Assembly: GCA_021108185.1 (NCBI GenBank)
Contig: JAIORJ010000133.1
Location: 1-64,000 of the forward strand
Direction: 5' to 3'
DNA: 64,000 nucleotides
Source: Methanococcoides sp.
GTDB taxonomy: Archaea; Halobacteriota; Methanosarcinia; Methanosarcinales; Methanosarcinaceae
The notes under the pieces were generated by a model. The model was not told the origin of the DNA, ran no database searches, and saw only the letters and a list, made by a program, of their open reading frames with translations. The stretch's first letter is position 1. Each line of letters begins with the position of its first letter. Of the stretch, positions 1 to 64,000 are shown piece after piece. The position numbers were made by a program, and so were the translations under genes.

Positions 1-368
1 ACCACAAGAGGACCAAAGAAATCACCCTTACCTGATTCATCAGAGCCAATTACACTATGTCCACTTGCAACAGGCAAATCTATAGATGATGTTAACTTTT
101 CTTCAGGGATTGAAATATTCTTATTTGTAGGTGAAGGTACTGCAGTTTCTATGAGTGCAATACGTATTTCTTCTGCTTCAAGTGATGTATCTAACTGGGA
201 TAGGTCAACTTTAATTCCATTCTTTCCGTTATATATTCTAATTACGCGAGAAAACTGGTTTTTTGATACGCTAAACTGAATTCCGTAATTAATTTTTTTT
301 GGTGAATCTATGTTAAACCTTGGAATAAGGATTGATCTTATCTCATTGTACTTGTCAATTGTTTTCAT
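1..368 (-). CDS. rnhC: Ribonuclease HIII-like protein, N-terminal part
   Basis: The first 122 codons are present and the frame runs off the left edge of the window. Residues 108-120 read GSDESGKGDFFGP, the signature of type 2 RNases H, with the catalytic Asp-Glu at 110-111. An N-terminal segment of about 100 residues precedes it, as in RNase HIII, where a TBP-like substrate-binding domain sits; archaeal RNase HII has no such extension. The family cleaves the RNA strand of RNA-DNA hybrids. The ATG follows an AAGGGG ribosome binding site. RNase HIII is mainly bacterial and patchy in archaea, so transfer is possible. The family call is firm on the motif, but the HIII rather than HII assignment rests on the extension, and the catalytic C-terminus is outside the window. 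Confidence 0.8.
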   Translation of the reverse strand, partial: MKTIDKYNEIRSILIPRFNIDSPKKINYGIQFSVSKNQFSRVIRIYNGKNGIKVDLSQLDTSLEAEEIRIALIETAVPSPTNKNISIPEEKLTSSIDLPVASGHSVIGSDESGKGDFFGPLV

Positions 369-950
369 CTGATTCCCCTTATTGTTATTTCTTGATTCTA
401 AGTCTGGTATTTTCGTTCGGCTCTTATTCCTTGTTCCCGTATATCAAATGGATACATAGCCTTGTTTACAAATTGGTTATTGTGTGACAAAAACGTGATA
501 CATATGGTTAGTTGTAATATGGGCTCTGTAGAAATCCTCAACCAAACCAAACATACAATCTTGACATTCTCGGATTGCGTCGATTCGATTTAAGAGACAG
601 TTGAATATGCAGAAAACATCAGAAAAAACCGTGGAAGGGTTTTCGTCCAGCAAAGTAAATCTATGGGTATATCTATCTATTTAAGAGTCGATAATTCATT
701 TCCCATAAAATAAGATTAATTGATGCCATGTATTGATGAGCAAGATCATTTGTCTGTATGCCCTTTTTTTAACCTGCAAAAAGATCATCCTCATATCTAA
801 AGAGGATTTCCTTATCGCATTCAGAATAAGTCGCATTATCAATGCATTTTTCGACAGCCTTGAGGCTTTTATCGAAGTAACATAGAAAAATTTGTTTCAC
901 CTTCCTTGAACTTGTCAAGGCAGGTGAGAGATTTATACTGTAATTAGAAA
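369..950. other. Long spacer without a convincing gene
   Basis: This AT-rich stretch lies between the RNase HIII-like gene and the 3' end of tRNA-Thr. I see only short open stretches. One forward frame of about 39 codons (about 577-700) has no usable start, and one reverse frame of 67 codons would begin inside the tRNA gene. A short hairpin, AAAACC pairing with GGTTTT, occurs near 628-648 without a T-tract. No copy of the tRNA 3' end is visible that would mark an attachment site. Confidence 0.6.
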
Positions 951-1021
951 GCCTCGGGCGTGATTTGAACACGCGACCTCGTCCTTACCAAGGACGCGCT
1001 ATACCCCTAAGCCACCGAGGC
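951..1021 (-). tRNA. tRNA-Thr (GGT)
   Basis: A full cloverleaf can be drawn. The 7-bp acceptor is GCCTCGG with CCGAGGC, the D arm has an AGGGGTAT loop, and the anticodon stem CGTCC/GGACG encloses TTGGTAA. That puts GGT at positions 34-36, reading threonine ACC and ACU codons. The T arm is GCGTG-TTCAAAT-CACGC. CCA is not encoded. The gene is 71 nt with no intron. Confidence 0.95.
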
Positions 1022-1083
1022 ATCATTATTAATGGGTACAACTCCCTGATACACATAATCAAATATGAAGCTTTCGGTTGGGT

Positions 1084-1605
1084 TTATAAATCCCAGCGTT
1101 CATCCACTGGAAATCTCTCATTTATCCACATCATGGTACTGTTGTCATGCACTATGTGATAGGAGCGTGAAAGTACCCTACTGATGTCGAAAAGAGGATC
1201 ACTTTCGGCAATATTGATATTATCGAAATCCCTGCGGGTCTCAATGCCGCTGTTCCTCAATATCTTGCCAATGGGGATATCTGCGCGCATCAGGTCCTGG
1301 CGTATATTTTCGGGCATCCTCTCTATGGGAGACAGGGACAACGCCCTCACAAAGGGAATGTCACCTGCTAAAAGGGTGACCAGACGATAGTTCACGTCTG
1401 ACCCTTCAGGGACCTTCAACAGAGAAGACATCTCAGCATCCGCTTTAACGAGATGCTGTGCTTCAGTGACCACTGAAATGTCCTTACGGGTCATGATCTC
1501 CAGAAGGAAGGTCACAGAACCATCTGTACCGGCACATACCCTCAGGCATGTAGGGATATCAAATGCCTTGAGATCCCTTAAGAATTCCGAATTAACGAAT
1601 GTCAC
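1084..1605 (-). CDS. Chorismate pyruvate-lyase-like protein (DUF98/UbiC-related)
   Basis: This 173-residue protein resembles the archaeal DUF98 family, related to chorismate lyase (UbiC), which releases pyruvate from chorismate to give 4-hydroxybenzoate. In methanogens 4-hydroxybenzoate is a precursor of the methanopterin side chain, so a role in H4SPT synthesis is plausible but inferred. It is a single soluble domain with no signal peptide or membrane segment. The start is a GTG without a clear ribosome binding site. It lies 33 nt downstream of a DUF5611 gene on the same strand and is probably cotranscribed with it. The family call is by overall pattern, without a decisive short motif. Confidence 0.6.
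   Translation of the reverse strand: MTFVNSEFLRDLKAFDIPTCLRVCAGTDGSVTFLLEIMTRKDISVVTEAQHLVKADAEMSSLLKVPEGSDVNYRLVTLLAGDIPFVRALSLSPIERMPENIRQDLMRADIPIGKILRNSGIETRRDFDNINIAESDPLFDISRVLSRSYHIVHDNSTMMWINERFPVDERWDL
1085..1092 (-). promoter_or_regulatory. TATA box for tRNA-Thr
   Basis: On the minus strand TTTATAAA lies about 64 nt upstream of the tRNA 5' end. It overlaps the last codons and TAA stop of the chorismate-lyase-like gene, so the tRNA promoter is embedded in the end of the upstream gene. The sequence match is good; function is inferred. Confidence 0.5.
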
Positions 1606-1638
1606 TACTGATCAATATCCGAACTTTTTTTAATATAA

Positions 1639-1950
1639 TCACTTTCCAACTGCTTTCTTTGCCTGGTTACGGCGTTCCTTAGCAGTGTATCCGGTCGCGA
1701 GCAAAAGGAAATCCCGGAAACGTTTGTTCGTATCAAGGATCAGCTCATCGTCAACAGAAGAAACATCCATGTCCGTATCCACGACAAGCATCTTGCCATT
1801 CATAGAAACAGACAACTCCTTGATAACACCATACGAAACAGAAAGCTTATTGCCATCTCGCTTGATGTCAACTGGGAAACATTTGCCTACCTCTTCATAG
1901 ATCCGTTCGATATCCGGAGAAAAACCACGTTTTAACTTGTATTCCTGCAT
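1639..1950 (-). CDS. DUF5611 family archaeal protein
   Basis: A 103-residue protein starting MQEYKLKRGFSPDIE and ending with a conserved-looking TGYTAKERR segment, typical of the DUF5611 family of small euryarchaeal proteins of unknown function. I chose the internal ATG because AAAGGG sits eight bases before it; an in-frame start ten codons earlier lacks such a site. There is no membrane segment and no cysteine cluster, and the basic C-terminus might contact nucleic acid (inference). It precedes the chorismate-lyase-like gene by 33 nt. The histidine kinase remnant ends about 50 nt upstream of it. Confidence 0.7.
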   Translation of the reverse strand: MQEYKLKRGFSPDIERIYEEVGKCFPVDIKRDGNKLSVSYGVIKELSVSMNGKMLVVDTDMDVSSVDDELILDTNKRFRDFLLLATGYTAKERRNQAKKAVGK

Positions 1951-2001
1951 TGCAATCCCTTTCGTAAATACATTGAACACGAATAAATATTCCGGTGAGA
2001 A

Positions 2002-2538
2002 TCAGCCGAATTTCTTCAAAGTCACCCAAAAAGCACAACCTTTTCCATCAGGATTGTCATCGACACCCACCTGACCCTTATGAAGTTCAGCTATCCTCTT
2101 AACAATTGCAAGCTCCAGACCCGCACCTTTGATATGATCAGAATTAAACCTTGTGAACCTCTCAAACAAAAAGGGTTTGTCAGCATCAAGAACTCCAATA
2201 CCATTGTCCCTGACCATCACTTTCCAATGATCACCAAGTTCCGCGACATCCAGCTCTACCTTGGAGCCTTCCGGACTATACTTTATCGCATTGGAAAGAT
2301 AGTTGACAAACACCGCATCAACCATCGGATTCGCATAAGCATGGCATTGCCCTTTAAAAATTAACGAGACATATATCGACTTCTTGCTTGAATGCGGCTC
2401 AAGATCCTCGATCACATTCTTCAGGATGGAAATAATATCTATCATCTTAAAGTCAATATCTTCGATCGACTCCAGCTTTGAATATTTCGATGAAGATTCA
2501 ATGAAATCAATCATCTTATAATTAAAGGATATTAGCAA
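2002..2538 (-). pseudogene. Truncated sensor histidine kinase (ATPase domain only)
   Basis: The roughly 170 residues keep the end of a dimerisation helix and an HATPase_c domain: N-box VNYLSNAIKYSPEG, G1 box DNGIG, F box LFERFTR and a G2-like GAGLELAIVKR. Sensor, PAS and HisKA segments, including the phospho-accepting histidine, are missing. A TAA stop lies in frame at 2548-2550, just above the first possible TTG, and the better ATG at 2514 has no ribosome binding site. The usual GTGLGLAIVK of the G2 box is altered. I read this as the 3' remnant of a decayed kinase gene. An orphan ATP-binding partner protein is the less likely alternative. Confidence 0.7.
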
Positions 2539-2920
2539 ACTGTTTACTTAAAATAAATAAATGCATCTTAATATTAAAACATGTCCATTTAACTTTAAGT
2601 GTCATCCGTGTGTACAAATTGTAGCATTTCATGTACATGCGTATATATCCCCTTCGTTTCCATTGGACAAATTTGATATTAATAACTACATATAACACCC
2701 CGTAGCACAACATAAATAAATAAGTAATTACATACTATCATATTGAGTAAGGTTATATGATCGGTTCATACCGTACCAACACCAATCACCACAACAACTT
2801 TTTTCAGTCGCTCAAAACCTTGCTCATTTTTAATTCGATCTTTTAAATATTGAAAAATATTATTACCCATATTGAACTGATTTTGCACAGGTCTTCGAAA
2901 ACTTGTGGCCGGAACCAGCC
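2539..2920. other. AT-rich spacer above the kinase remnant
   Basis: No gene with a plausible start and composition is seen. The region should hold the lost N-terminal part of the kinase if the gene decayed in place, but I could not recognise HisKA or PAS coding in any frame. A CATGTACATG palindrome occurs near 2630. Nothing else stands out. Confidence 0.5.
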
Positions 2921-3616
2921 TTATTTTTCAAGGACCACTTTCCCATTGACACCCATCAGAATAACGCGGGATACGACCAAAAGAGCCTTCTTTCCAATCT
3001 TTTCCATATCCTCCCATCCAGGGACAGCAATGTTATAGTCTTGAAATGGAAGATCGAAATCGGGATTGCTCAGGAACTGATAGAATAGTACTTCAGAAGC
3101 ACTCTCCATATATGGGAACAAAGAAGGTAAAGTAGCAAGGTTCACATAACCTGGAATTACGCGCACCCATATACGCAGCCACTTTTTGCGAGCGATCTCA
3201 AGGGAGGCCCTTAACAAGGTCACATATTTCTTAGTTCTCTCTTCAGACATGCCCGTCAGCTCCATAATAGCCTTCAAGTCATCAAGAGGTGCTTTCAATT
3301 CCAGGACAAAGCCATGTACGTAAGGCAATGCTCCTTCCAGAACCTCAGGTTTCATCCCATTTGATTTTAACAGAACCTCTTTTCCAGCATCATTAAGTGC
3401 CTTTATGAGAGGAATAAGCTCTTTTTGCAATGTCGGCTCAGCCCCACCAAGGTGAACGGTCTTAGAATGGGAATTTTTGGCAATATCGACCACTTCCTCC
3501 ACAAACATTTCTTTGAAAGGCTGATGAATGTGAACACAATAAGGACATTTCATATTGCAACCAAAAAATTCCACACGCATCATTCCATTAGAATCAGATA
3601 TATCGACCAAACGCAT
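2921..3616 (-). CDS. Radical SAM protein, activase-like
   Basis: A 231-residue protein with the radical SAM cluster motif CX3CX2C at Cys20, Cys24 and Cys27 (CNMKCPYC). A GGAEPT motif at 57-62 matches the SAM-binding GGE motif of pyruvate-formate-lyase-activase and anaerobic-NrdG-type enzymes. It is short, with no extra iron-sulfur domain, which fits the activating-enzyme group that installs glycyl radicals, but no glycyl-radical enzyme is next to it and the substrate is unknown. The ATG is preceded by a GGGGGG ribosome binding site. It is divergent from the small acidic gene at 3779. Family is confident, function is not. Confidence 0.8.
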   Translation of the reverse strand: MRLVDISDSNGMMRVEFFGCNMKCPYCVHIHQPFKEMFVEEVVDIAKNSHSKTVHLGGAEPTLQKELIPLIKALNDAGKEVLLKSNGMKPEVLEGALPYVHGFVLELKAPLDDLKAIMELTGMSEERTKKYVTLLRASLEIARKKWLRIWVRVIPGYVNLATLPSLFPYMESASEVLFYQFLSNPDFDLPFQDYNIAVPGWEDMEKIGKKALLVVSRVILMGVNGKVVLEK

Positions 3617-3778
3617 CCATACCCCCCAGTTACAACATTAACTACCTTGAATAGTAAGTTTTTCGACAAAGGATATTAACCTATGTAACTACCTCCTCCC
3701 AGCCTTTCAAATAGGCATCACAGCGATTACTATTTATGGAGAACATGCCATCAATTCATTAGATCCAAGGTGACCATA

Positions 3779-4081
3779 ATGCCAAAAAAACTAACAATTG
3801 AAGATCTCGAAAAAAGGAAAGAGAAGATAGAGATAGAAGAAGAACTTGGCGAAAAGCTCGAAGACCTTTATGACATCATAATGCCTCCGGGAACTCCATC
3901 TTACATAATGTATGATATGATCGAAGAGTTCGAACTGGAACCGTTCGAAAGGAAACTTACTGTCAACATCGTGGAATGTGACGAAAGGAACGTTATAGTC
4001 CTTAGAGGAAAACTCGAGGTTGTAAAGGAAGCAGAACAGTATTACTTCAAAGAGATGGAAGAATATATCAACTCAAACTGA
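3779..4081 (+). CDS. Small acidic protein of unknown function
   Basis: About 100 residues, very rich in Glu and Lys in its first 30 positions (probably a charged helix). A compact segment follows with the pattern IIMPPGTPSYIMYDMIEEFELEPFERKLTVNI split over a turn and strands. I do not recognise the family. I chose ATG at 3779 because AAGGTGA lies seven bases before it; a GTG at 3770 overlaps that ribosome binding site and is unlikely. It is divergent from the radical SAM gene and convergent with methanogenesis marker 2. There are no cysteines for metal and no membrane segment. It may be a methanogen-restricted gene, but the sequence does not show that. Confidence 0.7.
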   Translation: MPKKLTIEDLEKRKEKIEIEEELGEKLEDLYDIIMPPGTPSYIMYDMIEEFELEPFERKLTVNIVECDERNVIVLRGKLEVVKEAEQYYFKEMEEYINSN

Positions 4082-4119
4082 TTTAATAAAAGGAATGACC
4101 TGATGGCAGTGCCACAGAG

Positions 4120-5115
4120 TCATTCAACATCTTCTGCACTCAATTCAATTCCGGTTATAGTATCAGAGTTCAGGTCAAAGACAACTGCTTTTTGCTCACC
4201 CGAGTATATATCCACGAGACCGGAATCATTGATGCTTCCAACGACCGCCGCAGTAATACCGACCTCTTCAAAGATACGTATACATTCATCACAGTTCTCC
4301 GGTTTTGTGCTAATGACATAACCAGTAGCAGGGTATATCTTAAGCCATTGTTCAAGCTCAAGCTCGTCAGGTATCGGGATCATATCGAGGTCCACGGATG
4401 CACCTACCTTGCTGGTCTCACATAACATACCCAGAGTTCCGATAGTACCGGGATTACTGATATCCTTTCCTGCGATCGCCAATTTCCTTTCAGCAATGGT
4501 CTGCATTACAAGGAAACGGTCACGAACTGTCTGAGCATCCTTGAAAGATGTGGTATCCCAGCTGTAAGGGGAATTCTTCCCGACCCGACCATCCATATCA
4601 TAGGCAACTATTATCGAATCCCCGGGTTTTGCCATATCACTTCTGATGATACAGTCCTTTTTGGCGACCCCTATTATTGCAACCCCAAGGGAATTGTAAG
4701 GGGTGTCAGGGTGAATATGACCACCCACCATGGGAACACCGAACTTCTTCACGCCGTCCTTTATGCCCCGCATCATCTCTTTGCAGGCCTCCGTGTCACA
4801 AGAGGACATGACATTGACCATTGCAACTGGCCTTCCACCCATTGCAGAGATATCATTTACATTGACAACTACGGAAGTGTAGCCTGTCCACCATTGGCTT
4901 TCCATTGCGATCTTACCCCAGATAGCATCAGCAGCGAACAGGATCACCTCATCACCACCAGTATCTAAGACCGCAGCATCATCGCCAAAGTCAACGATCG
5001 TCTCGCCGTATTCACTGCGGACATCCTCGAACATATTCACGATATCAGCAATGGGCTTTTTACGGGTCACACCTTCAAAATTCCGAAGGTTCGCAGCTAA
5101 TTGTTCAATATCCAA
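4120..5115 (-). CDS. mmp2: Methanogenesis marker protein 2 (AIR-synthase/PurM-like)
   Basis: A 331-residue PurM-fold protein related to AIR synthetase, selenophosphate synthetase and thiamine-phosphate kinase. The metal/ATP motif GDDAAV is at 44-49, followed by NVNDISAMGGRPV and a glycine-rich MVGGHIHPD segment. This is the architecture of methanogenesis marker 2, found across methanogens; its substrate is unknown, and ATP-dependent activation of a small molecule is inferred from the fold. The start is a TTG behind GGGTGGATC. It lies downstream of nifB with a 39-nt gap on the same strand, so the two are probably cotranscribed. Confidence 0.82.
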   Translation of the reverse strand: MDIEQLAANLRNFEGVTRKKPIADIVNMFEDVRSEYGETIVDFGDDAAVLDTGGDEVILFAADAIWGKIAMESQWWTGYTSVVVNVNDISAMGGRPVAMVNVMSSCDTEACKEMMRGIKDGVKKFGVPMVGGHIHPDTPYNSLGVAIIGVAKKDCIIRSDMAKPGDSIIVAYDMDGRVGKNSPYSWDTTSFKDAQTVRDRFLVMQTIAERKLAIAGKDISNPGTIGTLGMLCETSKVGASVDLDMIPIPDELELEQWLKIYPATGYVISTKPENCDECIRIFEEVGITAAVVGSINDSGLVDIYSGEQKAVVFDLNSDTITGIELSAEDVE

Positions 5116-5154
5116 TAGGATCCACCCTTTAATATCCTTAAAAAAAATGAAAGA

Positions 5155-6093
5155 TCATTCACTATGATCTTTCTTTTCTATCGACTCCATCTTAATGACG
5201 TTCCTGCGCTCTTCGCTCATCTGTGAAAGGTCCTTACCGATAAGACCGTAAGCATCAGACCTGCATTGGCGACAGTGCCTCATCTGCTGTACGTAAGGTT
5301 CACAGGAGTCCTGCACCTCTTTACGTACTTCATTTGATGGAGGCTCCATGTCCGCGAACTTTGCCTGACATATGAGAGGCATGATGTTCATGATGAAAAC
5401 ACCTATTTCGCGTATCTTCTTTGCAACCTCTACAATATGATCTTTATTGATCTCTGGGATAAGGACGGTGTTCACTTTTACGACCATCCCTGCCTCAACA
5501 GCTTTTTCGATTCCTTCAAGCTGGTTGGCAATGAGGATCTCTGCAGCTTCAACGCCTGTGTAGGATTTGCCTTTGTAAGATATATGGTCAACTATCTGTG
5601 CCTGGATCTTAGGATCGATGGCATTAAGAGTCACAGTAAGTGTACTGACCCCTACCCTGAGAAGCTCGTCCATTTTCTCCGGTAGAGCAAGACCATTGGT
5701 ACTAAGACAAAGAGTTACATCAGGGAACTCGTTCTTGATCAGCTCCAAGGTCTCAAAGGTCTCATCGTTAGCCAGCGGGTCACCAGGACCTGCCACAGCA
5801 ACCACCTTAATGAAAGGATGCTCCTTGAGGACCTGTCGTGTCTTTTCAAGAGCTTCCTGTGGAGTTAGTACTTCACTTGTCACACCTGGGCGGCTTTCGT
5901 TCACACAATCGAACTTACGTTCACAATAGTTGCACTGTATATTGCATTTTGGAGCAACAGGCAAGTGTATTCGGCCATATTTATGCTGCGCGTTCTTATC
6001 ATAACATGGATGTTCTGAGATCTTACGCAGAATTTCACGGTCCACATCATTTACATCATGACATTCTTCAGTGATTTTATCAGTATCAGGCAA
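5155..6093 (-). CDS. nifB: NifB-type radical SAM cofactor protein
   Basis: A 312-residue single-domain NifB. HPCYDKNAQHKYGRIHLPVA at 28-47 precedes the radical SAM motif CNIQCNYC (Cys50, 54, 57), and the C-terminal CRQCRSDAYGL (about 274-284) matches the cysteine pair that holds NifB clusters. NifB fuses two [4Fe-4S] clusters with a SAM-derived carbon to make the NifB-cofactor precursor of FeMo-co. The NifX-like C-terminal domain of many bacterial NifBs is absent, as usual in methanogens. The start is TTG with a strong GGAGG eight bases upstream. No nifHDK is in the window. It sits directly upstream of methanogenesis marker 2. Confidence 0.88.
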   Translation of the reverse strand: MPDTDKITEECHDVNDVDREILRKISEHPCYDKNAQHKYGRIHLPVAPKCNIQCNYCERKFDCVNESRPGVTSEVLTPQEALEKTRQVLKEHPFIKVVAVAGPGDPLANDETFETLELIKNEFPDVTLCLSTNGLALPEKMDELLRVGVSTLTVTLNAIDPKIQAQIVDHISYKGKSYTGVEAAEILIANQLEGIEKAVEAGMVVKVNTVLIPEINKDHIVEVAKKIREIGVFIMNIMPLICQAKFADMEPPSNEVRKEVQDSCEPYVQQMRHCRQCRSDAYGLIGKDLSQMSEERRNVIKMESIEKKDHSE

Positions 6094-6172
6094 AATATGT
6101 CCTCCGGCAGTAATAAAGCATCTGAACTTAAATTAAGACCCTTAAAGATATAGATATAGGTTTTGGAATATC

Positions 6173-6523
6173 TCACTCAAAACCGTTCAATTCGCACCAT
6201 TTTCCATGACCTTCCCATACCTTCACAGATACTGGAAGCCCAAGCTGTTCAAAAAGCTGACCATGCATGTGTTCACAGATATTTTCGGCACTTGGGAAAG
6301 GAAGAACGTCATTCAAGAGCTTATGGTCGTATGTTTTGAGGATTTCCTTTACGATCTTCTTGATAATGTAAAAATCCATGACCATTCCATTCTCTTGTTT
6401 CTCGCCTTCCAGAACTATCTCTATCTTATAAGTGTGACCGTGGACTATACCACAGGTCTCATGTTCCGGCAAATAGTGTGCACTGTCAATGTATTCTATT
6501 ATTCCAAGTCTCATTTTTGTCAT
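6173..6523 (-). CDS. queD: 6-carboxytetrahydropterin synthase (QueD)
   Basis: A 116-residue member of the 6-pyruvoyl-tetrahydropterin synthase family. Zinc-binding histidines are at 16 (SAHYLP), 28 and 30 (VHGHTY), with Cys24 in the catalytic position and a closing WEGHGKWCELNGF. It converts dihydroneopterin triphosphate to 6-carboxy-tetrahydropterin, the first committed step to preQ0 after the GTP cyclohydrolase. I chose the ATG that overlaps the queE stop (TAATG), a tight coupling; a GTG five codons earlier is possible. It is the last gene of the queC-DUF366-queE-queD unit. The product preQ0 is the precursor of archaeosine at tRNA position 15. Confidence 0.88.
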   Translation of the reverse strand: MTKMRLGIIEYIDSAHYLPEHETCGIVHGHTYKIEIVLEGEKQENGMVMDFYIIKKIVKEILKTYDHKLLNDVLPFPSAENICEHMHGQLFEQLGLPVSVKVWEGHGKWCELNGFE

Positions 6524-7239
6524 TATAAACAACCCCACATTTTGTGTGTCTGAGGAATTATTAATGTATCCACTGAATCAAGCAGGTCTTTTTGCAATTG
6601 AAGCAAAAATTCAATGCCTGATGAAAAATGTTTTTGTGTTACCGGTTGAAGCACAACACAGGAAACATAGTCGGATATAGCATCCACCATCCTGTATACA
6701 TCATCTGGAACAGTATCCTTTGTGACCACCAGTTTACAGAAACATTCCCTATCCTTTGTCTGTCTGAGTGTTCTAAAACATTCGATGGTCTGTTCAAGAT
6801 GTGCCACAAGGTCCTCACCTTCGAACTCATCTATGAGCTTTATGTCCCCTGAAACGTAAGAGACCTTATCTTTGATCTTTTCCGCCATATGAGGCAACGT
6901 CATGTTCGATTCCAGATACAATGGATGAGGGATATCCATCTCGGAAATGAAATCCGCATGGAGAAGAGGTTCACCACCAGTCAGGGAAACTGAATGGATA
7001 TTACCATAATTACCAAGGAGCTCACTGACCTGAGAGGTGACAAGAGGATTTGGGATGTTCTCAAAGCTGTTCGAACCCGGTGTTCTTTCAAACATGCAGA
7101 CACTGGGGTCTGCCGGTTCGGTATCACAATAAGAACAATTCAAATTGCATCCGATGAAACGCACGAACGCCTGCCTCACACCAACATGAGGACCTTCGCC
7201 CTGAACGGAACAGAATATCTCACTTATGGGAGCTTCCAT
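6523..7239 (-). CDS. queE: 7-carboxy-7-deazaguanine synthase (QueE)
   Basis: A 238-residue radical SAM enzyme that contracts the ring of 6-carboxytetrahydropterin to 7-carboxy-7-deazaguanine. It begins with the QueE hallmark ISEIFCSVQGEGPHVGVRQ, followed by CNLNCSYC (Cys31, 35, 38), a standard CX3CX2C motif, and the SAM motif TGGEPLL at 86-92. Its ATG overlaps the DUF366 stop by one base, and its own TAA overlaps the queD ATG, so translation is coupled on both sides. Length is normal for archaeal QueE. Nothing is odd in the active-site motifs. Confidence 0.92.
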   Translation of the reverse strand: MEAPISEIFCSVQGEGPHVGVRQAFVRFIGCNLNCSYCDTEPADPSVCMFERTPGSNSFENIPNPLVTSQVSELLGNYGNIHSVSLTGGEPLLHADFISEMDIPHPLYLESNMTLPHMAEKIKDKVSYVSGDIKLIDEFEGEDLVAHLEQTIECFRTLRQTKDRECFCKLVVTKDTVPDDVYRMVDAISDYVSCVVLQPVTQKHFSSGIEFLLQLQKDLLDSVDTLIIPQTHKMWGCL

Positions 7240-7796
7240 CAGATCACATCCAAGGGCCGTGATTTTCTCAGATCTTTTTCAATATCATGGATCTCAGCAA
7301 CATATCGATTGCCAATGTCGGTAAGTAAGCTTACAGCATTGTTCTCATCGATCCCGACATCATTGAGGTTCCCATAGAAATCATGGTAGACATTTATCCC
7401 AAAATGGATCTTCTGGGATACTGCCGAAGTGCTGGCTATCGATATCGTCAGTTTTTTGCCATTTACAAAAAGATCATCACCTTGACGGGTGGTAACGACA
7501 CCATTAGCAGAGAGAGATTCTGCAACAATTGAAGTAAAGAGCCGCTGTCTTGCGTATACCAATTTAAGGTCAGTGGAATCGAAGTGCTCTATTAAGAAAT
7601 GCAGCATATCCGTAGAATAGATGGAATCGCCCATCCTTTTGTCCTCAAGGTCTATCATATGTTCTATCTTGACATCGCATCCTCCCCGGAAGGCAACGAT
7701 GGAATCATACTGAACCCCTTTTAGGTTATACGCCCAGAGAGAAGATATCTGGCTGCCATCATAATGTACTTTTTCATCTAGAACGATACATTCCAT
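7239..7796 (-). CDS. DUF366 family protein in the preQ0 operon
   Basis: About 185 residues, matching the archaeal DUF366 family by its start (MECIVLDEKVHYDG) and by a conserved central segment with LEDKRMGDSIYS and HFLIEHFD. Function is unknown. It sits between queC (14-nt gap) and queE (1-nt overlap), so its job is probably tied to 7-deazaguanine or archaeosine synthesis. A role in binding or handling an intermediate is inference. I chose the ATG behind AAGGTG; a GTG three codons upstream overlaps that site. No cysteine clusters or membrane segments are visible. Confidence 0.72.
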   Translation of the reverse strand: MECIVLDEKVHYDGSQISSLWAYNLKGVQYDSIVAFRGGCDVKIEHMIDLEDKRMGDSIYSTDMLHFLIEHFDSTDLKLVYARQRLFTSIVAESLSANGVVTTRQGDDLFVNGKKLTISIASTSAVSQKIHFGINVYHDFYGNLNDVGIDENNAVSLLTDIGNRYVAEIHDIEKDLRKSRPLDVI

Positions 7797-7809
7797 TACA
7801 AACACCTTA

Positions 7810-8508
7810 TCATTTTAAGTCAGCTCGTTTTTTAATAAGAGGGTCTTCAAACTCGGAGGCAAGGAATGCACGCTTCCTCCTCATGCAACTTTCACATACC
7901 CCACAAGGCTCATCGGCCCCGTGGTAGCAGCTCCAGCTCCATTCAAGGGGTGCATCCAATTCCATTGCTTTGCGCACGATTGATACCTTATCCATATCGA
8001 TCAGTGGAGCAAGTACTTTTACACCGTTAGCGGTTGAATAGGAAAAACATTCATCCACTGCGTTCACGAACTCTTTGGAATTATCCGGAAATGTTTTTGC
8101 CTCTTCACCATTGAAGCCTGCAATGACATATTCACATCCATAACTTTCAGCAAAGCTTGCTGCAATATTAATGAAAACCCCATTCCTGTTGGGCACCCAC
8201 ACGTTCTTTGCAGAGTCCACGGTTATGTAAGAAGGATCATCTACAATGTCTTCGATAGACAGTTCCGGAACATCGAGGTCCTTGTTCACAAGAGATGTAT
8301 TCGTGATGGAACCAAGCCATTTCAGTGGAATGATCCTATGTTCGATACCATAGTGTTCACAGACAGCTCTGGAATTCTCGATCTCCTTTTCAACGGAGCG
8401 TTGACCATAATCGAATGTCAGCGCCATTACAACTTTATGGTCCTGTAATGCAATTGCAAGAGCGGCTACCGAATCAAGACCACTGCTCAGTAATAGTATT
8501 GACTTCAT
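7810..8508 (-). CDS. queC: 7-cyano-7-deazaguanine (preQ0) synthase (QueC)
   Basis: A 232-residue PP-loop ATPase converting 7-carboxy-7-deazaguanine and ammonia to preQ0. The ATP-binding loop is SSGLDS at 8-13, with Ser in place of the first Gly of the usual SGGx[10 protein letters not shown] follows, and a C-terminal zinc site uses Cys194, Cys202, Cys205 and Cys208 (CGVCESC). The ATG follows CGGAG. It is the first gene of the preQ0 operon; about 200 bp of AT-rich DNA upstream, with ATATTATATAGATATT near 8525-8540, should hold the promoter. Confidence 0.93.
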
Positions 8509-8715
8509 GACAAAACTCCGAAATAATATATTATATAGATATTACCTTAGTAATACCCCAGTATTATTTAAAGTTGCCGAGAACAAAAAATAGTAGGAAA
8601 TCGATTCATGAAAACGTGGTCAATAGACCATTTTAAAAAAGAGAAAATAAATTTTGCAAAAATATATTGAAACTAGATTCGAACAAAAAAAAAGAAACAA
8701 AGATCAACATGCCAT

Positions 8716-8856
8716 TCAAACTTGCCTGCTGATCTCTGACTGGCCTACAATTGCAGATCCAAGACAATTGATCGTACAATACTGTTCTTTCATGAGAGTA
8801 TCATAAACGATCATCTCGCCACCACAATTCTTACATTTTACTTTTACAAGTTTCAT
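8716..8856 (-). CDS. 46-residue zinc-ribbon-like protein
   Basis: A very small protein (MKLVKVKCKNCGGEMIV...) with cysteine pairs CKNC at 8-11 and Cys27/Cys31, enough to bind one zinc. The ATG follows a strong AAGGTGGT ribosome binding site. It begins 12 nt after the stop of the PKD surface-protein gene on the same strand, so the two are probably cotranscribed. Whether it serves the surface protein or is an independent regulator cannot be told. The C-terminus (about 35-46) is short and uncharged, with no further domain. The frame, start and cysteine spacing together support a real gene. Confidence 0.7.
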   Translation of the reverse strand: MKLVKVKCKNCGGEMIVYDTLMKEQYCTINCLGSAIVGQSEISRQV

Positions 8857-8868
8857 ATCGTACCACCT

Positions 8869-10068
8869 TTATTTTCTTCTTTGTAAAAGGAACATTACCC
8901 CAAGTACACTAAGTACAGGAAGTGCTATCGTCGGAAATTCAGGGATTTCTTCTGAAAAATATGATATAACCGTGTCAAACTTGACATCAGCACCATTGGA
9001 ATTGGTAGCTGTCAATGACACATCGTAAGTGCCTGGAGTATTGTACACATAGACGAACTCCGATGCATTGGAATCCTCAACACCATCGCCATTCACATCC
9101 CAGGAAATACTGATAGCATTTTGGGACAGGTCAGTGAACTTAACACTGAATGGGGGAACCCCGGAAGACACATTTGTAATGAAATCAGCGACCACCACAA
9201 GGGATTCTGAAGAACTACCATAATAATGGCTTGGGTCACTATCCAGGATAGCTTCTTCACTGTACATGTTTAGTTCATCAGTATCAGATTCTGCACTGGC
9301 ATAACCTATGTTCGAATACTGGCCTTCCGTGGAGACACCGGTCTTGAAAAGGGTCTGAGTCTCACCAACAGCAAGGGTATCGATCGATCCGATATGCCCT
9401 TCAATGTCATCAGTCACATTAACAGAGGTCAATGCGATCGTACCAGTGTTCGTAACCATATATGTCCAGTTAACCTCAGAACCGACCGGAATAATTGGAC
9501 CCGTACCAGTATCTGCATCCTGTCCGTTAGTAAACTTCTCAATAGATATTGAAAGACCAACTTCAGAGATACTTACTGAGATATGGTCAACAATTGTCTT
9601 TGTATCACTGCCGTTTGGATTGGTTGCATTTATCGAGACATTATATGTGCCTGCTGAATTGTAAACATAGACGAACTCCGAGGAGCTGGAATCTTCGATA
9701 CCATCCCCATTAACATCCCAGGAAATACTGGTAGCATTTGAGGAACGGTCAGTAAACTTAACGCTAAGAGGAACAGAACCAACAGTCACATTGGAAGCAA
9801 GATCAGCCACAGGCAGGATCGATGCGGTAACCGGACTCAATGGACTTGCAGGTTCTTGAGGAATATAGCCCCTGCTTTTCACCATGATTGGAGGAATTTC
9901 ATCGACCTTTAATGTGGTTTCATTATACGACTCGGTGAAATTACTTTCATGACTGCCGCTACCCGGATTCTGCGGAAGTTCAGGAGGAGTATTTGTGATT
10001 GTAGTGAGACCACTCAAAAGTAAAGTGATAAACAATAATAGAAACACAGGTTTTAGAACTGATTTCAT
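8869..10068 (-). CDS. PKD-repeat surface protein with PEF-CTERM sorting tail
   Basis: A secreted protein of 399 residues. A signal peptide (about 1-25, MKSVLKPVFLLLFITLLLSG) is followed by a Pro/Ser/Thr-rich linker, a first PKD domain (about 86-165), a DUF11-like domain with MVTNTGTIALTSVNVTD (about 175-285), and a second PKD domain (about 295-370). The tail is PEFPTIALP, a hydrophobic stretch and QRRK. The tail matches PEF-CTERM, known to be a substrate of archaeosortase, so it is probably cut and anchored at the cell surface. Both PKDs contain SISWDVNGDG, a calcium-loop-like turn. I chose the ATG behind GGTGGT rather than one seven codons upstream. Partner and ligand are unknown. Confidence 0.85.
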   Translation of the reverse strand: MKSVLKPVFLLLFITLLLSGLTTITNTPPELPQNPGSGSHESNFTESYNETTLKVDEIPPIMVKSRGYIPQEPASPLSPVTASILPVADLASNVTVGSVPLSVKFTDRSSNATSISWDVNGDGIEDSSSSEFVYVYNSAGTYNVSINATNPNGSDTKTIVDHISVSISEVGLSISIEKFTNGQDADTGTGPIIPVGSEVNWTYMVTNTGTIALTSVNVTDDIEGHIGSIDTLAVGETQTLFKTGVSTEGQYSNIGYASAESDTDELNMYSEEAILDSDPSHYYGSSSESLVVVADFITNVSSGVPPFSVKFTDLSQNAISISWDVNGDGVEDSNASEFVYVYNTPGTYDVSLTATNSNGADVKFDTVISYFSEEIPEFPTIALPVLSVLGVMFLLQRRK

Positions 10069-10324
10069 ATACACCACCAACACACACAATTTAATAGCTA
10101 CTTATTGCAGGTATAAAGGTGAATAATATATAAATATATCTATATCAATGGATATAATTATAATTATAATGACATGCGTGGCTGCAATGTTTTTATTTCA
10201 AAAAAAAGGATGCGAAAAGTATAAGAATATATATTCACCAGGAATATTTAAATCGGCTTATCGTATAGAATCGATAATCAACAATATATAATAGTGTAGT
10301 ATTGCCTGGCAGATATAACATATT

Positions 10325-11305
10325 TTAGAACATTGAAAGAGATCTCCCCAATCCCCTTTCCTTTGCAACATCATAAACGAGGGTTGCGGTCGCAATATCC
10401 TGAATTGCAAGCCCTGTGGAATCAAAAACAGTGATTTCCGACTCGTTCTCCCTGCCAACTTTTATACCGGCAACCACTTCCCCAATTTCAGCCCAGATGT
10501 CATCGGAGGTTATGACCCCATCTGACAAAGGAACATTCACCTCCCCTGAATGTGATGCCTGAACAATATCATCCACGATCACCTTTGCACGGGTCAGAAG
10601 CATCGGATCAAGTTCCTCTTTGCCAGCTGCATCCGCACCTATGGCATTGATATGAGTACCGGGTTTGATCCATTCGGACCTGACGAGCGGTTTCCTGACA
10701 GGGGTCACCGTTACAAGGATATCACAATCACATACCTCCTCCACAGAAGATGCCACAATTATTTCAGCACCTATATTTTGCATCATATCCCCCCTGAACC
10801 CTTCAGCCCGGTCCGTGCTTATATCATAAACCTTTACCTGATGAATATCAAAGACAAGAGAAAGTGCCATCAACTGGGTCTTTGCCTGATTTCCGGTACC
10901 AACAATGCCTACAATATGTGAATCCTTACGCGCAAGATATTTTGCAGCGACCCCTCCGGCAGCACCGGTACGCAAATCAGTAAGATGAGTACCATCCATC
11001 ACCGCAAGAGGCTGACCGGTCTCTGTGGAGTTCAGGACGACCAGAGCCATCACCGAGGGCAGGCCTTTAGCACGATTATCAGGGTGAACATTGACTATCT
11101 TCACACCCGCAACATCCTGTTCCTCAAGATAAGCAGGCATGGTTCGAAGATCACCGTTGTGTTTATCAAAATACAGATAGGATTTAGGAGGCATTTGAAC
11201 TTTCTTTCTACCATGTTGTTCAAATGCCTTTTCAACAGCTTCCATTACCTCAGAAAGCTCGAGAATAGATCTTACGTCATTCTGATCCAACCATAGAATA
11301 TCCAT
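10325..11305 (-). CDS. ala: Alanine dehydrogenase (ornithine cyclodeaminase/mu-crystallin family)
   Basis: A 326-residue NAD-dependent enzyme of the mu-crystallin family. The substrate lysine region KIVNVHPDN is at 69-77, the family DGTHLTDLRTGA at 104-115, and the Rossmann motif GIVGTGNQA at 133-141. Close archaeal relatives interconvert pyruvate, ammonia and L-alanine, so alanine dehydrogenase is the likeliest activity; ornithine cyclodeaminase and related imine reductases are alternatives. I chose the ATG starting MDILWLDQND behind TTGGGGTT; a TTG five codons upstream overlaps that site. It stands alone, divergent from the small membrane protein. Confidence 0.78.
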   Translation of the reverse strand: MDILWLDQNDVRSILELSEVMEAVEKAFEQHGRKKVQMPPKSYLYFDKHNGDLRTMPAYLEEQDVAGVKIVNVHPDNRAKGLPSVMALVVLNSTETGQPLAVMDGTHLTDLRTGAAGGVAAKYLARKDSHIVGIVGTGNQAKTQLMALSLVFDIHQVKVYDISTDRAEGFRGDMMQNIGAEIIVASSVEEVCDCDILVTVTPVRKPLVRSEWIKPGTHINAIGADAAGKEELDPMLLTRAKVIVDDIVQASHSGEVNVPLSDGVITSDDIWAEIGEVVAGIKVGRENESEITVFDSTGLAIQDIATATLVYDVAKERGLGRSLSMF

Positions 11306-11623
11306 GTTATATAACCCCAATAATAAAATGATGGTGAAAGCTATAAACTTACTGGAGAATTTTTATTTCTCGGTTTTAACTATAATATGCATAATTGGTG
11401 CATTTATATGAGTATATTTATATTTTCAGTTTTTTTGAATGTAATAAGGCATAAATAGAATTTGTAACATAGTTGATTTATCCGACTAATATCGGAGAGT
11501 GGTGTGGTTGATTACGGCATTAAACAATTAAGAGAAGAATTGAAACACGTTTTAAAAGAGATTCTACTCTCGATAATGGCAATACTCCCCGTAGCCAACA
11601 GGCTCTTTCCCGGAGGCAATGTT

Positions 11624-11944
11624 ATGAGTAAGTTATTATCTTTCTTGCATGACATAAGATACGTCCTTTTGTTCTACATAGTCGGGGATCTCCTGACCAC
11701 ATACATAGGAATAAATGGGGGACATGGGTTCGAATCGAATCCATTCCTTCCATCCTTTGGCCTGACCTTTCTATTGAAGCTCTTATTCCTATGCCTGTTA
11801 GGTATCCTCTACATCAGAACGGTTGAAAGACCGATCTTATGGAATTTCACAAGACACACAGTAGTATTGATCGGAATATTTGCCACAGTGAACAATCTGA
11901 TAGTCATATATTATGGATATTCACCCATTCAGCTGGTTATCTAA
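11624..11944 (+). CDS. Small multi-spanning membrane protein (DUF5658-like)
   Basis: About 106 residues with three or four hydrophobic helices. The segment YIVGDLLTTYIGINGGHGFE followed by SNPFL is typical of DUF5658-like membrane proteins of unknown function. ATG at 11624 is preceded by GGAGG at ideal spacing. The frame is open further upstream to a GTG at 11504, which would add a 40-residue, partly helical N-terminus; the longer form is possible. It precedes the mptN-like gene by 177 nt and is probably a separate unit. Confidence 0.65.
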   Translation: MSKLLSFLHDIRYVLLFYIVGDLLTTYIGINGGHGFESNPFLPSFGLTFLLKLLFLCLLGILYIRTVERPILWNFTRHTVVLIGIFATVNNLIVIYYGYSPIQLVI

Positions 11945-11945
11945 T

Positions 11946-11994
11946 GGCAAAGGTCAAGTATCGAATTCAACAGAATGGTAATCGAACCTTTGCC
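11946..11994 (+). repeat. 9-bp inverted repeat after the membrane protein gene
   Basis: GGCAAAGGT and its exact complement ACCTTTGCC are separated by 31 nt, starting two bases after the stop codon. The RNA could form a hairpin, but no T-tract follows, so it is a weak terminator candidate or a 3' end structure. Confidence 0.4.
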
Positions 11995-12121
11995 ACACTT
12001 CCTCAAAAGCTTGCCTTTACATTAGATATTTGAACTTTTCTAGAATGGCTACTTGAGAACTTTACATAAAGATAGATCACTTTCCGATATATTGATGTAC
12101 TCATAAAAGACATTCATTCTA

Positions 12122-13048
12122 ATGAAGCATATTGGAATCATCATTACGGACCAGAGCGATCCAACGGCTCAGGCATTTCAGAAGGCCTGTGAGTCGAGCG
12201 ACATAAGACCCCACATGATCGACCTTCGGAAAAGGAATGTCAAGGTTGGAGAAAGGCTAAGCTCACAGATAACAGATACGGACCTTCAGCAACTGGATGC
12301 GATAATAGTAAGGGATGTCGGAGCAGGGGCTTTTGATGGGGTATCGTTCCGTTTCGATGTACTAAGACAGCTGGAACAGGAAGGTGTGCTGATAGTTAAT
12401 TCACCGGCATCGATACAGAGTGCTGCCAACAAGTATTATGCATCCAGCCTCATGGCAAAGGCAGGACTGCCGATTCCCAAAACAATGGTATTTCAGGATA
12501 CATTAGAGACATTGAATATTCTTGACACAATGGAAGATGCGGTGATCAAGCCTATTTTCGGATATAAGGGGAAAGATATCATTCGAATAAAGGATGGAGC
12601 GATCATCAACAATGATGGAACGATGAATGACTCCAACCTGGAAAGGACAATCGATGCGATCCTTGAGCAGAGGGGAATGCTCCACATACAGGAATATATT
12701 GTCAATCCGGGAAGGGATATACGTGCCTTCGTGGTCAATGGAAAAGTAATAGCAGCAATATACAGGACTGCACCTGAAGGTGCCTGGATCAATAATCTAA
12801 GCCAGGGTGGCAGCGAGTCCCGCTGCGAACTGTCCTCTTATCAGAAGGAGCTTTGCATAAAGGCTTCAAGATCAATAGGAACACACTTTGCTGGGGTCGA
12901 TCTGATAGAGGATATGAATGCAAACAAGGACAGTGACAAAAGCCTGATACTGGAGATAAATGCCACACCTTCTGTGGCAGGCATTTATAAAGCATGGGGA
13001 ATTAATGCTGCAGAATATATAGTCAGCGATATCAGCAGCGAGTTATAA
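12122..13048 (+). CDS. mptN: RimK-type ATP-grasp ligase, probable tetrahydrosarcinapterin synthase
   Basis: A 308-residue RimK-family ATP-grasp ligase. The pre-ATP-grasp domain (about 1-105) contains AIIVRDVGAG, then NKYYASSLMAKAGLPIP, then VIKPIFGYKGKDI as the ATP-binding lysine and loop, and LILEINATPSVAGI with the Mg-binding Glu/Asn. Methanogens carry two such enzymes: MptN adds Glu to tetrahydromethanopterin, and CofF caps F420 polyglutamate. Methanosarcinaceae use H4SPT, and I favour MptN by overall pattern. CofF is the main alternative and needs a tree. pth2 follows 42 nt later on the same strand. Confidence 0.68.
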   Translation: MKHIGIIITDQSDPTAQAFQKACESSDIRPHMIDLRKRNVKVGERLSSQITDTDLQQLDAIIVRDVGAGAFDGVSFRFDVLRQLEQEGVLIVNSPASIQSAANKYYASSLMAKAGLPIPKTMVFQDTLETLNILDTMEDAVIKPIFGYKGKDIIRIKDGAIINNDGTMNDSNLERTIDAILEQRGMLHIQEYIVNPGRDIRAFVVNGKVIAAIYRTAPEGAWINNLSQGGSESRCELSSYQKELCIKASRSIGTHFAGVDLIEDMNANKDSDKSLILEINATPSVAGIYKAWGINAAEYIVSDISSEL

Positions 13049-13090
13049 TAATGGAGATACCATATTCGTTGTTAACCGGAGAACTTTTAG

Positions 13091-13438
13091 ATGACAGAAT
13101 ATAAGCAGTGTATCATTATCAGGGATGACCTGAAACTTTCAAAGGGAAAGCTTGCAGTACAGGTAGCTCATGCTGCTGTATCTGCTGCAGAGTGGGCAAG
13201 CCGATCAGACCTTGAGAACTGGAAAGAAGGCGGGCAAAAAAAAGTGGTCTTGCGTGTGGAGAAACTCCAGGACCTTTTCGAACTTAAAGAAAAGGCAAGA
13301 CGAGAAGGATTAGCTACCGCACTGATAACGGATGCCGGACTTACCGAGATAGCTCCCGGAACGGTTACCGTTTTGGGCATAGGTCCTGCCAGAGCGGACT
13401 ACATCGACAAGGTCACAGGTAACCTAAAACTGGTTTAA
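13091..13438 (+). CDS. pth2: Peptidyl-tRNA hydrolase, archaeal type (Pth2)
   Basis: A 115-residue Pth2 that frees tRNA from peptidyl-tRNA dropped by ribosomes. Hallmarks are [20 protein letters not shown] (7-26) followed by HAAV with His27, [14 protein letters not shown] (52-65), [16 protein letters not shown] (76-91) and the closing [16 protein letters not shown]. It is full length for the family and cytosolic. The ATG follows GGAGAAC. It is the first of three closely spaced forward genes (pth2, transglutaminase-like, truD; gaps of about 15 and 11 nt). Confidence 0.95.
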
Positions 13439-13453
13439 GAAAGAGGCTATAGA

Positions 13454-14620
13454 ATGGTAGATGTTAGGTCATTGCTGACAGCATTGGCTACTGTAATAGT
13501 AGTTGTAATTGTTGCATTGTTCCTGACATTCACTTCGACCGTGGATATCACAGATGTAAAGGAACTGTCGATCAACAGTTTATTTACAGGAAATGGCAAG
13601 GATATTCTGGAGAACGTTGAACTGACCATCCCGACAGTGAATGGAGAACGTAGTACACCAATAGAGAATAAACCACGTGCTAGCTCAACATTTTCACCGG
13701 GTTACGCAATATCTACATCTTATCAGCATACCGGACTTTACAAGGGAAGTACAGGGGTGGTGGACATCACGGTTGAGAATGCCGGAGAAACGACCCTTTT
13801 CATATACGAATACGGCATAGAGCCCTATGGCGGAAATTTCAAGAGTTATTCCACAGGTTACACCATCGAACCGGGAGATGAAGAGCACATAGGGTTCATT
13901 TGCATAGATGTCCCAACAAATACAGACACCGTTGAGATGAAGATTGGACTGGGAATTCTTGCCAAAGGAAGCTCAGATACATGGTACGATTACGGAACTG
14001 AGTTCTTCGAAGAGATAGAGATAGATACCGAGCCCATCCCAACAACTACCGATATAGAATACTTTTACAATACAGAACCATTCTTTACGGCCACCAATGA
14101 CAAGATAGACCCACGCAACGAGGATGTTCGGGCACTTGCTGCATCTGCCATTGCCATGTATCCGGGAGAATATAATGTTTACCAGCTCTGTGCTTTGTTC
14201 GATCATGTAAAGAACGATGTCAAATACATGAGCGATCCAAGGGGAAATGATTACTGGGCAACTCCAAATGAAACCCTTAAAGTTAAAGCCGGTGACTGCG
14301 ATGATTCAGCAATCCTCCTTTCATCCCTTATTGAGGCCATTGGAGGCACGAGCCGGTTATATATCACCGACACCCATGTCTTTGCTACTGCATATATAGG
14401 AAAAGGTGAAGAAGCCTCGAAGATAACCGATGCTGTGAAAGATAAGTATGGTTGTGTACCCGTATATTATGCCACCGATGAATATGGTTCATGGCTTATA
14501 ATGGACACAACATCAGGACTTTATGCAGGCGGTCTTTCTGCAGATGCCACGCCTTCCACAGATGGCTGGAAGTTCACCGATACTGAAGAAGTAATTATCA
14601 TCGACATAGTCCCCAAATAA
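13454..14620 (+). CDS. Membrane-anchored transglutaminase-like protein
   Basis: A 388-residue protein with one N-terminal helix (about 8-28), a beta-rich extracellular segment to about 200 and a transglutaminase-like domain near the end. The catalytic triad can be seen: Cys282 in GDCDDSAILL, His308 in TDTHVFA and Asp351 in LIMDTT. Such archaeal proteins are probably extracytoplasmic thiol proteases or amidases, and the substrate is unknown. It is tightly placed between pth2 and truD, a pairing that looks like shared transcription rather than shared function. The ribosome binding site AAGAGG is weak. Confidence 0.8.
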   Translation: MVDVRSLLTALATVIVVVIVALFLTFTSTVDITDVKELSINSLFTGNGKDILENVELTIPTVNGERSTPIENKPRASSTFSPGYAISTSYQHTGLYKGSTGVVDITVENAGETTLFIYEYGIEPYGGNFKSYSTGYTIEPGDEEHIGFICIDVPTNTDTVEMKIGLGILAKGSSDTWYDYGTEFFEEIEIDTEPIPTTTDIEYFYNTEPFFTATNDKIDPRNEDVRALAASAIAMYPGEYNVYQLCALFDHVKNDVKYMSDPRGNDYWATPNETLKVKAGDCDDSAILLSSLIEAIGGTSRLYITDTHVFATAYIGKGEEASKITDAVKDKYGCVPVYYATDEYGSWLIMDTTSGLYAGGLSADATPSTDGWKFTDTEEVIIIDIVPK

Positions 14621-14631
14621 AGGAGAGACAC

Positions 14632-15951
14632 ATGAATAACGTTCCAAATGTAGAAAAAAAGATAGGAATTGACCTATACACAACTAAAACTCCAGGTATT
14701 GGAGGTAAACTGCGCCAACAGACCGAGGACTTCGGGGTCATAGAGATCACGAACAGGGAAGAGGGTACCGAAGGAAAATATCTGATAGTAGAACTTACAA
14801 AGCGTAACTGGGAAACCCACCACCTTATCAGGGACCTGACACGAATATTAAGGATCAGCCAGAAACGTATTGGGTTTGCAGGTACCAAGGATAAGAGAGC
14901 TGTGACAACACAGAAGATCAGTATCTATGACGTGGGTGAGGAAGAAGTACAAAATGTCCATCTTAAAGACACAGAGTTGAAGATACTGGGCCGATCAAAT
15001 AAGGGACTGGAACTTGGAAATCTAACCGGAAATGAGTTCATCATCACGGTAAGAGATATCGACACCGATAAGAATGAGCTTGAGAGCAGGCTTTCCCAGA
15101 CCACAGCATCCATTAAGGAACAGGGCGGCGTACCTAACTTTTTCGGGATACAGCGGTTCGGAGCATTAAGACCCATAACGCATGTAGTAGGCGAATCAAT
15201 TGTAAGAAATGATATTGAAAAAGCGGCACTGGCATATATTGCAGCATCATATCCCGATGAACCTGAAGATACACAACAAGTACGCGACCGCGTGTTCGAA
15301 ACAAGGAACTACATCGAAGGGCTGAAAGAATATCCCCTGCAATTAAGGTATGAACGTGCAATGATGCATCACCTTGTCTCCAGCCCTGAAGACTATGCAG
15401 GTTCTTTTGAGACACTGCCGGCAAACATCAGGAAGATGTTCGTCCATGCTTACCAGTCGTACATATATAACACCATAATATGTGCCAGGATAAAGAAGGG
15501 ATTGCCTTTGAACCGCGCTGTCGTGGGAGATATCGTCTGTTTTAAGAACAAGGCAGGACTGCCTGATAACTCCCGTAATGAGAGGGTCACAGAAGACAAT
15601 ATCGATGGCATGAACAATCTTGTCAGAAGGAACAGGGCCTTTGTCACAGCACCTCTTATAGGACATAGCTCAGAACTTGCATCCGGAGTTCCCGGAGAGA
15701 TAGAGAGAGAGGTCATTGAGGAGTTGAACGTGCCCATTGAAGGTTTCAAGGTGCCTTCCATGGAAGAGCTGAGCTCAAAGGGATTGAGACGAGAGATATT
15801 GTTATCAGCGGATCCGAAATACACCATCGGAGAGGATGAGCTCAACGAAGGGAAATACAAGGTGACACTTGATTTCAGCCTCCCAAAAGGCAGTTACGCC
15901 ACAACGATACTGAGAGAATATATGAAGGTCGAACCTTTGAAGATGAGCTGA
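14632..15951 (+). CDS. truD: tRNA pseudouridine synthase TruD
   Basis: A 439-residue TruD of archaeal length. It isomerises U13 of tRNA to pseudouridine. The catalytic motif GFAGTKDKRAVTTQ carries Asp87. NFFGIQRFG and the archaeal insertion domain (about 170-340) follow, and the C-terminal strand SLPKGSYATTILREYMK closes the fold. The ATG follows AAGGAGAG. It ends the pth2-transglutaminase-truD run, converging with pyrG about 120 bp away. Nothing is missing. Confidence 0.95.
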   Translation: MNNVPNVEKKIGIDLYTTKTPGIGGKLRQQTEDFGVIEITNREEGTEGKYLIVELTKRNWETHHLIRDLTRILRISQKRIGFAGTKDKRAVTTQKISIYDVGEEEVQNVHLKDTELKILGRSNKGLELGNLTGNEFIITVRDIDTDKNELESRLSQTTASIKEQGGVPNFFGIQRFGALRPITHVVGESIVRNDIEKAALAYIAASYPDEPEDTQQVRDRVFETRNYIEGLKEYPLQLRYERAMMHHLVSSPEDYAGSFETLPANIRKMFVHAYQSYIYNTIICARIKKGLPLNRAVVGDIVCFKNKAGLPDNSRNERVTEDNIDGMNNLVRRNRAFVTAPLIGHSSELASGVPGEIEREVIEELNVPIEGFKVPSMEELSSKGLRREILLSADPKYTIGEDELNEGKYKVTLDFSLPKGSYATTILREYMKVEPLKMS

Positions 15952-16013
15952 GCTTTAGCAAGAATAAATTAAGAGCATTTAGAGAAGACAGAGATATACA
16001 GAAATAAATAGAA

Positions 16014-16041
16014 TTGTAACACTGATCAAAAGGTGTTACAA
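16014..16041. repeat. 9-bp hairpin between truD and pyrG
   Basis: TTGTAACAC pairs exactly with GTGTTACAA across a 10-nt loop, in the gap between the convergent truD and pyrG genes. No clear T-tract follows on the plus strand; on the minus strand the sequence after it is only mildly T-rich. It is probably part of transcript ends. Confidence 0.45.
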
Positions 16042-16059
16042 ATAAGAATATGAAAGGAA

Positions 16060-16095
16060 GAAAGATCGCTTACTGATCTTTCTTTTCTTTGCTCT
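16060..16095 (+). terminator. Candidate terminator for the truD run
   Basis: GAAAGATC and GATCTTTC form an 8-bp stem with a 7-nt loop, followed by TTTTCTTTGCTCTTTT on the plus strand. It overlaps the stop codon of convergent pyrG, so the hairpin doubles as coding sequence on the other strand. Confidence 0.5.
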
Positions 16096-17680
16096 TTTTA
16101 AGCATTGCATCCATAAAGGCCTTGAAGGGTGGGGAAGGTCTGCCAGGTCGGGATTTGAACTCCGGGTGGAATTGGGATGCGAAGTAGAAATCATTTGAAG
16201 GGACTTCTGCAATTTCCATCCTGTTCTTGTTCTTTCCGGAAAAGATCATTCCAGATTCTTCGATCCGGTCCACATAGTTAGGGTTTACTTCATACCTATG
16301 CCTATGGCGCTCGGTAATGACCGATTCACCGTATATGGATTCAGCAAGGGAACCCTCCTTAAGAGTGGCCTCATAATCACCAAGACGCATGGTAGCTCCC
16401 ATGTCCACTACATCCTCCTGTTCAGGCAACAGATCGATCACTGGATAAGGAGTGTTCTCATCGAACTCACTGCTGTTTGCACCTTCGAGTCCAGTGACAT
16501 TCCTTGCAAACTCTATGACAGCAAGCTGCATACCCAGACAAAGTCCAAGATACGGGATGTTGTTCTCACGGGCATACTGGATAGCAAGCATCTTTCCTTC
16601 GGTCCCACGTTCACCAAATCCTCCGGGAACGAGAATTCCGTCAAAACCACTCAATTTTTCGACCTCACTGGGATCGTCATCGGACGCTTCAGCATCGAAC
16701 CATGTTATATCGAAATTACAACCGGTTTCAATAGCTCCATGTTTGAGGGATTCCACAATGCTGATATATGAATCCTCGAGGTGTGTGTATTTACCGACAA
16801 TTGCCACATTCACTCTGCCCTTGCAATTGTTCATCCTCACGACCATCTCTTTCCAGCTGGTATCCTCGACCTCAAGTTTGGATTTGAGGAGTAGCTTCTT
16901 TAAGAGGAAATTGCTCATTCCCTCATTTTCAAGCTGGAGGGGCACTTCATAAATATCTGCAGAGTCATGTGCACTAATGACAGCCTCTACAGGCACGTCA
17001 CAGAAAAGAGCGATCTTGGACCGGGTACTTTCCGTAAGTGCTTTTTTGCATCTTGCAACAATTACATGCGGGGTCAGACCCAGTTCCCTTAGTTCTTTAA
17101 CAGAATGCTGTGTTGGCTTTGTTTTTTGGTCCCCTTGAGAGTCAATGGGCACCAGTGTCACATGAAGGAATGCAATATTCTCAGGTGCTTCTTCCCTGTA
17201 CATCTGCCTTACTGCTTCAAGGAAAGGCATACTTTCAATATCACCGACAGTTCCACCTACTTCAATAAGACAGACATCAGCACCACTTTTAGCAGCGATC
17301 CTCCTAATACGACCCTTGATCTCGTTCGTTATATGAGGGATGATCTGTACGGTCTTACCCAGGTATTCACCTTTTCGTTCCTTGTCAATGACCGTCTGAT
17401 AGATCTTTCCAGTAGTTAGGTTGTGGTCCCTTGTGAGTTCAGTATCAAGGAACCTTTCATAATTACCCAGATCAAGATCGACCTCGCCCCCATCTTTAAG
17501 GACATAGACCTCACCGTGCTGGTAAGGACTCATTGTACCTGCATCAATATTGATGTAGGGGTCGATCTTTATTGCTGTTACCTTATAACCTTTGTTTTTC
17601 AGATTCCTGCCGACTGAAGCCGTTGTGATCCCTTTTCCAAGACCACTCATGACACCGCCGGTAACTATGATATATTTCAT
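16070..17680 (-). CDS. pyrG: CTP synthase
   Basis: A 536-residue CTP synthase making CTP from UTP, ATP and glutamine. The N-terminal synthetase domain starts [20 protein letters not shown] (6-25) with the P-loop, and [15 protein letters not shown] follows. The C-terminal class I glutamine amidotransferase has Cys381 (LGLCLGMQ), His505 and Glu507 (HPEF). Length and motifs are complete. On the same strand, the DUF7524-like membrane gene (stop 17700) lies 19 nt upstream, so pyrG is probably its downstream partner in one unit. Confidence 0.97.
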
Positions 17681-17699
17681 ATGGACTCAACTACCTCAA

Positions 17700-18374
17700 T
17701 TACTTTTTCAACGTTGAAAGTTTGATGAACAGATATGCCATCAGTGAAGTGAACAATATAGATAATGCTACGGCGGGATAAAAGCCGATATTAATGCTGT
17801 AACTCGTATCGCCTGAAGGTAATGAACGTATCAACATGTAGATAAGAGCTACGATAACAATGGATGACAATACAACGATGATATGTTTTATATTAATTGA
17901 CTGGTCAAGAGATGAAAGGAGCTTTGAAAACCTGTCTGAGAACTGCATATTGAGATCGTTCTTCCTTTGAACATGAATTGCCTTCGAGGGTAACGAGAGA
18001 CTTTCATCGATGTCAATTGGAGCAAGACCATCACCGGACCCTGAACCACCTATTCTCACAGAAAAGCTTTCGGTCTTTGAACCATAGCCAACAGTTACAG
18101 ACACTTTGCCTTTGTTCACCAGGCGACCATCAAAGGGTATCCTTGCAATGACCGGAATATATTCTTCGTGTGAAACGTAAGGGTTGTCTTCAAGAAATGT
18201 CAGGTTGTCATAGAGATCGTCACTTGCAGACAGATGAACATGCGTTGGAGAGCCATAGTTGATTATCACTATCTCAAAACTTTGTTCACCACCAGGAGAC
18301 AGGGGTATATCCAATACATCTGTTTCAAATTCAATGGAATTAACACCAAGACGGTTAATGTGTACCTGCTGCAA
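17700..18374 (-). CDS. Membrane protein with extracytoplasmic-type beta domain (DUF7524-like)
   Basis: A 224-residue protein. Residues about 1-115 form a beta-rich domain (FEIVIINYGSPTHVHLSAS, VSVTVGYGSKTESFSV) resembling an Ig-like fold. A linker and two C-terminal membrane helices (about 162-182 and 195-216) follow. The arrangement resembles a conserved haloarchaeal/methanogen family of unknown function. The start is TTG, supported by GAGGTT seven bases upstream. It lies between a Trm112-like gene (20-nt gap) and pyrG (19-nt gap) in a leftward run. The family name is tentative. Confidence 0.6.
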   Translation of the reverse strand: MQQVHINRLGVNSIEFETDVLDIPLSPGGEQSFEIVIINYGSPTHVHLSASDDLYDNLTFLEDNPYVSHEEYIPVIARIPFDGRLVNKGKVSVTVGYGSKTESFSVRIGGSGSGDGLAPIDIDESLSLPSKAIHVQRKNDLNMQFSDRFSKLLSSLDQSINIKHIIVVLSSIVIVALIYMLIRSLPSGDTSYSINIGFYPAVALSILFTSLMAYLFIKLSTLKK

Positions 18375-18394
18375 GAATTCAACCTCAGTTTATA

Positions 18395-18577
18395 TTATTC
18401 CCGTAATTCTGGAGGGAGCATGTTAGGAATGCCATCCGTGATCGGGTAATATTCATTACATTTTGAACAATAAAGAGTTCCTGAAATAATCTCTTTTTCA
18501 TCTTCTTTGGTGATATTCAGAACAAGGTCGCCTTTGCATATAGGGCACGCCAGAATATCCATGAGATCTTTCTTCAT
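18395..18577 (-). CDS. Trm112-like methyltransferase activator
   Basis: A 60-residue zinc-binding protein of the Trm112/YcaR type. MDILACPICKGDLVL leads to CSKC and EYYPITDGIPNMLPPE; the cysteines are at 11, 14, 37 and 40, and the ITDGIPNML tail is the family signature. In archaea and eukaryotes Trm112 binds and activates several tRNA, rRNA and protein methyltransferases. The start could also be the ATG at codon 6 (MDILACP). It leads a leftward run with the membrane protein and pyrG. Confidence 0.85.
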   Translation of the reverse strand: MKKDLMDILACPICKGDLVLNITKEDEKEIISGTLYCSKCNEYYPITDGIPNMLPPELRE

Positions 18578-18693
18578 TTAATTTCACCAGACGGAAAAGC
18601 ATTGCAATTCATATCAAGGTTTTGGTTTTAGATGGCAATAAGTAGAACACATGGTAGATAAACTTAATTTACATCTTCTATAATCATACATAT

Positions 18694-19638
18694 ATGTTCG
18701 ATCTGTTCATCAGGGTTTTTGATTTTGCATTACCCGTCATAATTACAATTTTCATTGGCCTTTTCGGCACAGGTGTTCTAATTGAGATGGGGCTCATGCA
18801 AAAGCTTTCACGGTTCACAGAACCCATTTTCAAACATACCCATCTTCCACAGGCATGTGCATCTGCATTCATGGTATCCCTTGGGTCCACAGTGGCTGCA
18901 AATAGCATGGTAGTGAAAGTGAAGGACGAGGGGTTTATTGATGATCGCGAAATGATGTTATGTGCTATTTTGAACAGTACGCCAGCTTATATAAGAGAGA
19001 TATTGACATACCAGATCCCGATAGTCATTCCTGCACTTGGCCCTATTGTGGGCGGATTCTACGTGATGGTATTTATTATAAGTGCGATAGTAAAAGTTAG
19101 TGTGGTCATAATTCTGAGCAGGATCTGGTTCAAGGAACATAACGGTGCATCAATAGAACCCGAAAAGATAGAGAGACCAAAATTAAAAGAGGCTATTCGA
19201 AAAGCATTCAATAAACAAAAGAGGCTTTTCACTAAAATAGCCATCATTTACCTTACGATGACAACGCTTGTCTTCGCTTTGAGGGAAAGAGGTGCTTTCG
19301 AGACATTCAACGTACTGCCACTGGCAGATATATTTGGAATCCCGGCAGAGAGCATAATTCCCCTTACGACCTATGTGGCAAGTCCTATCATTGGAATATC
19401 GTTACTGGGACCACTGATAAGTGACGGAGGGATAACATATCTTCAGGCAATGATAGTGCTAATGCTTGGAAGTATGTTCATGCTACCCATACTAAGCATC
19501 AGGTCGATCCTCCCACGTTATGTATCCATATTCGGACCCAAGGTCGGTTTTAGGATCGTGGCGTTCTCCACAGGAATGAGTATGTCGATAAGGTTCATCA
19601 TTTTGATAATACTGTTATCAATAGCGAAAATGCAATGA
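18694..19638 (+). CDS. Gate-domain membrane transport protein (nucleoside recognition family)
   Basis: A 314-residue integral membrane protein with about eight hydrophobic helices and two related gate halves. The N-terminal half contains GLFGTGVLIEMGLMQ and STVAANSMV. The C-terminal half contains ASPIIGISLLGPLISDGG and GPKVGFRIVAFSTGMSMSIR. The nucleoside-recognition/Gate domain occurs in concentrative nucleoside carriers, FeoB and spore proteins, and the substrate here is unknown. No ribosome binding site precedes the ATG, and AT-rich TATA-like sequence lies about 30 bases upstream, so a leaderless transcript is plausible. It is convergent with the fpo operon. Confidence 0.75.
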   Translation: MFDLFIRVFDFALPVIITIFIGLFGTGVLIEMGLMQKLSRFTEPIFKHTHLPQACASAFMVSLGSTVAANSMVVKVKDEGFIDDREMMLCAILNSTPAYIREILTYQIPIVIPALGPIVGGFYVMVFIISAIVKVSVVIILSRIWFKEHNGASIEPEKIERPKLKEAIRKAFNKQKRLFTKIAIIYLTMTTLVFALRERGAFETFNVLPLADIFGIPAESIIPLTTYVASPIIGISLLGPLISDGGITYLQAMIVLMLGSMFMLPILSIRSILPRYVSIFGPKVGFRIVAFSTGMSMSIRFIILIILLSIAKMQ

Positions 19639-19641
19639 TAT

Positions 19642-19685
19642 TAAAAAAAGAAAAAAAAGGAAAGGTCAGTATTAATACCGACCTT
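19642..19685 (-). terminator. Terminator of the fpo operon
   Basis: On the minus strand an AAGGTCGGTAT/ATACTGACCTT hairpin is followed at once by two runs of seven or eight T. It begins at the fpoO stop codon. Stem, tight loop and T-runs make this a convincing end for the 10-kb fpo transcript. Confidence 0.75.
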
Positions 19686-20035
19686 CAGTGATGTTCACCA
19701 CACAGTTCATCCTTTTTCTCAAAGGATGCACTGGATTCTTCAAGGCATTTCAGGCATATCTTTCTGGTTTTGACAATAGACCCTTTTGAAAATGAGGGGA
19801 CGTTTACCCCTACATCTTGCAACTGGGCCTTTGTACCACAAAGATCACATTTTCCAAATGTGCCTGCAGCCACTTTTTCACTAGATTCGTCATAGGCCTT
19901 TTTAGCAGCAGCCAGACAGCCGCCACAAAGACCTTTCCATACACCTTCAGGGTAAGAGTGCTCAAACCTTGGTGAGAATACCCTTACAGGACATACGGTT
20001 GGAATCGATACTCCGCAAAGATCACAATCTGCCAT
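19685..20035 (-). CDS. fpoO: F420H2 dehydrogenase subunit FpoO
   Basis: A 116-residue cysteine-rich protein with pairs CDLC (4-7), CGGC, CDLC and CLKC, the pattern of FpoO, the extra subunit at the end of methanosarcinal fpo operons. It has been proposed to carry an iron-sulfur or zinc centre and has no Nuo counterpart. There is no membrane segment. Its ATG follows GGAGGAATAAG. It is the last gene of the operon, 14 nt after fpoN, and ends in the terminator hairpin. Confidence 0.88.
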   Translation of the reverse strand: MADCDLCGVSIPTVCPVRVFSPRFEHSYPEGVWKGLCGGCLAAAKKAYDESSEKVAAGTFGKCDLCGTKAQLQDVGVNVPSFSKGSIVKTRKICLKCLEESSASFEKKDELCGEHH

Positions 20036-20049
20036 ATCTTATTCCTCCA

Positions 20050-21492
20050 TTAGATCAATACACTTGCGGCTTCCATTGCCATGCTTACGAAAGGCTCTGG
20101 CCAGATACCTATTACCAATACACCTGCAACTGCAAGAAGCAGTGCAACGACGTATGGAAGTGGTTCTGAGACCCTATCTCCATCAGTTGGTTTTGCATAC
20201 ATGTACCTGACAACCCTTGCATAGTAGTACAGTGAAAGTGCGCTGTTAAGAATAGCGATCACTGCGAGCCATACAAGACCTGACTGGATAGTTGATGAGA
20301 ACAAGATGAACTTGCTCATGTAACCTGCTGTTGGTGGGATACCGGACAGTGCGAATACGAACACGGTCATACTTAGAGCAGTTATTGGCATTCTCCTGCC
20401 AAGACCCTTGAAGTTGTCAAGATGGTCAGCATTTAGAATGTCCTTGTTCTCTGATGTTACCATGTAGACCACAGCTGCTGTTGCAATAAAAGCTCCTGCT
20501 TTCATGAAGCCGTGTGACAATGCATAGAGGATACCACCAGTTAATGCCATAGGGGTCATGACCACAAATGCCATTGTGATGTATCCTGCCTGTGCAAGAG
20601 ACGAGTAAGCAAGCATGCGTTTTACACTTGTCTGGGACAGAGCAACGATGTTACCATAGGTCATTGTCAGGACTGCGAGGATAGCAAAAGCGATCTGCCA
20701 GTCTGCCTGAAGGGCAATGAGAGCTCCTATGAAAACTTTGAAAGCTGCGATGATACCCATCTTCTTGGAACCTGCTGCCAGAAGCGCAGACACAAGGGAA
20801 GGTGCTCCCTGATAGGTGTCAGGTGCCCACATGTGGAATGGCACAAGAGCTATCTTGAAACCGAATCCTGCGATCAAGAGTACAAGGGAAAGAATTCCCA
20901 TTGGGCTGTTAAGCAGAAGATCGATGTTCTGAGCAATTCCCTCAATGTTGGTAGTGCCAGTTGCACCATAGACATATCCGATACCAAGCAGCAACAGAGC
21001 AGCTGAAAGGGAACCTATGATGAAGTACTTCATTGAAGCTTCAATGGAAGCAGGGTTCTTTTTCTCGAAACCTGCAAGACCATAGGTTGCAAGACTTGCC
21101 AGTTCGAATGCAACGAACAGGACCATGAGGTCATTCGCAGATGCTACCATCATCATACCGATGGTCGCGAAGAGCACCAGTACATAGTATTCATCTGCAT
21201 GGTCGTTGCCATCAGTGTATTTTACGGATGCAATACACACAAGGGTCGTAACTGTAAGGAACACTATCTTAAAGAACTGCGATAGTGCATCGATGCTCAG
21301 TGAGTTCGAGAACATCACTGCAGTAGTACCAAAGCTGCTGATGGTCAGCAGCATGGCAACGAGACAACCAAGTGTTGCTATGTATCCGAGTATTTTCTTA
21401 GACTGGGCTGACAGGAAAAGACCTGCCAAAAGCACGATCAAACCTGTTACCAGAATTGTGATCTCAGGTGCAAGTAACATTAGATCCACCAT
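20050..21492 (-). CDS. fpoN: F420H2 dehydrogenase subunit FpoN
   Basis: A 480-residue antiporter-like membrane subunit (NuoN/ND2 homologue) with about 13-14 helices. It is one of three Mrp-type proton channels that couple electron flow from F420H2 to methanophenazine with proton export. Visible marks are MKYFIIGSLSAALLLLGIGY, the FHMWAPDTYQGAP loop, and KRMLAYSSLAQAGYI with the key lysine. An alternative ATG four codons in (MLLAPEIT) has GGTGGAT before it. It follows fpoM by 3 nt. Confidence 0.95.
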   Translation of the reverse strand: MVDLMLLAPEITILVTGLIVLLAGLFLSAQSKKILGYIATLGCLVAMLLTISSFGTTAVMFSNSLSIDALSQFFKIVFLTVTTLVCIASVKYTDGNDHADEYYVLVLFATIGMMMVASANDLMVLFVAFELASLATYGLAGFEKKNPASIEASMKYFIIGSLSAALLLLGIGYVYGATGTTNIEGIAQNIDLLLNSPMGILSLVLLIAGFGFKIALVPFHMWAPDTYQGAPSLVSALLAAGSKKMGIIAAFKVFIGALIALQADWQIAFAILAVLTMTYGNIVALSQTSVKRMLAYSSLAQAGYITMAFVVMTPMALTGGILYALSHGFMKAGAFIATAAVVYMVTSENKDILNADHLDNFKGLGRRMPITALSMTVFVFALSGIPPTAGYMSKFILFSSTIQSGLVWLAVIAILNSALSLYYYARVVRYMYAKPTDGDRVSEPLPYVVALLLAVAGVLVIGIWPEPFVSMAMEAASVLI

Positions 21493-21495
21493 TGC

Positions 21496-22983
21496 TTAGA
21501 CCCCCATTACAGCCATCAGGCTGACAATATGTTCTGAATTCGTTATCATCATATCCAGCACCGGACTTGGGTTCAATCCAAAGTACAGTACGAGAAGGGC
21601 AATGATCCCCATGGAGAACGTCTGGAAGGACGAAATATCCACGATATCACCAAGCTTTTCATTGAAAGGACCAAACATTGCCCTTTGCAATGCCCACAGG
21701 TGATATGCTGCTGTAATTACAATAGCCAGCAGAGCGACTATCACGTAAATAGGCACGTTAATGAAACTGAATGTCAACACGAGGAACTCTGCGATGAAAC
21801 CGGTAAGTCCCGGCAATCCAAGTGAAGCCATGAAACCGAGTACCATGATCACTGTGAGCTTAGGCATCTTCTGTGCAAGCCCACCAAGATTATTGATGAT
21901 ACTTGTACCAGTTTTGGTCTGTATCACACCACATGACATGAACATAATGCTCATGATCAAACCGTGTGAGAACTGCTGGAACATTGCACCGGATATTGAA
22001 AGGCTCACAAGACCAGCAGCACCAAGGGTTACGTATCCCATGTGGCTGATACTGGAATATGCGATCATTCTCTTAAGGTCCTTCTGTGCGAGTGCAAGGA
22101 ATGCACCGTAAATAATGCTTATTGCACCAAGAGCTCCCATGATAGTTATCATAAGGCTTGGAGTTGCTGTGAATGGCAACATTGGAAGCATTACCCTGAA
22201 CAATCCATACCCACCGATCTTGAGCAATATAAAGAGCACACTGCCTGCGGTAGGTGCTTCTGAATATGCATCAGGTAACCAGGAATGGAATGGCACTACA
22301 GGTGTCTTCACAATGAAACCGAACAGCAATGCAAGGAAGATCGCATCCCTGGCAATTTCGGATTCCAAGAACTGGAACTGACCTATAAGGTAAGCCATAT
22401 CCATATTTGGAACTCCGTTAAGAGACCATGCATTGTAGTACAATCCAAAGATACCCAACAGCATCACAAGAGATGCTACGTGAGTGTAGATGAAGAACTT
22501 GATAGCTGCATGTTTCTTGTTGGCTCCTCCCCATATATTGACCATGAAGAACAATGGTACGAGGGTAAGCTCCCAGAATACGTAGAACAGGAAGAAGTCC
22601 AGTGATATGAAAACACCGATGACTGCACCCTGCATTGCAAGGATCAGAGCATAGAACCTGTTAGGTGCTGCTCTGACATCATTCCAGGTGTAGATGATCA
22701 ACAGTGGAATGACTATTGCATTGAGCAATATAAGAGGCATGGAAACACCATCGACACCAAGGTGATAGGTGATACCCAATGAAGGGATCCAGTTAGCCGC
22801 TTCTTCGAACTGCATTGCTGCAGATGTACTATCGAATGAGAAGTACATGTACATTGTCAGGACCAGGGTAATAAGAGTACCCACTAGTGCGGATATCCTT
22901 GCCTGCTCCTTTGTTTTTGTAAAGAATGTTACGGCTGAGAACAAAATTGGGATCAGCACGATCAAAGATAATATTGGTAACAT
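21496..22983 (-). CDS. fpoM: F420H2 dehydrogenase subunit FpoM
   Basis: A 495-residue proton-pumping membrane subunit (NuoM/ND4 homologue) with about 14 helices. Family marks are YVFWELTLVPLFFMV, KFFIYTHVASL with the channel lysine, PFHSWLPDAYSEAPTAGS and KRMIAYSSISHMGYV. The ATG follows GGAGG at good spacing, one base from the end of fpoL. Length and motifs are complete. Confidence 0.96.
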   Translation of the reverse strand: MLPILSLIVLIPILFSAVTFFTKTKEQARISALVGTLITLVLTMYMYFSFDSTSAAMQFEEAANWIPSLGITYHLGVDGVSMPLILLNAIVIPLLIIYTWNDVRAAPNRFYALILAMQGAVIGVFISLDFFLFYVFWELTLVPLFFMVNIWGGANKKHAAIKFFIYTHVASLVMLLGIFGLYYNAWSLNGVPNMDMAYLIGQFQFLESEIARDAIFLALLFGFIVKTPVVPFHSWLPDAYSEAPTAGSVLFILLKIGGYGLFRVMLPMLPFTATPSLMITIMGALGAISIIYGAFLALAQKDLKRMIAYSSISHMGYVTLGAAGLVSLSISGAMFQQFSHGLIMSIMFMSCGVIQTKTGTSIINNLGGLAQKMPKLTVIMVLGFMASLGLPGLTGFIAEFLVLTFSFINVPIYVIVALLAIVITAAYHLWALQRAMFGPFNEKLGDIVDISSFQTFSMGIIALLVLYFGLNPSPVLDMMITNSEHIVSLMAVMGV

Positions 22984-24980
22984 TAGAAGACCTCCATGAT
23001 CAGCTTGACCAATATTACCAGTAGTCCGACTCCTGCAACAACTGCTGCTGCATAATCCTGTATAACTCCGGTCTGGAATTTCCTGAGGGAGTCTCCTGCC
23101 TCAATAAGGAAGGTACTGGTTCCGTTGACAAGCCAATCCAGCATCTTGTCTGAATAGAAGCTTGCAAGTGCAAGACCTTCATAGATGATCTTTACGGAAA
23201 AGATCTCAACAAATATCTGATGCTGATAATATCTGTTATAGAGCAACTTGTAAACAGGATTTTCACTTGATACGATTCTGCTCATGTCAATGACTCTCTT
23301 GTTGTAGATCAGATAAGCGATCACAAGGCCTGCAACTGCCACGATCAGAGGCATCCAGAGGATAAGAAGGGGTTCGTGCCCATGAGGTCCAAGATGATAG
23401 CCACCGAGTTCTGCAAGTGCATTCATATCAAGATGTTCAAAGTTCGATTCAATGAACGCCATGAACTTACCTCTGGTAAGTGCACCGAAGATCACTGCAA
23501 ATACTGCAAGGATCGCCAGTGGGATCGTCATGGATGATGGAGACTCGTGTCCACCATAATCGCTCCTTGGTTTTCCTGTAAAGGTCATGAAGATCAACCT
23601 GAAGATATACAGGGATGTGAGGAATGCTGCGGTTATAGCGAACAGGTATGGCATCCAATTGCCGGTCTCTGTTGCGAACACGTATGCATATTCGATTATC
23701 GGATCTTTACTGAGGAAACCGCTGAAACCAATGCTGGTGCCAGGAATACCAAAACCTGCCAATGCAAGTGCTGCTGCGGTCATTGTAGCGAATGTTATAG
23801 GCATTACTTTACCTACACCACCGAGCTGCCTCATGTCATGTGTACCTACAGCGTGAATAACACTTCCTGCACAGAGGAAGAGCAATGCCTTGAAGAATGC
23901 ATGGTTGATGAGGTGGAACATTGAAACTCCAACAGCCTCTGCACCAATAACTGCACCAAGACCAAGACCAAGCACCATGTAACCAAGCTGGCTGATAGTC
24001 GAGAAAGCAAGAACTCTCTTAAGATCGTTCATCACTATACCCATTGTTGCTGCGAACAGTGCAGTGAAAGCACCGAGCATTGCAACGACCATCAAAGTAC
24101 CAGGTGCTGCAAGGAACATTGGGAACGTACGTGCTACAAGATAGACACCAGCTGTAACCATTGTTGCTGCGTGGATAAGTGCTGAAACGGTAGTTGGACC
24201 TTCCATTGCATCAGGAAGCCACACATGGAGTGGGAACTGACCTGACTTACCAACCGCACCACCGAAGAACAACAGTGTTACAAGGGTCAAATGACTTACT
24301 TCCATACCAAGGATCGTTGAGTTAATCGCAACGAGGTCAGGTATGAACTTGAATATCTCTTCGAACTGAAGGAGATAGACGCCTTCTGGAAGCTTGCCTT
24401 CGAGTATTGCGAATATGTCTGCAAAAAGCAGAACGATACCTGCAAGGAACATGACATCTCCGATCCTGGTGGTCAAGAACGCCTTCTTTGCTGCTGAAGC
24501 AGCTCCAGGCTTGTGGAACCAGAATCCGATAAGCAAGTATGAGCTAAGGCCAACAAGTTCCCAGCAAACGAACAGCTGAAGAATGTTGTCTGAAAGGATC
24601 AGACCAAGCATTGCTGCTGTGAAGAGTGCGGTCTCTGCAAAGTAACGTGGCTTTGCAGGGTCATGTGACATGTAACCCACAGCATAGATGTGGATAAGCA
24701 AGCTCACAAAAGTGACCATTGAAAGCATTACCGCTGCAAGCGGATCGATCAATATTCCGAGATTGAGTATTGCAAACCAGTGAACAGATTGTGTTACAAC
24801 ATGTTCGGGGTTAGCTAACAGACCTGCTGTGATAGAAAGAGAGATCACACAGGATATCGCTATTGCAATGATCGGAATAATTGCACCACCGGATGGTAAC
24901 TTCTTCCCAAGGAAGAAAGTCAGCACAAAGGCGAGTGCAGGGAGTAGTGGTATTAAAAATGCAAGATTTTCCATTGCCAT
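22983..24980 (-). CDS. fpoL: F420H2 dehydrogenase subunit FpoL
   Basis: A 665-residue membrane subunit (NuoL/ND5 homologue), the most distal antiporter-like module with the long C-terminal lateral helix region. Marks are FVCWELVGLSSYLLIGFW, PLHVWLPDAMEGPTTVSALI and KRVLAFSTISQLGYMV. I chose the ATG starting MAMENLAFL behind GAGGTGG; a GTG three codons upstream overlaps that site. It follows fpoK directly. Confidence 0.95.
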   Translation of the reverse strand: MAMENLAFLIPLLPALAFVLTFFLGKKLPSGGAIIPIIAIAISCVISLSITAGLLANPEHVVTQSVHWFAILNLGILIDPLAAVMLSMVTFVSLLIHIYAVGYMSHDPAKPRYFAETALFTAAMLGLILSDNILQLFVCWELVGLSSYLLIGFWFHKPGAASAAKKAFLTTRIGDVMFLAGIVLLFADIFAILEGKLPEGVYLLQFEEIFKFIPDLVAINSTILGMEVSHLTLVTLLFFGGAVGKSGQFPLHVWLPDAMEGPTTVSALIHAATMVTAGVYLVARTFPMFLAAPGTLMVVAMLGAFTALFAATMGIVMNDLKRVLAFSTISQLGYMVLGLGLGAVIGAEAVGVSMFHLINHAFFKALLFLCAGSVIHAVGTHDMRQLGGVGKVMPITFATMTAAALALAGFGIPGTSIGFSGFLSKDPIIEYAYVFATETGNWMPYLFAITAAFLTSLYIFRLIFMTFTGKPRSDYGGHESPSSMTIPLAILAVFAVIFGALTRGKFMAFIESNFEHLDMNALAELGGYHLGPHGHEPLLILWMPLIVAVAGLVIAYLIYNKRVIDMSRIVSSENPVYKLLYNRYYQHQIFVEIFSVKIIYEGLALASFYSDKMLDWLVNGTSTFLIEAGDSLRKFQTGVIQDYAAAVVAGVGLLVILVKLIMEVF

Positions 24981-24982
24981 TT

Positions 24983-25285
24983 TTACCACCTCAATATGTT
25001 AAGCTTATCAACATCTATCATATCTCGCATCCTGTAAATTGACATGAGTATTGCAAATCCAATAGCTGCTTCTGCTGCAGCAAGTGCAATGGAGAACAGA
25101 GCAAATACCTGTCCTGTCATGTCATCATTATAACTTGAGAAGGCAACAAGGTTAATGTTTGCGGAGTTTAACATAAGTTCCACGCACATCAGCATCCTGA
25201 TACCGTTCTTATGGGTCATCAAACCATAGAGTCCTATGGAGAACACGATAGCTGAAAGAGCCAGATACCAATTCAATGGGATCAT
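24983..25285 (-). CDS. fpoK: F420H2 dehydrogenase subunit FpoK
   Basis: A 100-residue, three-helix membrane subunit (NuoK/ND4L homologue). [17 protein letters not shown] contains the conserved helix-2 glutamate, and [15 protein letters not shown] the second. The ATG overlaps the stop of the second fpoJ (TGATG) and follows AAGGAGATGAT. It is part of the E-channel/proton-relay region with the J and A subunits. Confidence 0.95.
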
Positions 25286-25635
25286 CAGTTATCATCTCCT
25301 TTTGCCATGTATATTGCACCGATCAATGAAGAGAGCAATACTATGGAAAGTAGCTCAAATGGAATTACAAAGTCTGTGAATATCAATACACCCAGTGCTT
25401 TGATGTTACTTTGGTCAGCAATATTCTGTGGAAGCTCTGCCACCGTTGTCCATCCAGTACCATATAATGATACAAGGATCACTGCAAGGAACAAAAACGC
25501 AATTGTTAGCCTGAACATCGTGTCAAGGACACCTCTCAAAGAAGGTGCTTGTATGTCCAGTAACTTTACGATCTGTTTCTTAGGATGGAACTGGTGAATG
25601 AATGAATCCAAAATTGTTGGACGATCATTAGTCAT
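25285..25635 (-). CDS. fpoJ: F420H2 dehydrogenase subunit FpoJ, second half
   Basis: A 116-residue protein with two clear helices, matching the C-terminal half of NuoJ/ND6 ([20 protein letters not shown], then [10 protein letters not shown]). In methanosarcinal operons NuoJ is encoded by two adjacent genes, and this is the second. It opens with a polar N-terminal stretch of about 35 residues. I chose the ATG behind GGGGCGTGAG; the GTG three codons upstream lies in the previous gene's end. Confidence 0.88.
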
Positions 25636-25897
25636 TGTTCTCACGCCCCATTGTTTTCTTAGTCAGCATCACTGCGAACAGTATCAGAACTCCAATTGCT
25701 CCTACATACACAAGGATCTGGACAACACCCAAAAACTGTGCATTCAGCATTATGTAAACAGCGGCTACTGTGAACATAGAGATGATCAGTGCAAGTGCTG
25801 CACGGACTATATCCCTTGTTACTACTGAAAGGATCGCAAATGAGATCAGTACAAGAGCAACGATCAAGAAAATGATGCCTTCGATTATACCTACCAT
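25628..25897 (-). CDS. fpoJ: F420H2 dehydrogenase subunit FpoJ, first half
   Basis: An 89-residue, three-helix protein matching the N-terminal half of NuoJ/ND6, with SVVTRDIVRAALALIISM and LNAQFLGVVQILVYVGAIGV. The latter is the pi-bulge helix that couples redox chemistry to proton movement in complex I. The ATG at 25897 follows GGTGAG; one four codons upstream overlaps fpoI more deeply. Its end overlaps the second fpoJ gene by eight bases. Confidence 0.9.
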   Translation of the reverse strand: MVGIIEGIIFLIVALVLISFAILSVVTRDIVRAALALIISMFTVAAVYIMLNAQFLGVVQILVYVGAIGVLILFAVMLTKKTMGRENND

Positions 25898-25898
25898 T

Positions 25899-26306
25899 TC
25901 ACTCACCATTCTCCCCTACCGGAGTTTCACGTGCTAACATGTCCGGAGTGTACAATAATTCTTCATGGGTCAATCTGATCACACCAGTTGTGTAGACCTT
26001 TGTGCTTGAAAGCGCATCTTTTGGACACTGATCGATACAAAGACCACAGAACATACAGTGGCTAATATCGATAGCAGGGAACCATCTTGTTTTGTCACTG
26101 TCTTTGCTTACCCTTGCCCTTACGATCTTTATCGCACTGTTGGGGCAGGTGTTTGCGCAAATACCACAGCCTATACATTTACTTTTATCAAGTTTTTGAA
26201 GCCCTCTGAACCTGTCAGGTAATTCGGTGGGCACCTCAGGATACCTTCTGGTAATAGGGGGCTTGTAGATATTCTTAACAGCTCTAGCAATATTTTTCAA
26301 TACCAT
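25899..26306 (-). CDS. fpoI: F420H2 dehydrogenase subunit FpoI
   Basis: A 135-residue peripheral subunit (NuoI/TYKY homologue) with two [4Fe-4S] motifs, CIGCGICANTCPNSAI and CMFCGLCIDQCPKDAL. It passes electrons from the F420H2-oxidising FpoF side towards FpoB. The loose N-terminus (about 1-40) should hug the membrane. The ATG lies 4 nt after fpoH, with GGGAATGTGA in front. Confidence 0.95.
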   Translation of the reverse strand: MVLKNIARAVKNIYKPPITRRYPEVPTELPDRFRGLQKLDKSKCIGCGICANTCPNSAIKIVRARVSKDSDKTRWFPAIDISHCMFCGLCIDQCPKDALSSTKVYTTGVIRLTHEELLYTPDMLARETPVGENGE

Positions 26307-26310
26307 GGTA

Positions 26311-27345
26311 TCACATTCCCAGGTAAATGCCCAGCATTATTGCCCATCCAAGGTTCAATAATGAAAGTGGGAGAAGTCTTTTCCAGCTCAGGTCAACGAC
26401 CTGATCGATCCTGAACCTTGGAACAGCCCATCTAAGCATGATGATGGTCAGTATAACAAGAGCCACCTTCAACAGATAGAATAATGTTGGAAGGAAGATT
26501 CCAAGTATCGTGACATTTGTCAGGAATGAAGGGAGGTTCCAGCCACCGAGGAACAAGAGTACAACAAGCATTGAACCAAGAATAAGGTGAATATATTCAG
26601 CAAAGAAACCAAGACCGAATCTCATACCTGTGTATTCTGTGATCCATCCTGCGACCAGTTCTTCTTCAGATTCGTTCTGATCGAAAGGAAGACGACCCAT
26701 ATCGGCCATCAATGCAATAAAGAACACTATGAATCCGAGCGGCTGAAGGAATATGAACCAGATCGGGCTCTGTGCCTGTGCTATCTCAATAATGTTCAAT
26801 GAACCTACCATGATCGCTACACTTACTATAGTGATACCGAGTGGAACTTCATATCCGATCATCCTTGCAAAGTTCCTGAAAGCACCAAGAAGTGAATACT
26901 TGTTGTTGGAACTGTATGCATACATGAAAGCACCGATAATAGAGATCGAAGACACTGCTTCAATATAAAGAAGACTTATATCCATTTCCGTACCCACGAT
27001 CGGGTACTCGACACCATTGACAAAAACGGCACCGAATGGAATTGCCACAAGCATCAGGAACACTGAACCCATGAGCACGATCGGTGCTGATACGAACAGT
27101 AAACGGTCTGCTTTTGATGGAATAAGATCTTCTTTGGTCATCAACTTGATAGCATCGGCCACAAGCTGGAAAATACCGAACGGACCTACATATTTAGGAC
27201 CCAGCCTGAACTGAATATCGCCTGATAGTTTACGCTCGAACCAGACAACTAACATAGCACCGCCGAAAACTACACCGATCAGACAAAGGCCGATCAGAGC
27301 GCGAACCCAGGGGTTGAAAAGAATATCTATAACTTCTGAAGACAT
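26311..27345 (-). CDS. fpoH: F420H2 dehydrogenase subunit FpoH
   Basis: A 344-residue, eight-helix membrane subunit (NuoH/ND1 homologue) at the quinone-site interface, here facing methanophenazine. Marks are VVWFERKLSGDIQFRLGPKY, DMGRLPFDQNESEEELVAGW with the acidic loop, and RWAVPRFRIDQ. The start is uncertain by a few codons because GTG and two ATGs lie in frame behind AGGTGAT; I chose the second ATG (MSSEVIDI) for spacing. It overlaps the end of fpoD's stop region. Confidence 0.94.
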   Translation of the reverse strand: MSSEVIDILFNPWVRALIGLCLIGVVFGGAMLVVWFERKLSGDIQFRLGPKYVGPFGIFQLVADAIKLMTKEDLIPSKADRLLFVSAPIVLMGSVFLMLVAIPFGAVFVNGVEYPIVGTEMDISLLYIEAVSSISIIGAFMYAYSSNNKYSLLGAFRNFARMIGYEVPLGITIVSVAIMVGSLNIIEIAQAQSPIWFIFLQPLGFIVFFIALMADMGRLPFDQNESEEELVAGWITEYTGMRFGLGFFAEYIHLILGSMLVVLLFLGGWNLPSFLTNVTILGIFLPTLFYLLKVALVILTIIMLRWAVPRFRIDQVVDLSWKRLLPLSLLNLGWAIMLGIYLGM

Positions 27346-27350
27346 CATGA

Positions 27351-28475
27351 TCACCTGTCCGCCTCACTCGTACATCCGTCCATACTACCTGCAATAGCAG
27401 CCACATCGGCAATAGTAGTGCCTTTTATCAGTGGAGGCAATGCCTGCATTGTTGGATATACCGGTCCCCTTATCTTTACACGATATGGTTTGTCTGAACC
27501 ATCTGATACCATATAGAATCCCATTTCTCCACGTGGGTCTTCTACCCTGTGGTAAACATCTCCTTCAGGAACTCTCATCACAGGTGTCCTTACACCGTAT
27601 AATGAGTCCTCAAAGAAGAGAGGGCCGCTTGGCATCTGGTCAAGACATTGTTCGATTATGTACATGGCCTCTAGCATTTCTTCGAGCCTCACATTGATAC
27701 GGGCTGCGATGTCGCCGTCAGTAGCTGTACATACTTTGAAATCAAGGTCCTTGTAAACAAGATAAGGCTCATCTTTCCTTATATCGAAAGGAACACCTGT
27801 TGCACGAAGTGCTGGTCCTGATACCCCAAGGTCTCTTGCGGTCTTTGAATCAAGAATACCAACACCGAAACAACGCAACTTGTAGATCTCATCATGATTG
27901 AACAGTTTTTCGTAATCTGCTATCTGTTCCCTGAGACTTGCGAATACGGCTGCGGATTTTTCCTTGAATCCTTCAGGAAGATCGTCACGTACACCGCCAA
28001 ACCTGAGGAATGTGTGTGTAATACGTGCTCCTGTCACCATGTCCATCAAAGAGAGAATATCTTCCCTTTCCTTGATCGTATACATGAACATTGATACGAA
28101 ACCAATGAACTCACCGAACTCACCCATTCCAAGAAGGTGGCTCTGTAATCTTGACAGTTCTTCAACAATAACCCTGATATACTGGGATTTTTCAGGAACT
28201 TCAATGTCTGCAAGTTTTTCAACAGCACCGACATAAGCTTCTTCGTTTGTCATTGCTGTAAGATAGCAGATCCTGTCAACGATAGGTATGCCTTGAAGGT
28301 ACGTTTTGTTTTCTAAGATCTTTTCAATACCCTTGTGAATAAATCCCAACTCGATATCACCATCGACCACGGTTTCACCTTTAAGTTTCAGGTTTAACCT
28401 AAATGGTCCTGGTTGCATCGGATGTTGAGGTCCAAGGTGAACGATCATTTCTGATGGGCCAACTGTTTCATCCAT
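27351..28475 (-). CDS. fpoD: F420H2 dehydrogenase subunit FpoD
   Basis: A 374-residue subunit, the NuoD/49-kDa homologue derived from the [NiFe]-hydrogenase large subunit, with the nickel ligands lost. Marks are HLGPQHPMQPGPFRLNLKL, YVGAVEKLADIEVPEKSQYI and the C-terminal VDPRGEMGF region with ADVAAIAGSMDGCTSEADR. It shapes the methanophenazine reduction site with FpoB and FpoH. It follows fpoC by ten bases. Confidence 0.95.
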   Translation of the reverse strand: MDETVGPSEMIVHLGPQHPMQPGPFRLNLKLKGETVVDGDIELGFIHKGIEKILENKTYLQGIPIVDRICYLTAMTNEEAYVGAVEKLADIEVPEKSQYIRVIVEELSRLQSHLLGMGEFGEFIGFVSMFMYTIKEREDILSLMDMVTGARITHTFLRFGGVRDDLPEGFKEKSAAVFASLREQIADYEKLFNHDEIYKLRCFGVGILDSKTARDLGVSGPALRATGVPFDIRKDEPYLVYKDLDFKVCTATDGDIAARINVRLEEMLEAMYIIEQCLDQMPSGPLFFEDSLYGVRTPVMRVPEGDVYHRVEDPRGEMGFYMVSDGSDKPYRVKIRGPVYPTMQALPPLIKGTTIADVAAIAGSMDGCTSEADR

Positions 28476-28485
28476 ATTTATACCC

Positions 28486-28962
28486 TCACACCAAATTTCT
28501 GGCAGTTCTGTTCGGGAAGCCTTCGTAATCCTTTCTCAAAGGCCAATCTCCCATCAATTCATCTGGAAGGACCAGAGGTTTGAGGTCAGGGTGATTGTTA
28601 AATTTAACACCGAACAGTTCGTATGTTTCTCTTTCATACCAATTTGCATTCCAATAAACAGGAACAACAGACTCGATCACCGGAGCATCACGAGGAAGTT
28701 TAACTTTTATGGTCATTAGAACAGAATGGTCATATGAACCAATATGATAGACAACCACGATCTCGTTCCTTTTAGGATAATCTACAGCAGTCTCGCTTGA
28801 GAGATGATCAAATAAAAGTTCATCTTTCATGTACTGGCAGACTTCCACGATCTTTTCCGGTTCCAGGTAAGCAGAGACCCTGATATCAGAATCTACTTTT
28901 GCATCCACGAGGGAATCCTGGAACTTATTAACCAATGAATCAATAATGGTTTTTGCATCCAT
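28486..28962 (-). CDS. fpoC: F420H2 dehydrogenase subunit FpoC
   Basis: A 158-residue NuoC/30-kDa homologue that scaffolds the connecting module. The signature WYERETYELFGVKFNNHPDL appears at about 107-126, followed by LVLPDELMGDWPLRKDYEG. It has no cofactor of its own. C and D are separate genes here, unlike the CD fusions of some bacteria. The start ATG follows GAGGTGATCGC. Confidence 0.95.
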   Translation of the reverse strand: MDAKTIIDSLVNKFQDSLVDAKVDSDIRVSAYLEPEKIVEVCQYMKDELLFDHLSSETAVDYPKRNEIVVVYHIGSYDHSVLMTIKVKLPRDAPVIESVVPVYWNANWYERETYELFGVKFNNHPDLKPLVLPDELMGDWPLRKDYEGFPNRTARNLV

Positions 28963-28971
28963 GCGATCACC

Positions 28972-29526
28972 TCAATAATCCGTCCCATGGTCCTTCTTGG
29001 CCATGATCTTCTTCTGAAGCTCAATGAATCCCTGAAGCAGGGCTTCCGGCCTTGGCGGACATCCTGGAATAAAGACATCTATAGGGAACATTTTATCGAT
29101 GTTCTGCACTGTGCTGTAAGATTCATAGAAAGGACCGCCACTAATAGAGCAGTCACCCATACAAATCACCCACTTTGGTGCAGCCATCTGTTCCCAGAGC
29201 GTATTAAGAGCAGGAAGGTATTTCTTTGTCACATACCCACTAATGATCATGACATCTGCAGCCCTTGGGGAATTACGTGGGATGATACCGAACCTGTCAG
29301 TATCATAGTGTGCACAACCTGTAGCGATCATTTCCACACCACAGCAACCCATTGGCTGAGTCAGGAACCACAGAGAGTTCTTCCTACCCCAGTTAATTAC
29401 ATCCTGGGCCTTTGTCTTTTTCAAGAATTCAGTGATAGCCATGGAAGTGGTGGTGATTACACCGGGAATCTCTTCCACATACTCCTCCTGATTCTCTACT
29501 ATTGCGTTATCGTTTAATTCATCCAT
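28972..29526 (-). CDS. fpoB: F420H2 dehydrogenase subunit FpoB
   Basis: A 184-residue NuoB/PSST homologue carrying the last iron-sulfur cluster (N2), which donates electrons to methanophenazine. Cluster ligands are in MGCCGVEM, MGDCSISGGPF and PGCPPRPEAL, giving the adjacent-cysteine pattern. The N-terminus is acidic and probably disordered (DELNDNAIVENQEEYVEE). The ATG lies inside the end of fpoA (13-nt overlap) behind AAGGGTG, so the two are translationally coupled. Confidence 0.96.
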   Translation of the reverse strand: MDELNDNAIVENQEEYVEEIPGVITTTSMAITEFLKKTKAQDVINWGRKNSLWFLTQPMGCCGVEMIATGCAHYDTDRFGIIPRNSPRAADVMIISGYVTKKYLPALNTLWEQMAAPKWVICMGDCSISGGPFYESYSTVQNIDKMFPIDVFIPGCPPRPEALLQGFIELQKKIMAKKDHGTDY

Positions 29527-29909
29527 TTAAGAGCACCCTTCTTCCATAAGTATGCATATCCGAACAACAGAACAAAAATGAAGATAAGCATCTCAACGAT
29601 CGCTGTTACCATATCGACAGAGTTACCCTGATAGACCATTGCCCATGGGTACAGGAAAAGAACTTCGATATCGAACACAACAAATGCTATCGCATAAAGA
29701 TAATACTCAACATTGAACTGTATTCGCGCATCTCCTAACGGATCTGAACCACATTCATAGGTCGTGTATTTGTTAGGTGATTTGCTTCTGGGGCTTACCA
29801 ACTTAACCATAGCCATCGTTGCCGGAGGCATCAGAAGCGAAACAACAAGAAACACAGCAACCGGAATGTAACTATTGATAATACTGCTACTATCGATTAT
29901 TACTGACAT
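29514..29909 (-). CDS. fpoA: F420H2 dehydrogenase subunit FpoA
   Basis: A 131-residue, three-helix membrane subunit (NuoA/ND3 homologue) and first gene of the operon. The conserved loop YTTYECGSDPLGDARIQFNV lies at the membrane surface near the quinone-type site, and FDIEVLFLYPWAMVY holds the helix-2 acidic residues. The ATG follows AGGTGATTC. A TATA box lies about 45 bases upstream, so the leader is short. The F420H2-binding FpoF is not in this operon. Confidence 0.95.
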   Translation of the reverse strand: MSVIIDSSSIINSYIPVAVFLVVSLLMPPATMAMVKLVSPRSKSPNKYTTYECGSDPLGDARIQFNVEYYLYAIAFVVFDIEVLFLYPWAMVYQGNSVDMVTAIVEMLIFIFVLLFGYAYLWKKGALKWMN

Positions 29910-29952
29910 GATGAATCACCTGAAGATTAATAATCGTAGATATTGTATTCTC

Positions 29953-29958
29953 TATATA
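29953..29958 (-). promoter_or_regulatory. TATA box of the fpo operon
   Basis: On the minus strand AGTTATATAGAG lies about 45 bases before the fpoA ATG. It would place the transcript start near 29930 and give a leader of about 20-25 nt containing the AGGTGA ribosome binding site. No other good TATA box is seen close to fpoA. Confidence 0.5.
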
Positions 29959-30153
29959 ACTATTTCCAAAAAACACACATTCATAACAAAAGATGACTAT
30001 ATATCAACAGGAGAAGAATAGAAGGACTGTGCGGATTTTGAATAGAAATTTAGCAGAAAAACGCATATTTAAACTTATTACAAGTACCAAAAGTACGTAT
30101 TCAGTAAAATTTAAAAAAGTCAAAGAAAGCAGGATATACCTGCTTTACAAATA

Positions 30154-30660
30154 TCAGATCATCTTTGGAGAGTAATACTTCTTGACCATTTCGCCACAAT
30201 TGGAACAAGTTATCACAAGCCACTCACCCACTTCTTCAGTTTCATACTTATCAAAGATTGAGGAATCACAGCTCGGACAAGTATAATATTCCTTGAAATA
30301 ATAATGGTAGAACTGTGGTGTCTTCTCAAGCCAATCAAGCACCTCATGCATTCTTTCAAAATAACGCTGCTTTGAAGGCGCCTTACTCTCATGAAGCGCA
30401 TCATCTGCCCTTTCAGAAGCATCTACAGTATACTTGTGTGATTTAGAGAGGATCTTCTTGTAATCACTCACATATCGACTAGTACTATCAAGATAGTGCA
30501 GATAGCCTTCATGCGCCTTCGGTTTTGTGGCATCACTCACCGTTTTCATGAAATACTCGCTCATCACATCTTCCATGATATCGGCACAGGAGGTACAGAT
30601 ATTGTAGCCCTCATATTGCTTGAAATCCTGATCCTCCCCACAGATCACGCATTTTTCCAT
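30154..30660 (-). CDS. Zinc-ribbon protein of unknown function
   Basis: A 168-residue protein with two zinc-binding ends. CVICGEDQDF at 4-13 with CTSC at 22-25 forms the first ribbon, and CPSC with CSNC (about 140 and 156) forms the second. A charged, probably helical segment of about 100 residues lies between them, rich in Lys, Tyr and Glu. I do not recognise the family. The ATG follows AAGGGGGC. It is 23 nt downstream of the DUF22 gene on the same strand, so the two are probably cotranscribed. Nucleic-acid or protein binding is inference. Confidence 0.65.
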   Translation of the reverse strand: MEKCVICGEDQDFKQYEGYNICTSCADIMEDVMSEYFMKTVSDATKPKAHEGYLHYLDSTSRYVSDYKKILSKSHKYTVDASERADDALHESKAPSKQRYFERMHEVLDWLEKTPQFYHYYFKEYYTCPSCDSSIFDKYETEEVGEWLVITCSNCGEMVKKYYSPKMI

Positions 30661-30683
30661 TTAAAAGCCCCCTTTGGATCAGT

Positions 30684-31103
30684 TCATTTTACAAGAACAG
30701 GTTTCATAGCTTCCCTTGTGAACATGATAGGGAAGACATTCAATACCCCAAGCAGATCCCCTGCCCTAACCTTACCGGTCTCCTGTCCGAATACATAGGC
30801 ATGATTGATGGTACGCGGACTTTCAACAAGGCAATTTCCTTTCTTTGAAGAGACCTTTAGAACAGAAGCGACTGCATGGTAAGTGAACACACATGGAATT
30901 GCGAGCGTGTCAGCATCCAATGTGACTTCCTTAATTGCGACCTTCTTATATTCGCCAGCACGAAGTTCCAGATCCTCATCAGATATCACCATCTTCCACT
31001 TTGCGCGGGTGGCGATAGTAAATTCATAAGGCGCAGCCTTGAACTTCTTCGAAACCATTTCACCGTCTTTACGAGCTACTACTTGGATAGTTTCCGTGGA
31101 CAT
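30684..31103 (-). CDS. DUF22-like archaeal protein
   Basis: About 139 residues, beta-rich, with ATRAKWKMVISDEDLELRAG followed by EYKKV, and a later CVFTYHAVASVLKVSSK. This pattern resembles DUF22, a small archaeal family of unknown function sometimes linked to tetrahydromethanopterin organisms. I chose the ATG (MSTETIQVV) behind GGTGAT; an ATG nine codons earlier is less well placed. It is divergent from the ferredoxin gene at 31382. The gap of about 280 bp to that gene should hold both promoters. Confidence 0.6.
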   Translation of the reverse strand: MSTETIQVVARKDGEMVSKKFKAAPYEFTIATRAKWKMVISDEDLELRAGEYKKVAIKEVTLDADTLAIPCVFTYHAVASVLKVSSKKGNCLVESPRTINHAYVFGQETGKVRAGDLLGVLNVFPIMFTREAMKPVLVK

Positions 31104-31297
31104 GTATATCACCAAAGTATAATCTGACATATTACTATAAAAGGATTGTCATTATTGATGATGATAATTAGAGTACATTGCTAAATAAAAAACAGACCAA
31201 CAAAAAAACTATACACCCACACATAATAGTACAATAAAGATAGAACGCATCAGTATTAATACATTGCTTATGTTAACAAACAAAACATAAGACAACA

Positions 31298-31305
31298 AAT
31301 ATATA
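31298..31305 (+). promoter_or_regulatory. TATA box for the ferredoxin-flavoprotein-cof region
   Basis: AATATATA followed by GG lies about 77 bases before the ferredoxin ATG, implying a leader of about 50 nt. It is the best TATA match in the divergent gap. Whether the transcript continues into cofG is uncertain, because a T-rich stretch follows the flavoprotein gene. Confidence 0.4.
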
Positions 31306-31381
31306 GGTCACACTTCCGTAAATTAGAACAAAATACTTTTACTATTAAGGAACTAAAAGAACTCCAACTCGAGGAAGATTC

Positions 31382-31543
31382 ATGAAGATCAACGACAACT
31401 GTGTTGGATGCGGCCAATGTACAGCATTTTGCAAAATAGATGCGATCATCGTAAAAAGTAAGGCACACATCACCGATGCATGTGTAAATTGTGGAGTATG
31501 TGCAACATATTGCCCCATGAAAGCGATTGAGGCAGATGAATGA
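31382..31543 (+). CDS. 53-residue 2[4Fe-4S] ferredoxin
   Basis: A minimal ferredoxin with two cluster motifs: Cys7, 10, 13, 17 (CVGCGQCTAFCK) and Cys34, 37, 40, 44 (CVNCGVCATYCP). The usual Pro after the fourth cysteine of the first motif is Lys. The ATG follows GAGGAAG. Its TGA overlaps the ATG of the following flavoprotein (ATGA), so the pair is translationally coupled and the ferredoxin is probably its dedicated electron partner. It is the left-hand counterpart of the ferredoxin at 37353, coupled to geranylgeranyl reductase. Confidence 0.9.
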   Translation: MKINDNCVGCGQCTAFCKIDAIIVKSKAHITDACVNCGVCATYCPMKAIEADE

Positions 31544-32817
31544 AAGCGATCGTTATCGGATCAGGACTGGGAGGGTTGCTCAGCGCAGCCAAGCTATCCG
31601 GAACAGGTTATGAAGTAGAAGTGTTCGAACGCCTCGCAATGATTGGAGGAAGGTTCACGAACTTCAACATCAACGGTTATCAATTGACCACCGGCGCACT
31701 TCACATGCTACCCCATGGACCGACCGGACCACTTGCACAACTTATCAAAGAAGTCAATGCCGATGTCATTATTGAAAGACAGGATGATACCGCTTTCATG
31801 AGAATACATGAAGATCTTGAAAAAGGAATATACAAAGATGTCCCATTTGGGAAGTTCGGTTCGACCTTTTCAGCATGGAACCGCATAAAACTTGCATTAT
31901 TATTACTCTCGACCAGAAAATGGTCACCTAAAAACTGCTCTTTTGGAGAATGGATAACAAAGAACCTTAACATGCCCATTGCCCACCAGATGGCAGACTC
32001 GTTCTGTGGTTGGGCACTGAGCCTGAAAGCAGCAGATACCCCGGTAGAAGAGGCCTTTGAGATATTTGAGAACCTCTATCGACACGGAGGACCAGGAGTC
32101 CCCATAGGCGGCTGTAAAGCAGTCACCGATGCCCTTGCAGACGTTGTAAGGAAGAACGGCGGAAGCATCGAGACAAAAACAGAGGTCACAGAGATATTGG
32201 TGGAGAACGGAAAAGCCGTTGGCGTGCTAATTAATGGACAAAGGCATATGGCAGACATCGTCATCAGCAATATTGGACACCCATTCACAAATGACCTTTG
32301 CAAAGATGCACCTACCACAACCCAATATGAGCAATACCTTGACAAGATAAGAACGATAAAGCCCTCCGCCGGAGTGAAGATCTGTCTTGCTGCCAATGAA
32401 CCCCTCATAGGTCATGGAGGAGTGCTTTTCACACCATCGGCAAAAAGGGTCAATGGCATCAATGAGGTCACTAACATCGACCCAAACCTCGCACCCCCGG
32501 GAAAACATCTTGTAATGGCACACCAGACAGTGCAATGGGACAGGATACCTTACCTCGAAGAAGAGATCGACATGGGGATAGCTGACCTCGAAAGGATATT
32601 CCCGAACAAGGACTACGAGATCATTCTTGCACAATCATATTACGACGGCTGGCCTGTCAACAGGTCTTCATCAGGAACCGATATTGACAATACCACTCCG
32701 ATAGAAGGACTGTATGTGGTCGGAGATGGTGCAAAGGGCAAAGGTGGGATCGAGGTGGAAGGGGTCGCCCTTGGCGTCAAGAATACAATGAACATCATTT
32801 TAGGCGAAGGAAATTGA
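31540..32817 (+). CDS. FAD-dependent phytoene-desaturase-family oxidoreductase
   Basis: A 425-residue flavoprotein of the CrtI/NAD(P)/FAD-dependent oxidoreductase family. The N-terminal dinucleotide motif is GSGLGGLLSAAKL (7-19), GGRFTNFNINGYQLTTGALH follows, and the FAD-closing GLYVVGDGAKGKGGIEVEG is near 388-406. Relatives act on isoprenoid chains. With a coupled ferredoxin and no carotenoid genes nearby, saturation or isomerisation of a polyprenyl group (lipid or methanophenazine side chain) is a reasonable inference. The exact reaction is unknown. It ends about 135 bp before cofG, followed by CCCCTTTTCTTTTTT, a possible weak terminator. Confidence 0.78.
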   Translation: MKAIVIGSGLGGLLSAAKLSGTGYEVEVFERLAMIGGRFTNFNINGYQLTTGALHMLPHGPTGPLAQLIKEVNADVIIERQDDTAFMRIHEDLEKGIYKDVPFGKFGSTFSAWNRIKLALLLLSTRKWSPKNCSFGEWITKNLNMPIAHQMADSFCGWALSLKAADTPVEEAFEIFENLYRHGGPGVPIGGCKAVTDALADVVRKNGGSIETKTEVTEILVENGKAVGVLINGQRHMADIVISNIGHPFTNDLCKDAPTTTQYEQYLDKIRTIKPSAGVKICLAANEPLIGHGGVLFTPSAKRVNGINEVTNIDPNLAPPGKHLVMAHQTVQWDRIPYLEEEIDMGIADLERIFPNKDYEIILAQSYYDGWPVNRSSSGTDIDNTTPIEGLYVVGDGAKGKGGIEVEGVALGVKNTMNIILGEGN

Positions 32818-32951
32818 TCATTTCGCCCCTTTTCTTTTTTATTATTTATTTTCAGGCAATTTCAAGAATATTATTTAGTTCCCAACAAAAATCTAGTAGT
32901 TGGAACCTTCAATTAAGCTTATGTACTAAATCCTTCATTCATTGACCAATT

Positions 32952-33944
32952 ATGCCCGAATTTGTGACATTCTCGCGCAATGTTTTCATTCCTGTTACCA
33001 ATATTTGCAGGAACCGTTGCGGCTACTGCACCTTTAGGCGCGATGCCGGACATCCTGAAGCCCGCCTAATTAACATGTCGGAGATAGGGTCGATCCTTGA
33101 AAAAGGAGAAAAGGCAGGATGTACTGAAGCCCTTTTTGTTTTTGGAGAATACGCTGAAGAAGTTCCGGAATATCTACTGGAACTTGAAAAGCTTGGATAT
33201 TCCAGCACTGTTGAGTATGTTGCCGACCTTTGCAAACTTGCTATAGAAATAGGACTTCTGCCGCATACCAATGCAGGGATCCTTACCCAGCACGAGCTCG
33301 AGATATTAAAGCCTTTGAACATAAGCATGGGCCTTATGCTGGAAACTACTGCGGAATTGAAAGCACATTCCGAATCTCCTGGAAAAGCCCCATCCACCCG
33401 CATAGAGATGATAAGGACTGCCGGAAAATTACAGATACCATTCACCACAGGCATACTGGTGGGCATCGGGGAAACAAAGGCTGACCGCAAACGTTCACTC
33501 AATGTCATTGCGGACATCCACATGGAATTCGGACACATACAGGAAGTAATCATACAGAACTTCATGCCAAAACCTGACACCCCAATGGCAGACCATGCCC
33601 CACCATCAAAGGAAGAAATGATAGAGACCGTTTCCATTGCAAGGGAAATACTACCGGATGATGTTGCAGTTCAGGTCGCACCAAACCTTATCGACCCATA
33701 TATATTGATAAAAGCAGGTGCATCTGACCTTGGAGGAGTATCCCCCACAACCATTGACTGGATAAATCCGGAAGCTGAGTGGCCGGATGTCATCGAGCTT
33801 CAAAGGATGACAAAAGAAATAGAACTTAGAGAAAGATTGCCCATATACCCACAGCATATAAAGAAAGGATGGTACAGCAGCAACCTTTCCAACCTGATAG
33901 AAACACTTACTGATAAAAACGGATTTAAGAGGAAGCAGCAATGA
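32952..33944 (+). CDS. cofG: FO synthase subunit 1 (CofG)
   Basis: A 330-residue radical SAM protein, half of the 7,8-didemethyl-8-hydroxy-5-deazariboflavin (FO) synthase. The cluster motif is Cys19, 23, 26 (CRNRCGYC), and later NFMPKPDTPMADHAPPS and DLGGVSPTTIDWINPEAEWP match CofG. With CofH it makes the F420 chromophore from tyrosine and 5-amino-6-ribitylaminouracil. No ribosome binding site precedes the ATG, which may be leaderless. Its stop overlaps the cofH1 ATG (ATGA). Confidence 0.95.
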   Translation: MPEFVTFSRNVFIPVTNICRNRCGYCTFRRDAGHPEARLINMSEIGSILEKGEKAGCTEALFVFGEYAEEVPEYLLELEKLGYSSTVEYVADLCKLAIEIGLLPHTNAGILTQHELEILKPLNISMGLMLETTAELKAHSESPGKAPSTRIEMIRTAGKLQIPFTTGILVGIGETKADRKRSLNVIADIHMEFGHIQEVIIQNFMPKPDTPMADHAPPSKEEMIETVSIAREILPDDVAVQVAPNLIDPYILIKAGASDLGGVSPTTIDWINPEAEWPDVIELQRMTKEIELRERLPIYPQHIKKGWYSSNLSNLIETLTDKNGFKRKQQ

Positions 33945-35008
33945 TCCCCGAAGATATCTTAGAGAGAGCATATCAGGGCACTACTACCAAAGAAGATGCT
34001 CTTACCCTACTGAAAATAAAACCCTTTGAACTGTTCGCACTTGCAGACCAGATCAGAGTTGAAACCGTTGGAGATAACGTCACCTACATCATCAACCGTA
34101 ACATCAATTTCACGGACATATGCATCGGAACATGTGGTTTCTGTGCATTTAAAGATAAAAAAGGATATCTGCTTTCCATTGACCAGATAAAGGAAAAAAT
34201 AAAGGAAGCCCATGTTTCCGGTGCGACCGAAGTCTGCATCCAGGGTGGATTGCTGCCTAATGCAAATATAGACCTCTATATTGATATTCTCAGAGCGGTC
34301 AAGTCCGAATATCCACACCTCCACACCCACTGCTTCTCCCCAATGGAGATCAATCATGCTGCAAAGGCCAGCGGTCTTTCAGTCGAAGAAACACTGAAAA
34401 AGCTCAAGGATAACGGATTGAACACAATGCCCGGAACAGCTGCGGAAATCCTTGTAGACAAAGTAAGAAAGATCATCTGCCCGGACAAGTTAACAAGACA
34501 GGAATGGATAGACACTGTGACCCTTGCCCACAATATAGGAATTCGGACCACTGCAACAATGATGTACGGCCACGTGGATACGTGGGAGGACAGGATCGAC
34601 CACATCCTCACCATCAGGGAAATTCAGAAGGACACAGGCGGCTTCTCTGAGTTCGTACCCCTTTCATTCATGCCTTACAATAATCCCATAGGCGAGAAAA
34701 TGCTGGAAGAAGGCCGATTCATGAACACCGGTATAGACGACCTAAAGGTCTATGCCATTGCACGCATATTGCTCAATACGCACATCAACAACATACAGAC
34801 AAGCTGGGTTAAACTTGGAAAGAAGCTTGCACAAATGGCGCTGTCCTGTGGTGCGAACGACATGGGTGGCACGCTCATGGAAGAAAGTATTTCAAGATCA
34901 GCAGGAGCATCCAGTGGAGAAGTCATTTCTGTGGAAGAACTGGAATGGATCATAAGGGCCACAGAAAGGACACCAGTTCAGAGAGACACCCTTTACAGGA
35001 GCATATGA
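33941..35008 (+). CDS. cofH1: FO synthase subunit 2, copy 1 (CofH1)
   Basis: A 355-residue radical SAM enzyme that joins a tyrosine-derived fragment to the ribitylaminouracil. The motif CX3CX2C lies at Cys61, 65, 68 (CIGTCGFC), then YNNPIGEKML and SCGANDMGGTLMEE. It overlaps cofG by four bases and cofH2 begins three bases after its stop. The protein is full length, with all motifs intact. Its N-terminal 70 residues are about 60% identical by eye to CofH2, so the two are tandem paralogues. Confidence 0.93.
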   Translation: MIPEDILERAYQGTTTKEDALTLLKIKPFELFALADQIRVETVGDNVTYIINRNINFTDICIGTCGFCAFKDKKGYLLSIDQIKEKIKEAHVSGATEVCIQGGLLPNANIDLYIDILRAVKSEYPHLHTHCFSPMEINHAAKASGLSVEETLKKLKDNGLNTMPGTAAEILVDKVRKIICPDKLTRQEWIDTVTLAHNIGIRTTATMMYGHVDTWEDRIDHILTIREIQKDTGGFSEFVPLSFMPYNNPIGEKMLEEGRFMNTGIDDLKVYAIARILLNTHINNIQTSWVKLGKKLAQMALSCGANDMGGTLMEESISRSAGASSGEVISVEELEWIIRATERTPVQRDTLYRSI

Positions 35009-35010
35009 TA

Positions 35011-36081
35011 ATGACCATTCCCGAAGAGATCATTGAACGGGCCCACAGGGGAAAAGCAACAAAGGAAGATGCAATTGCACTTCTGGATGTAAATCCCTTC
35101 GAACTTTACACACTCGCAGACAACCTGCGTAAAGAAGCCGTTGGTGATACAGTGACCTATGTCACCAACAGGAATATCTACATCACCAATATGTGCAAGG
35201 GACACTGCGGTTTCTGCAGTTTCAGAGAAGAGAAAGGGTACATACTGACCATTGAAGAGATACTTGAACAGGTAGGACAGGCAGAAAAGGCAGGTGCTGT
35301 GGAGATCTGCATCCAGGGCGGTTATCTTCCACAACTGGACCTTGAATTCTATAATGAGATCGTGAAAAGCATACACACAAAATATCCTAATATGACCATA
35401 CATGGATTCTCACCCATGGAGATCCACTATGCTTCATCCCTTTCAAAAACACCTATCGAAGATGCCTTTAGCGAACTGAAAAAAAGTGGCCTGGGCACAC
35501 TTACCGGGACATCCGCAGAAATACTTGTGGACCGTGTACGAAAGATCATCTGCGAGGATAAGATCACAACAGACCAGTGGATAGAGACCATCAAAGCGTC
35601 CCACAGGGTCGGCCTGCGCACCAATGCCACCATAATGTACGGTCATGTGGAGACCTGGGAAGAACGGTTCGATCACATACTGACAATACGTGAGATACAG
35701 GAAGAGACCGGTGCGTTCACCGAACTGATAACCATGCCTTTCATGCCCTACAACAACAGTGTTGGAGAGGAGATGCTACGTTCAGGGAAGTTCATGACAA
35801 CCGGAATGGAAGACCTCAAAATGATAGCTATTGCAAGAGTACTGCTCAACAAACACGTGGATAACCTTCAGGCATGCTGGGTAAAACTTGGCAAGAAGCT
35901 TGCACATGTAGCTTTGTCCTGTGGTGCAAATGATCTCGGAGGCACTCTTATGGAAGACCAGATCACCCTGGCATCCGGAGGGCCGAATGGGGAATATCTA
36001 CCACCAGAAGAGCTGGAATGGATCATCAAAAGTGCAGGCCGCAAACCGATGCTAAGGAATGCATTATACGAGGAAATATAA
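35011..36081 (+). CDS. cofH2: FO synthase subunit 2, copy 2 (CofH2)
   Basis: A 356-residue second CofH, again with an intact radical SAM motif (Cys62, 66, 69; CKGHCGFC), YNNSVGEEML and SCGANDLGGTLMED. I chose the ATG at 35011, nine bases after AGGAG; an ATG two codons earlier overlaps the cofH1 stop. Two CofH genes are known in Methanosarcina genomes, so this is a lineage trait rather than a recent event. Both copies look active; division of labour is unknown. cofC follows after one base. Confidence 0.93.
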   Translation: MTIPEEIIERAHRGKATKEDAIALLDVNPFELYTLADNLRKEAVGDTVTYVTNRNIYITNMCKGHCGFCSFREEKGYILTIEEILEQVGQAEKAGAVEICIQGGYLPQLDLEFYNEIVKSIHTKYPNMTIHGFSPMEIHYASSLSKTPIEDAFSELKKSGLGTLTGTSAEILVDRVRKIICEDKITTDQWIETIKASHRVGLRTNATIMYGHVETWEERFDHILTIREIQEETGAFTELITMPFMPYNNSVGEEMLRSGKFMTTGMEDLKMIAIARVLLNKHVDNLQACWVKLGKKLAHVALSCGANDLGGTLMEDQITLASGGPNGEYLPPEELEWIIKSAGRKPMLRNALYEEI

Positions 36082-36082
36082 T

Positions 36083-36730
36083 ATGAGAGCGGTCATTCCT
36101 TATAAGAACGAAAATGCAAAATCAAGGCTATCTCCAGTCCTCTCAAAGGAAGAAAGAGAAGAGTTCGTAGAGCTTATGCTAGAAGATGTCATTAAAGCCC
36201 TTAACGATGCAGGAATGACAACTGTAGACATCCTCACGACCTCAACGGAAGGAATTCCAAAGGAGTTCAAGGGGGATCTCATTGTCACAGAACCCGGACT
36301 GAACGAGTCTATAAATGAATACTTGCAAAATGCCAGCGAACCCGTATTGATAATCATGGCTGACCTGCCCCTTGTGACCGGCGACCATATCAGAAAGATA
36401 ACATCAGTTTCAGAAGATGTCGTCATCGTTCCGGGAAAAGGCGGAGGAACTAACATCCTTTTCATACGTCATCCGAACGAGTTCACTGTAAAATATCACG
36501 ATTGTAGTTTCACAAGCCATTGTGAGATCACTGAAGATCTCGACAAGAGCATGCACATATTCGATTCATTCCTTGCAAGTACCGATATCGATGAACCCCA
36601 TGATATTGTTGAGCTCATGCTTCACGGAAAAGGAAAGGCAAAAGAATATGCAGAGAAACGGTTCGGTTCTGAGACCGGAAAAGGAAGAGTGAAGATCTCA
36701 CCCCTATCAAAGCTTTCCAGTTTCATCTGA
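36083..36730 (+). CDS. cofC: 2-phospho-L-lactate guanylyltransferase (CofC)
   Basis: A 215-residue nucleotidyltransferase that activates 2-phospholactate (or phosphoenolpyruvate) with GTP for attachment to FO. It shows the GT-A-like start MRAVIPYKNENAKSRLSPVL, the LIIMADLPLVTG metal-site region and VPGKGGGTNILF. The true start is the ATG directly after cofH2's stop. Its 3' end overlaps cutA on the other strand by 24 bases. With cofG and both cofH genes it forms a four-gene F420 unit. Confidence 0.93.
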   Translation: MRAVIPYKNENAKSRLSPVLSKEEREEFVELMLEDVIKALNDAGMTTVDILTTSTEGIPKEFKGDLIVTEPGLNESINEYLQNASEPVLIIMADLPLVTGDHIRKITSVSEDVVIVPGKGGGTNILFIRHPNEFTVKYHDCSFTSHCEITEDLDKSMHIFDSFLASTDIDEPHDIVELMLHGKGKAKEYAEKRFGSETGKGRVKISPLSKLSSFI

Positions 36731-37021
36731 GATCCACTGCAAATACTCCTCATCCCCGGAAATATCCCAGCAGACGATACATGGAAGCTCATAGCTATGC
36801 AGCGACCTTACTGTTTCTTTTAATTCATCAAATCTTGCAGAGATGGTTTTTAGCACGACTGCAACTTCCTGATCTTCAACGACCTTACCACCCCACCGGT
36901 AAACAGAGTCCATACGATGAAAATTAGCACATGCTGCAAGATTCCTTGACACCAGCTCTTTTCCCAACATTCGAGCTTCATCCATACTTCCCGCAGTAAC
37001 GTAGACAATGATATGCTGCAT
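36707..37021 (-). CDS. cutA: CutA divalent-ion tolerance family protein
   Basis: A 104-residue CutA1 protein, a very stable trimer of unclear role first linked to copper tolerance. Family marks are YVTAGSMDEARMLGKELVSR, NLAACANFHRMDSVYRWGGK, VAVVLKT and the closing SYELPCIVCWDISGDEEYLQW. It is full length. The ATG follows AGGAGG nearby (GTCCTCCTTTAT on the other strand). It converges with cofC with a 24-base overlap. Confidence 0.95.
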   Translation of the reverse strand: MQHIIVYVTAGSMDEARMLGKELVSRNLAACANFHRMDSVYRWGGKVVEDQEVAVVLKTISARFDELKETVRSLHSYELPCIVCWDISGDEEYLQWISDETGKL

Positions 37022-37352
37022 ATAAAGGAGGAGGGTTTTAAGAACATATAAAATGTCGTTTAGTTCATCGTAAGAAAATAGTATAAGCTGTTTTGCACGG
37101 CATTAATGACACAATTACCAATTTTCCCTGCAATATTGCCAAAAGTCGCATAGCAATAAGAACAAAATATCGATCCTGAAATAACTGATATTAATAGTAT
37201 TGTCCTAAAAGAGAAAACTTGTCCACTATTTTTAGCATCTTATAAGTACTAACATATAAATATCACCATTATGAAAAATGGATGCCACGAAACATATATT
37301 ATAATGGAAGTAATAATGATAGCAACACATCTGAACTATTCGGTGATAATCA
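37022..37352. other. Divergent spacer between cutA and the ferredoxin gene
   Basis: AT-rich, no gene seen. TATA-like TTATAAGTACTAACATATAAA stretches near 37240-37262 and a TATATTATAATGG near 37292-37304 are candidate promoters for the ferredoxin-reductase pair. The half nearer cutA should carry its promoter. Confidence 0.5.
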
Positions 37353-37526
37353 ATGAGCATCAGTGTAAATAAATATATATGTGGATACTGCGGTGCATGT
37401 GTAGGGGTATGTCCAACGGGAGCTCTGGAACTTGTCGAAACATGGATAGAAGTAGACAATAAATGTACTGGATGTGGCATTTGTCAGAAAATATGCCCGC
37501 TCGGAGCCATCGAGGTGAACAGATGA
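37353..37526 (+). CDS. 57-residue 2[4Fe-4S] ferredoxin
   Basis: A minimal ferredoxin with two complete cluster motifs: Cys10, 13, 16, 20 ([12 protein letters not shown]) and Cys38, 41, 44, 48 ([12 protein letters not shown]). The ATG follows GGTGATAA. Its TGA overlaps the ATG of the geranylgeranyl reductase (ATGA). In Methanosarcina acetivorans an adjacent ferredoxin of this kind is known to be needed for full reduction of geranylgeranyl lipid chains by the reductase, so this is the expected electron donor. Confidence 0.92.
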
Positions 37527-38746
37527 AAGACCACTACGATGTCATTGTTGTTGGCGCAGGGCCGGGAGGATCCATTGCTGCAAAAACCGCAGCAAAGGAA
37601 GGGCTCGACGTATTAATGATAGAAAAAAGGCAGGAGATCGGCGACCCCATCAGATGCGCTGAAGGCGTAGGCAAATTTCATTTAAAACAACATATTGAAC
37701 CAGATCCACGATGGATATGTGCAGACGTAAAAGGATCATGCATAATTTCACCGGACGGAACAAGGGTCGAAATGGCAGAGGAGATGTCCGGCGGGGAAGT
37801 GGGTTATGTACTCGAGCGGAAGATCTTTGACAGAGCACTTGCTAACGAAAGCGCATTGGCCGGTGCTGAGGTCATGGTCAAGACAAGAGCAACTGACCTG
37901 ATAATTGAAAATGATACAGTCTGCGGAATAAAGCTCATGCATTTGGGAAAAATGCATGAAGTGCGCTCAAAGATAGTTATTGGCGCAGACGGAATGGAAT
38001 CAAAAGTCGGACGTTGGGCAGGTATTGAAACAGCAGTAAAGCCATCCGAGATGGAAACCTGTGCGCAGTACCTTGTGAGCAATGCCAACATTGACCAGGA
38101 ATTCTGCCATTTCTACCTAGGAAATGAGATAGCACCTGCCGGTTATGTATGGATGTTCCCCAAAGGTGGCAACAAGGCAAATGTGGGAATAGGCATACTG
38201 GGTAGCAAATCCGGAGAGGACAGAGCCATAGACCTTCTCAATGACTTTATGGAAAAGAACATGCCTGATGCCAAGATAATCGAAATGGTCATCGGAGGCG
38301 TACCTGTTTGTGGAACTATCGATAGAACGATAGCCAATGGACTTATGCTTGTAGGAGATGCTGCGCGTCAGTCAGACCCAATAACAGGTGGCGGAATTAT
38401 CAATGCAATGAATGCAGGCAAGATGGCAGGAGAGATAGCTGCCAAGGCGATCCGAACTGGCGATTGTTCCACAGATACCCTCCAGGAATATGAAGAACTC
38501 TGGAGAAAGACAATTGGAAAAGAGATCAATAATAATCTTATTGTCAAAGAAACGTTCGTCAATTTCACTGACGAAGACCTTAATTCCCTTGCATACTCCC
38601 TCAAGGATGTTAATTTCACAAGCATGAGCCTTCTGGACCTTTTGAAAGCCTTGTTCAAAGCAAATAAGAAGCTGCTATGGGACCTCAGAGTGATATTCAA
38701 AGATTTCATAAAGAACGACATTGATTTCAAGTACAAAGCAGAATAA
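37523..38746 (+). CDS. Digeranylgeranylglycerophospholipid reductase (geranylgeranyl reductase)
   Basis: A 407-residue flavoprotein that saturates the geranylgeranyl chains of archaeal membrane lipids. The FAD-binding [20 protein letters not shown] is at 11-30, [12 protein letters not shown] carries the family cysteine, [19 protein letters not shown] follows, and [20 protein letters not shown] closes the FAD site. The start is the ATG that overlaps the ferredoxin stop; a start 20 codons upstream would lie in the ferredoxin gene. Cold-adapted Methanococcoides leave some double bonds, and incomplete reduction by such enzymes is the accepted explanation. Confidence 0.92.
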
Positions 38747-38792
38747 AACATCTTTTCGCTTCATCCAAAACAGATGAAGCAATATCTCTTTT

Positions 38793-40235
38793 TCACCGTT
38801 TCCAGAACTCAGGGGTCAGCATCACTATAACAGTGAATACTTCCAACCGTCCGACCCACATATTGGCAATAAGGACAAGTTTACCTATCGCAGGAACCGT
38901 ACTAAAGTTTGCCATTGGTCCTACCAGATTGAAACCCGGACCAATATTACCCAATGTTGCGATCGACGCAGTTATGGAACTTGTAAGGTCCATGCCAAGA
39001 ATTGTAAGAATTGTAGAACTGAGTAAAAAGATAAGTAAATAGATGACAACAAAGGAAATAATTGCATGCATAATGTCTCCTGGCACACTTTTCCCATTGA
39101 ACTTCACAGGCCTTATAGCCTTAGGATGAATTGCCTTAAAAAGTTCACGGCGGGCATATTTCAGTAATATCAGAACTCTGACGACCTTAATTCCCCCTGC
39201 AGTTGAACCGGCACATCCCCCGATGAACATTATAGCCAGCAGTATGACCTTTCCTGAGTCAGACCATAAATTAAAATCAGCAGTTGCATACCCGGTCGTA
39301 GTCAGAATGGAAAGAACCTGAAATACCGCATATCTGAATGCTGTGGGTATCGTATCATAAGTATCCCTCAGAAGGATCCCGGTCAACAGAATAGTTGCGA
39401 TAGCCACAATCGCAAAATAGAACTTGAATTCATTGTCTTTTATGAGACTTTTTTTGTCAGAATATAAGGTCTTGTAATGCAAAGCAAAATTTGCACCTGC
39501 TATGAACATGAACAATGTGATTATACCTTCTATCAAAGGACTGTCAAAAGCAGCAACACTATCAGCATATGTGGAAAAACCACCACAAGCCATTGTGGTG
39601 AACGTATGTGTAGAAGCATCGTAGAATGACATCCCTGCTGCAAGTAACAGTATAAGTTCAAGTACCGATATCGAGACATAGACCGCCCACAGTATCTTTG
39701 CGGTTTCCCTTATTCTCGGCTTGATCTGATCCTCTTTTGGACCTGGAGCTTCTGCGCGGAACATCTGTCTGCCAGCAACCCCCAATTTCGGAAGAATGGC
39801 AATGAACAACATAATGATACCCATTCCACCTATCCACTGGGTCATACTTCTCCAGAACAAAAGGCTTCTCGAATGACTTTCAATATCCACGAAGATCGTT
39901 GCCCCAGTAGTTGTAAAGCCTGACATGGATTCGAACAGAGCATTAAGAGGAGTTACACCATCGAACATGTAAGGGATAGAACCAAATAAAGCAGCTGCAA
40001 ACCATCCAAATGCAACTATGGCAAACCCTTCTCTTTTTTCCCATTCGTCCTCACCGGTGGATACGAACCTAAAGGAAAGCAGAGACCCAACAGTTGTCGT
40101 CACTGCGAAAGATACTGCAAAAGGATAGGGGGACTCGCCGTAATACATTGCGACTACCAGAGGTATAAGCATCAAAGGCCCAAGAAAACAAAGAAGAGAA
40201 CCCAATACGTTAAATACTACCCTATAGTTTATCAA
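38793..40235 (-). CDS. trkH: Potassium uptake protein TrkH
   Basis: A 480-residue membrane protein of the Trk/Ktr superfamily with four pore repeats. Selectivity-filter segments include MSGFTTTGATI (first), MACGGFSTYADS (second), LTTTGYATADF (third) and IATLGNIGPGFNLVGP (fourth), each with the central glycine. It mediates K+ uptake and needs the cytosolic TrkA ring. It lies 18 nt downstream of trkA on the same strand. Length is normal. Confidence 0.95.
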   Translation of the reverse strand: MINYRVVFNVLGSLLCFLGPLMLIPLVVAMYYGESPYPFAVSFAVTTTVGSLLSFRFVSTGEDEWEKREGFAIVAFGWFAAALFGSIPYMFDGVTPLNALFESMSGFTTTGATIFVDIESHSRSLLFWRSMTQWIGGMGIIMLFIAILPKLGVAGRQMFRAEAPGPKEDQIKPRIRETAKILWAVYVSISVLELILLLAAGMSFYDASTHTFTTMACGGFSTYADSVAAFDSPLIEGIITLFMFIAGANFALHYKTLYSDKKSLIKDNEFKFYFAIVAIATILLTGILLRDTYDTIPTAFRYAVFQVLSILTTTGYATADFNLWSDSGKVILLAIMFIGGCAGSTAGGIKVVRVLILLKYARRELFKAIHPKAIRPVKFNGKSVPGDIMHAIISFVVIYLLIFLLSSTILTILGMDLTSSITASIATLGNIGPGFNLVGPMANFSTVPAIGKLVLIANMWVGRLEVFTVIVMLTPEFWKR

Positions 40236-40253
40236 AATAGAGACCTTCCAATT

Positions 40254-41588
40254 TTACTTGAACAACCGTTCAACTTTTTGATGTGCAGAAGGTAATAAGA
40301 ACACAAGGACACGGTCCCCTTCTTTAATGATATAATTACCACGGGGAACGAATGTATCCCCTTTATGTACCACCATACATACAAGAGAGCCTTCCGGGAA
40401 CTTTACGTTCTTCAAAGGTTTACCGGTCACCTTGGAGGTACTGGATGCATTATACTCTATGATCTCGGCCTTTTCACCTTCGATCATTGTCAATGCTTCA
40501 ATACCAGTACCCATCGTCAATTTCAGAACTTCATTGATAGTAGCTTCCCTTGGACTTACCGCACGGTCCACGCCCACCAATTCGAACAATGGCACATAAT
40601 CAAGATGGTCAGCCCTTACAATAACCTTCTTTGCACCAAGTTGCTTGGACAGAAGAGCACATAACAGATTTTTCTCATCACTGTCAGTAACGGAGATGAC
40701 GACATCCATATCCTGGACACCTTCTTCTTTTAGAAGATGTATATCAGTCCCATTTCCTTTCAGGACAAGAACTTTAGGAAGGAGATCTGCAATAGATTCA
40801 CATCTATCCAGATTCTTTTCAATTATCTTGATACTCGTGTTGCTTTTCTCCAGAAGCTTTGCAAGATAGAAACCAACTGTCCCACCGCCGATAATGAGAA
40901 CTCGCTTCACACTTTCGGTATGTCCGGCAAAGAGATTACCAATGTCTATCATTGCATCGGCTTTTCCGATGACCACAACGTGGTCACCTTTGTGAATCAC
41001 ATCGTCACCATGTGGAATGATAATATTTGATTCTCTATAGAGTGCACTCACAATACAACATTCAGAAAGATCAAGGTCTTTCATTTTTTTGTCAACAAGA
41101 TCGCTTTCATCCGACACAACGAATTCCATCATCTTGACCTTTCCATCTGCAAACACCTCAGCATCTATTGCAGAAGGCATAGAAAGAATCTCAGCGACCT
41201 CAGAAGCCAAAGCAAGCTCAGGGCATATCATGACATCGATACCTACCTGAGTGCGCGTTGCAACAGGCCTGTCGATATAATCAGGGTTCGTTACCCTCGC
41301 CATTGTCTTGAGATGTTTGTGTAAAGGAGATATCAGCTTGGCAGTCGTACAGGTAACAATGTTCAATTCATCTGAACCCGTTACGGCAACAAGGAGATCG
41401 GCATCGTTTATCACAAGCTCAAGAATAGAAACATTTGCACCATTACCCTGGATCACCTGTACATCCAGTTCATCAGCTCTCGCACATGCGTCCTCATCAA
41501 TATCAATGACAACAACATCATTGTTGAGATAGAGAGAACTTGCAATATGAAATCCTACTTCTCCAGCACCTACGATAATGATCTTCAT
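40254..41588 (-). CDS. trkA: Potassium uptake regulator TrkA (two RCK modules)
   Basis: A 444-residue cytosolic partner of TrkH. Two RCK_N NAD-binding halves start with IIIVGAGEVGFHIASSL (3-19) and VLIIGGGTVGFYLAKLL (about 231-247). Each is followed by an RCK_C ligand domain, the second ending RVLVFLLPSAHQKVERLF. It gates uptake in response to ATP, ADP or NADH in the family. Both Rossmann motifs look intact. It is upstream of trkH in one unit. Confidence 0.95.
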   Translation of the reverse strand: MKIIIVGAGEVGFHIASSLYLNNDVVVIDIDEDACARADELDVQVIQGNGANVSILELVINDADLLVAVTGSDELNIVTCTTAKLISPLHKHLKTMARVTNPDYIDRPVATRTQVGIDVMICPELALASEVAEILSMPSAIDAEVFADGKVKMMEFVVSDESDLVDKKMKDLDLSECCIVSALYRESNIIIPHGDDVIHKGDHVVVIGKADAMIDIGNLFAGHTESVKRVLIIGGGTVGFYLAKLLEKSNTSIKIIEKNLDRCESIADLLPKVLVLKGNGTDIHLLKEEGVQDMDVVISVTDSDEKNLLCALLSKQLGAKKVIVRADHLDYVPLFELVGVDRAVSPREATINEVLKLTMGTGIEALTMIEGEKAEIIEYNASSTSKVTGKPLKNVKFPEGSLVCMVVHKGDTFVPRGNYIIKEGDRVLVFLLPSAHQKVERLFK

Positions 41589-41681
41589 AAATCACACAGC
41601 CCTGTGAAAATAATTGAAATTATAAAGAATGGTTAATGAAACATATCTATGTTAAAGGTTACTGCAAAAATAAAAGAGTGA

Positions 41682-41708
41682 AAAAGAAAAATATTTAGGC
41701 ACGTGCCT
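41682..41708 (-). terminator. Candidate terminator after dnaJ
   Basis: On the minus strand a perfect palindrome AGGCACGTGCCT starts at the dnaJ stop codon and is followed by AAATATTTTTCTTTTT. The loop would be very tight, so the hairpin is smaller than the palindrome. It is a plausible end for the grpE-dnaK-dnaJ transcript. Confidence 0.5.
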
Positions 41709-42898
41709 TAATCGGCAGTGCCAACAGAATTATTAGAGGTAGAACTCTCAAATGCATCCTTCAGCTTATCAAAGAAACCTTTTTTTTTCGAACCCTTATG
41801 ATCACCGTTACTTAGCTCCTCGAATTCTTCAAGTAGCTCTTTTTGTTTACCTGTAAGGTTCGTAGGTGTTTCAACGATAACCCTGACAAGCTGGTCACCC
41901 TGACCATGCCCGTGAAGATGTGGCATACCTTTACCCTTTAAGCGTAATACGGAATGTGTCTGAGTACCAGGTTTGATCTTCATCTTCACTTTTCCGTGAA
42001 GTGTCGGCACTTTTATCTCAGTACCCAGGGCCGCCTGTGAGAATGATATTGGAATTCCATAGACAATATCATCGCCAACACGCTCAAACTTATCGTGTTG
42101 CTTGACATGGATGACAATATAGAGATCACCGGGTGGTGCACCGGGGCTACCAGCTTCGCCTTCCCCAGACATCTTCAGTCGCAGACCTGTATCAGCGCCC
42201 TTTGGAACCGAGACACCCATCTTGCGCACTTTCTTTTGCTTGCCTGAACCTCTACAGACAGGACAGGGAGATTCAATGACCTGACCATTTCCATGACAAA
42301 CATCACAAGTGGTTGTGGTCATGAAGTTACCAAGCGGTGTTCTTCTTGCATGGGTTACCTGCCCGCTGCCACGACATGTGGCACATGTTTTAGGACTTGT
42401 GCCTTCCTTTGCACCGGTTCCCCCACATGTTTCACAATTATCTGCACGTGGGATATTTATTTGTACCTTTTCTCCGAAAGCAGCCTGTTCCAGCGTTACG
42501 CCAAGGTCATACCTCAGGTCCGAGCCTCTTGTAGGTCCCTGCCTGCGGCGCCCTCCGCCACCAAAACCGCCGAAGCCGCCACCTCCTCCGAAGATACTGC
42601 CAAAGATATCACCGAGGTCACCAAAATCGCCAAAATCAGCATTTCTAAAAATGTCTTCAGTACTGTATCGACCATCGATACCCGCATGTCCAAAACGATC
42701 ATACTGCGCCTTTTTCTCAGCATCTGAAAGGACAGCATACGCTTCGGAGATCTCCTTGAACTTCTCTTCAGCATCCGCTTCTTTGTTCTTGTCAGGATGA
42801 AATTTCATCGCAAGTTTGCGGTAAGCTTTTTTCAACTCAGTATCAGATGCATCTTTCGATACACCAAGTATTTCATAATAATCTCGCGTGGTCGACAT
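41708..42898 (-). CDS. dnaJ: Chaperone DnaJ (type I Hsp40)
   Basis: A 396-residue DnaJ. The J domain carries HPD at 34-36, followed by a Gly/Phe-rich linker (about 75-120). Four zinc motifs then appear: [24 protein letters not shown] and CPVCRGSG. Substrate-binding beta domains and a low-complexity tail complete the protein. It stimulates DnaK's ATPase. The Hsp70 system was acquired from bacteria in mesophilic methanogens. The ATG follows AAAGGAG, 66 nt after dnaK. Confidence 0.97.
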
Positions 42899-42964
42899 TA
42901 GAACTCCTTTAAAGGTAAATAAAAGTGCAGATGGAAATCATCTGCACATATTGCCTTCAGGTAT

Positions 42965-44833
42965 TTATTTGTCTTCGTCAACGACTTCATAGTCCGCATC
43001 AACGACATTATCATCTGATGCAGAGCCAGCTGATGAAGGACCACTTGTATCTTCAGAAGCTTCAGCACCAGCACCAGCACCAGCCTCTTTCTGAGCTTTC
43101 TCGTACATTGCAGTAGAAACCTTATAGACAGCTTCCTGAAGTGCTTCGGTCTTGCTCTTGATAGCCTCGAGGTCTTCCCCTTCAAGTGCAGTGTTCAGCT
43201 CAGCTATCGCAGCTTCGATCTGCTCTTTCTGCTGATCGGTTGCAACATCTCCAGCTTCCTTCACGGTCTTTTCAGCAGCATTGACAAGAGAGTCAGCATT
43301 GTTCCTGGTCTCGACCTCTTCCTTGCGTGCCTGATCTTCCTCAGCGTGCAACTCTGCGTCCTTTACCATCCTTTCGATCTCCTCATCGGACAATCCGCCA
43401 GGTTTCTGTATGGATATGGACTGTTCCTTACCAGTTCCGAGATCCTTTGCATTGACATGAAGGATACCATTGGAATCGATATCGAATGTTACTTCGATCT
43501 GTGGCATTCCCCTTGGTGCAGGTGGTATGCCGTCAAGCACAAAACGACCGAGGGTCTTGTTCGCAGATGCGATACCACGTTCACCCTGCAAGATATGAAT
43601 CTCCACAGATGGCTGGCTATCTGCCGCAGTTGAGAATATCTGGCTCTTCTTAACAGGAATAGTAGTGTTCCTCTCGATAAGTGGTGTTGCAACGCCTCCG
43701 AGAGTTTCTATACCCATTGTCAGTGGTGTGACATCGAGAAGAAGAACATCATGGACCTCTCCACTAAGTACGCCTGCCTGAATAGCTGCACCAACTGCAA
43801 CTGCCTCATCGGGATTGATGTTCTTGTACGGGTCCTTTCCAATGAAGTTCTTGACAAGGTCATATACTGCAGGAGTCCTTGTAGAACCGCCGATAAGAAG
43901 TACACGGTCAATGTCCTTTGTGGTCAACTTCGCATCACTAAGAGCCATCTTCATTGATTCGAGGGTCTTAGCTACAAGGTCTTCGGTCATCTTCTCGAAC
44001 TGTGCCCTGGTAAGGTCAATATCAATATGTTTTGGCTGACCATTGGAATCCGCTGTAATGAACGGAAGATTCACATTTGTAGAAGCAACACCGGAAAGTT
44101 CGATCTTTGCTTTTTCTGCAGCATCACTGAGACGCTGGAGAGCAGCCTTGTCATTTGACAGATCGATGCCTTCAGCCTTCTTGAATTCCTCAACAAGGAA
44201 CTCTGTGATCCTCTGATCGAAATCATCTCCACCAAGGTGAGTATCACCGCTTGTGGAAAGCACTTCAAATACACCATCGCCCAACTCAAGGATGGATACA
44301 TCGAAGGTACCTCCTCCGAGATCGTAAACGAGGATCTTGTGGTCGCCTTCCTCTTTGTCAAGACCATATGCAAGAGATGCTGCAGTAGGCTCATTGATGA
44401 TCCTTAGGACCTCAAGACCTGCGATCTGCCCTGCATCTTTGGTTGCCTGTCTCTGAGAATCATTAAAATAAGCAGGTACAGTGATAACCGTCTGAGTGAT
44501 GGTCTCACCGAGATAAGCCTCAGCGTCATCCTTGAGCTTCCTCAGGATCATAGCGGAAACTTCCTGCGGAGTGTAATCCTTACCGTTGAGATTGACATTA
44601 TAGTCGCCTTCACCGATATGACGTTTGATAGAACTTACACTGTTCCCAGGGTTAGCTATCATCTGTCTTTTTGCTACCTGACCTACAAGCTTGTCTCCCT
44701 TCTTTGAAAAACCAACCACTGATGGAGTTGTCCTTCCACCTTCAGCATTTGGAATTACAGTAGGTTTACCGCCTTCGATCACAGCCATACATGAATTAGT
44801 AGTTCCAAGGTCAATACCCAATATCTTTCCCAT
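42965..44833 (-). CDS. dnaK: Chaperone DnaK (Hsp70)
   Basis: A 622-residue Hsp70. ATPase marks are [18 protein letters not shown] (5-22), [17 protein letters not shown] and [11 protein letters not shown]. The substrate domain contains [18 protein letters not shown], and a Ser/Ala/Gly-rich tail ends [13 protein letters not shown]. It folds and protects proteins with DnaJ and GrpE. There is an extended acidic C-terminus rather than a eukaryotic EEVD. It is the middle gene of grpE-dnaK-dnaJ, 77 nt after grpE. Confidence 0.98.
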
Positions 44834-44910
44834 AATAATACCTCATTATATTTGATTAAAATCAGATTAACGGTAGTCTAGTTAGTTCTTTCGTAAAAGA
44901 TACGAAACGT

Positions 44911-45483
44911 TCATTCATCCGGATTCTGTGCAACTGTGACCATCGCATGACGGATGACCTTTGAGTTTAGCTCATAACCGGCTTTACAGACATCAACAAC
45001 ATGATTGTCATCATGCTCAGTAGTCTGCACATGCATCATAGCCTCATGAAAATGGGGATCAAATTCCTTGCCATCACAATCTATCATCTTAAGACCTTCT
45101 TTTTCGAGGATAGATGTGAATTGCTTGAACACCATTTCAACGCCTTCTATAATGGAGTTAGCATCATCTGCCTTTTTAGCAGATTCGAGAGCACGCTCAA
45201 AGTTGTCACGTACCTCAAGCAACTCGACCATTATTTTTTCAAGAGCAAATTTTCGAAATTCTTCTTTTTCCCGCAGGCTTCGATTTCTGAAATTCTCAAA
45301 TTCCGCCCTCTGGCGCATTATTTGTTCATTTAGTTCAGCGATCTGAGAATCACAGGAAGTTTGCAGATCCTCTGTGCTATCAGAAGCATTTTCCTTTAAG
45401 GCTTCTACATCCTCATCTGCACAGCAAGTACAAGGATCGGACTTCTTCTCAGATTTAGATTTCTTTCCAAATTTACCTGTCAT
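44911..45483 (-). CDS. grpE: Nucleotide exchange factor GrpE
   Basis: A 190-residue GrpE. An acidic, cysteine-rich N-terminal segment (KKSDPCTCCADEDVE) precedes a long coiled-coil region from about 40 to 110 (RQRAEFENFRNRSLREKEEF). The C-terminal beta domain carries EVLKKEG-type residues and KAGYELNSKVIRHAMVTVAQ, the family tail motif. It releases ADP from DnaK. The CTCC cluster near residue 20 is unusual for GrpE. It is the first gene of the heat-shock operon, with ATATTTATAG about 60 bases upstream as a TATA candidate. Confidence 0.93.
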   Translation of the reverse strand: MTGKFGKKSKSEKKSDPCTCCADEDVEALKENASDSTEDLQTSCDSQIAELNEQIMRQRAEFENFRNRSLREKEEFRKFALEKIMVELLEVRDNFERALESAKKADDANSIIEGVEMVFKQFTSILEKEGLKMIDCDGKEFDPHFHEAMMHVQTTEHDDNHVVDVCKAGYELNSKVIRHAMVTVAQNPDE

Positions 45484-45619
45484 TTCTCACGACTCCGCCA
45501 TAATTTGTGAGCGGTATAATTAATAACAGCTGAATGTTTGATGTTCTATAAATATGTATCTGTTAGAAAAAATACGTAATACTAAATAGCATAGACAAAA
45601 AAACAAGCACAACCGCGAG

Positions 45620-45641
45620 GCCTGATCAAATAGGATCAGGC
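45620..45641 (-). terminator. Hairpin at the end of the small membrane-protein gene
   Basis: GCCTGATC and GATCAGGC form an 8-bp stem with a 6-nt loop, overlapping the TGA stop of the gene at 45636. Only a short, non-T-rich sequence follows, so termination strength is doubtful. Confidence 0.45.
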
Positions 45642-46049
45642 ATACTCGGTTTGCATCTTATAAGATAATAATTTGACAAGCAAAATACTGGCGATCATAC
45701 ATACCGCAAGTGCAGATACCATCTTATCCGGGCCCAGTGCCTCAAGTCCACCAGTTCGCACAAACTCAACGCCTCCAAAGAATGAGAAAATGGAGAGCGT
45801 AGCTGCAAATGAGACCACACACCCGCCAATAAGTGCACCGACCTGATCGGCACCCCTCATTTCAAAGAAGACAGAGCCTACAATGAACAATACAGCAAAG
45901 ATCAGTAATATCATTGAAGATGGCATCGGACTTTTACCGGTCTCTAAAAGATTCATTACACCCAAGGCCATGCCTATCATGAATAAAGACAATGTGCCTG
46001 AAACTGCCAGTGCCTGTACAAAAGGATTATCTGAAATATCTATATCCAT
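45636..46049 (-). CDS. Four-helix integral membrane protein, unknown function
   Basis: A 137-residue protein with about four hydrophobic helices (about 12-32, 42-62, 70-92, 108-128) and a polar N-terminus DIDISDNPFV. The charged pair FEMRGADQVG sits between helices 2 and 3. I do not recognise the family. The ATG has GAGGGATGATAAGGG in front, giving a good ribosome binding site. It is divergent from mfnD and stands upstream of grpE with about 150 bp between, so it is its own unit. Confidence 0.65.
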   Translation of the reverse strand: MDIDISDNPFVQALAVSGTLSLFMIGMALGVMNLLETGKSPMPSSMILLIFAVLFIVGSVFFEMRGADQVGALIGGCVVSFAATLSIFSFFGGVEFVRTGGLEALGPDKMVSALAVCMIASILLVKLLSYKMQTEYA

Positions 46050-46181
46050 CCCTTATCATCCCTCTTTCTGTAATTGTATTGCTGCTATATATATTAATTG
46101 TTAAGAATACACCTCAAAAAGAATTGAATATAGAATAAAGTCACAGTAAATAACAAATAGGATGATATAATCTCAGCTTAT

Positions 46182-47105
46182 ATGAAAATACTTCTTTCTG
46201 AATACGCTGTCAGCACAGGGATGAGCGGCACCTACCTCCTGGAAGGAAAAGCAATGCTATCCACCCTGGCATCCAGCTTTTCGCGTCTCGGGCACGAAGT
46301 GATATACACAACCTCCGATACGACCATTGAGCATGGGAAACCTGTCAGATCATCCGAAGAAGATATCGAAGCAACGATAAGGAAATGTGCCAAAGAATGT
46401 GATGCAGGACTCGTTATAGCCCCCGAAGAGATCCTTCCGGGACTTACAGCAATAATTGAAGATAATACACTGAACCTTGGTTGTTCCCCGGATGCAGTAT
46501 CCATCTGCTCGGATAAACTTGAGTGCACCAGAATGCTCGAAAATGCAGGGCTTGCAGTCCCCAGAACATATGCACCCGGACAAAGGGTGCCACTGGAAGG
46601 ATGCTGGGTAACAAAACCCAGATATGGTTGTGCATCTGAAGATACTTTTGTTTGCCACCGACCAGAGATTAAAAGCAGCCATATTGCGACCGAATATATC
46701 GAAGGCGAACATCTAAGTGTTAGCCTGATCTGCGGAAAAGAACAGCTCCCCCTCACAGTGAACGCACAGAGGATGGAGATAGACCCCACAAAGGATGCTT
46801 CCAAGATCGAATATTGCGGTTGTACAACCCCATACAGGACAGATAGAGAACAAGAGCTCTATGATGTAGCAAAGAAAGCTACAAGAGCATTAGGCTGCAC
46901 TGGATACATAGGCGTGGACATAATACTTGGGGACAGACCGTACATAGTAGATGTCAATCCAAGACCTACAACATCCCTTGTGGGCATTACAAAGATAATG
47001 GACAAAGAGATAGCAGAACTTCTCCTCAAGAACGGGATGGGAGAAACACTGCCAAAAATAAAGATAACCGGAGAATATTCATTCACCAAAGAGGAACTGA
47101 GATGA
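46182..47105 (+). CDS. mfnD: Tyramine-glutamate ligase (MfnD)
   Basis: A 307-residue ATP-grasp ligase that joins tyramine to L-glutamate in methanofuran biosynthesis. Seen: GMSGTYLLEGKAML near the start, SDKLECTRMLENAGLAVPRT in the linker, WVTKPRYGCASEDTFV as the ATP loop, TEYIEGEHLSVSLICG, and IVDVNPRPTTSLVG with the metal-binding Asp/Asn. It is first in mfnD-mfnF-mfnE, and its TGA overlaps the mfnF ATG. No clear ribosome binding site precedes the ATG, so the transcript may be leaderless. Confidence 0.88.
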   Translation: MKILLSEYAVSTGMSGTYLLEGKAMLSTLASSFSRLGHEVIYTTSDTTIEHGKPVRSSEEDIEATIRKCAKECDAGLVIAPEEILPGLTAIIEDNTLNLGCSPDAVSICSDKLECTRMLENAGLAVPRTYAPGQRVPLEGCWVTKPRYGCASEDTFVCHRPEIKSSHIATEYIEGEHLSVSLICGKEQLPLTVNAQRMEIDPTKDASKIEYCGCTTPYRTDREQELYDVAKKATRALGCTGYIGVDIILGDRPYIVDVNPRPTTSLVGITKIMDKEIAELLLKNGMGETLPKIKITGEYSFTKEELR

Positions 47106-48079
47106 GATATATAGGAATAGACATCGGCGGAGCAAACACCAAAGTTGCATCAAGTGATGGTGAGATTACAGAATTGCTCTACATTCCGCTCTGGAAAGAC
47201 ACGACCCTTCCATCTGCACTCAAGGAACTGGCAAATAGGCTTCGACCCGACGGATTGGCCGTTGTTATGACAGGAGAGCTGGCAGACTGTTTTGTCGACA
47301 AGGACGAAGGTATCAAGTTCATAATGGATGCAGTGAACAACGCCTTCGACTGTGAAGTGAAATACGTCAACAATACAGGGAATTTCCAGGAAAGGACACA
47401 AAGCAGCAGAGAACTTGCCGCTGCGAACTGGGCTGCATCTGCCCGCCTGATAGGAGAAGAGGTAGGAGATTGCATTTTTGTGGACGTAGGCAGCACCACC
47501 AGTGATGTGATACCCATCAAGAACGGAAAACATGTTGCAGGACACACTGATTATTCAAGATTGCTCAGAGATGAACTGTTCTATGCAGGCACACTTCGAA
47601 CGAACCTTGCGGCATTACTTGAAACCGTGGACCTTGATGTTGGCACATGCAGAGTATCATCTGAGCTCTTTGCAAATACCGCAGATGCATATATGCTGCT
47701 TGGAGATATCGATAAAGAACTCTATACATGCGAAACCGCAGACGGTGCAGGCAAAAACATGATCGACTGCATGAGAAGACTTGCGCGCGTGGTCTGTGCA
47801 GACCTTACCGAAATATCAGAAGATGGTATATACAGGCTAGCAAAGAACGTTAAGGAAAGACAGATAGAACTGCTATGTAATTCAATATCCACAGTTGCGC
47901 AAAAGAATGACCTTGACATTATAGTGTCGGCAGGTTTGGGAGAGTTCATGATAGAAGAGGCTGCAAACAGGCTCGGTTTTGACTGTTTCTCAACTGCGGA
48001 CAAGTGGGGCAAGGACATATCAAAGGTATTTCCCGCATATGCTGCGGCCAGATCTATGGATAAGGAAAAGAACGAATGA
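47102..48079 (+). CDS. mfnF: Methanofuran core synthase (MfnF)
   Basis: A 325-residue protein of the hydantoinase/actin-like ATPase fold. MRYIGIDIGGANTKVASSDG starts the phosphate-1 loop, and later come CIFVDVGSTTSDVIPI and IIVSAGLGEFMIEEAA. MfnF couples the aminomethylfuran diphosphate to gamma-glutamyltyramine to make the methanofuran core. ATGA overlap with mfnD and a 15-nt gap to mfnE mark one operon. The family is usually annotated as a hydantoinase relative; context and pattern make MfnF the best call. Confidence 0.85.
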   Translation: MRYIGIDIGGANTKVASSDGEITELLYIPLWKDTTLPSALKELANRLRPDGLAVVMTGELADCFVDKDEGIKFIMDAVNNAFDCEVKYVNNTGNFQERTQSSRELAAANWAASARLIGEEVGDCIFVDVGSTTSDVIPIKNGKHVAGHTDYSRLLRDELFYAGTLRTNLAALLETVDLDVGTCRVSSELFANTADAYMLLGDIDKELYTCETADGAGKNMIDCMRRLARVVCADLTEISEDGIYRLAKNVKERQIELLCNSISTVAQKNDLDIIVSAGLGEFMIEEAANRLGFDCFSTADKWGKDISKVFPAYAAARSMDKEKNE

Positions 48080-48094
48080 GAAGGGAAATTGCTC

Positions 48095-48727
48095 ATGAAG
48101 GTCGTCCTTAAACTTGGAGGAAGTCTGATAGACAGATCAGCAGAGCTCATAGAGGCCATATCTGACCACTTCGCTGGAACCGAAGGGGATATGCAAGTGA
48201 TCATCGTACCCGGCGGTGGGATCTTTGCCGATAATATACGCAGGATATCCGAAGAGTATTCACTCACGGAAAAAGCATCCCACTGGATGGCCATAGCAGC
48301 AATGGAACAATATGCACATCTCCTCGAAGATATTACAGGGATACCAACCATCGAGGATACCAGCAATGTCAACGAAAAGGTATCAATTCTGCTCCCATAC
48401 AGACTTTTGAAGGATACGGATGAACTACCCTATTCATGGGATGTTACCTCTGACACCATTGCAGCATGGGTAGCGCAAAGGATGAATGCAAGGCTTGTCA
48501 AAGCCACCGATGTCGATGGGATTTTCAATGATGGAAAAATGATAGAGGAGATGACCCTAAGAGAACTTGAGAGGATGGGAGAAACATGCGCTGACCGGAT
48601 GTTGTCCACAGTGCTGATAAAGCACGGCATGGACTGCGTGATCGTTAATGGAGATCATCCGGAGAGAGTGGTTGCAGCTATTGACGGAAAAAAAGTTATA
48701 GGAACGTACATCAAGGGGAATATTTAA
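48095..48727 (+). CDS. mfnE: Aminomethylfuran-phosphate kinase (MfnE)
   Basis: A 210-residue amino-acid-kinase-fold enzyme that phosphorylates (5-(aminomethyl)furan-3-yl)methyl phosphate to the diphosphate used by MfnF. Seen: VVLKLGGSLIDRSAELIEAI (3-22), IIVPGGGIFADNIRRISEEY, TSDTIAAWVAQRMNARLVKA and TDVDGIFN. I chose the ATG behind AAGGGAAAT; a TTG two codons earlier is possible. It is the last gene of the methanofuran unit. Confidence 0.88.
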   Translation: MKVVLKLGGSLIDRSAELIEAISDHFAGTEGDMQVIIVPGGGIFADNIRRISEEYSLTEKASHWMAIAAMEQYAHLLEDITGIPTIEDTSNVNEKVSILLPYRLLKDTDELPYSWDVTSDTIAAWVAQRMNARLVKATDVDGIFNDGKMIEEMTLRELERMGETCADRMLSTVLIKHGMDCVIVNGDHPERVVAAIDGKKVIGTYIKGNI

Positions 48728-48728
48728 A

Positions 48729-48736
48729 TTATATAC
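48729..48736 (+). promoter_or_regulatory. TATA box for the zinc-ribbon/EF-1beta unit
   Basis: TTATATAC within AAATTATATACCG lies about 100 bases before the ATG of the small zinc protein, directly after mfnE's stop. It is the best TATA match in the gap and implies a leader of about 65-70 nt. Confidence 0.45.
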
Positions 48737-48831
48737 CGCGTATGTACAGAAACCGTTAATAGCTTATAGCGATACAAAACGTTTCGTTCCAGCATCATAC
48801 AATTTACTGAATTAAAAAGGAGATTTATAAT

Positions 48832-48996
48832 ATGGCAAAAGTTGAACAATGCACATCATGCGGAATTCACCTTGTTGAGAAAGGGTTCACAAGACTCCCT
48901 TGCCCAACATGCGAAACCGAACTTGGAAGATGTACCAAGTGCAGACAACAGAGCAACCCTTTCACATGTCCAAAATGCGGATTTGTAGGACCCTGA
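48832..48996 (+). CDS. Small zinc-finger protein of the HVO_2753 type
   Basis: A 54-residue protein with eight cysteines as four CxxC pairs: Cys7/10, 24/27, 34/37 and 46/49, enough for two zinc ions. The closing [14 protein letters not shown] is characteristic. This family is conserved in euryarchaea and typically sits directly upstream of EF-1beta, as here (9-nt gap). A haloarchaeal member affects biofilm and swarming, but the molecular role is unknown. The ATG follows AAAAAGGAGAT. Confidence 0.88.
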
Positions 48997-49005
48997 GGAA
49001 TCATA

Positions 49006-49275
49006 ATGGGTGAAGTAGCAGCAACAATGAAGATCATGCCAGAAGGTGTAGATACCGACCTGGATGATCTTAAGATCAGGCTTGAAGCAGCATTACCAGA
49101 AGGCGCATCTATCTTTGGCTCAGAGATAGAACCTGTCGCATTTGGTTTGAAAGCACTTAAACTAGTAGTCCTCGTTGGCGACCTCGAAGGCGGCACAGAG
49201 CCTGTAGAAGAAGCTTTTGCAGCAGTTCCTGGTGTAGAGAGCGTACAGGTCACCGAATTGGGAAGACCTGTTTAA
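49006..49275 (+). CDS. ef1b: Elongation factor 1-beta
   Basis: An 89-residue archaeal EF-1beta, the nucleotide exchange factor for EF-1alpha. Family marks are AATMKIMPEGVDTDLDDL at the start, IEPVAFGLKALKLVVLVGD in the middle and the tail VESVQVTELGRPV. It is full length for archaea; eukaryotic forms have extra N-terminal domains. The ATG follows GAGGAAT and is cotranscribed with the small zinc-finger protein. A T-rich run (49276-49305) follows and probably ends the transcript. Confidence 0.95.
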   Translation: MGEVAATMKIMPEGVDTDLDDLKIRLEAALPEGASIFGSEIEPVAFGLKALKLVVLVGDLEGGTEPVEEAFAAVPGVESVQVTELGRPV

Positions 49276-49316
49276 TTTTTAATTTTTTTTATTTCTCTTT
49301 TTATTATTTATCCATA

Positions 49317-49388
49317 GGGCTCGTAGATCAGAGGGAGATCGTTACGTTCGCAACGTAAAGGCCGCGGGTTCAAATCCCGTCGAGTCCA
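49317..49388 (+). tRNA. tRNA-Ala (CGC)
   Basis: The cloverleaf is complete. The acceptor GGGCTCG pairs with CGAGTCC, including the G3-U70 wobble that marks alanine tRNAs. The anticodon stem TTACG/CGTAA encloses TTCGCAA, anticodon CGC. The T arm is GCGGG-TTCAAAT-CCCGT with discriminator A, and CCA is not encoded. It lies 41 nt after EF-1beta with a T-rich gap and has no obvious TATA box of its own. Confidence 0.95.
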
Positions 49389-49444
49389 TTAGAGAGATCA
49401 TTGAAATAAAGTAATAAGATGAATAAAAAAGAGTAATAAGAGGA

Positions 49445-50623
49445 TTATTCATCCCCCATATGGATCACTTTTGCGTTAGAGACCGATTCATTAACAAGAG
49501 CTTCAATATCCACTTTTTCTTCTTCTTTGACAATGGAACCAAATGTTGCTTTCACCTCTGGGTGAACAGGAACAGCACCACAGCCTGAAGTTGGCATTAT
49601 CGAAATATCATAGGAACCAATGCGTCTGGCAATATCGATTATTTCGGTTTTGTCAAGCCCTATGAGAGGATGATAAAGCGGGATTCCCAGACCATATATC
49701 TCAGCGTGCATATTAGCAGCGGTCTGTGAAGCCACCTGACCGATGGACGAACCTGTGATAATACCATCAGCATTCTCTTTTTTCATAATTTCATATGCCA
49801 TACGATACATTGTGCGTTTACAGAGAAGACAGGTATTCTTCACAATACACTTCTTCATGAACTCGTCAAGGTTCTTTCCATGAGGGACCTCATACATTTT
49901 CATATGATCCGCAGGAGACCATTTTTGAAGCAGTTCAACAGCTTTGATCGCACGTTCAAGTGCTCTCTCATCAGAAAAAGGTATATTGTTCGCATACACC
50001 GGGATAACCTTCACACCACGCTTCATCATAAGCCATGCTGCAACCGGAGAATCAATACCTCCTGACATCAAAACAACCATCGTACCCTGACTACCAAGCG
50101 GAAGACCACCCACACCTTTGACAATATCTGTAAAAACATAGGCTTTGTTCTGCCTCATTTCAACGGAGATCTCACGATCAGGATCTGAAAGGTCCACCTT
50201 AGGAGTTTTTCCAATCGATTCAAGCCGGGTCCAGACCGCATCCCCGCATAATCTGCCAATGTCCGTGGAAGAAGGACCTTCTTTTCCCACACGACGTGCA
50301 CGAATTCCGAAGGACTCGCCTTCATTTATAATATCGGCACCAATATCGGCACAAAGCTTTGCAGCTTCATCAACATCAGACTCTATAATTTTAGCAGCCG
50401 ATGTGGAAACAACACCAAAGACATCCGCGGCTGCTATTGCAGCTTCCGGGTCATCAGAAGTAATGAAGATACGACCCCATTCACGATGAACTCTGGAAAA
50501 AGATACGTTTTTCTGCCTCAACATAGCTTCAAGGTTCCGTACAAGGATCCTTTCATAGAGATTCCTGACACCCGGACTCTTGAGTGCTAGTTCTCCATAC
50601 CTTACAATAACCACATCGAACAT
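49445..50623 (-). CDS. thiI: tRNA 4-thiouridine synthase-type protein (ThiI)
   Basis: A 392-residue ThiI. The N-terminal ferredoxin-like and THUMP domains (about 1-165, with YGELALKSPGVRNLYERILV) bind tRNA. A PP-loop domain starts VVLMSGGIDSPVAAWLMMKR, with SGGIDS at 187-192. Cys pairs in CIVKNTCLLCK and TSGCGAVP could hold a cluster or carry sulfur. The C-terminal rhodanese domain of E. coli ThiI is absent, as usual in methanogens. It makes 4-thiouridine at tRNA position 8. The upstream ribosome binding site is weak. Confidence 0.9.
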   Translation of the reverse strand: MFDVVIVRYGELALKSPGVRNLYERILVRNLEAMLRQKNVSFSRVHREWGRIFITSDDPEAAIAAADVFGVVSTSAAKIIESDVDEAAKLCADIGADIINEGESFGIRARRVGKEGPSSTDIGRLCGDAVWTRLESIGKTPKVDLSDPDREISVEMRQNKAYVFTDIVKGVGGLPLGSQGTMVVLMSGGIDSPVAAWLMMKRGVKVIPVYANNIPFSDERALERAIKAVELLQKWSPADHMKMYEVPHGKNLDEFMKKCIVKNTCLLCKRTMYRMAYEIMKKENADGIITGSSIGQVASQTAANMHAEIYGLGIPLYHPLIGLDKTEIIDIARRIGSYDISIMPTSGCGAVPVHPEVKATFGSIVKEEEKVDIEALVNESVSNAKVIHMGDE

Positions 50624-50872
50624 GGAGCATAGTAATCATACATCGGTTTTAAGCTATTTGGTAGAGGCAAATGATAGCAATTTTCAGAACAAAAAGGAAA
50701 ACTATATATATGGATGAATCCCCTATGTAGGGTTATCCATAAGGAAAAAGACAATATTGGATGCAATATAGAAGAAAAGAGTGAGGTTGGGGAGTGGGAT
50801 TTCCAATACACTTTTTTACGCCATATAAAAACGTAATATTACTTACATATCATTAATCTGTGGGGGAATATA

Positions 50873-51010
50873 ATGAAAACATTAGACGAATGTCCAAAGT
50901 GCAACTCAGAGCTTAAGCTAGAAAATGACAGCTTGCAGGTATGCAAGGTATGTAAATACTGGACAAAAGCAGGAACTGCAAGACTTGATTCGATCACAAT
51001 AATGGGATAA
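50873..51010 (+). CDS. 45-residue zinc-ribbon protein
   Basis: A very small protein with CPKC at 7-10 and CKVC at about 24-27, a single zinc ribbon. A threonine-rich tail follows (ARLDSITIMG). The ATG is preceded by GGGGGAATATA, a good ribosome binding site, and the frame has no alternative. It is followed after nine bases by another small zinc protein, so the pair is one unit. Function is unknown; related single ribbons often bind nucleic acid or other proteins (inference). Confidence 0.65.
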   Translation: MKTLDECPKCNSELKLENDSLQVCKVCKYWTKAGTARLDSITIMG

Positions 51011-51019
51011 GGCGATCAT

Positions 51020-51187
51020 ATGACAGGTTCACTAAAATGCCATCGTTGCGAGATCGATCTTAGGCGTATGAAGATGGGAGGCAATCTCATGCACTACTGC
51101 AGAAAATGCGGCAGTACAACATCAGTAGAGACCAGTTATAAAAGTGTCACACGATCAGTCACACATCGTGATCAGATATCGTTCTGA
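51020..51187 (+). CDS. 55-residue zinc-ribbon protein
   Basis: Starts MTGSLKCHRCEIDLRRMKMG, with CHRC at 7-10 and CRKC at about 27-30, a single zinc ribbon. A Ser/Thr/Val-rich tail (SYKSVTRSVTHRDQISF) follows. Its end overlaps the convergent Toprim gene by 16 bases. The ribosome binding site GGCGATC is weak, and coupling to the preceding small gene is likely. I do not know the family. Confidence 0.6.
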   Translation: MTGSLKCHRCEIDLRRMKMGGNLMHYCRKCGSTTSVETSYKSVTRSVTHRDQISF

Positions 51188-51648
51188 TCACCAGTGACTA
51201 TTCTTCTTAATTTTATAACATAAGTGTAAAGGCTTTCGACGTCCTTGATCTCTTTTTTAACCAAAGAACTTAGCTTATCACGTAGCTGCATATCAACATC
51301 TGCACCGAGATATACAAGGTCCTCAGAAAGTTTCGTGGCAAGGATGTTACCCCTCCGGTCCCAATCAGTAAGAATGATGACTCGTTTTTTCTCACTTGCA
51401 ACCCTTTCAGATATCTCTGTTAGAGGGGACTGAGTAACGAGTTCGATAGAACCATTGATTCCAAGTTTTTTCAACGAAACGATGTCACGTTTCCCTTCAG
51501 CCAGAATAATATCCCCATTGTTGGAACATTCTATCAGCTCAGCAAGTATTAGCTCGATCGATTCGAGCCTCCATTGATAGTCAGAAAAGGGAGCTTTTAA
51601 ATGATCCTTAATTGCAGAGGAACCAGTGCCAGGATGATATTTTGACAT
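51172..51648 (-). CDS. Toprim-domain protein (UPF0292 type)
   Basis: A 158-residue protein that is essentially one Toprim domain. The acidic motifs are intact: Glu51 in IILAEGKRD and Asp95/Asp97 in LTDWDRRG. Such stand-alone archaeal Toprim proteins are of unknown function; relatives include DnaG primase, topoisomerases and RNase M5. No other nucleotidyltransferase domain is fused. It is convergent with the two small zinc genes and divergent from the zinc-finger gene at 51792. The ATG (MSKYHPGTGSS) has a weak ribosome binding site. Confidence 0.8.
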   Translation of the reverse strand: MSKYHPGTGSSAIKDHLKAPFSDYQWRLESIELILAELIECSNNGDIILAEGKRDIVSLKKLGINGSIELVTQSPLTEISERVASEKKRVIILTDWDRRGNILATKLSEDLVYLGADVDMQLRDKLSSLVKKEIKDVESLYTYVIKLRRIVTGDQNDI

Positions 51649-51791
51649 TAATATAGAATATCACACACACCCCTAAATAATCATCCCAAACTGACATAAT
51701 TTCTGTCCCATAGAACGATAGCATTATATAGAGAGATTTACGAAACTTATAATGGATGGGACAATTGATCGTGTCATCAGGAGTGGTAGAA

Positions 51792-51998
51792 ATGAGTTGC
51801 ATCTTTTGTGGAAAAACATGCTTGGAAGCAGGTGTTGAAGGAGACTATGGCGACGACATGCCCGAAGGCAGAATAATAGGTCGCAGCCATGTTTGCATGG
51901 ATTGTATCATAGAACTAAAAGAGGTCCTGGGATTAGAGGATATTGAAAAAAAGGTTGCTGAAACTGAATATGAGATGTTCGAAGAAAGTGAAGATTAA
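51792..51998 (+). CDS. 68-residue zinc-binding protein
   Basis: Starts MSCIFCGKTCLEAGVEGDYG, with CIFC at 3-6 plus Cys10, and CMDC at about 35-38. These suit a single zinc site. The C-terminus is a charged helix (ELKEVLGLEDIEKKVAETEY). I chose the ATG behind GGAGTGGT; an ATG twelve codons upstream is less likely. It is divergent from the Toprim gene and convergent with acylphosphatase. The family is unknown to me. Confidence 0.6.
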   Translation: MSCIFCGKTCLEAGVEGDYGDDMPEGRIIGRSHVCMDCIIELKEVLGLEDIEKKVAETEYEMFEESED

Positions 51999-52059
51999 AT
52001 TTTGAACATATCGTTTTAAAAATAAATATCCCAGACAATGGTGACCACAGGTCAACCGA

Positions 52060-52350
52060 TCATCTTTTGATAAGAAAGTCCGTGAAAGTATCAGAGAGAG
52101 CCATCCAGCTAACTTCAATACTTTCAACATTTGATAGCTCAGGGCCAATATGTAAATGGTCCAGCAGTTCTAAAATGTCGGACCTTTTCCCCTGAGCAAC
52201 CACTTTGACACGACCGTCCGGGAGATTTTGGGCATACCCCATCAGACCTAAACTGGCAGCGGTCTTCTGAGTGAATCCCCTGAAATACACTCCCTGTACC
52301 CTGCCAGAGACATATATCTCCGCACAGGACACATCATCTGTCGTATTCAT
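52060..52350 (-). CDS. acyP: Acylphosphatase
   Basis: A 96-residue acylphosphatase hydrolysing carboxyl-phosphate bonds. The phosphate-binding loop GRVQGVYFRGF contains the catalytic Arg24, and Asn42 in AQNLPDGRVKV completes the active site. The N-terminal five residues are loose, so the start is slightly uncertain. It is 21 nt downstream of thrS on the same strand, probably cotranscribed by position only. Confidence 0.92.
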   Translation of the reverse strand: MNTTDDVSCAEIYVSGRVQGVYFRGFTQKTAASLGLMGYAQNLPDGRVKVVAQGKRSDILELLDHLHIGPELSNVESIEVSWMALSDTFTDFLIKR

Positions 52351-52371
52351 GAATTCAACACCGACAGACCA

Positions 52372-54279
52372 TTAAATGAACTTTGGCCTCATGGAAAGCA
52401 GTTTTGCAAGAGGGAGACTGCGATATGGCATATCACCGATCTCATTGAATACGCGTTCACTCAACTCTTCAGCAGTCATTTCCACTTTCATCGGCTTCTT
52501 TGGCTCAGATTCTGCACGAATTGTCACAGTGACCTTGCCGCTCTCGACCTCACTATCACCGATCACTGCCACATAAGGTATCCACTCACGACCTGCATCA
52601 CGTATCTTCTTACCAACGGTCTCTTCCCGGTCATCAATATCTGCACGGCACAAGAGAGAATCAGCAACCTCTTGAGCGAAATCCATATGCCGTTCAGCAA
52701 TTGGAATAACACGCACCTGAGTAGGTGAAAGCCAGACAGGAAGATTTGGAACCTTGCCATCTTCTGCATCCATTGCCGCCTTTTCAAGAAGAGCATAGAT
52801 ACACCTTTCTATGGCACCGCTTGGTGAACAATGCAATACAGTAGGACGTTTTATCTCGCCATTGGCATCAACGTAATTGATATCATAACGCTCTGCATTC
52901 TCCACGTCTATCTGCACAGTGGAAAGTGCACTCGCTTTTGCTGTCGCATCAACGAAATTGAACTCGAACTTGAGTACGAAATAGAAGAAACGAGTATCCC
53001 ACATCTCCACAAGGACGGGCTTATCGACCTTCTTTGCAAGCTCGGTTATGAACTCCCTGTTATCGTCATAGAACTCACGAGTAAAGCGAATAGCAACCTC
53101 AAAGTCACTCACATCGATACCGATCTTACGAAGGAGATCAATACACATGCTATATTGTTCGCCGAACTGGGAGATAGCAGCTTCCATGTCAGGACAGAGA
53201 GTATGCATATCAGGCATTGTGAACGCACGGAGTCTGCGAAGCCCTACAAGCTCACCACGCTGTTCCTTCCTGAAGCTGTACCTCGTCATCTCGATCATCT
53301 TAAGAGGGAGATTCTTGTAAGAGATCGTCATGTCATGGTTCATGAGGAACTGCCCGAAACATGCAGCAAATCTCAGGAACATTTGACGTTTGTCAGACTC
53401 GATGGAGTACTGACGTGCCGGGAACCTGTCAAGGTACTTTTTCAAGGTAGGGTGATTCATATCATACATCAATGGGGTCTCAACTTCCATTGCCCCGATC
53501 TTTGATGACTCCTCAAGAACGAAGTTCTCGATAAGTGATTTCATCAGCCTGCCTTTTGGATAATAGCGCATGTTACCGGAATCAGACCCAGGTTCATAAT
53601 CCGCGATCTCGAGGCGGCGCATGAGCTCAACGTGAGGAGGAGCTTTCTCGATGTTCCTGTTCTTGGACATCTCATAGTTCACGAACTTCTGAAGATTATC
53701 GTGCCCGGTAAGATCAAAGGTTTCCGCATCGTGAAGCTCACCATCTGGCGTCAGAATACGCCAGTAGGACTTTGCAGAATCCTCTGCTTTAAGAGCTTCA
53801 GAAACAACCTCTTTCTTTTCAGCATCTATAGAGACAACCTTCCCGCAAGGTTCAGCACCTTCCGGCCTGATAGTACGTGAAAGTTCAGAAAGCGGATGTC
53901 CTTTACAACTGATACTGAATGCCTTGTACCAGCCAAATGGAGCCCTCATGACATTGTACTTGCCCTCAAGTGCCTTTTCAATACTTTTTAGGACTGAAAC
54001 AGCTACTTTCGGAGACGAAAGGTCGGAGCTTAAATGTGCATAAGGATAAAGCATTATGTTCTCTGCCTTGACCTGACCTGCAACATTCTCTATCTCAGAG
54101 ACTGCACGATCTATTATCTCCTGAGGGTTTGATTCATCGAAGCTCTCAACGGCCATGAATGCCGTAAGTGCGTCCTCAAGACGACCCTGCTTAAAGGACT
54201 CTTCGATATCTTCCGCTACAGGAGTGCTCTTTTTTACTTCGTATTCGATATAATCGGAATGGATGAGTAATAATTGCAT
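52372..54279 (-). CDS. thrS: Threonyl-tRNA synthetase, archaeal type
   Basis: A 635-residue class II synthetase with the archaeal N-terminal DTD-like editing domain (about 1-145, [17 protein letters not shown]), which removes mischarged serine. The catalytic core contains [74 protein letters not shown] and an anticodon-binding C-terminus. The bacterial N2 editing domain is absent. The ATG follows GGTGAAATC. The tRNA-Thr at 951 is a substrate in the same genome. Confidence 0.95.
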
Positions 54280-54580
54280 GATTTCACCGCTTGATGGTCC
54301 TGTGAATAGAACAACCTCTACAATTTCGAAGATAGATCAAGATCTGAGCATCTCCAGTAAAGATCGTAAATACAGGATGATTACTTGATGTCTTGCGACA
54401 TGATATACATACATTCTTTAAATATCCTTTGTGATGAGAACGCAATGGAATTTAGAAGAAAAGGACCATTCGCCAATTAAAGATCATAAACCATCCTTTT
54501 GCATTGGACATGAATGAGAATAACAATGGAAAAACCCTATTTTACAACCTGAAAAGCAGACATAAGCAAGGTCATTCATA
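54280..54580. other. Leader and promoter region of thrS
   Basis: No gene is seen. On the minus strand GGATATTTAAAGAATG near 54413-54428 is a TATA candidate; it would give thrS a leader of about 110 nt. I see no convincing attenuator hairpin by eye. The half nearer 54580 is the 3' end region of the PerM-type gene, without a clear terminator. Confidence 0.45.
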
Positions 54581-55633
54581 TTAAGTCTCAGGCGGAATAT
54601 ACTCCAGATCTTCAACATAAACACGGTAAGCTGATACCAAAGTACCAAGAAGTATGGGTGCTGCAAAGAAACCCGCGATACCGCCAACAAATGCACCGCC
54701 GATGAAGGCCAGCATTATCAAGAAAGGATGAATGCGTGACTTGATGCTTGCAAGATAGGGACGCAGGAAAAATTCAGGCGGAGCATAAATAATTATCGAT
54801 GATACAACAAAAAAGATCAGCGCACTTTCAAATCCCAAACTGAAATAACGTATAATTGTAAGCACTACCAAGACCATATACCCTGCAAACATTGGTATGG
54901 CCGATGCTACGAATATGAGAGTCGCCAATGCAAGTATATGCGAAAGACCGAAGGCATAGAACACTATGACCGAAAGAGTGCTCACAGAGAGTGCCGCATA
55001 AGCATTTCCTATGAAAACCCCACTAAGGATAACATCCATGTGATGGATATATCTTTTAACTAGATGCTGATTACGCCTTGGAATTATTCGAAGGACAGAA
55101 CGATAAAGTCCATCCCCGTCCGCAAGAAGGAAATAACAAACTAAAATAGCAACTAACAGATTGATCATGAACATTGCAATACCGCGGGCATAGGATACAA
55201 AGACCAGATTCCCAAGAAGAGGCAGGATGGAGAGAGATGAATTCCATATTGTCTGCTGAATGTTCTCGTAATAAGCATCCGGAATATTGAGATTGCGAAC
55301 AAAATCTAATAGAGACTCAATTACTGCACCCTGATTCTCAGTGATCCATATCAACTGATTGGCGATCTCGATTATGCCCATCCCGAGTATCATTACAATG
55401 GGAATCACAATGAACATCGTAGCCACCAGAGCACCAAGATGGCGTTTCATTTTTATAAAATTGTAGATCGGGCGGGCAATATATGCGAATACAAGTCCTA
55501 GCATGATACCATCAGCAATGGGTAGGAGAATGATGATGAATAGTGAAAAAAGTAGAACTAAAGCTACACTAAGGACCATCTTCCATTTGGAACTAATTTG
55601 AGGGAACAAATCTCCCGATATATCTGTGACCAT
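54581..55633 (-). CDS. AI-2E family transporter / PerM-type permease
   Basis: A 350-residue membrane protein with about eight helices in the AI-2 exporter (PerM/UPF0118) pattern: two N-terminal helices, a central soluble segment (about 85-140) and a C-terminal block with SALIFFVVSSIIIYAPPEFFL and FIGGAFVGGIAGFFAAPILL. Family members export small molecules or act as Na+/H+ antiporters, and the substrate here is unknown. I chose the ATG three codons after a GTG; neither has a strong ribosome binding site. It is on the same strand as thrS, 300 bp upstream. Confidence 0.82.
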   Translation of the reverse strand: MVTDISGDLFPQISSKWKMVLSVALVLLFSLFIIILLPIADGIMLGLVFAYIARPIYNFIKMKRHLGALVATMFIVIPIVMILGMGIIEIANQLIWITENQGAVIESLLDFVRNLNIPDAYYENIQQTIWNSSLSILPLLGNLVFVSYARGIAMFMINLLVAILVCYFLLADGDGLYRSVLRIIPRRNQHLVKRYIHHMDVILSGVFIGNAYAALSVSTLSVIVFYAFGLSHILALATLIFVASAIPMFAGYMVLVVLTIIRYFSLGFESALIFFVVSSIIIYAPPEFFLRPYLASIKSRIHPFLIMLAFIGGAFVGGIAGFFAAPILLGTLVSAYRVYVEDLEYIPPET

Positions 55634-55722
55634 TGGATACACGCTAAATATGAGTGAATAATATTAATCAGTATATAATATAATAGCTGCACTGTATTAA
55701 AAGTTCACTCAAAAAGATATGT

Positions 55723-57726
55723 TCACTTCCTGCCATTCAACATGGCAGAAAGGATCTTGTCCGAATATTTCAGCACCACACATCCATCAGTGCATTTCCC
55801 ACAGCGTATACACGAATCATTTATGTATAACCTGCCTTTTTCCGAACCCAGTTCTATGGCATTTACAGGACAGACCTTCAAACATATCCCGCATTCAGTG
55901 CACTTACTTGCACGCAAAAGTTGCTTAGCGGTCGCTTCAAGGCAGGAATGCGCATCTTCTTTGGAATTCGCTGTGACCTTCAAACTGCCTGATGAAAAGA
56001 ATTTCACAGTTCCGGAATCCATTTTAAGGAGGACCATTCCGAGCTCTTCAGAAAAGACAGTTGAGCCCAGCATGTTCAGAATCGCAGAAGCTTCGCTGAC
56101 AAGTACACCTTTGACACTTGCCTCCACAGTAAAGCCACCTTCCCTGCATGGTGAAAAACCAGATGTCAACGTAATATCGAAATCGTCAATTACACTGGAA
56201 GGTTCGGTCTCAATACCAAGTTCGCTCGCAAGTTTTAGCATTTTAGGAGGAAGTTCCTTCCAGCGCCACATACCGTGCCGCACATATTCATCAGAAAGGC
56301 CTTTAGACTTTGCCCATTTCAAAAGGAAACTGTTCCATCGATCATAGATAGAAGGATGGAGATCTTTCAGCCTTTCATACTCAGCAGAAAGTTCCGCAGG
56401 ACAAAGGTAGCAGCCCACCCGTTCATAACCAACATCATAGAGTGGATTATAATCGAGCTTTCTCCAATGGATATAAAGCCATACCTCAATGGCACGCCAA
56501 TCACGAATAGGGAATATGTTCAACTGGTTCGGAACAAAGGGGTTCTTTTCGCTGGCAGAGATATTTGACCTGGAAAATGATTCAAATTTACGCTTCCCAT
56601 CAATGGTCAAACATACACCCCCATCCTCGCTGCATTGATCAATGATAGCACCCGCAGGCCCAAGTTTACAAACCTTGCAGCACCACCGGAAATCCTTTGC
56701 AGGAGGACCAAAGCTCTCAAGATTCTCCCAAAAGGCATTTTCAGCTTTTGATTCAATAAGTTCGATACCCCTTTTTTCGCAATGAGAATGAACAAATTCT
56801 ACGGTTTCAGGGAATTCGATACCGGTATTAAGGAAAAAGGCCCTTACATCCCTGCCTTTCAGGGCACTTAGGGTAAGGTCAAGAACAACAAGGCTATCTT
56901 TTCCACCACTGAATGAAACATGCACAGGAAGTTTGCGGTGCTCCTTCTGGCTCGCAATTCCTTTGATAGTATTCATTGCGTTCTTACCAATTTTTCGCAG
57001 GTGAGGAAGATTAGCTGTAATGGCATCTTCGAGGGTTGCTACCCTGGAGCTTAACTTTAGGTCACTACTGGAGATCTTCCGAACCCTTAACACAGGACCA
57101 TCTGCAGTTGCCATATTATCGCCATCTACAAGTGATATCCCGACCCCTACGAGATTACCGGACACAACTATCACAGGGTCCCCTGTTTTTATGTCATTGG
57201 TAGAACTTTCGATCAATTCAGAACTTACCTTTTTTCCGTTCAGATGCATTTTGGTCTTTTTCAGAGTAACGGTCCTGCTTTCGACCATACCATGAAGTAC
57301 CTGTGCCCCTGCCTCTGACATCTCGAAGCGGTGTTCCATCAGGGACATATCAAAAAGAAGAGTACCGATGTTCAGACCGTCCACTATGACCTGAGCGGTC
57401 TTGTCCTCCCCGGAGATCTTGTTCAACAGGACCAGCCTTTCCCCCAGAGGATCACGGCCAAATTCAGAAAGCAAAAGCTTACCTAGAAGTTCACGTTCAT
57501 ACGGTGAACAGAATCTTATGTCGCCAGGCCCGGATAGCTTAATTTCAAAGATCTCGCCTTCGCAGACGCCACACTTCTTATCGAGAAGGGGAACATTGCA
57601 ATCTTTACACCAGTATATATGAGATGGCTCGTTAGACACCGGATTCCTTGAATGCTTCTTTTTATCAACTACACCTTTTCTTGAAGGCATCTTGTGAATT
57701 CGGGCATCGCTCTTTTTCAAATGCAT
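55723..57726 (-). CDS. PP-loop (PAPS-reductase-like) protein with zinc ribbon, PUA-like and ferredoxin domains
   Basis: A 667-residue fusion. Near the N-terminus a zinc ribbon (CKDC and CGVC, about 40-55) is followed by a PUA-like RNA-binding region with TGDPVIVVSGNLVGVGISLV (about 180-200). The PAPS-reductase-type PP-loop HVSFSGGKDSLVVLDLTLSA follows at about 270, with CCKVC and CYLCPAE cysteines. The C-terminus is a 2[4Fe-4S] ferredoxin (CTECGICLKVCP and CIRCGKCTDGCV). PUA plus PP-loop suggests RNA thiolation rather than sulfate reduction, but this is inference. An ATG three codons in is likelier than the TTG before it. Confidence 0.82.
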   Translation of the reverse strand: MHLKKSDARIHKMPSRKGVVDKKKHSRNPVSNEPSHIYWCKDCNVPLLDKKCGVCEGEIFEIKLSGPGDIRFCSPYERELLGKLLLSEFGRDPLGERLVLLNKISGEDKTAQVIVDGLNIGTLLFDMSLMEHRFEMSEAGAQVLHGMVESRTVTLKKTKMHLNGKKVSSELIESSTNDIKTGDPVIVVSGNLVGVGISLVDGDNMATADGPVLRVRKISSSDLKLSSRVATLEDAITANLPHLRKIGKNAMNTIKGIASQKEHRKLPVHVSFSGGKDSLVVLDLTLSALKGRDVRAFFLNTGIEFPETVEFVHSHCEKRGIELIESKAENAFWENLESFGPPAKDFRWCCKVCKLGPAGAIIDQCSEDGGVCLTIDGKRKFESFSRSNISASEKNPFVPNQLNIFPIRDWRAIEVWLYIHWRKLDYNPLYDVGYERVGCYLCPAELSAEYERLKDLHPSIYDRWNSFLLKWAKSKGLSDEYVRHGMWRWKELPPKMLKLASELGIETEPSSVIDDFDITLTSGFSPCREGGFTVEASVKGVLVSEASAILNMLGSTVFSEELGMVLLKMDSGTVKFFSSGSLKVTANSKEDAHSCLEATAKQLLRASKCTECGICLKVCPVNAIELGSEKGRLYINDSCIRCGKCTDGCVVLKYSDKILSAMLNGRK

Positions 57727-57786
57727 TGAATTCAAGAATAGAATAGGCAGGTATTAAATACTTCCATATGGTCAGAAGCAAAATAT

Positions 57787-57819
57787 AAAAAAAATAGAGG
57801 GCAGATCAATATATCTGCC
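57787..57819 (-). terminator. Terminator of the SudBA pair
   Basis: On the minus strand GGCAGAT and ATCTGCC form a 7-bp hairpin 12 bases after the stop codon, followed within seven bases by a run of eight T. This is one of the clearest hairpin-plus-T ends in the window. Confidence 0.75.
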
Positions 57820-57831
57820 ATTCATCTAAAC

Positions 57832-59199
57832 TTATTTTGAAAGATATTTGTTGATGGTATCAGCAGCCAGCTTGCCTGCACCCATTGCGCTGATAACGGT
57901 TGCTGCACCGGTCACTGCGTCACCACCGGCACAAACGCCTTCGATAGAGGACATACCCGCCTCATCTACGACAATTGTACCCCATGGCGTAACCTCGAGA
58001 CCTTTTGAACCATCGAAGATGATAGGGTTCGGTGAAGTGCCTATGGCCATTATAACAATATCAGCATCGACTATGTGCTCAGAGCCTTCTACGACCTCAG
58101 GCCGCCTGCGTCCTGACTCATCAGGTTCGCCAAGTTCCATCCTGACACATTCGACGCCATTGACAGACATGTTCTCGCCTTCGATGATACGCACAGGATT
58201 GGTCAATAAGCGGAATACGATACCTTCTTCCTTTGCATGCTCGATCTCCTCACGCCTTGCAGGAAGTTCCTCATCGCTGCGTCTGTACACAATGCTTACC
58301 TCATCTGCACCAAGTCTCAAGGCACTGCGTGCAGCATCCATTGCCACATTACCGCCACCTACAACAATAACGTTGCTGGCCCGCTTTATTGGAGTGTCGA
58401 AACTATTATTGTATGCCTTCATCAGGTTCACACGCGTAAGGAACTCATTGGCAGAATAGACACCATTGAGGTTCTCACCCTCTATCCCCATGAACTTTGG
58501 CAGACCTGCACCGGTTCCTAAGAAGACAGCATCGAATCTGTCAGTTAGCTGGTCAAGGGTCAGTATGCGACCGATAACGTAATCCATTTTGATATCAGCG
58601 CCGAGCTTACGGATATAATCTACCTCTTCCTTTACAATGGCCTTTGGAAGCCTGAACTCAGGAATACCATAGATCAGTACACCGCCTGCCTCATGCAGAG
58701 CTTCGAATATGGTAACTGAATGACCGACTTTTGCAAGGTCGGAAGCTGCTGTAAGACCTGCAGGTCCTGAACCGACTATTGCCACGGTCTTACCGGTAGA
58801 TGGTGCTACAACAGGGTCCTTTACACCAACTTCACGCTCACGGTCCGCACAGATCCTTTCAAGGCGACCAATGGCAATTGGCTCACTTTTATTTCCGAGG
58901 ATACAAAGTTTCTCACACTGCTCTTCCTGAGGGCATACACGGCCGCATACAGCAGGGAGAGTATTAGTGGCTTTTATGATAGTGATAGCTTCCTGGAAGT
59001 CGCCTTCCTTGATCTTTGAGATAAAGCCTGGAATATCAATGTTCACAGGACAGCCTTCCACACATTTAGGATTCTTACACTCAAGGCAGCGCTCTGCTTC
59101 AAGGATAGCCTGTTCTTCAGTGTATCCTAAAGCTACCTCATCAAAGTTAGTGATACGTCCTTCAGGAGCTTGCTGTGGCATTTTTGGTCTTATTGACAT
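57832..59199 (-). CDS. Glutamate-synthase-type flavoprotein (NfnB/SudA, GltA-like)
   Basis: A 455-residue FAD/NAD(P)H protein. An N-terminal domain with cysteine clusters CLECKNPKCVEGCP and CGRVCPQEEQCEKLC holds [4Fe-4S] centres. FAD and NAD(P) motifs are VAIVGSGPAGLTAASDL (about 145-161) and VIVVGGGNVAMDAARSA. It is annotated as glutamate synthase small subunit, but paired with the gene upstream it matches NfnAB or sulfide dehydrogenase SudAB: NADPH-dependent ferredoxin or polysulfide reduction. I chose the ATG behind the overlapping stop; a TTG start two codons earlier is possible. The pair overlaps by about 10 bases. Confidence 0.85.
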   Translation of the reverse strand: MSIRPKMPQQAPEGRITNFDEVALGYTEEQAILEAERCLECKNPKCVEGCPVNIDIPGFISKIKEGDFQEAITIIKATNTLPAVCGRVCPQEEQCEKLCILGNKSEPIAIGRLERICADREREVGVKDPVVAPSTGKTVAIVGSGPAGLTAASDLAKVGHSVTIFEALHEAGGVLIYGIPEFRLPKAIVKEEVDYIRKLGADIKMDYVIGRILTLDQLTDRFDAVFLGTGAGLPKFMGIEGENLNGVYSANEFLTRVNLMKAYNNSFDTPIKRASNVIVVGGGNVAMDAARSALRLGADEVSIVYRRSDEELPARREEIEHAKEEGIVFRLLTNPVRIIEGENMSVNGVECVRMELGEPDESGRRRPEVVEGSEHIVDADIVIMAIGTSPNPIIFDGSKGLEVTPWGTIVVDEAGMSSIEGVCAGGDAVTGAATVISAMGAGKLAADTINKYLSK

Positions 59200-60041
59200 T
59201 TGCAATCATCCCCACAGCCTTTCTGCGACTTTGTGATAGCATCAGCCTCTTCTTTACGATAGAAGGACAGACGGCTCATCAACAGATTAAAATCCACATC
59301 CTTTGCATTGAACTCAGGGCCGTCCACACAAGCAAATTTAACCTCACCGCCAACATTGACACGGCAACCGCCGCACATGCCAGTACCATCGACCATTATT
59401 GGATTGAGGCTAACGAGTGTCTCAACATCATATGGTCCAGTAACATCTGCAACTGCACGCATCATGATAGGAGGACCGATAGCTACTATCCTGTCGATAT
59501 GTTCCTCACCATCAAGAAGTTGCTTGACAAGGTCCGTTACAAAACCATGGTGGCCCTTTGAACCATCATCAGTGGCCACAAGAACCTCATCACTGGCAGC
59601 GATCATCTCAGCTTCAAGTATGAGCATGTCCTTATTGCGTGCCCCAATGATGGAAATAACCTTATTCCCAGCTGCACGATATTCTTTTGCCTGAGGATAG
59701 ATAGGAGCGATACCAACACCGCCGCCAACAAGCACAACAGTACCGAGCTTTTCGATCTCGGACTCTTTGCCAAGAGGCCCTACAAAATCAAGAAGTTCCT
59801 CGCCGGCGCTCATCTTTGCGAGCTGTTTTGTCGTTTTTCCCATTTCCTGGAAGATAATGGTGACAGACCCTTCATCTGCGTTGTAGTCTGCAATTGTAAG
59901 AGGGATCCTCTCACCAGCTTCATCGATGCGAAGAATAATGAACTGCCCTGCCTTTGCAGCCGCAGCCACATCGGGAGCCTGGATGTTCATCAGGTGCACA
60001 TCCGGCACCAACTGACGTTTCTCTATTATTTTGTATGCCAT
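59190..60041 (-). CDS. Ferredoxin-NADP-type flavoprotein subunit (NfnA/SudB)
   Basis: A 283-residue FAD/[2Fe-2S] protein of the PyrK/NfnA/SudB family. FAD-binding RIPLTIADYNADEGSVTIIF (about 53-72) and NAD-binding VVLVGGGVGIAPIYP (about 102-116) are seen. The C-terminal CGMGMCGGCRV-like cluster (here TGMCGGCRVN) followed by FACVDGPEF carries the iron-sulfur centre. It is the partner of the next gene, which it overlaps. Electron transfer between NADPH, NADH and ferredoxin is the likely role; sulfide dehydrogenase is an alternative. The tail GDDCKCQ is cysteine-rich. Confidence 0.85.
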   Translation of the reverse strand: MAYKIIEKRQLVPDVHLMNIQAPDVAAAAKAGQFIILRIDEAGERIPLTIADYNADEGSVTIIFQEMGKTTKQLAKMSAGEELLDFVGPLGKESEIEKLGTVVLVGGGVGIAPIYPQAKEYRAAGNKVISIIGARNKDMLILEAEMIAASDEVLVATDDGSKGHHGFVTDLVKQLLDGEEHIDRIVAIGPPIMMRAVADVTGPYDVETLVSLNPIMVDGTGMCGGCRVNVGGEVKFACVDGPEFNAKDVDFNLLMSRLSFYRKEEADAITKSQKGCGDDCKCQ

Positions 60042-60218
60042 GTGATCACTTTCATGCTACAGTCGGAAGTAAGTGTACTTTATAATATTATAATAACGTT
60101 TCTCGGAAATGGCTCATATTATATAAAGGGTTACCATCGCCCAGAAAAAAAAACCAGTAGCCAGTTCTCAAATCTTGAAAGAAAAAAACAATGAGCTTAA
60201 TGATAACTCAAAATTTAC

Positions 60219-60256
60219 AAAAAAAAGATGGGGTTACCGGCATTTTCAGCCGGTAA
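60219..60256 (-). terminator. Terminator of tRNA-Asp
   Basis: On the minus strand a perfect 8-bp hairpin TTACCGGC/GCCGGTAA with a 7-nt loop starts about eight bases after the tRNA 3' end. It is followed by CCCCATC and a run of eight T. Confidence 0.7.
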
Positions 60257-60263
60257 AATTGTA

Positions 60264-60336
60264 CGCCCGAACCGGGATTCGAACCCGAGTCGGAGCCTCG
60301 ACAGGGCTCCATGATAGGCCTCTACACTATTCGGAC
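60264..60336 (-). tRNA. tRNA-Asp (GTC)
   Basis: The cloverleaf is complete. The acceptor GTCCGAA pairs with TTCGGGC (one G-U) and the anticodon stem GAGCC/GGCTC encloses CTGTCGA, giving GTC. The T arm is CTCGGGTTCGAATCCCGG-like, and the discriminator is G, as expected for Asp. It has its own TATA box and terminator and is not part of the tRNA-Tyr transcript. No intron; CCA is not encoded. Confidence 0.95.
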
Positions 60337-60382
60337 ATTGCGTTTGTTTGCTGTGTGAGCACACCCTTAATGTGCTGCCAGG

Positions 60383-60390
60383 TATATAAA
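60383..60390 (-). promoter_or_regulatory. TATA box for tRNA-Asp
   Basis: On the minus strand AAAGGTTTATATACC lies about 47-54 bases upstream of the tRNA 5' end, with a purine-rich BRE-like AAAGG before TTTATATA. It is close to the archaeal consensus and falls between the two tRNA genes. Confidence 0.6.
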
Positions 60391-60415
60391 CCTTTTGCGA
60401 GTTTAGGATGTTAAG

Positions 60416-60524
60416 TCCCGCCTCCCAGACTCGAACCGGGGACATCGCGGTGCCTGCGCGTTATGTGCGACAAGTCGCATATTCCATACTACAGCCGCGC
60501 ACTCTACCACTGAGTTAAGGCGGG
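60416..60524 (-). tRNA. tRNA-Tyr (GTA) with a 37-nt intron
   Basis: The exons give a 72-nt tRNA. The acceptor CCCGCCT pairs with AGGCGGG, starting with the archaeal Tyr C1-G72 pair, and the anticodon stem is CGCGG/CCGCG with loop CTGTAG-A. The intron occupies 60452-60488, between positions 37 and 38, the canonical archaeal site cut by the splicing endonuclease. The T arm is CCCGG-TTCGAGT-CTGGG. A TATA candidate, GATTAAATAGC, lies about 65-75 bases upstream. Confidence 0.92.
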
Positions 60525-60822
60525 TCATACTGAAATCAGCATCATCCCATCCCACTAGTGTGAGATACATCCCCTTCATTGCCACAATGCTATTTAATCT
60601 TTTCGCCGCATTGCCCATGAAAGCGACAAATGTGAACATAATGACGATCAAAATGAACAAAGGACAGATGGAATTGCAGATTACGGATGAAGTTGTGAAG
60701 GAAGAACAGAGAGAATCGTAGAAAAATAACAGAAAAGACGGAACAAAAGAAAAAAATGGGGCAGCTTGTATCGAAGATCGATCTTGCTGACGCCCGTATT
60801 ATCCAATATACAGATATCGGAA

Positions 60823-62009
60823 TTAGAAAGTATCAAGTTCGCCTTTGACCACCATATCAGTGATCTTGGTGATGTTCTCAAGCCAGTCGTCAATGACCAC
60901 TTCTGCTTCAGACCTGATGGCAGCAAAGTTCGCACCATCTTCAGGGATGACCTGTGCACTTGCCACGAGTGGCTGAGAGAGAGAAGCTTGATATGAACAT
61001 CGCTTACTTCATCAACAGCACTGACAACATCCCTTGCCATCTGTGTAGAAAGCAGGTTGTAGATCTTACCAATGTGGTTGATCGGGTTCTTTCCGCTTGT
61101 TGCTTCCATGCTCATTGGCCTGCTTGGAGTGATAAGACCGTTGCTTCTGTTCCCACGTCCTACTGAACCATCATCACCCATTTCAGCAGATGTACCTGTA
61201 ACGGTAAGGAAAACGCAGTCACAGCCACCATCGACCTTATCAGCAGCATTGATGCGGGCTGAAACTGTCCTGTCGGTGTACTTGGTAGCAAGATCAAGAA
61301 CGTACTCGGTCATCTCTTCCTTTGCATTTATGTAGTGGTCCATGTCATCGATGTGCCTGCCGACCATACCACAGCAGATGGTAAGAGAGATATCATCGTT
61401 CTCCCTGAGACCCATGACCTTTATATCTTCCCCGATTCCAGGGATCTTCTTTTTCTTAAGGTCTGTCAAAAGTTGCCTCTCGGTGTTGTAGACGACCTGT
61501 TCAAGTTCAGAGAAAGGAGCATGGCCCACACCGAATGAGGTATCGTTCGCCATTGGAACATGGTCCCTGGTGAAAACATCCCTGAGATCAGAAGAACCTG
61601 TACCAAGCTTGCAATCAATGATCATATCACGCTCAAGGTCCATAGCAGGAATGGTGTTACGAACATATTCACGTGCAGCCTGGAGGGCAACTGCCTCTGC
61701 AGGGATCTCCATACCATCGAATTCCATGGTAGCCCTTCCGACAAGAAGAGTGTATATAGGCTTGAGGACCTCACCGCCTCCGAATTCAGGACGGGACCTT
61801 CCTGCAACGATCTGGGTCTCATCAGTGTTGTGGTGAAGGATAGCTCCACACTTGTCAATGTATTCTTTACAAAGAGCGCGGCTCACAGCTTCTGCGAGAC
61901 CATCACTGATACTGTCCGGATGACCTATACCTTTCCTTTCAACAAGCTCGGTCTCCTGTTTTTCGATAGGAGTCTCATGGAGATGTTCCACTTTGATATT
62001 TCGGATCAT
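60823..62009 (-). pseudogene. mat: S-adenosylmethionine synthetase (archaeal MAT), frameshifted near the C-terminus
   Basis: An archaeal-type methionine adenosyltransferase making SAM from methionine and ATP. The frame is normal from MIRNIKVEHLHETPIEKQE through ERKGIGHPDSISDGLAEAVS, TRDHVPMANDTSFGVGHAPF and [17 protein letters not shown], to DVHIKLLS near residue 340. There it slips at a GAGAGAGAGA repeat (about 60975-60984), and as written continues in a wrong frame to 60681. The family C-terminus (VASAQVIPEDGANF, ending KGELDTF) is present in another frame and stops at 60823. About seven loop residues before QPLVAS are also missing. The start ATG follows AAAGAGGC. It is a real mutation or a sequence error; see findings. 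Confidence 0.85.
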
Positions 62010-62171
62010 ATTTAGCCTCTTTTTGATAAATTCAATAAATCAGATAGAAATGTGAAAACCACATGTCGGTTGGATTCAATCTATAAGATGAACAATTTAT
62101 ATATAATCATTACTACCCATGTGCGCATTAATAACCCCCAGTAATAAAAGAAAGTGATGAAAAAGGAGGAG

Positions 62172-62193
62172 GAGAATGCTGTACAACATTCTC
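62172..62193. repeat. Near-perfect 22-bp palindrome upstream of hisG
   Basis: GAGAATG at 62172 and CATTCTC at 62187-62193 are exact complements flanking C-TGTACA-A, so 10 of 11 pairs match. It lies about 20 bp upstream of the second TATA candidate. The size and symmetry fit a dimeric regulator's operator or an RNA hairpin. Confidence 0.5.
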
Positions 62194-62217
62194 AATGCCA
62201 CCATGCAATACTTATAA
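62176..62217 (+). other. Possible 13-residue leader frame before hisG
   Basis: ATG with 12 further codons and TAA (MLYNILNATMQYL) sits directly behind AAAAGGAGGAGGAGA, the strongest ribosome binding site in the window. It contains no histidine codon, so classic his attenuation is not suggested. It overlaps the palindrome and the second TATA box. Translation is unproven. Confidence 0.3.
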
Positions 62218-62310
62218 AGGATAAATGTGTTTCAAGACATAGACCCAAGAACAGTTCTATAATAGATAGAACAAAATACAACTAATCCCGTGCTTTGAGA
62301 AGGACTTCAT

Positions 62311-63165
62311 ATGATACGTATTGCAATACCTAACAAAGGAAGATTACACGAGCCCACCATACAGATGTTCAAGGAAGCAGGACTTCCCGTACTTGGTGGT
62401 TCCAACAGAAAGCTGTTTGCAAAAACAAACGATCCGGAGATCACATTCCTGTTCGCAAGAGCAGCCGACATTCCAGAATATGTTCAGGATGGGGCGGCAG
62501 ATGTCGGCATCACCGGACTGGACCTTATCTCTGAGACCGAATCCGATGTAGAGATGCTCCTTGACCTCAAATACGGAGGAGCAGACCTTGTACTTGCAGT
62601 ACCTGAAGAATCAGACATCTCATCGGCAAATGACCTTGAGGGAATGCGTGTGGCAACGGAATTCCCCGGTATCACTGCAAAGTATTTCAAGAATCTCGGG
62701 ATAAACATTGATGTGGTAAAGGTCAGCGGTGCATGTGAAATGACACCACACGTTGGCATTGCAGATGCCATTGTGGACATATCCAGTTCAGGAACGACTC
62801 TTGTAATGAACCATCTGAAGGTCATCGAAAAAGTGTTCTCATCATCCATATATCTGATAGCAAATCACGAAACCGCAAAGACGGAAGAGAAGATAGAACA
62901 CATCAAAACAGCCCTTGAGAGCGTAATGCATGCCAAAGAAAAGCGATACTTGATGATGAACGCTCCAACCACAGTGCTCGATGATATAAAAGAAGTGCTT
63001 CCCGGACTTGCCGGACCAACTATAATGAAAGTTGAATCCAAGGAAGATATCGTGGCAGTACATGCGGTCGTGGACGCAGACATCATCTTTGCCACCATTA
63101 CAAAGCTTAAAGCTGCAGGTGCTTTTGACATACTTGTAATGCCTATCGAGAGAATGATACCCTAA
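62311..63165 (+). CDS. hisG: ATP phosphoribosyltransferase, long form (HisG)
   Basis: A 284-residue HisG that joins ATP and PRPP in the first step of histidine synthesis. Catalytic domain marks are IRIAIPNKGRLHEPTIQMFK (2-21) and DVGITGLDLISE, followed by the PRPP loop IVDISSSGTTLVMNHL. The last 75 residues (SKEDIVAVHAVVDADIIFAT and so on) form the ACT-like regulatory domain of the long form, which binds histidine, so no HisZ is needed. The ATG follows GAGAAGGA. It starts a rightward his run. Confidence 0.95.
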   Translation: MIRIAIPNKGRLHEPTIQMFKEAGLPVLGGSNRKLFAKTNDPEITFLFARAADIPEYVQDGAADVGITGLDLISETESDVEMLLDLKYGGADLVLAVPEESDISSANDLEGMRVATEFPGITAKYFKNLGINIDVVKVSGACEMTPHVGIADAIVDISSSGTTLVMNHLKVIEKVFSSSIYLIANHETAKTEEKIEHIKTALESVMHAKEKRYLMMNAPTTVLDDIKEVLPGLAGPTIMKVESKEDIVAVHAVVDADIIFATITKLKAAGAFDILVMPIERMIP

Positions 63166-63175
63166 AGGTGACAAA

Positions 63176-63916
63176 ATGAGCTTTGAAGTGATACCAGCAG
63201 TCGATATGAAAGGCGGCAAATGTGTACAGCTCGTTCAGGGCGTACCCGGAAGCGAGATGATATCCCTCGATGACCCCGTTGAAGTCGCCCTTGACTGGGT
63301 TTCCCAGGGCGCAAGGACACTACATCTTATCGATCTTGATGGTGCAATAGAAGGGAACAGAACAAATGCACCCATTATAAAAAAGATCGTCGAGAAATGC
63401 AAACCACAGGGAATATACATCCAGGTAGGCGGAGGAATACGTTCCTTCGAAGATGCTGCAGCTTTACTCGATATTGGTATTGACAAGGTCATCCTTAGCA
63501 CCGCTGCATTAAAGGATCCCGAACTTATCAAAAGGCTCTCCGATGAATTTGGAAGTGAACATATAAATGTTGCACTCGATTCAAAGAACGGAAAGATATC
63601 CATCGAAGGGTGGACAAAGGAATCAGAACATACAGCAGTAGAGATGGGAAGCCAGTTTGAAGAGAAGGGTGCCGGAAGCATACTGTTCACGAACATTGAC
63701 TCCGAAGGCCTGTTAAATGGAGTGGACCCGAAACCTACTGAAGCGCTTGTCAATGCTGTCACCATACCCGTGATCGCATCCGGCGGTGTAACTACCCTCG
63801 AAGATATTATCACACTGAAGAACACCGGTGCAGCAGGTGTTGTTGTGGGAAGCGCATTATACAAGAAAAAGTTCACATTGACAGAAGCAATAGATATCAT
63901 CAGTGATGAAAATTGA
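63176..63916 (+). CDS. hisA: ProFAR isomerase (HisA)
   Basis: A 246-residue TIM barrel catalysing the fourth step of histidine synthesis. The two phosphate-binding halves are visible. The catalytic acid/base Asp10 lies in VIPAVDMKGGKCVQLVQG, the second Asp in NVALDSKNGKI, and the loops YIQVGGGIRS and VIASGGVTTLED bind the phosphates. The ATG follows AAGGTGACA, ten bases after hisG. Both halves look intact. Confidence 0.96.
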   Translation: MSFEVIPAVDMKGGKCVQLVQGVPGSEMISLDDPVEVALDWVSQGARTLHLIDLDGAIEGNRTNAPIIKKIVEKCKPQGIYIQVGGGIRSFEDAAALLDIGIDKVILSTAALKDPELIKRLSDEFGSEHINVALDSKNGKISIEGWTKESEHTAVEMGSQFEEKGAGSILFTNIDSEGLLNGVDPKPTEALVNAVTIPVIASGGVTTLEDIITLKNTGAAGVVVGSALYKKKFTLTEAIDIISDEN

Positions 63917-63941
63917 TCATCGAAACCGGCAGAGGAACAGC

Positions 63942-64000
63942 ATGAGAAACGCAAAGATCGCACGTAAGACAAAAGAGACGGATATCCAGATGGAACTCGA
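63942..64000 (+). CDS. hisB: Imidazoleglycerol-phosphate dehydratase (HisB), start only
   Basis: Only 19 codons fit in the window: MRNAKIARKTKETDIQMEL. This is the usual HisB start, in which RTTKET is the conserved core, and it fits the hisG-hisA context. The ATG follows AGAGGAACAG, 25 bases after hisA. The catalytic metal motifs lie beyond the right edge, so the call rests on the N-terminus and position. Confidence 0.75.
   Translation, partial: MRNAKIARKTKETDIQMEL

Follow-up and report, generated by a model that had tools for sequence, protein, structure and literature searches.

A PUA-bearing relative of BrxP in methanogenic archaea as a candidate RNA sulfurtransferase

We analysed a PRK13795-family protein encoded by a Methanococcoides sp. 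within a window of 64,000 nucleotides (the whole stretch of DNA studied), and we propose that it is probably a housekeeping archaeal BrxP-like sulfurtransferase that acts on RNA and most likely thiolates a tRNA or rRNA base. The protein combines a PUA domain of the RNA-binding type with kinship to BrxP, which sulfurates DNA, and would therefore probably add sulfur to RNA. A first-pass annotation had suggested an iron-sulfur-dependent RNA sulfuration or related modification enzyme, and this suggestion is supported by the PUA domain, an ATP-type PP-loop, a fusion to a cysteine desulfurase in orthologues and the relationship with BrxP, RNA being the predicted substrate; computation established the domain content and how conserved it is, the fusion, and the relationship with BrxP. 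The family already has catalogue entries, and published discussion has treated it as a reductase. Its links with BrxP and with the desulfurase appear to be new; a literature search, which omitted most subscription journals, returned nothing tying the family to PUA, BrxP or RNA sulfuration. Most methanogen genomes in which the family was detected contain two copies, presumed to reduce PAPS, and the ATP sulfurylases needed to supply such a reaction are missing from the majority of those genomes. If RNA sulfuration is true, many methanogens and ANME archaea would have their annotation for sulfate assimilation corrected, and the BREX-4 phosphorothioation enzyme would gain a housekeeping RNA-modifying relative.

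The gene, its relatives in the genome and its domains

The open reading frame is real and intact, and its ATG at 57726 is the start that had been annotated. A TTG located 9 bases upstream extends the frame to 55723-57735 (-), 670 amino acids, and residues are numbered here from this TTG. NCBIfam NF010366 covers the protein from end to end (1107.8 bits against a curated cut-off of 745), and we found no difference between the protein and the PRK13795 family (NCBIfam NF010366-NF010369). As the corresponding equivalog, PRK13795.1-1, is named 'hypothetical protein', membership tells no function; PMC6286981 annotates PRK13795-type proteins as putative APS/PAPS reductases. Orthologues in Methanococcoides seepicolus and M. 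alaskense are 95-97% identical to the window protein. The same genome encodes a second member with the same architecture, of 657 amino acids (PRK13795.1-3; 1168.8 bits against NF010368; L003:868-2838, G000:C8). Directly upstream of this paralogue lies a gene whose product carries, at its C-terminus, a cysteine cluster similar to that of Cas4/Dna2-type nucleases, and a similar neighbour was seen at 5 loci related to it. The genome further encodes a TtuA/NcsA homologue (L005) and a canonical CysH (L001), whose operon also contains CysD and a sulfite-reductase-like gene. This CysD (L001:488-1396) itself carries CC and CxxC, placed similarly to the cluster cysteines found in the PP-loop family. 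The annotated distinction from ThiI holds as well: no THUMP family figures among the Pfam matches of the window protein, so that the NFLD-THUMP N-terminus of ThiI is missing, and a separate ThiI-like gene lies within the window at 49445-50623.

Every part previously named, that is, a zinc ribbon, a PUA-like region, an SGGKDS PP-loop, cysteine clusters and a 2[4Fe-4S] domain, is present in this one protein; the earlier list had omitted the alpha/beta domain containing C530, a domain resembling the C2 domain of archaeosine tRNA-guanine transglycosylase (ArcTGT), and the basic tail (Table 1). The full-length AlphaFold2 model, built from an alignment of 60 sequences, has a mean pLDDT of 89.5 and a pTM of 0.86. 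The tail, which counts 10 K+R against 3 D+E over residues 1-36, is longer in Methanosarcina. Among 60 homologues, the zinc-ribbon cysteines C43, C55 and C58 are found in all 60 and C46 in 59. The C2-like region gave a profile match to residues 471-579 of ArcTGT 1iq8 and Foldseek matches to 1iq8 and 1j2b, and Pfam TGT_C2 was detected in 2/60 homologues (best 2.5e-4).

Since the Pfam PUA match of the window protein alone fell below threshold (2.8e-4, 21.2 bits, cut-off 24.8), we assayed the domain in three further ways: by Pfam in relatives, by profile against the PDB and by structure. The Pfam match is clear in the paralogue (1.1e-20) and in 20 of the 60 homologues (best 5.7e-22). A profile of the N-terminal region retrieved PUA proteins from the PDB, including ArcTGT across both C2 and PUA. 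A separate N-terminal model (pLDDT 94.1) was matched by Foldseek to 1j2b (an ArcTGT-tRNA complex), NSun6, Nip7, MCT-1 and Cbf5, the PUA-fold matches including 3d79, 1q7h, 1j2b and 5zvd. The PUA reading, for which structure prediction had been named as a check, thus stands; judging from these models, the N-terminal module is a PUA domain of the RNA-binding type, and it is predicted to bind RNA.

In the remainder of the protein, the PP-loop domain gave Foldseek matches to APS/PAPS reductases (at the top), TtuA and NcsA. C530 is near-invariant (51/55 homologues), and the eight cysteines of the ferredoxin domain (Pfam, residues 608-652) are each conserved in 52 or more homologues among those covering the position. 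The order of the domains is kept across Methanosarcinales, Methanomassiliicoccales, Methanothrix, Methanoperedens, Methanomethylicota and Nezhaarchaeota, a conservation that far exceeds chance.

Table 1. Features of the gene in the window.
Feature	Coordinates	Strand	Basis
Whole gene	55723..57726	-	ATG start, 667 aa; PRK13795.1-1 / NF010366
Basic disordered N-terminal tail	57628..57726	-	Residues 1-31 with pLDDT <50
Zinc ribbon C43-x2-C46 ... C55-x2-C58	57532..57624	-	Cysteine conservation
ArcTGT C2-like (pre-PUA) domain, residues 69-150	57286..57531	-	Pfam, profile, Foldseek
PUA domain, residues 151-228	57052..57285	-	Pfam in relatives, Foldseek
PP-loop (PAPS_reduct) domain, residues 235-507	56215..57033	-	Pfam 6e-43 (272-447), Foldseek
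PP-loop motif SGGKDS, residues 276-281, ATP type	56893..56910	-	SGGxDS in 60/60
C352-C353, motif RWCC, predicted [4Fe-4S] ligands of the PP-loop domain	56677..56682	-	60/60
C442-x2-C445, predicted ligands of the same cluster	56401..56412	-	60/60
Alpha/beta domain, residues 511-606, motif SP-C530-x2-GG	55918..56205	-	AlphaFold2 model; BrxP hhalign spans region
C-terminal 2[4Fe-4S] ferredoxin domain	55768..55917	-	Fer4_10 2.7e-7

Relationship with BrxP and fusion to a cysteine desulfurase

We compared the family with enzymes of DNA sulfuration. Among the PADLOC models, BrxP matched the window family best (4.8e-52), followed by DndC (1.3e-13) and SspD (1.3e-12). Alignment of profiles with hhalign gave E=3e-62 over 396 columns against BrxP, spanning the PP-loop, alpha/beta and ferredoxin regions, as compared with E=5.5e-24 over 177 columns, confined to the PP-loop, against CysH; the BrxP and CysH profiles are small (7 and 3 sequences, respectively). 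Reciprocally, the two BrxP proteins tested gave PRK13795 models as their top NCBIfam matches (1e-51 and 1e-58), far above CysH, and the best plasmid tblastn matches of the family were BrxP-type genes lying beside pglZ and brxL (Methanosphaera) or beside DUF4007 and an aminotransferase-V gene (Treponema). In a phylogenetic tree the window family forms one group (87/97), apart from CysH; AU tests at 0.05 reject no grouping (family with BrxP, p 0.13; family with CysH, p 0.076; others likewise). As the deep order of the tree is thereby left undecided, kinship to BrxP rests on the profile scores and on the shared architecture, and BrxP is, by these sequence comparisons, the closest relative found.

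In BREX type 4, DNA phosphorothioation is carried out by BrxP, which stands in for the methyltransferase; what its additional alpha/beta and ferredoxin parts do has been described as unclear (PMC12839542). Both proteins possess an SGGKDS PP-loop, an alpha/beta region and a 2[4Fe-4S] ferredoxin whose cysteines align, but BrxP lacks the PUA domain, is often fused to DUF4007, and is encoded in BREX loci alongside PglZ, BrxL or BrxC and a desulfurase, which is not the case for the window gene. The window protein also fell short of the full-length BrxP profile, scoring 175.2 bits over BrxP positions 95-367, whereas true BrxP, found separately in 4/158 genomes, scores 756-1003 bits. DndC and SspD are PP-loop [4Fe-4S] sulfurtransferases, as the family is proposed to be, and are paired with a cysteine desulfurase; their similarity is weaker (about 46-49 bits), and they differ by their DNA substrate, their other partners and the lack of a PUA domain. 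Massilia DndC has RWCT where the window family has RWCC.

Bona fide BrxP proteins were observed in the same phylum (L137-L140, in genomes G107, G073, G091 and G074), and at least 3 of these genomes also carry the housekeeping family. On the Treponema saccharophilum plasmid pTS1, a BrxP gene (L127:8614-10305) is missing from the gene table of the plasmid collection, and its product keeps a zinc ribbon as in the archaeal family, which the other BrxP proteins examined lack. The 18-kb plasmid II of Methanobacterium congolense encodes a BrxP-like protein of 381 amino acids (L128:4965-6110) composed of a PP-loop and a ferredoxin, with neither zinc ribbon nor PUA and with no recognisable BREX genes nearby.

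A search for domain fusions, which the first-pass annotation had called for, revealed a SufS-type cysteine desulfurase fused to the Methanomicrobia orthologues. In these proteins (L036, L038 and L043), the PP-loop domain is followed by the desulfurase, which replaces the alpha/beta domain. The PP-loop and a class-V aminotransferase/SufS domain share a single open frame in at least 24 Methanomicrobia genomes out of 61 family-bearing ones, and in one genome (G086, C2:317410-319937) the two genes are adjacent and separate, being fused in related genomes. The desulfurase of L036 matched TIGR01979 (sufS) at 5e-122; the fused domain also matches the PADLOC models of SspA and DndA. All 3 fused desulfurases examined preserve the PLP-lysine motif SGHK as well as the catalytic-cysteine motif, and the fused forms fall within the subfamily of the window protein itself. 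A C-terminal cysteine desulfurase domain had been noticed earlier in PMC6286981, the reductase reading being retained there. Such a desulfurase would pass on sulfur derived from cysteine, for which a sulfate reductase would have no use.

Alternative explanations

The reductase reading has real points in its favour. Like CysH, the window protein has a PAPS_reduct fold with CC and CxxC cysteines; this APS-reductase-type ligand set (C352, C353, C442, C445) is present in all 60 homologues, the Pfam PAPS_reduct match is strong (Table 1) and the best Foldseek matches are APS/PAPS reductases. In a ferredoxin-dependent APS/PAPS reductase, the fused ferredoxin would stand in for thioredoxin as well as for the ECGLH cysteine, with the PUA domain being vestigial or structural. 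We retain this rival because homologues in M. jannaschii are reported to reduce APS or PAPS, as related in PMC6286981 and PMC10322725, which cite a 2011 paper and a 2013 thesis. In PMC6286981, the label of putative APS/PAPS reductase rests on phylogenetic grouping with the M. jannaschii proteins, and its authors remark that many genomes are without genes supplying APS or PAPS; Jespersen et al. (PMC10322725) call for more biochemistry as well. In our own searches, PRK08557 exceeded its cut-off in one control genome. Against the reductase reading, the ECGLH catalytic cysteine occurs in none of the 60 homologues, whereas the CysH of the same genome has it; the loop is of the ATP type, SGGxDS, in all 60, as opposed to SGAEDV in that CysH; and the PUA domain, zinc ribbon, alpha/beta domain and ferredoxin are additions to the CysH plan, and the PUA is retained. 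Among 61 family-bearing genomes, picked for strong family matches and searched for two ATP-sulfurylase types while APS might come otherwise, Sat (PF01747) was above cut-off in 9, CysD in 7 others and neither in 45. The ECGLH-bearing CysH, standing in its operon with CysD and the sulfite-reductase-like gene, and the fusion to a desulfurase, which would make no sense in a reductase, argue in the same direction. On the strength of the loop type, the missing ECGLH, the mostly missing ATP sulfurylase, the separate CysH and the fusion, we rejected an assimilatory PAPS/APS reductase as the main reading, and the ferredoxin-dependent version appears to us quite unlikely. The earlier statement that this is not a true PAPS reductase is supported by the motifs, by the fusion and by BrxP being the closest relative found.

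Other alternatives keep the sulfur transfer and change its target. The protein might perform the chemistry of BrxP, in which sulfur takes the place of a non-bridging phosphate oxygen, on the backbone of an RNA chosen by the C2-PUA module: the closest relative found comes from a DNA-phosphorothioation system (PMC12839542), and the module added to it is a PUA of the RNA-binding type. However, no natural RNA phosphorothioate is established, and the partners of BrxP (BrxC and others) were not found near the window gene. To our knowledge, the PUA-bearing modification enzymes known so far target bases. For E. coli, yeast, human cells and mouse brain, RNA phosphorothioates once claimed in bacteria and eukaryotes have been disproved, and the abstract of that work names no archaea (PMC8597057). 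We consider RNA-backbone phosphorothioation unlikely. Doubtful, too, is the joint proposal that the family makes natural RNA backbone phosphorothioates and that the BREX-4 DNA-phosphorothioation enzyme derives from an archaeal RNA-modifying family; the PRK13795 family would in any case be a well-defined place in which to seek such RNAs. A cofactor of methanogens or another small molecule, rather than a nucleic acid, could receive the sulfur, as suggested by the strong association of the family with methanogens and by LarE, a PP-loop enzyme that sulfurates small molecules (PMC9283937). The C2-PUA module and the basic tail speak against this, as does the presence of the family in Methanomethylicota, Nezhaarchaeota and an Aenigmatarchaeota MAG, making it very improbable. 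We hold it hardly credible that the protein modifies DNA or belongs to a defence system as a BREX-4-like phosphorothioation enzyme: the similarity to BrxP, DndC and SspD would fit, but the family occurs in every Methanosarcinaceae genome sampled, its recurrent neighbours include no BREX, Dnd or Ssp genes, true BrxP is a separate protein, and the extra domain, a PUA, is of the RNA type.

Proposed mechanism, candidate targets and distribution

For the favoured reading, RNA base thiolation, we propose that the basic tail, the zinc ribbon and the ArcTGT-like C2-PUA module would dock the RNA, most likely a tRNA, and that the SGGKDS domain would bind ATP and adenylate an RNA oxygen, which would most likely be a base carbonyl. 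AMP would then be displaced by sulfur carried on a cysteine or at the iron-sulfur cluster. Mobilising or reducing the sulfur may, in the window form, be the task of the ferredoxin and of the alpha/beta domain with its C530; in the Methanomicrobia orthologues, the fused SufS-type desulfurase would take the place of both.

The window protein shares with TtuA and NcsA an ATP-type SGGxDS PP-loop and an Fe-S cluster, and Foldseek matched it to 5b4e and 6scy, but it belongs to another Pfam family, ATP_bind_3 scoring 15.3 bits on it against a cut-off of 27. With ArcTGT it shares C2 followed by PUA in the same order; the catalytic domains are unrelated, and in the window protein the C2-PUA module is N-terminal. 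We know of no characterised RNA thiolase in the PAPS_reduct family. In NcsA, three cysteines bind the cluster, leaving an iron site free for sulfur (PMC10067955), whereas the window family has four invariant cysteines in the PP-loop domain, as in APS reductases, which fits the thiolase reading awkwardly.

Several archaeal tRNA thiolations could be accounted for by an RNA-sulfurating PRK13795 family if this activity is true. In the passages on them in PMC7668247, s2C17 of M. maripaludis and P. furiosus and s2U33 of M. maripaludis tRNA-Leu(UAG) stand without an assigned enzyme, and PMC5372739 gives the archaeal s2C32 enzyme as 'to be determined'. These three modifications are candidate targets of the family.

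We analysed the distribution of the family by searching genomes with a PP-loop alignment. All 42 Methanosarcinaceae genomes in the sample contained the family, 41 of them giving at least two matches, the first candidates of each genome being scored so that missing matches do not prove absence; BrxP itself probably accounts for some of the additional matches. An earlier search with a full-length profile scored 4 candidates per genome, apparently often ferredoxins, and its weak rows and absences were discarded for that reason. The genes that recur beside the family in Methanosarcinaceae are SudAB-type genes, a permease, an acylphosphatase, ThrRS (13 loci) and ThiI (6 loci); PglZ, BrxL, BrxC, desulfurase and DUF4007 genes are not among them. 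A defence gene was rejected as an interpretation, the family being present in all 42 genomes beside ordinary genes, and the viral contigs searched yielded no relatives. Neighbours differ in other lineages; the neighbourhood is lineage-specific and a weak guide to function.

Elsewhere in the window, a methionine adenosyltransferase-like open reading frame at 60681-62009 (-) diverges from a plausible MAT after 'DVHIKLLS'; its final ~110 residues resemble a shifted frame, which may reflect an assembly error or a genuine frameshift.
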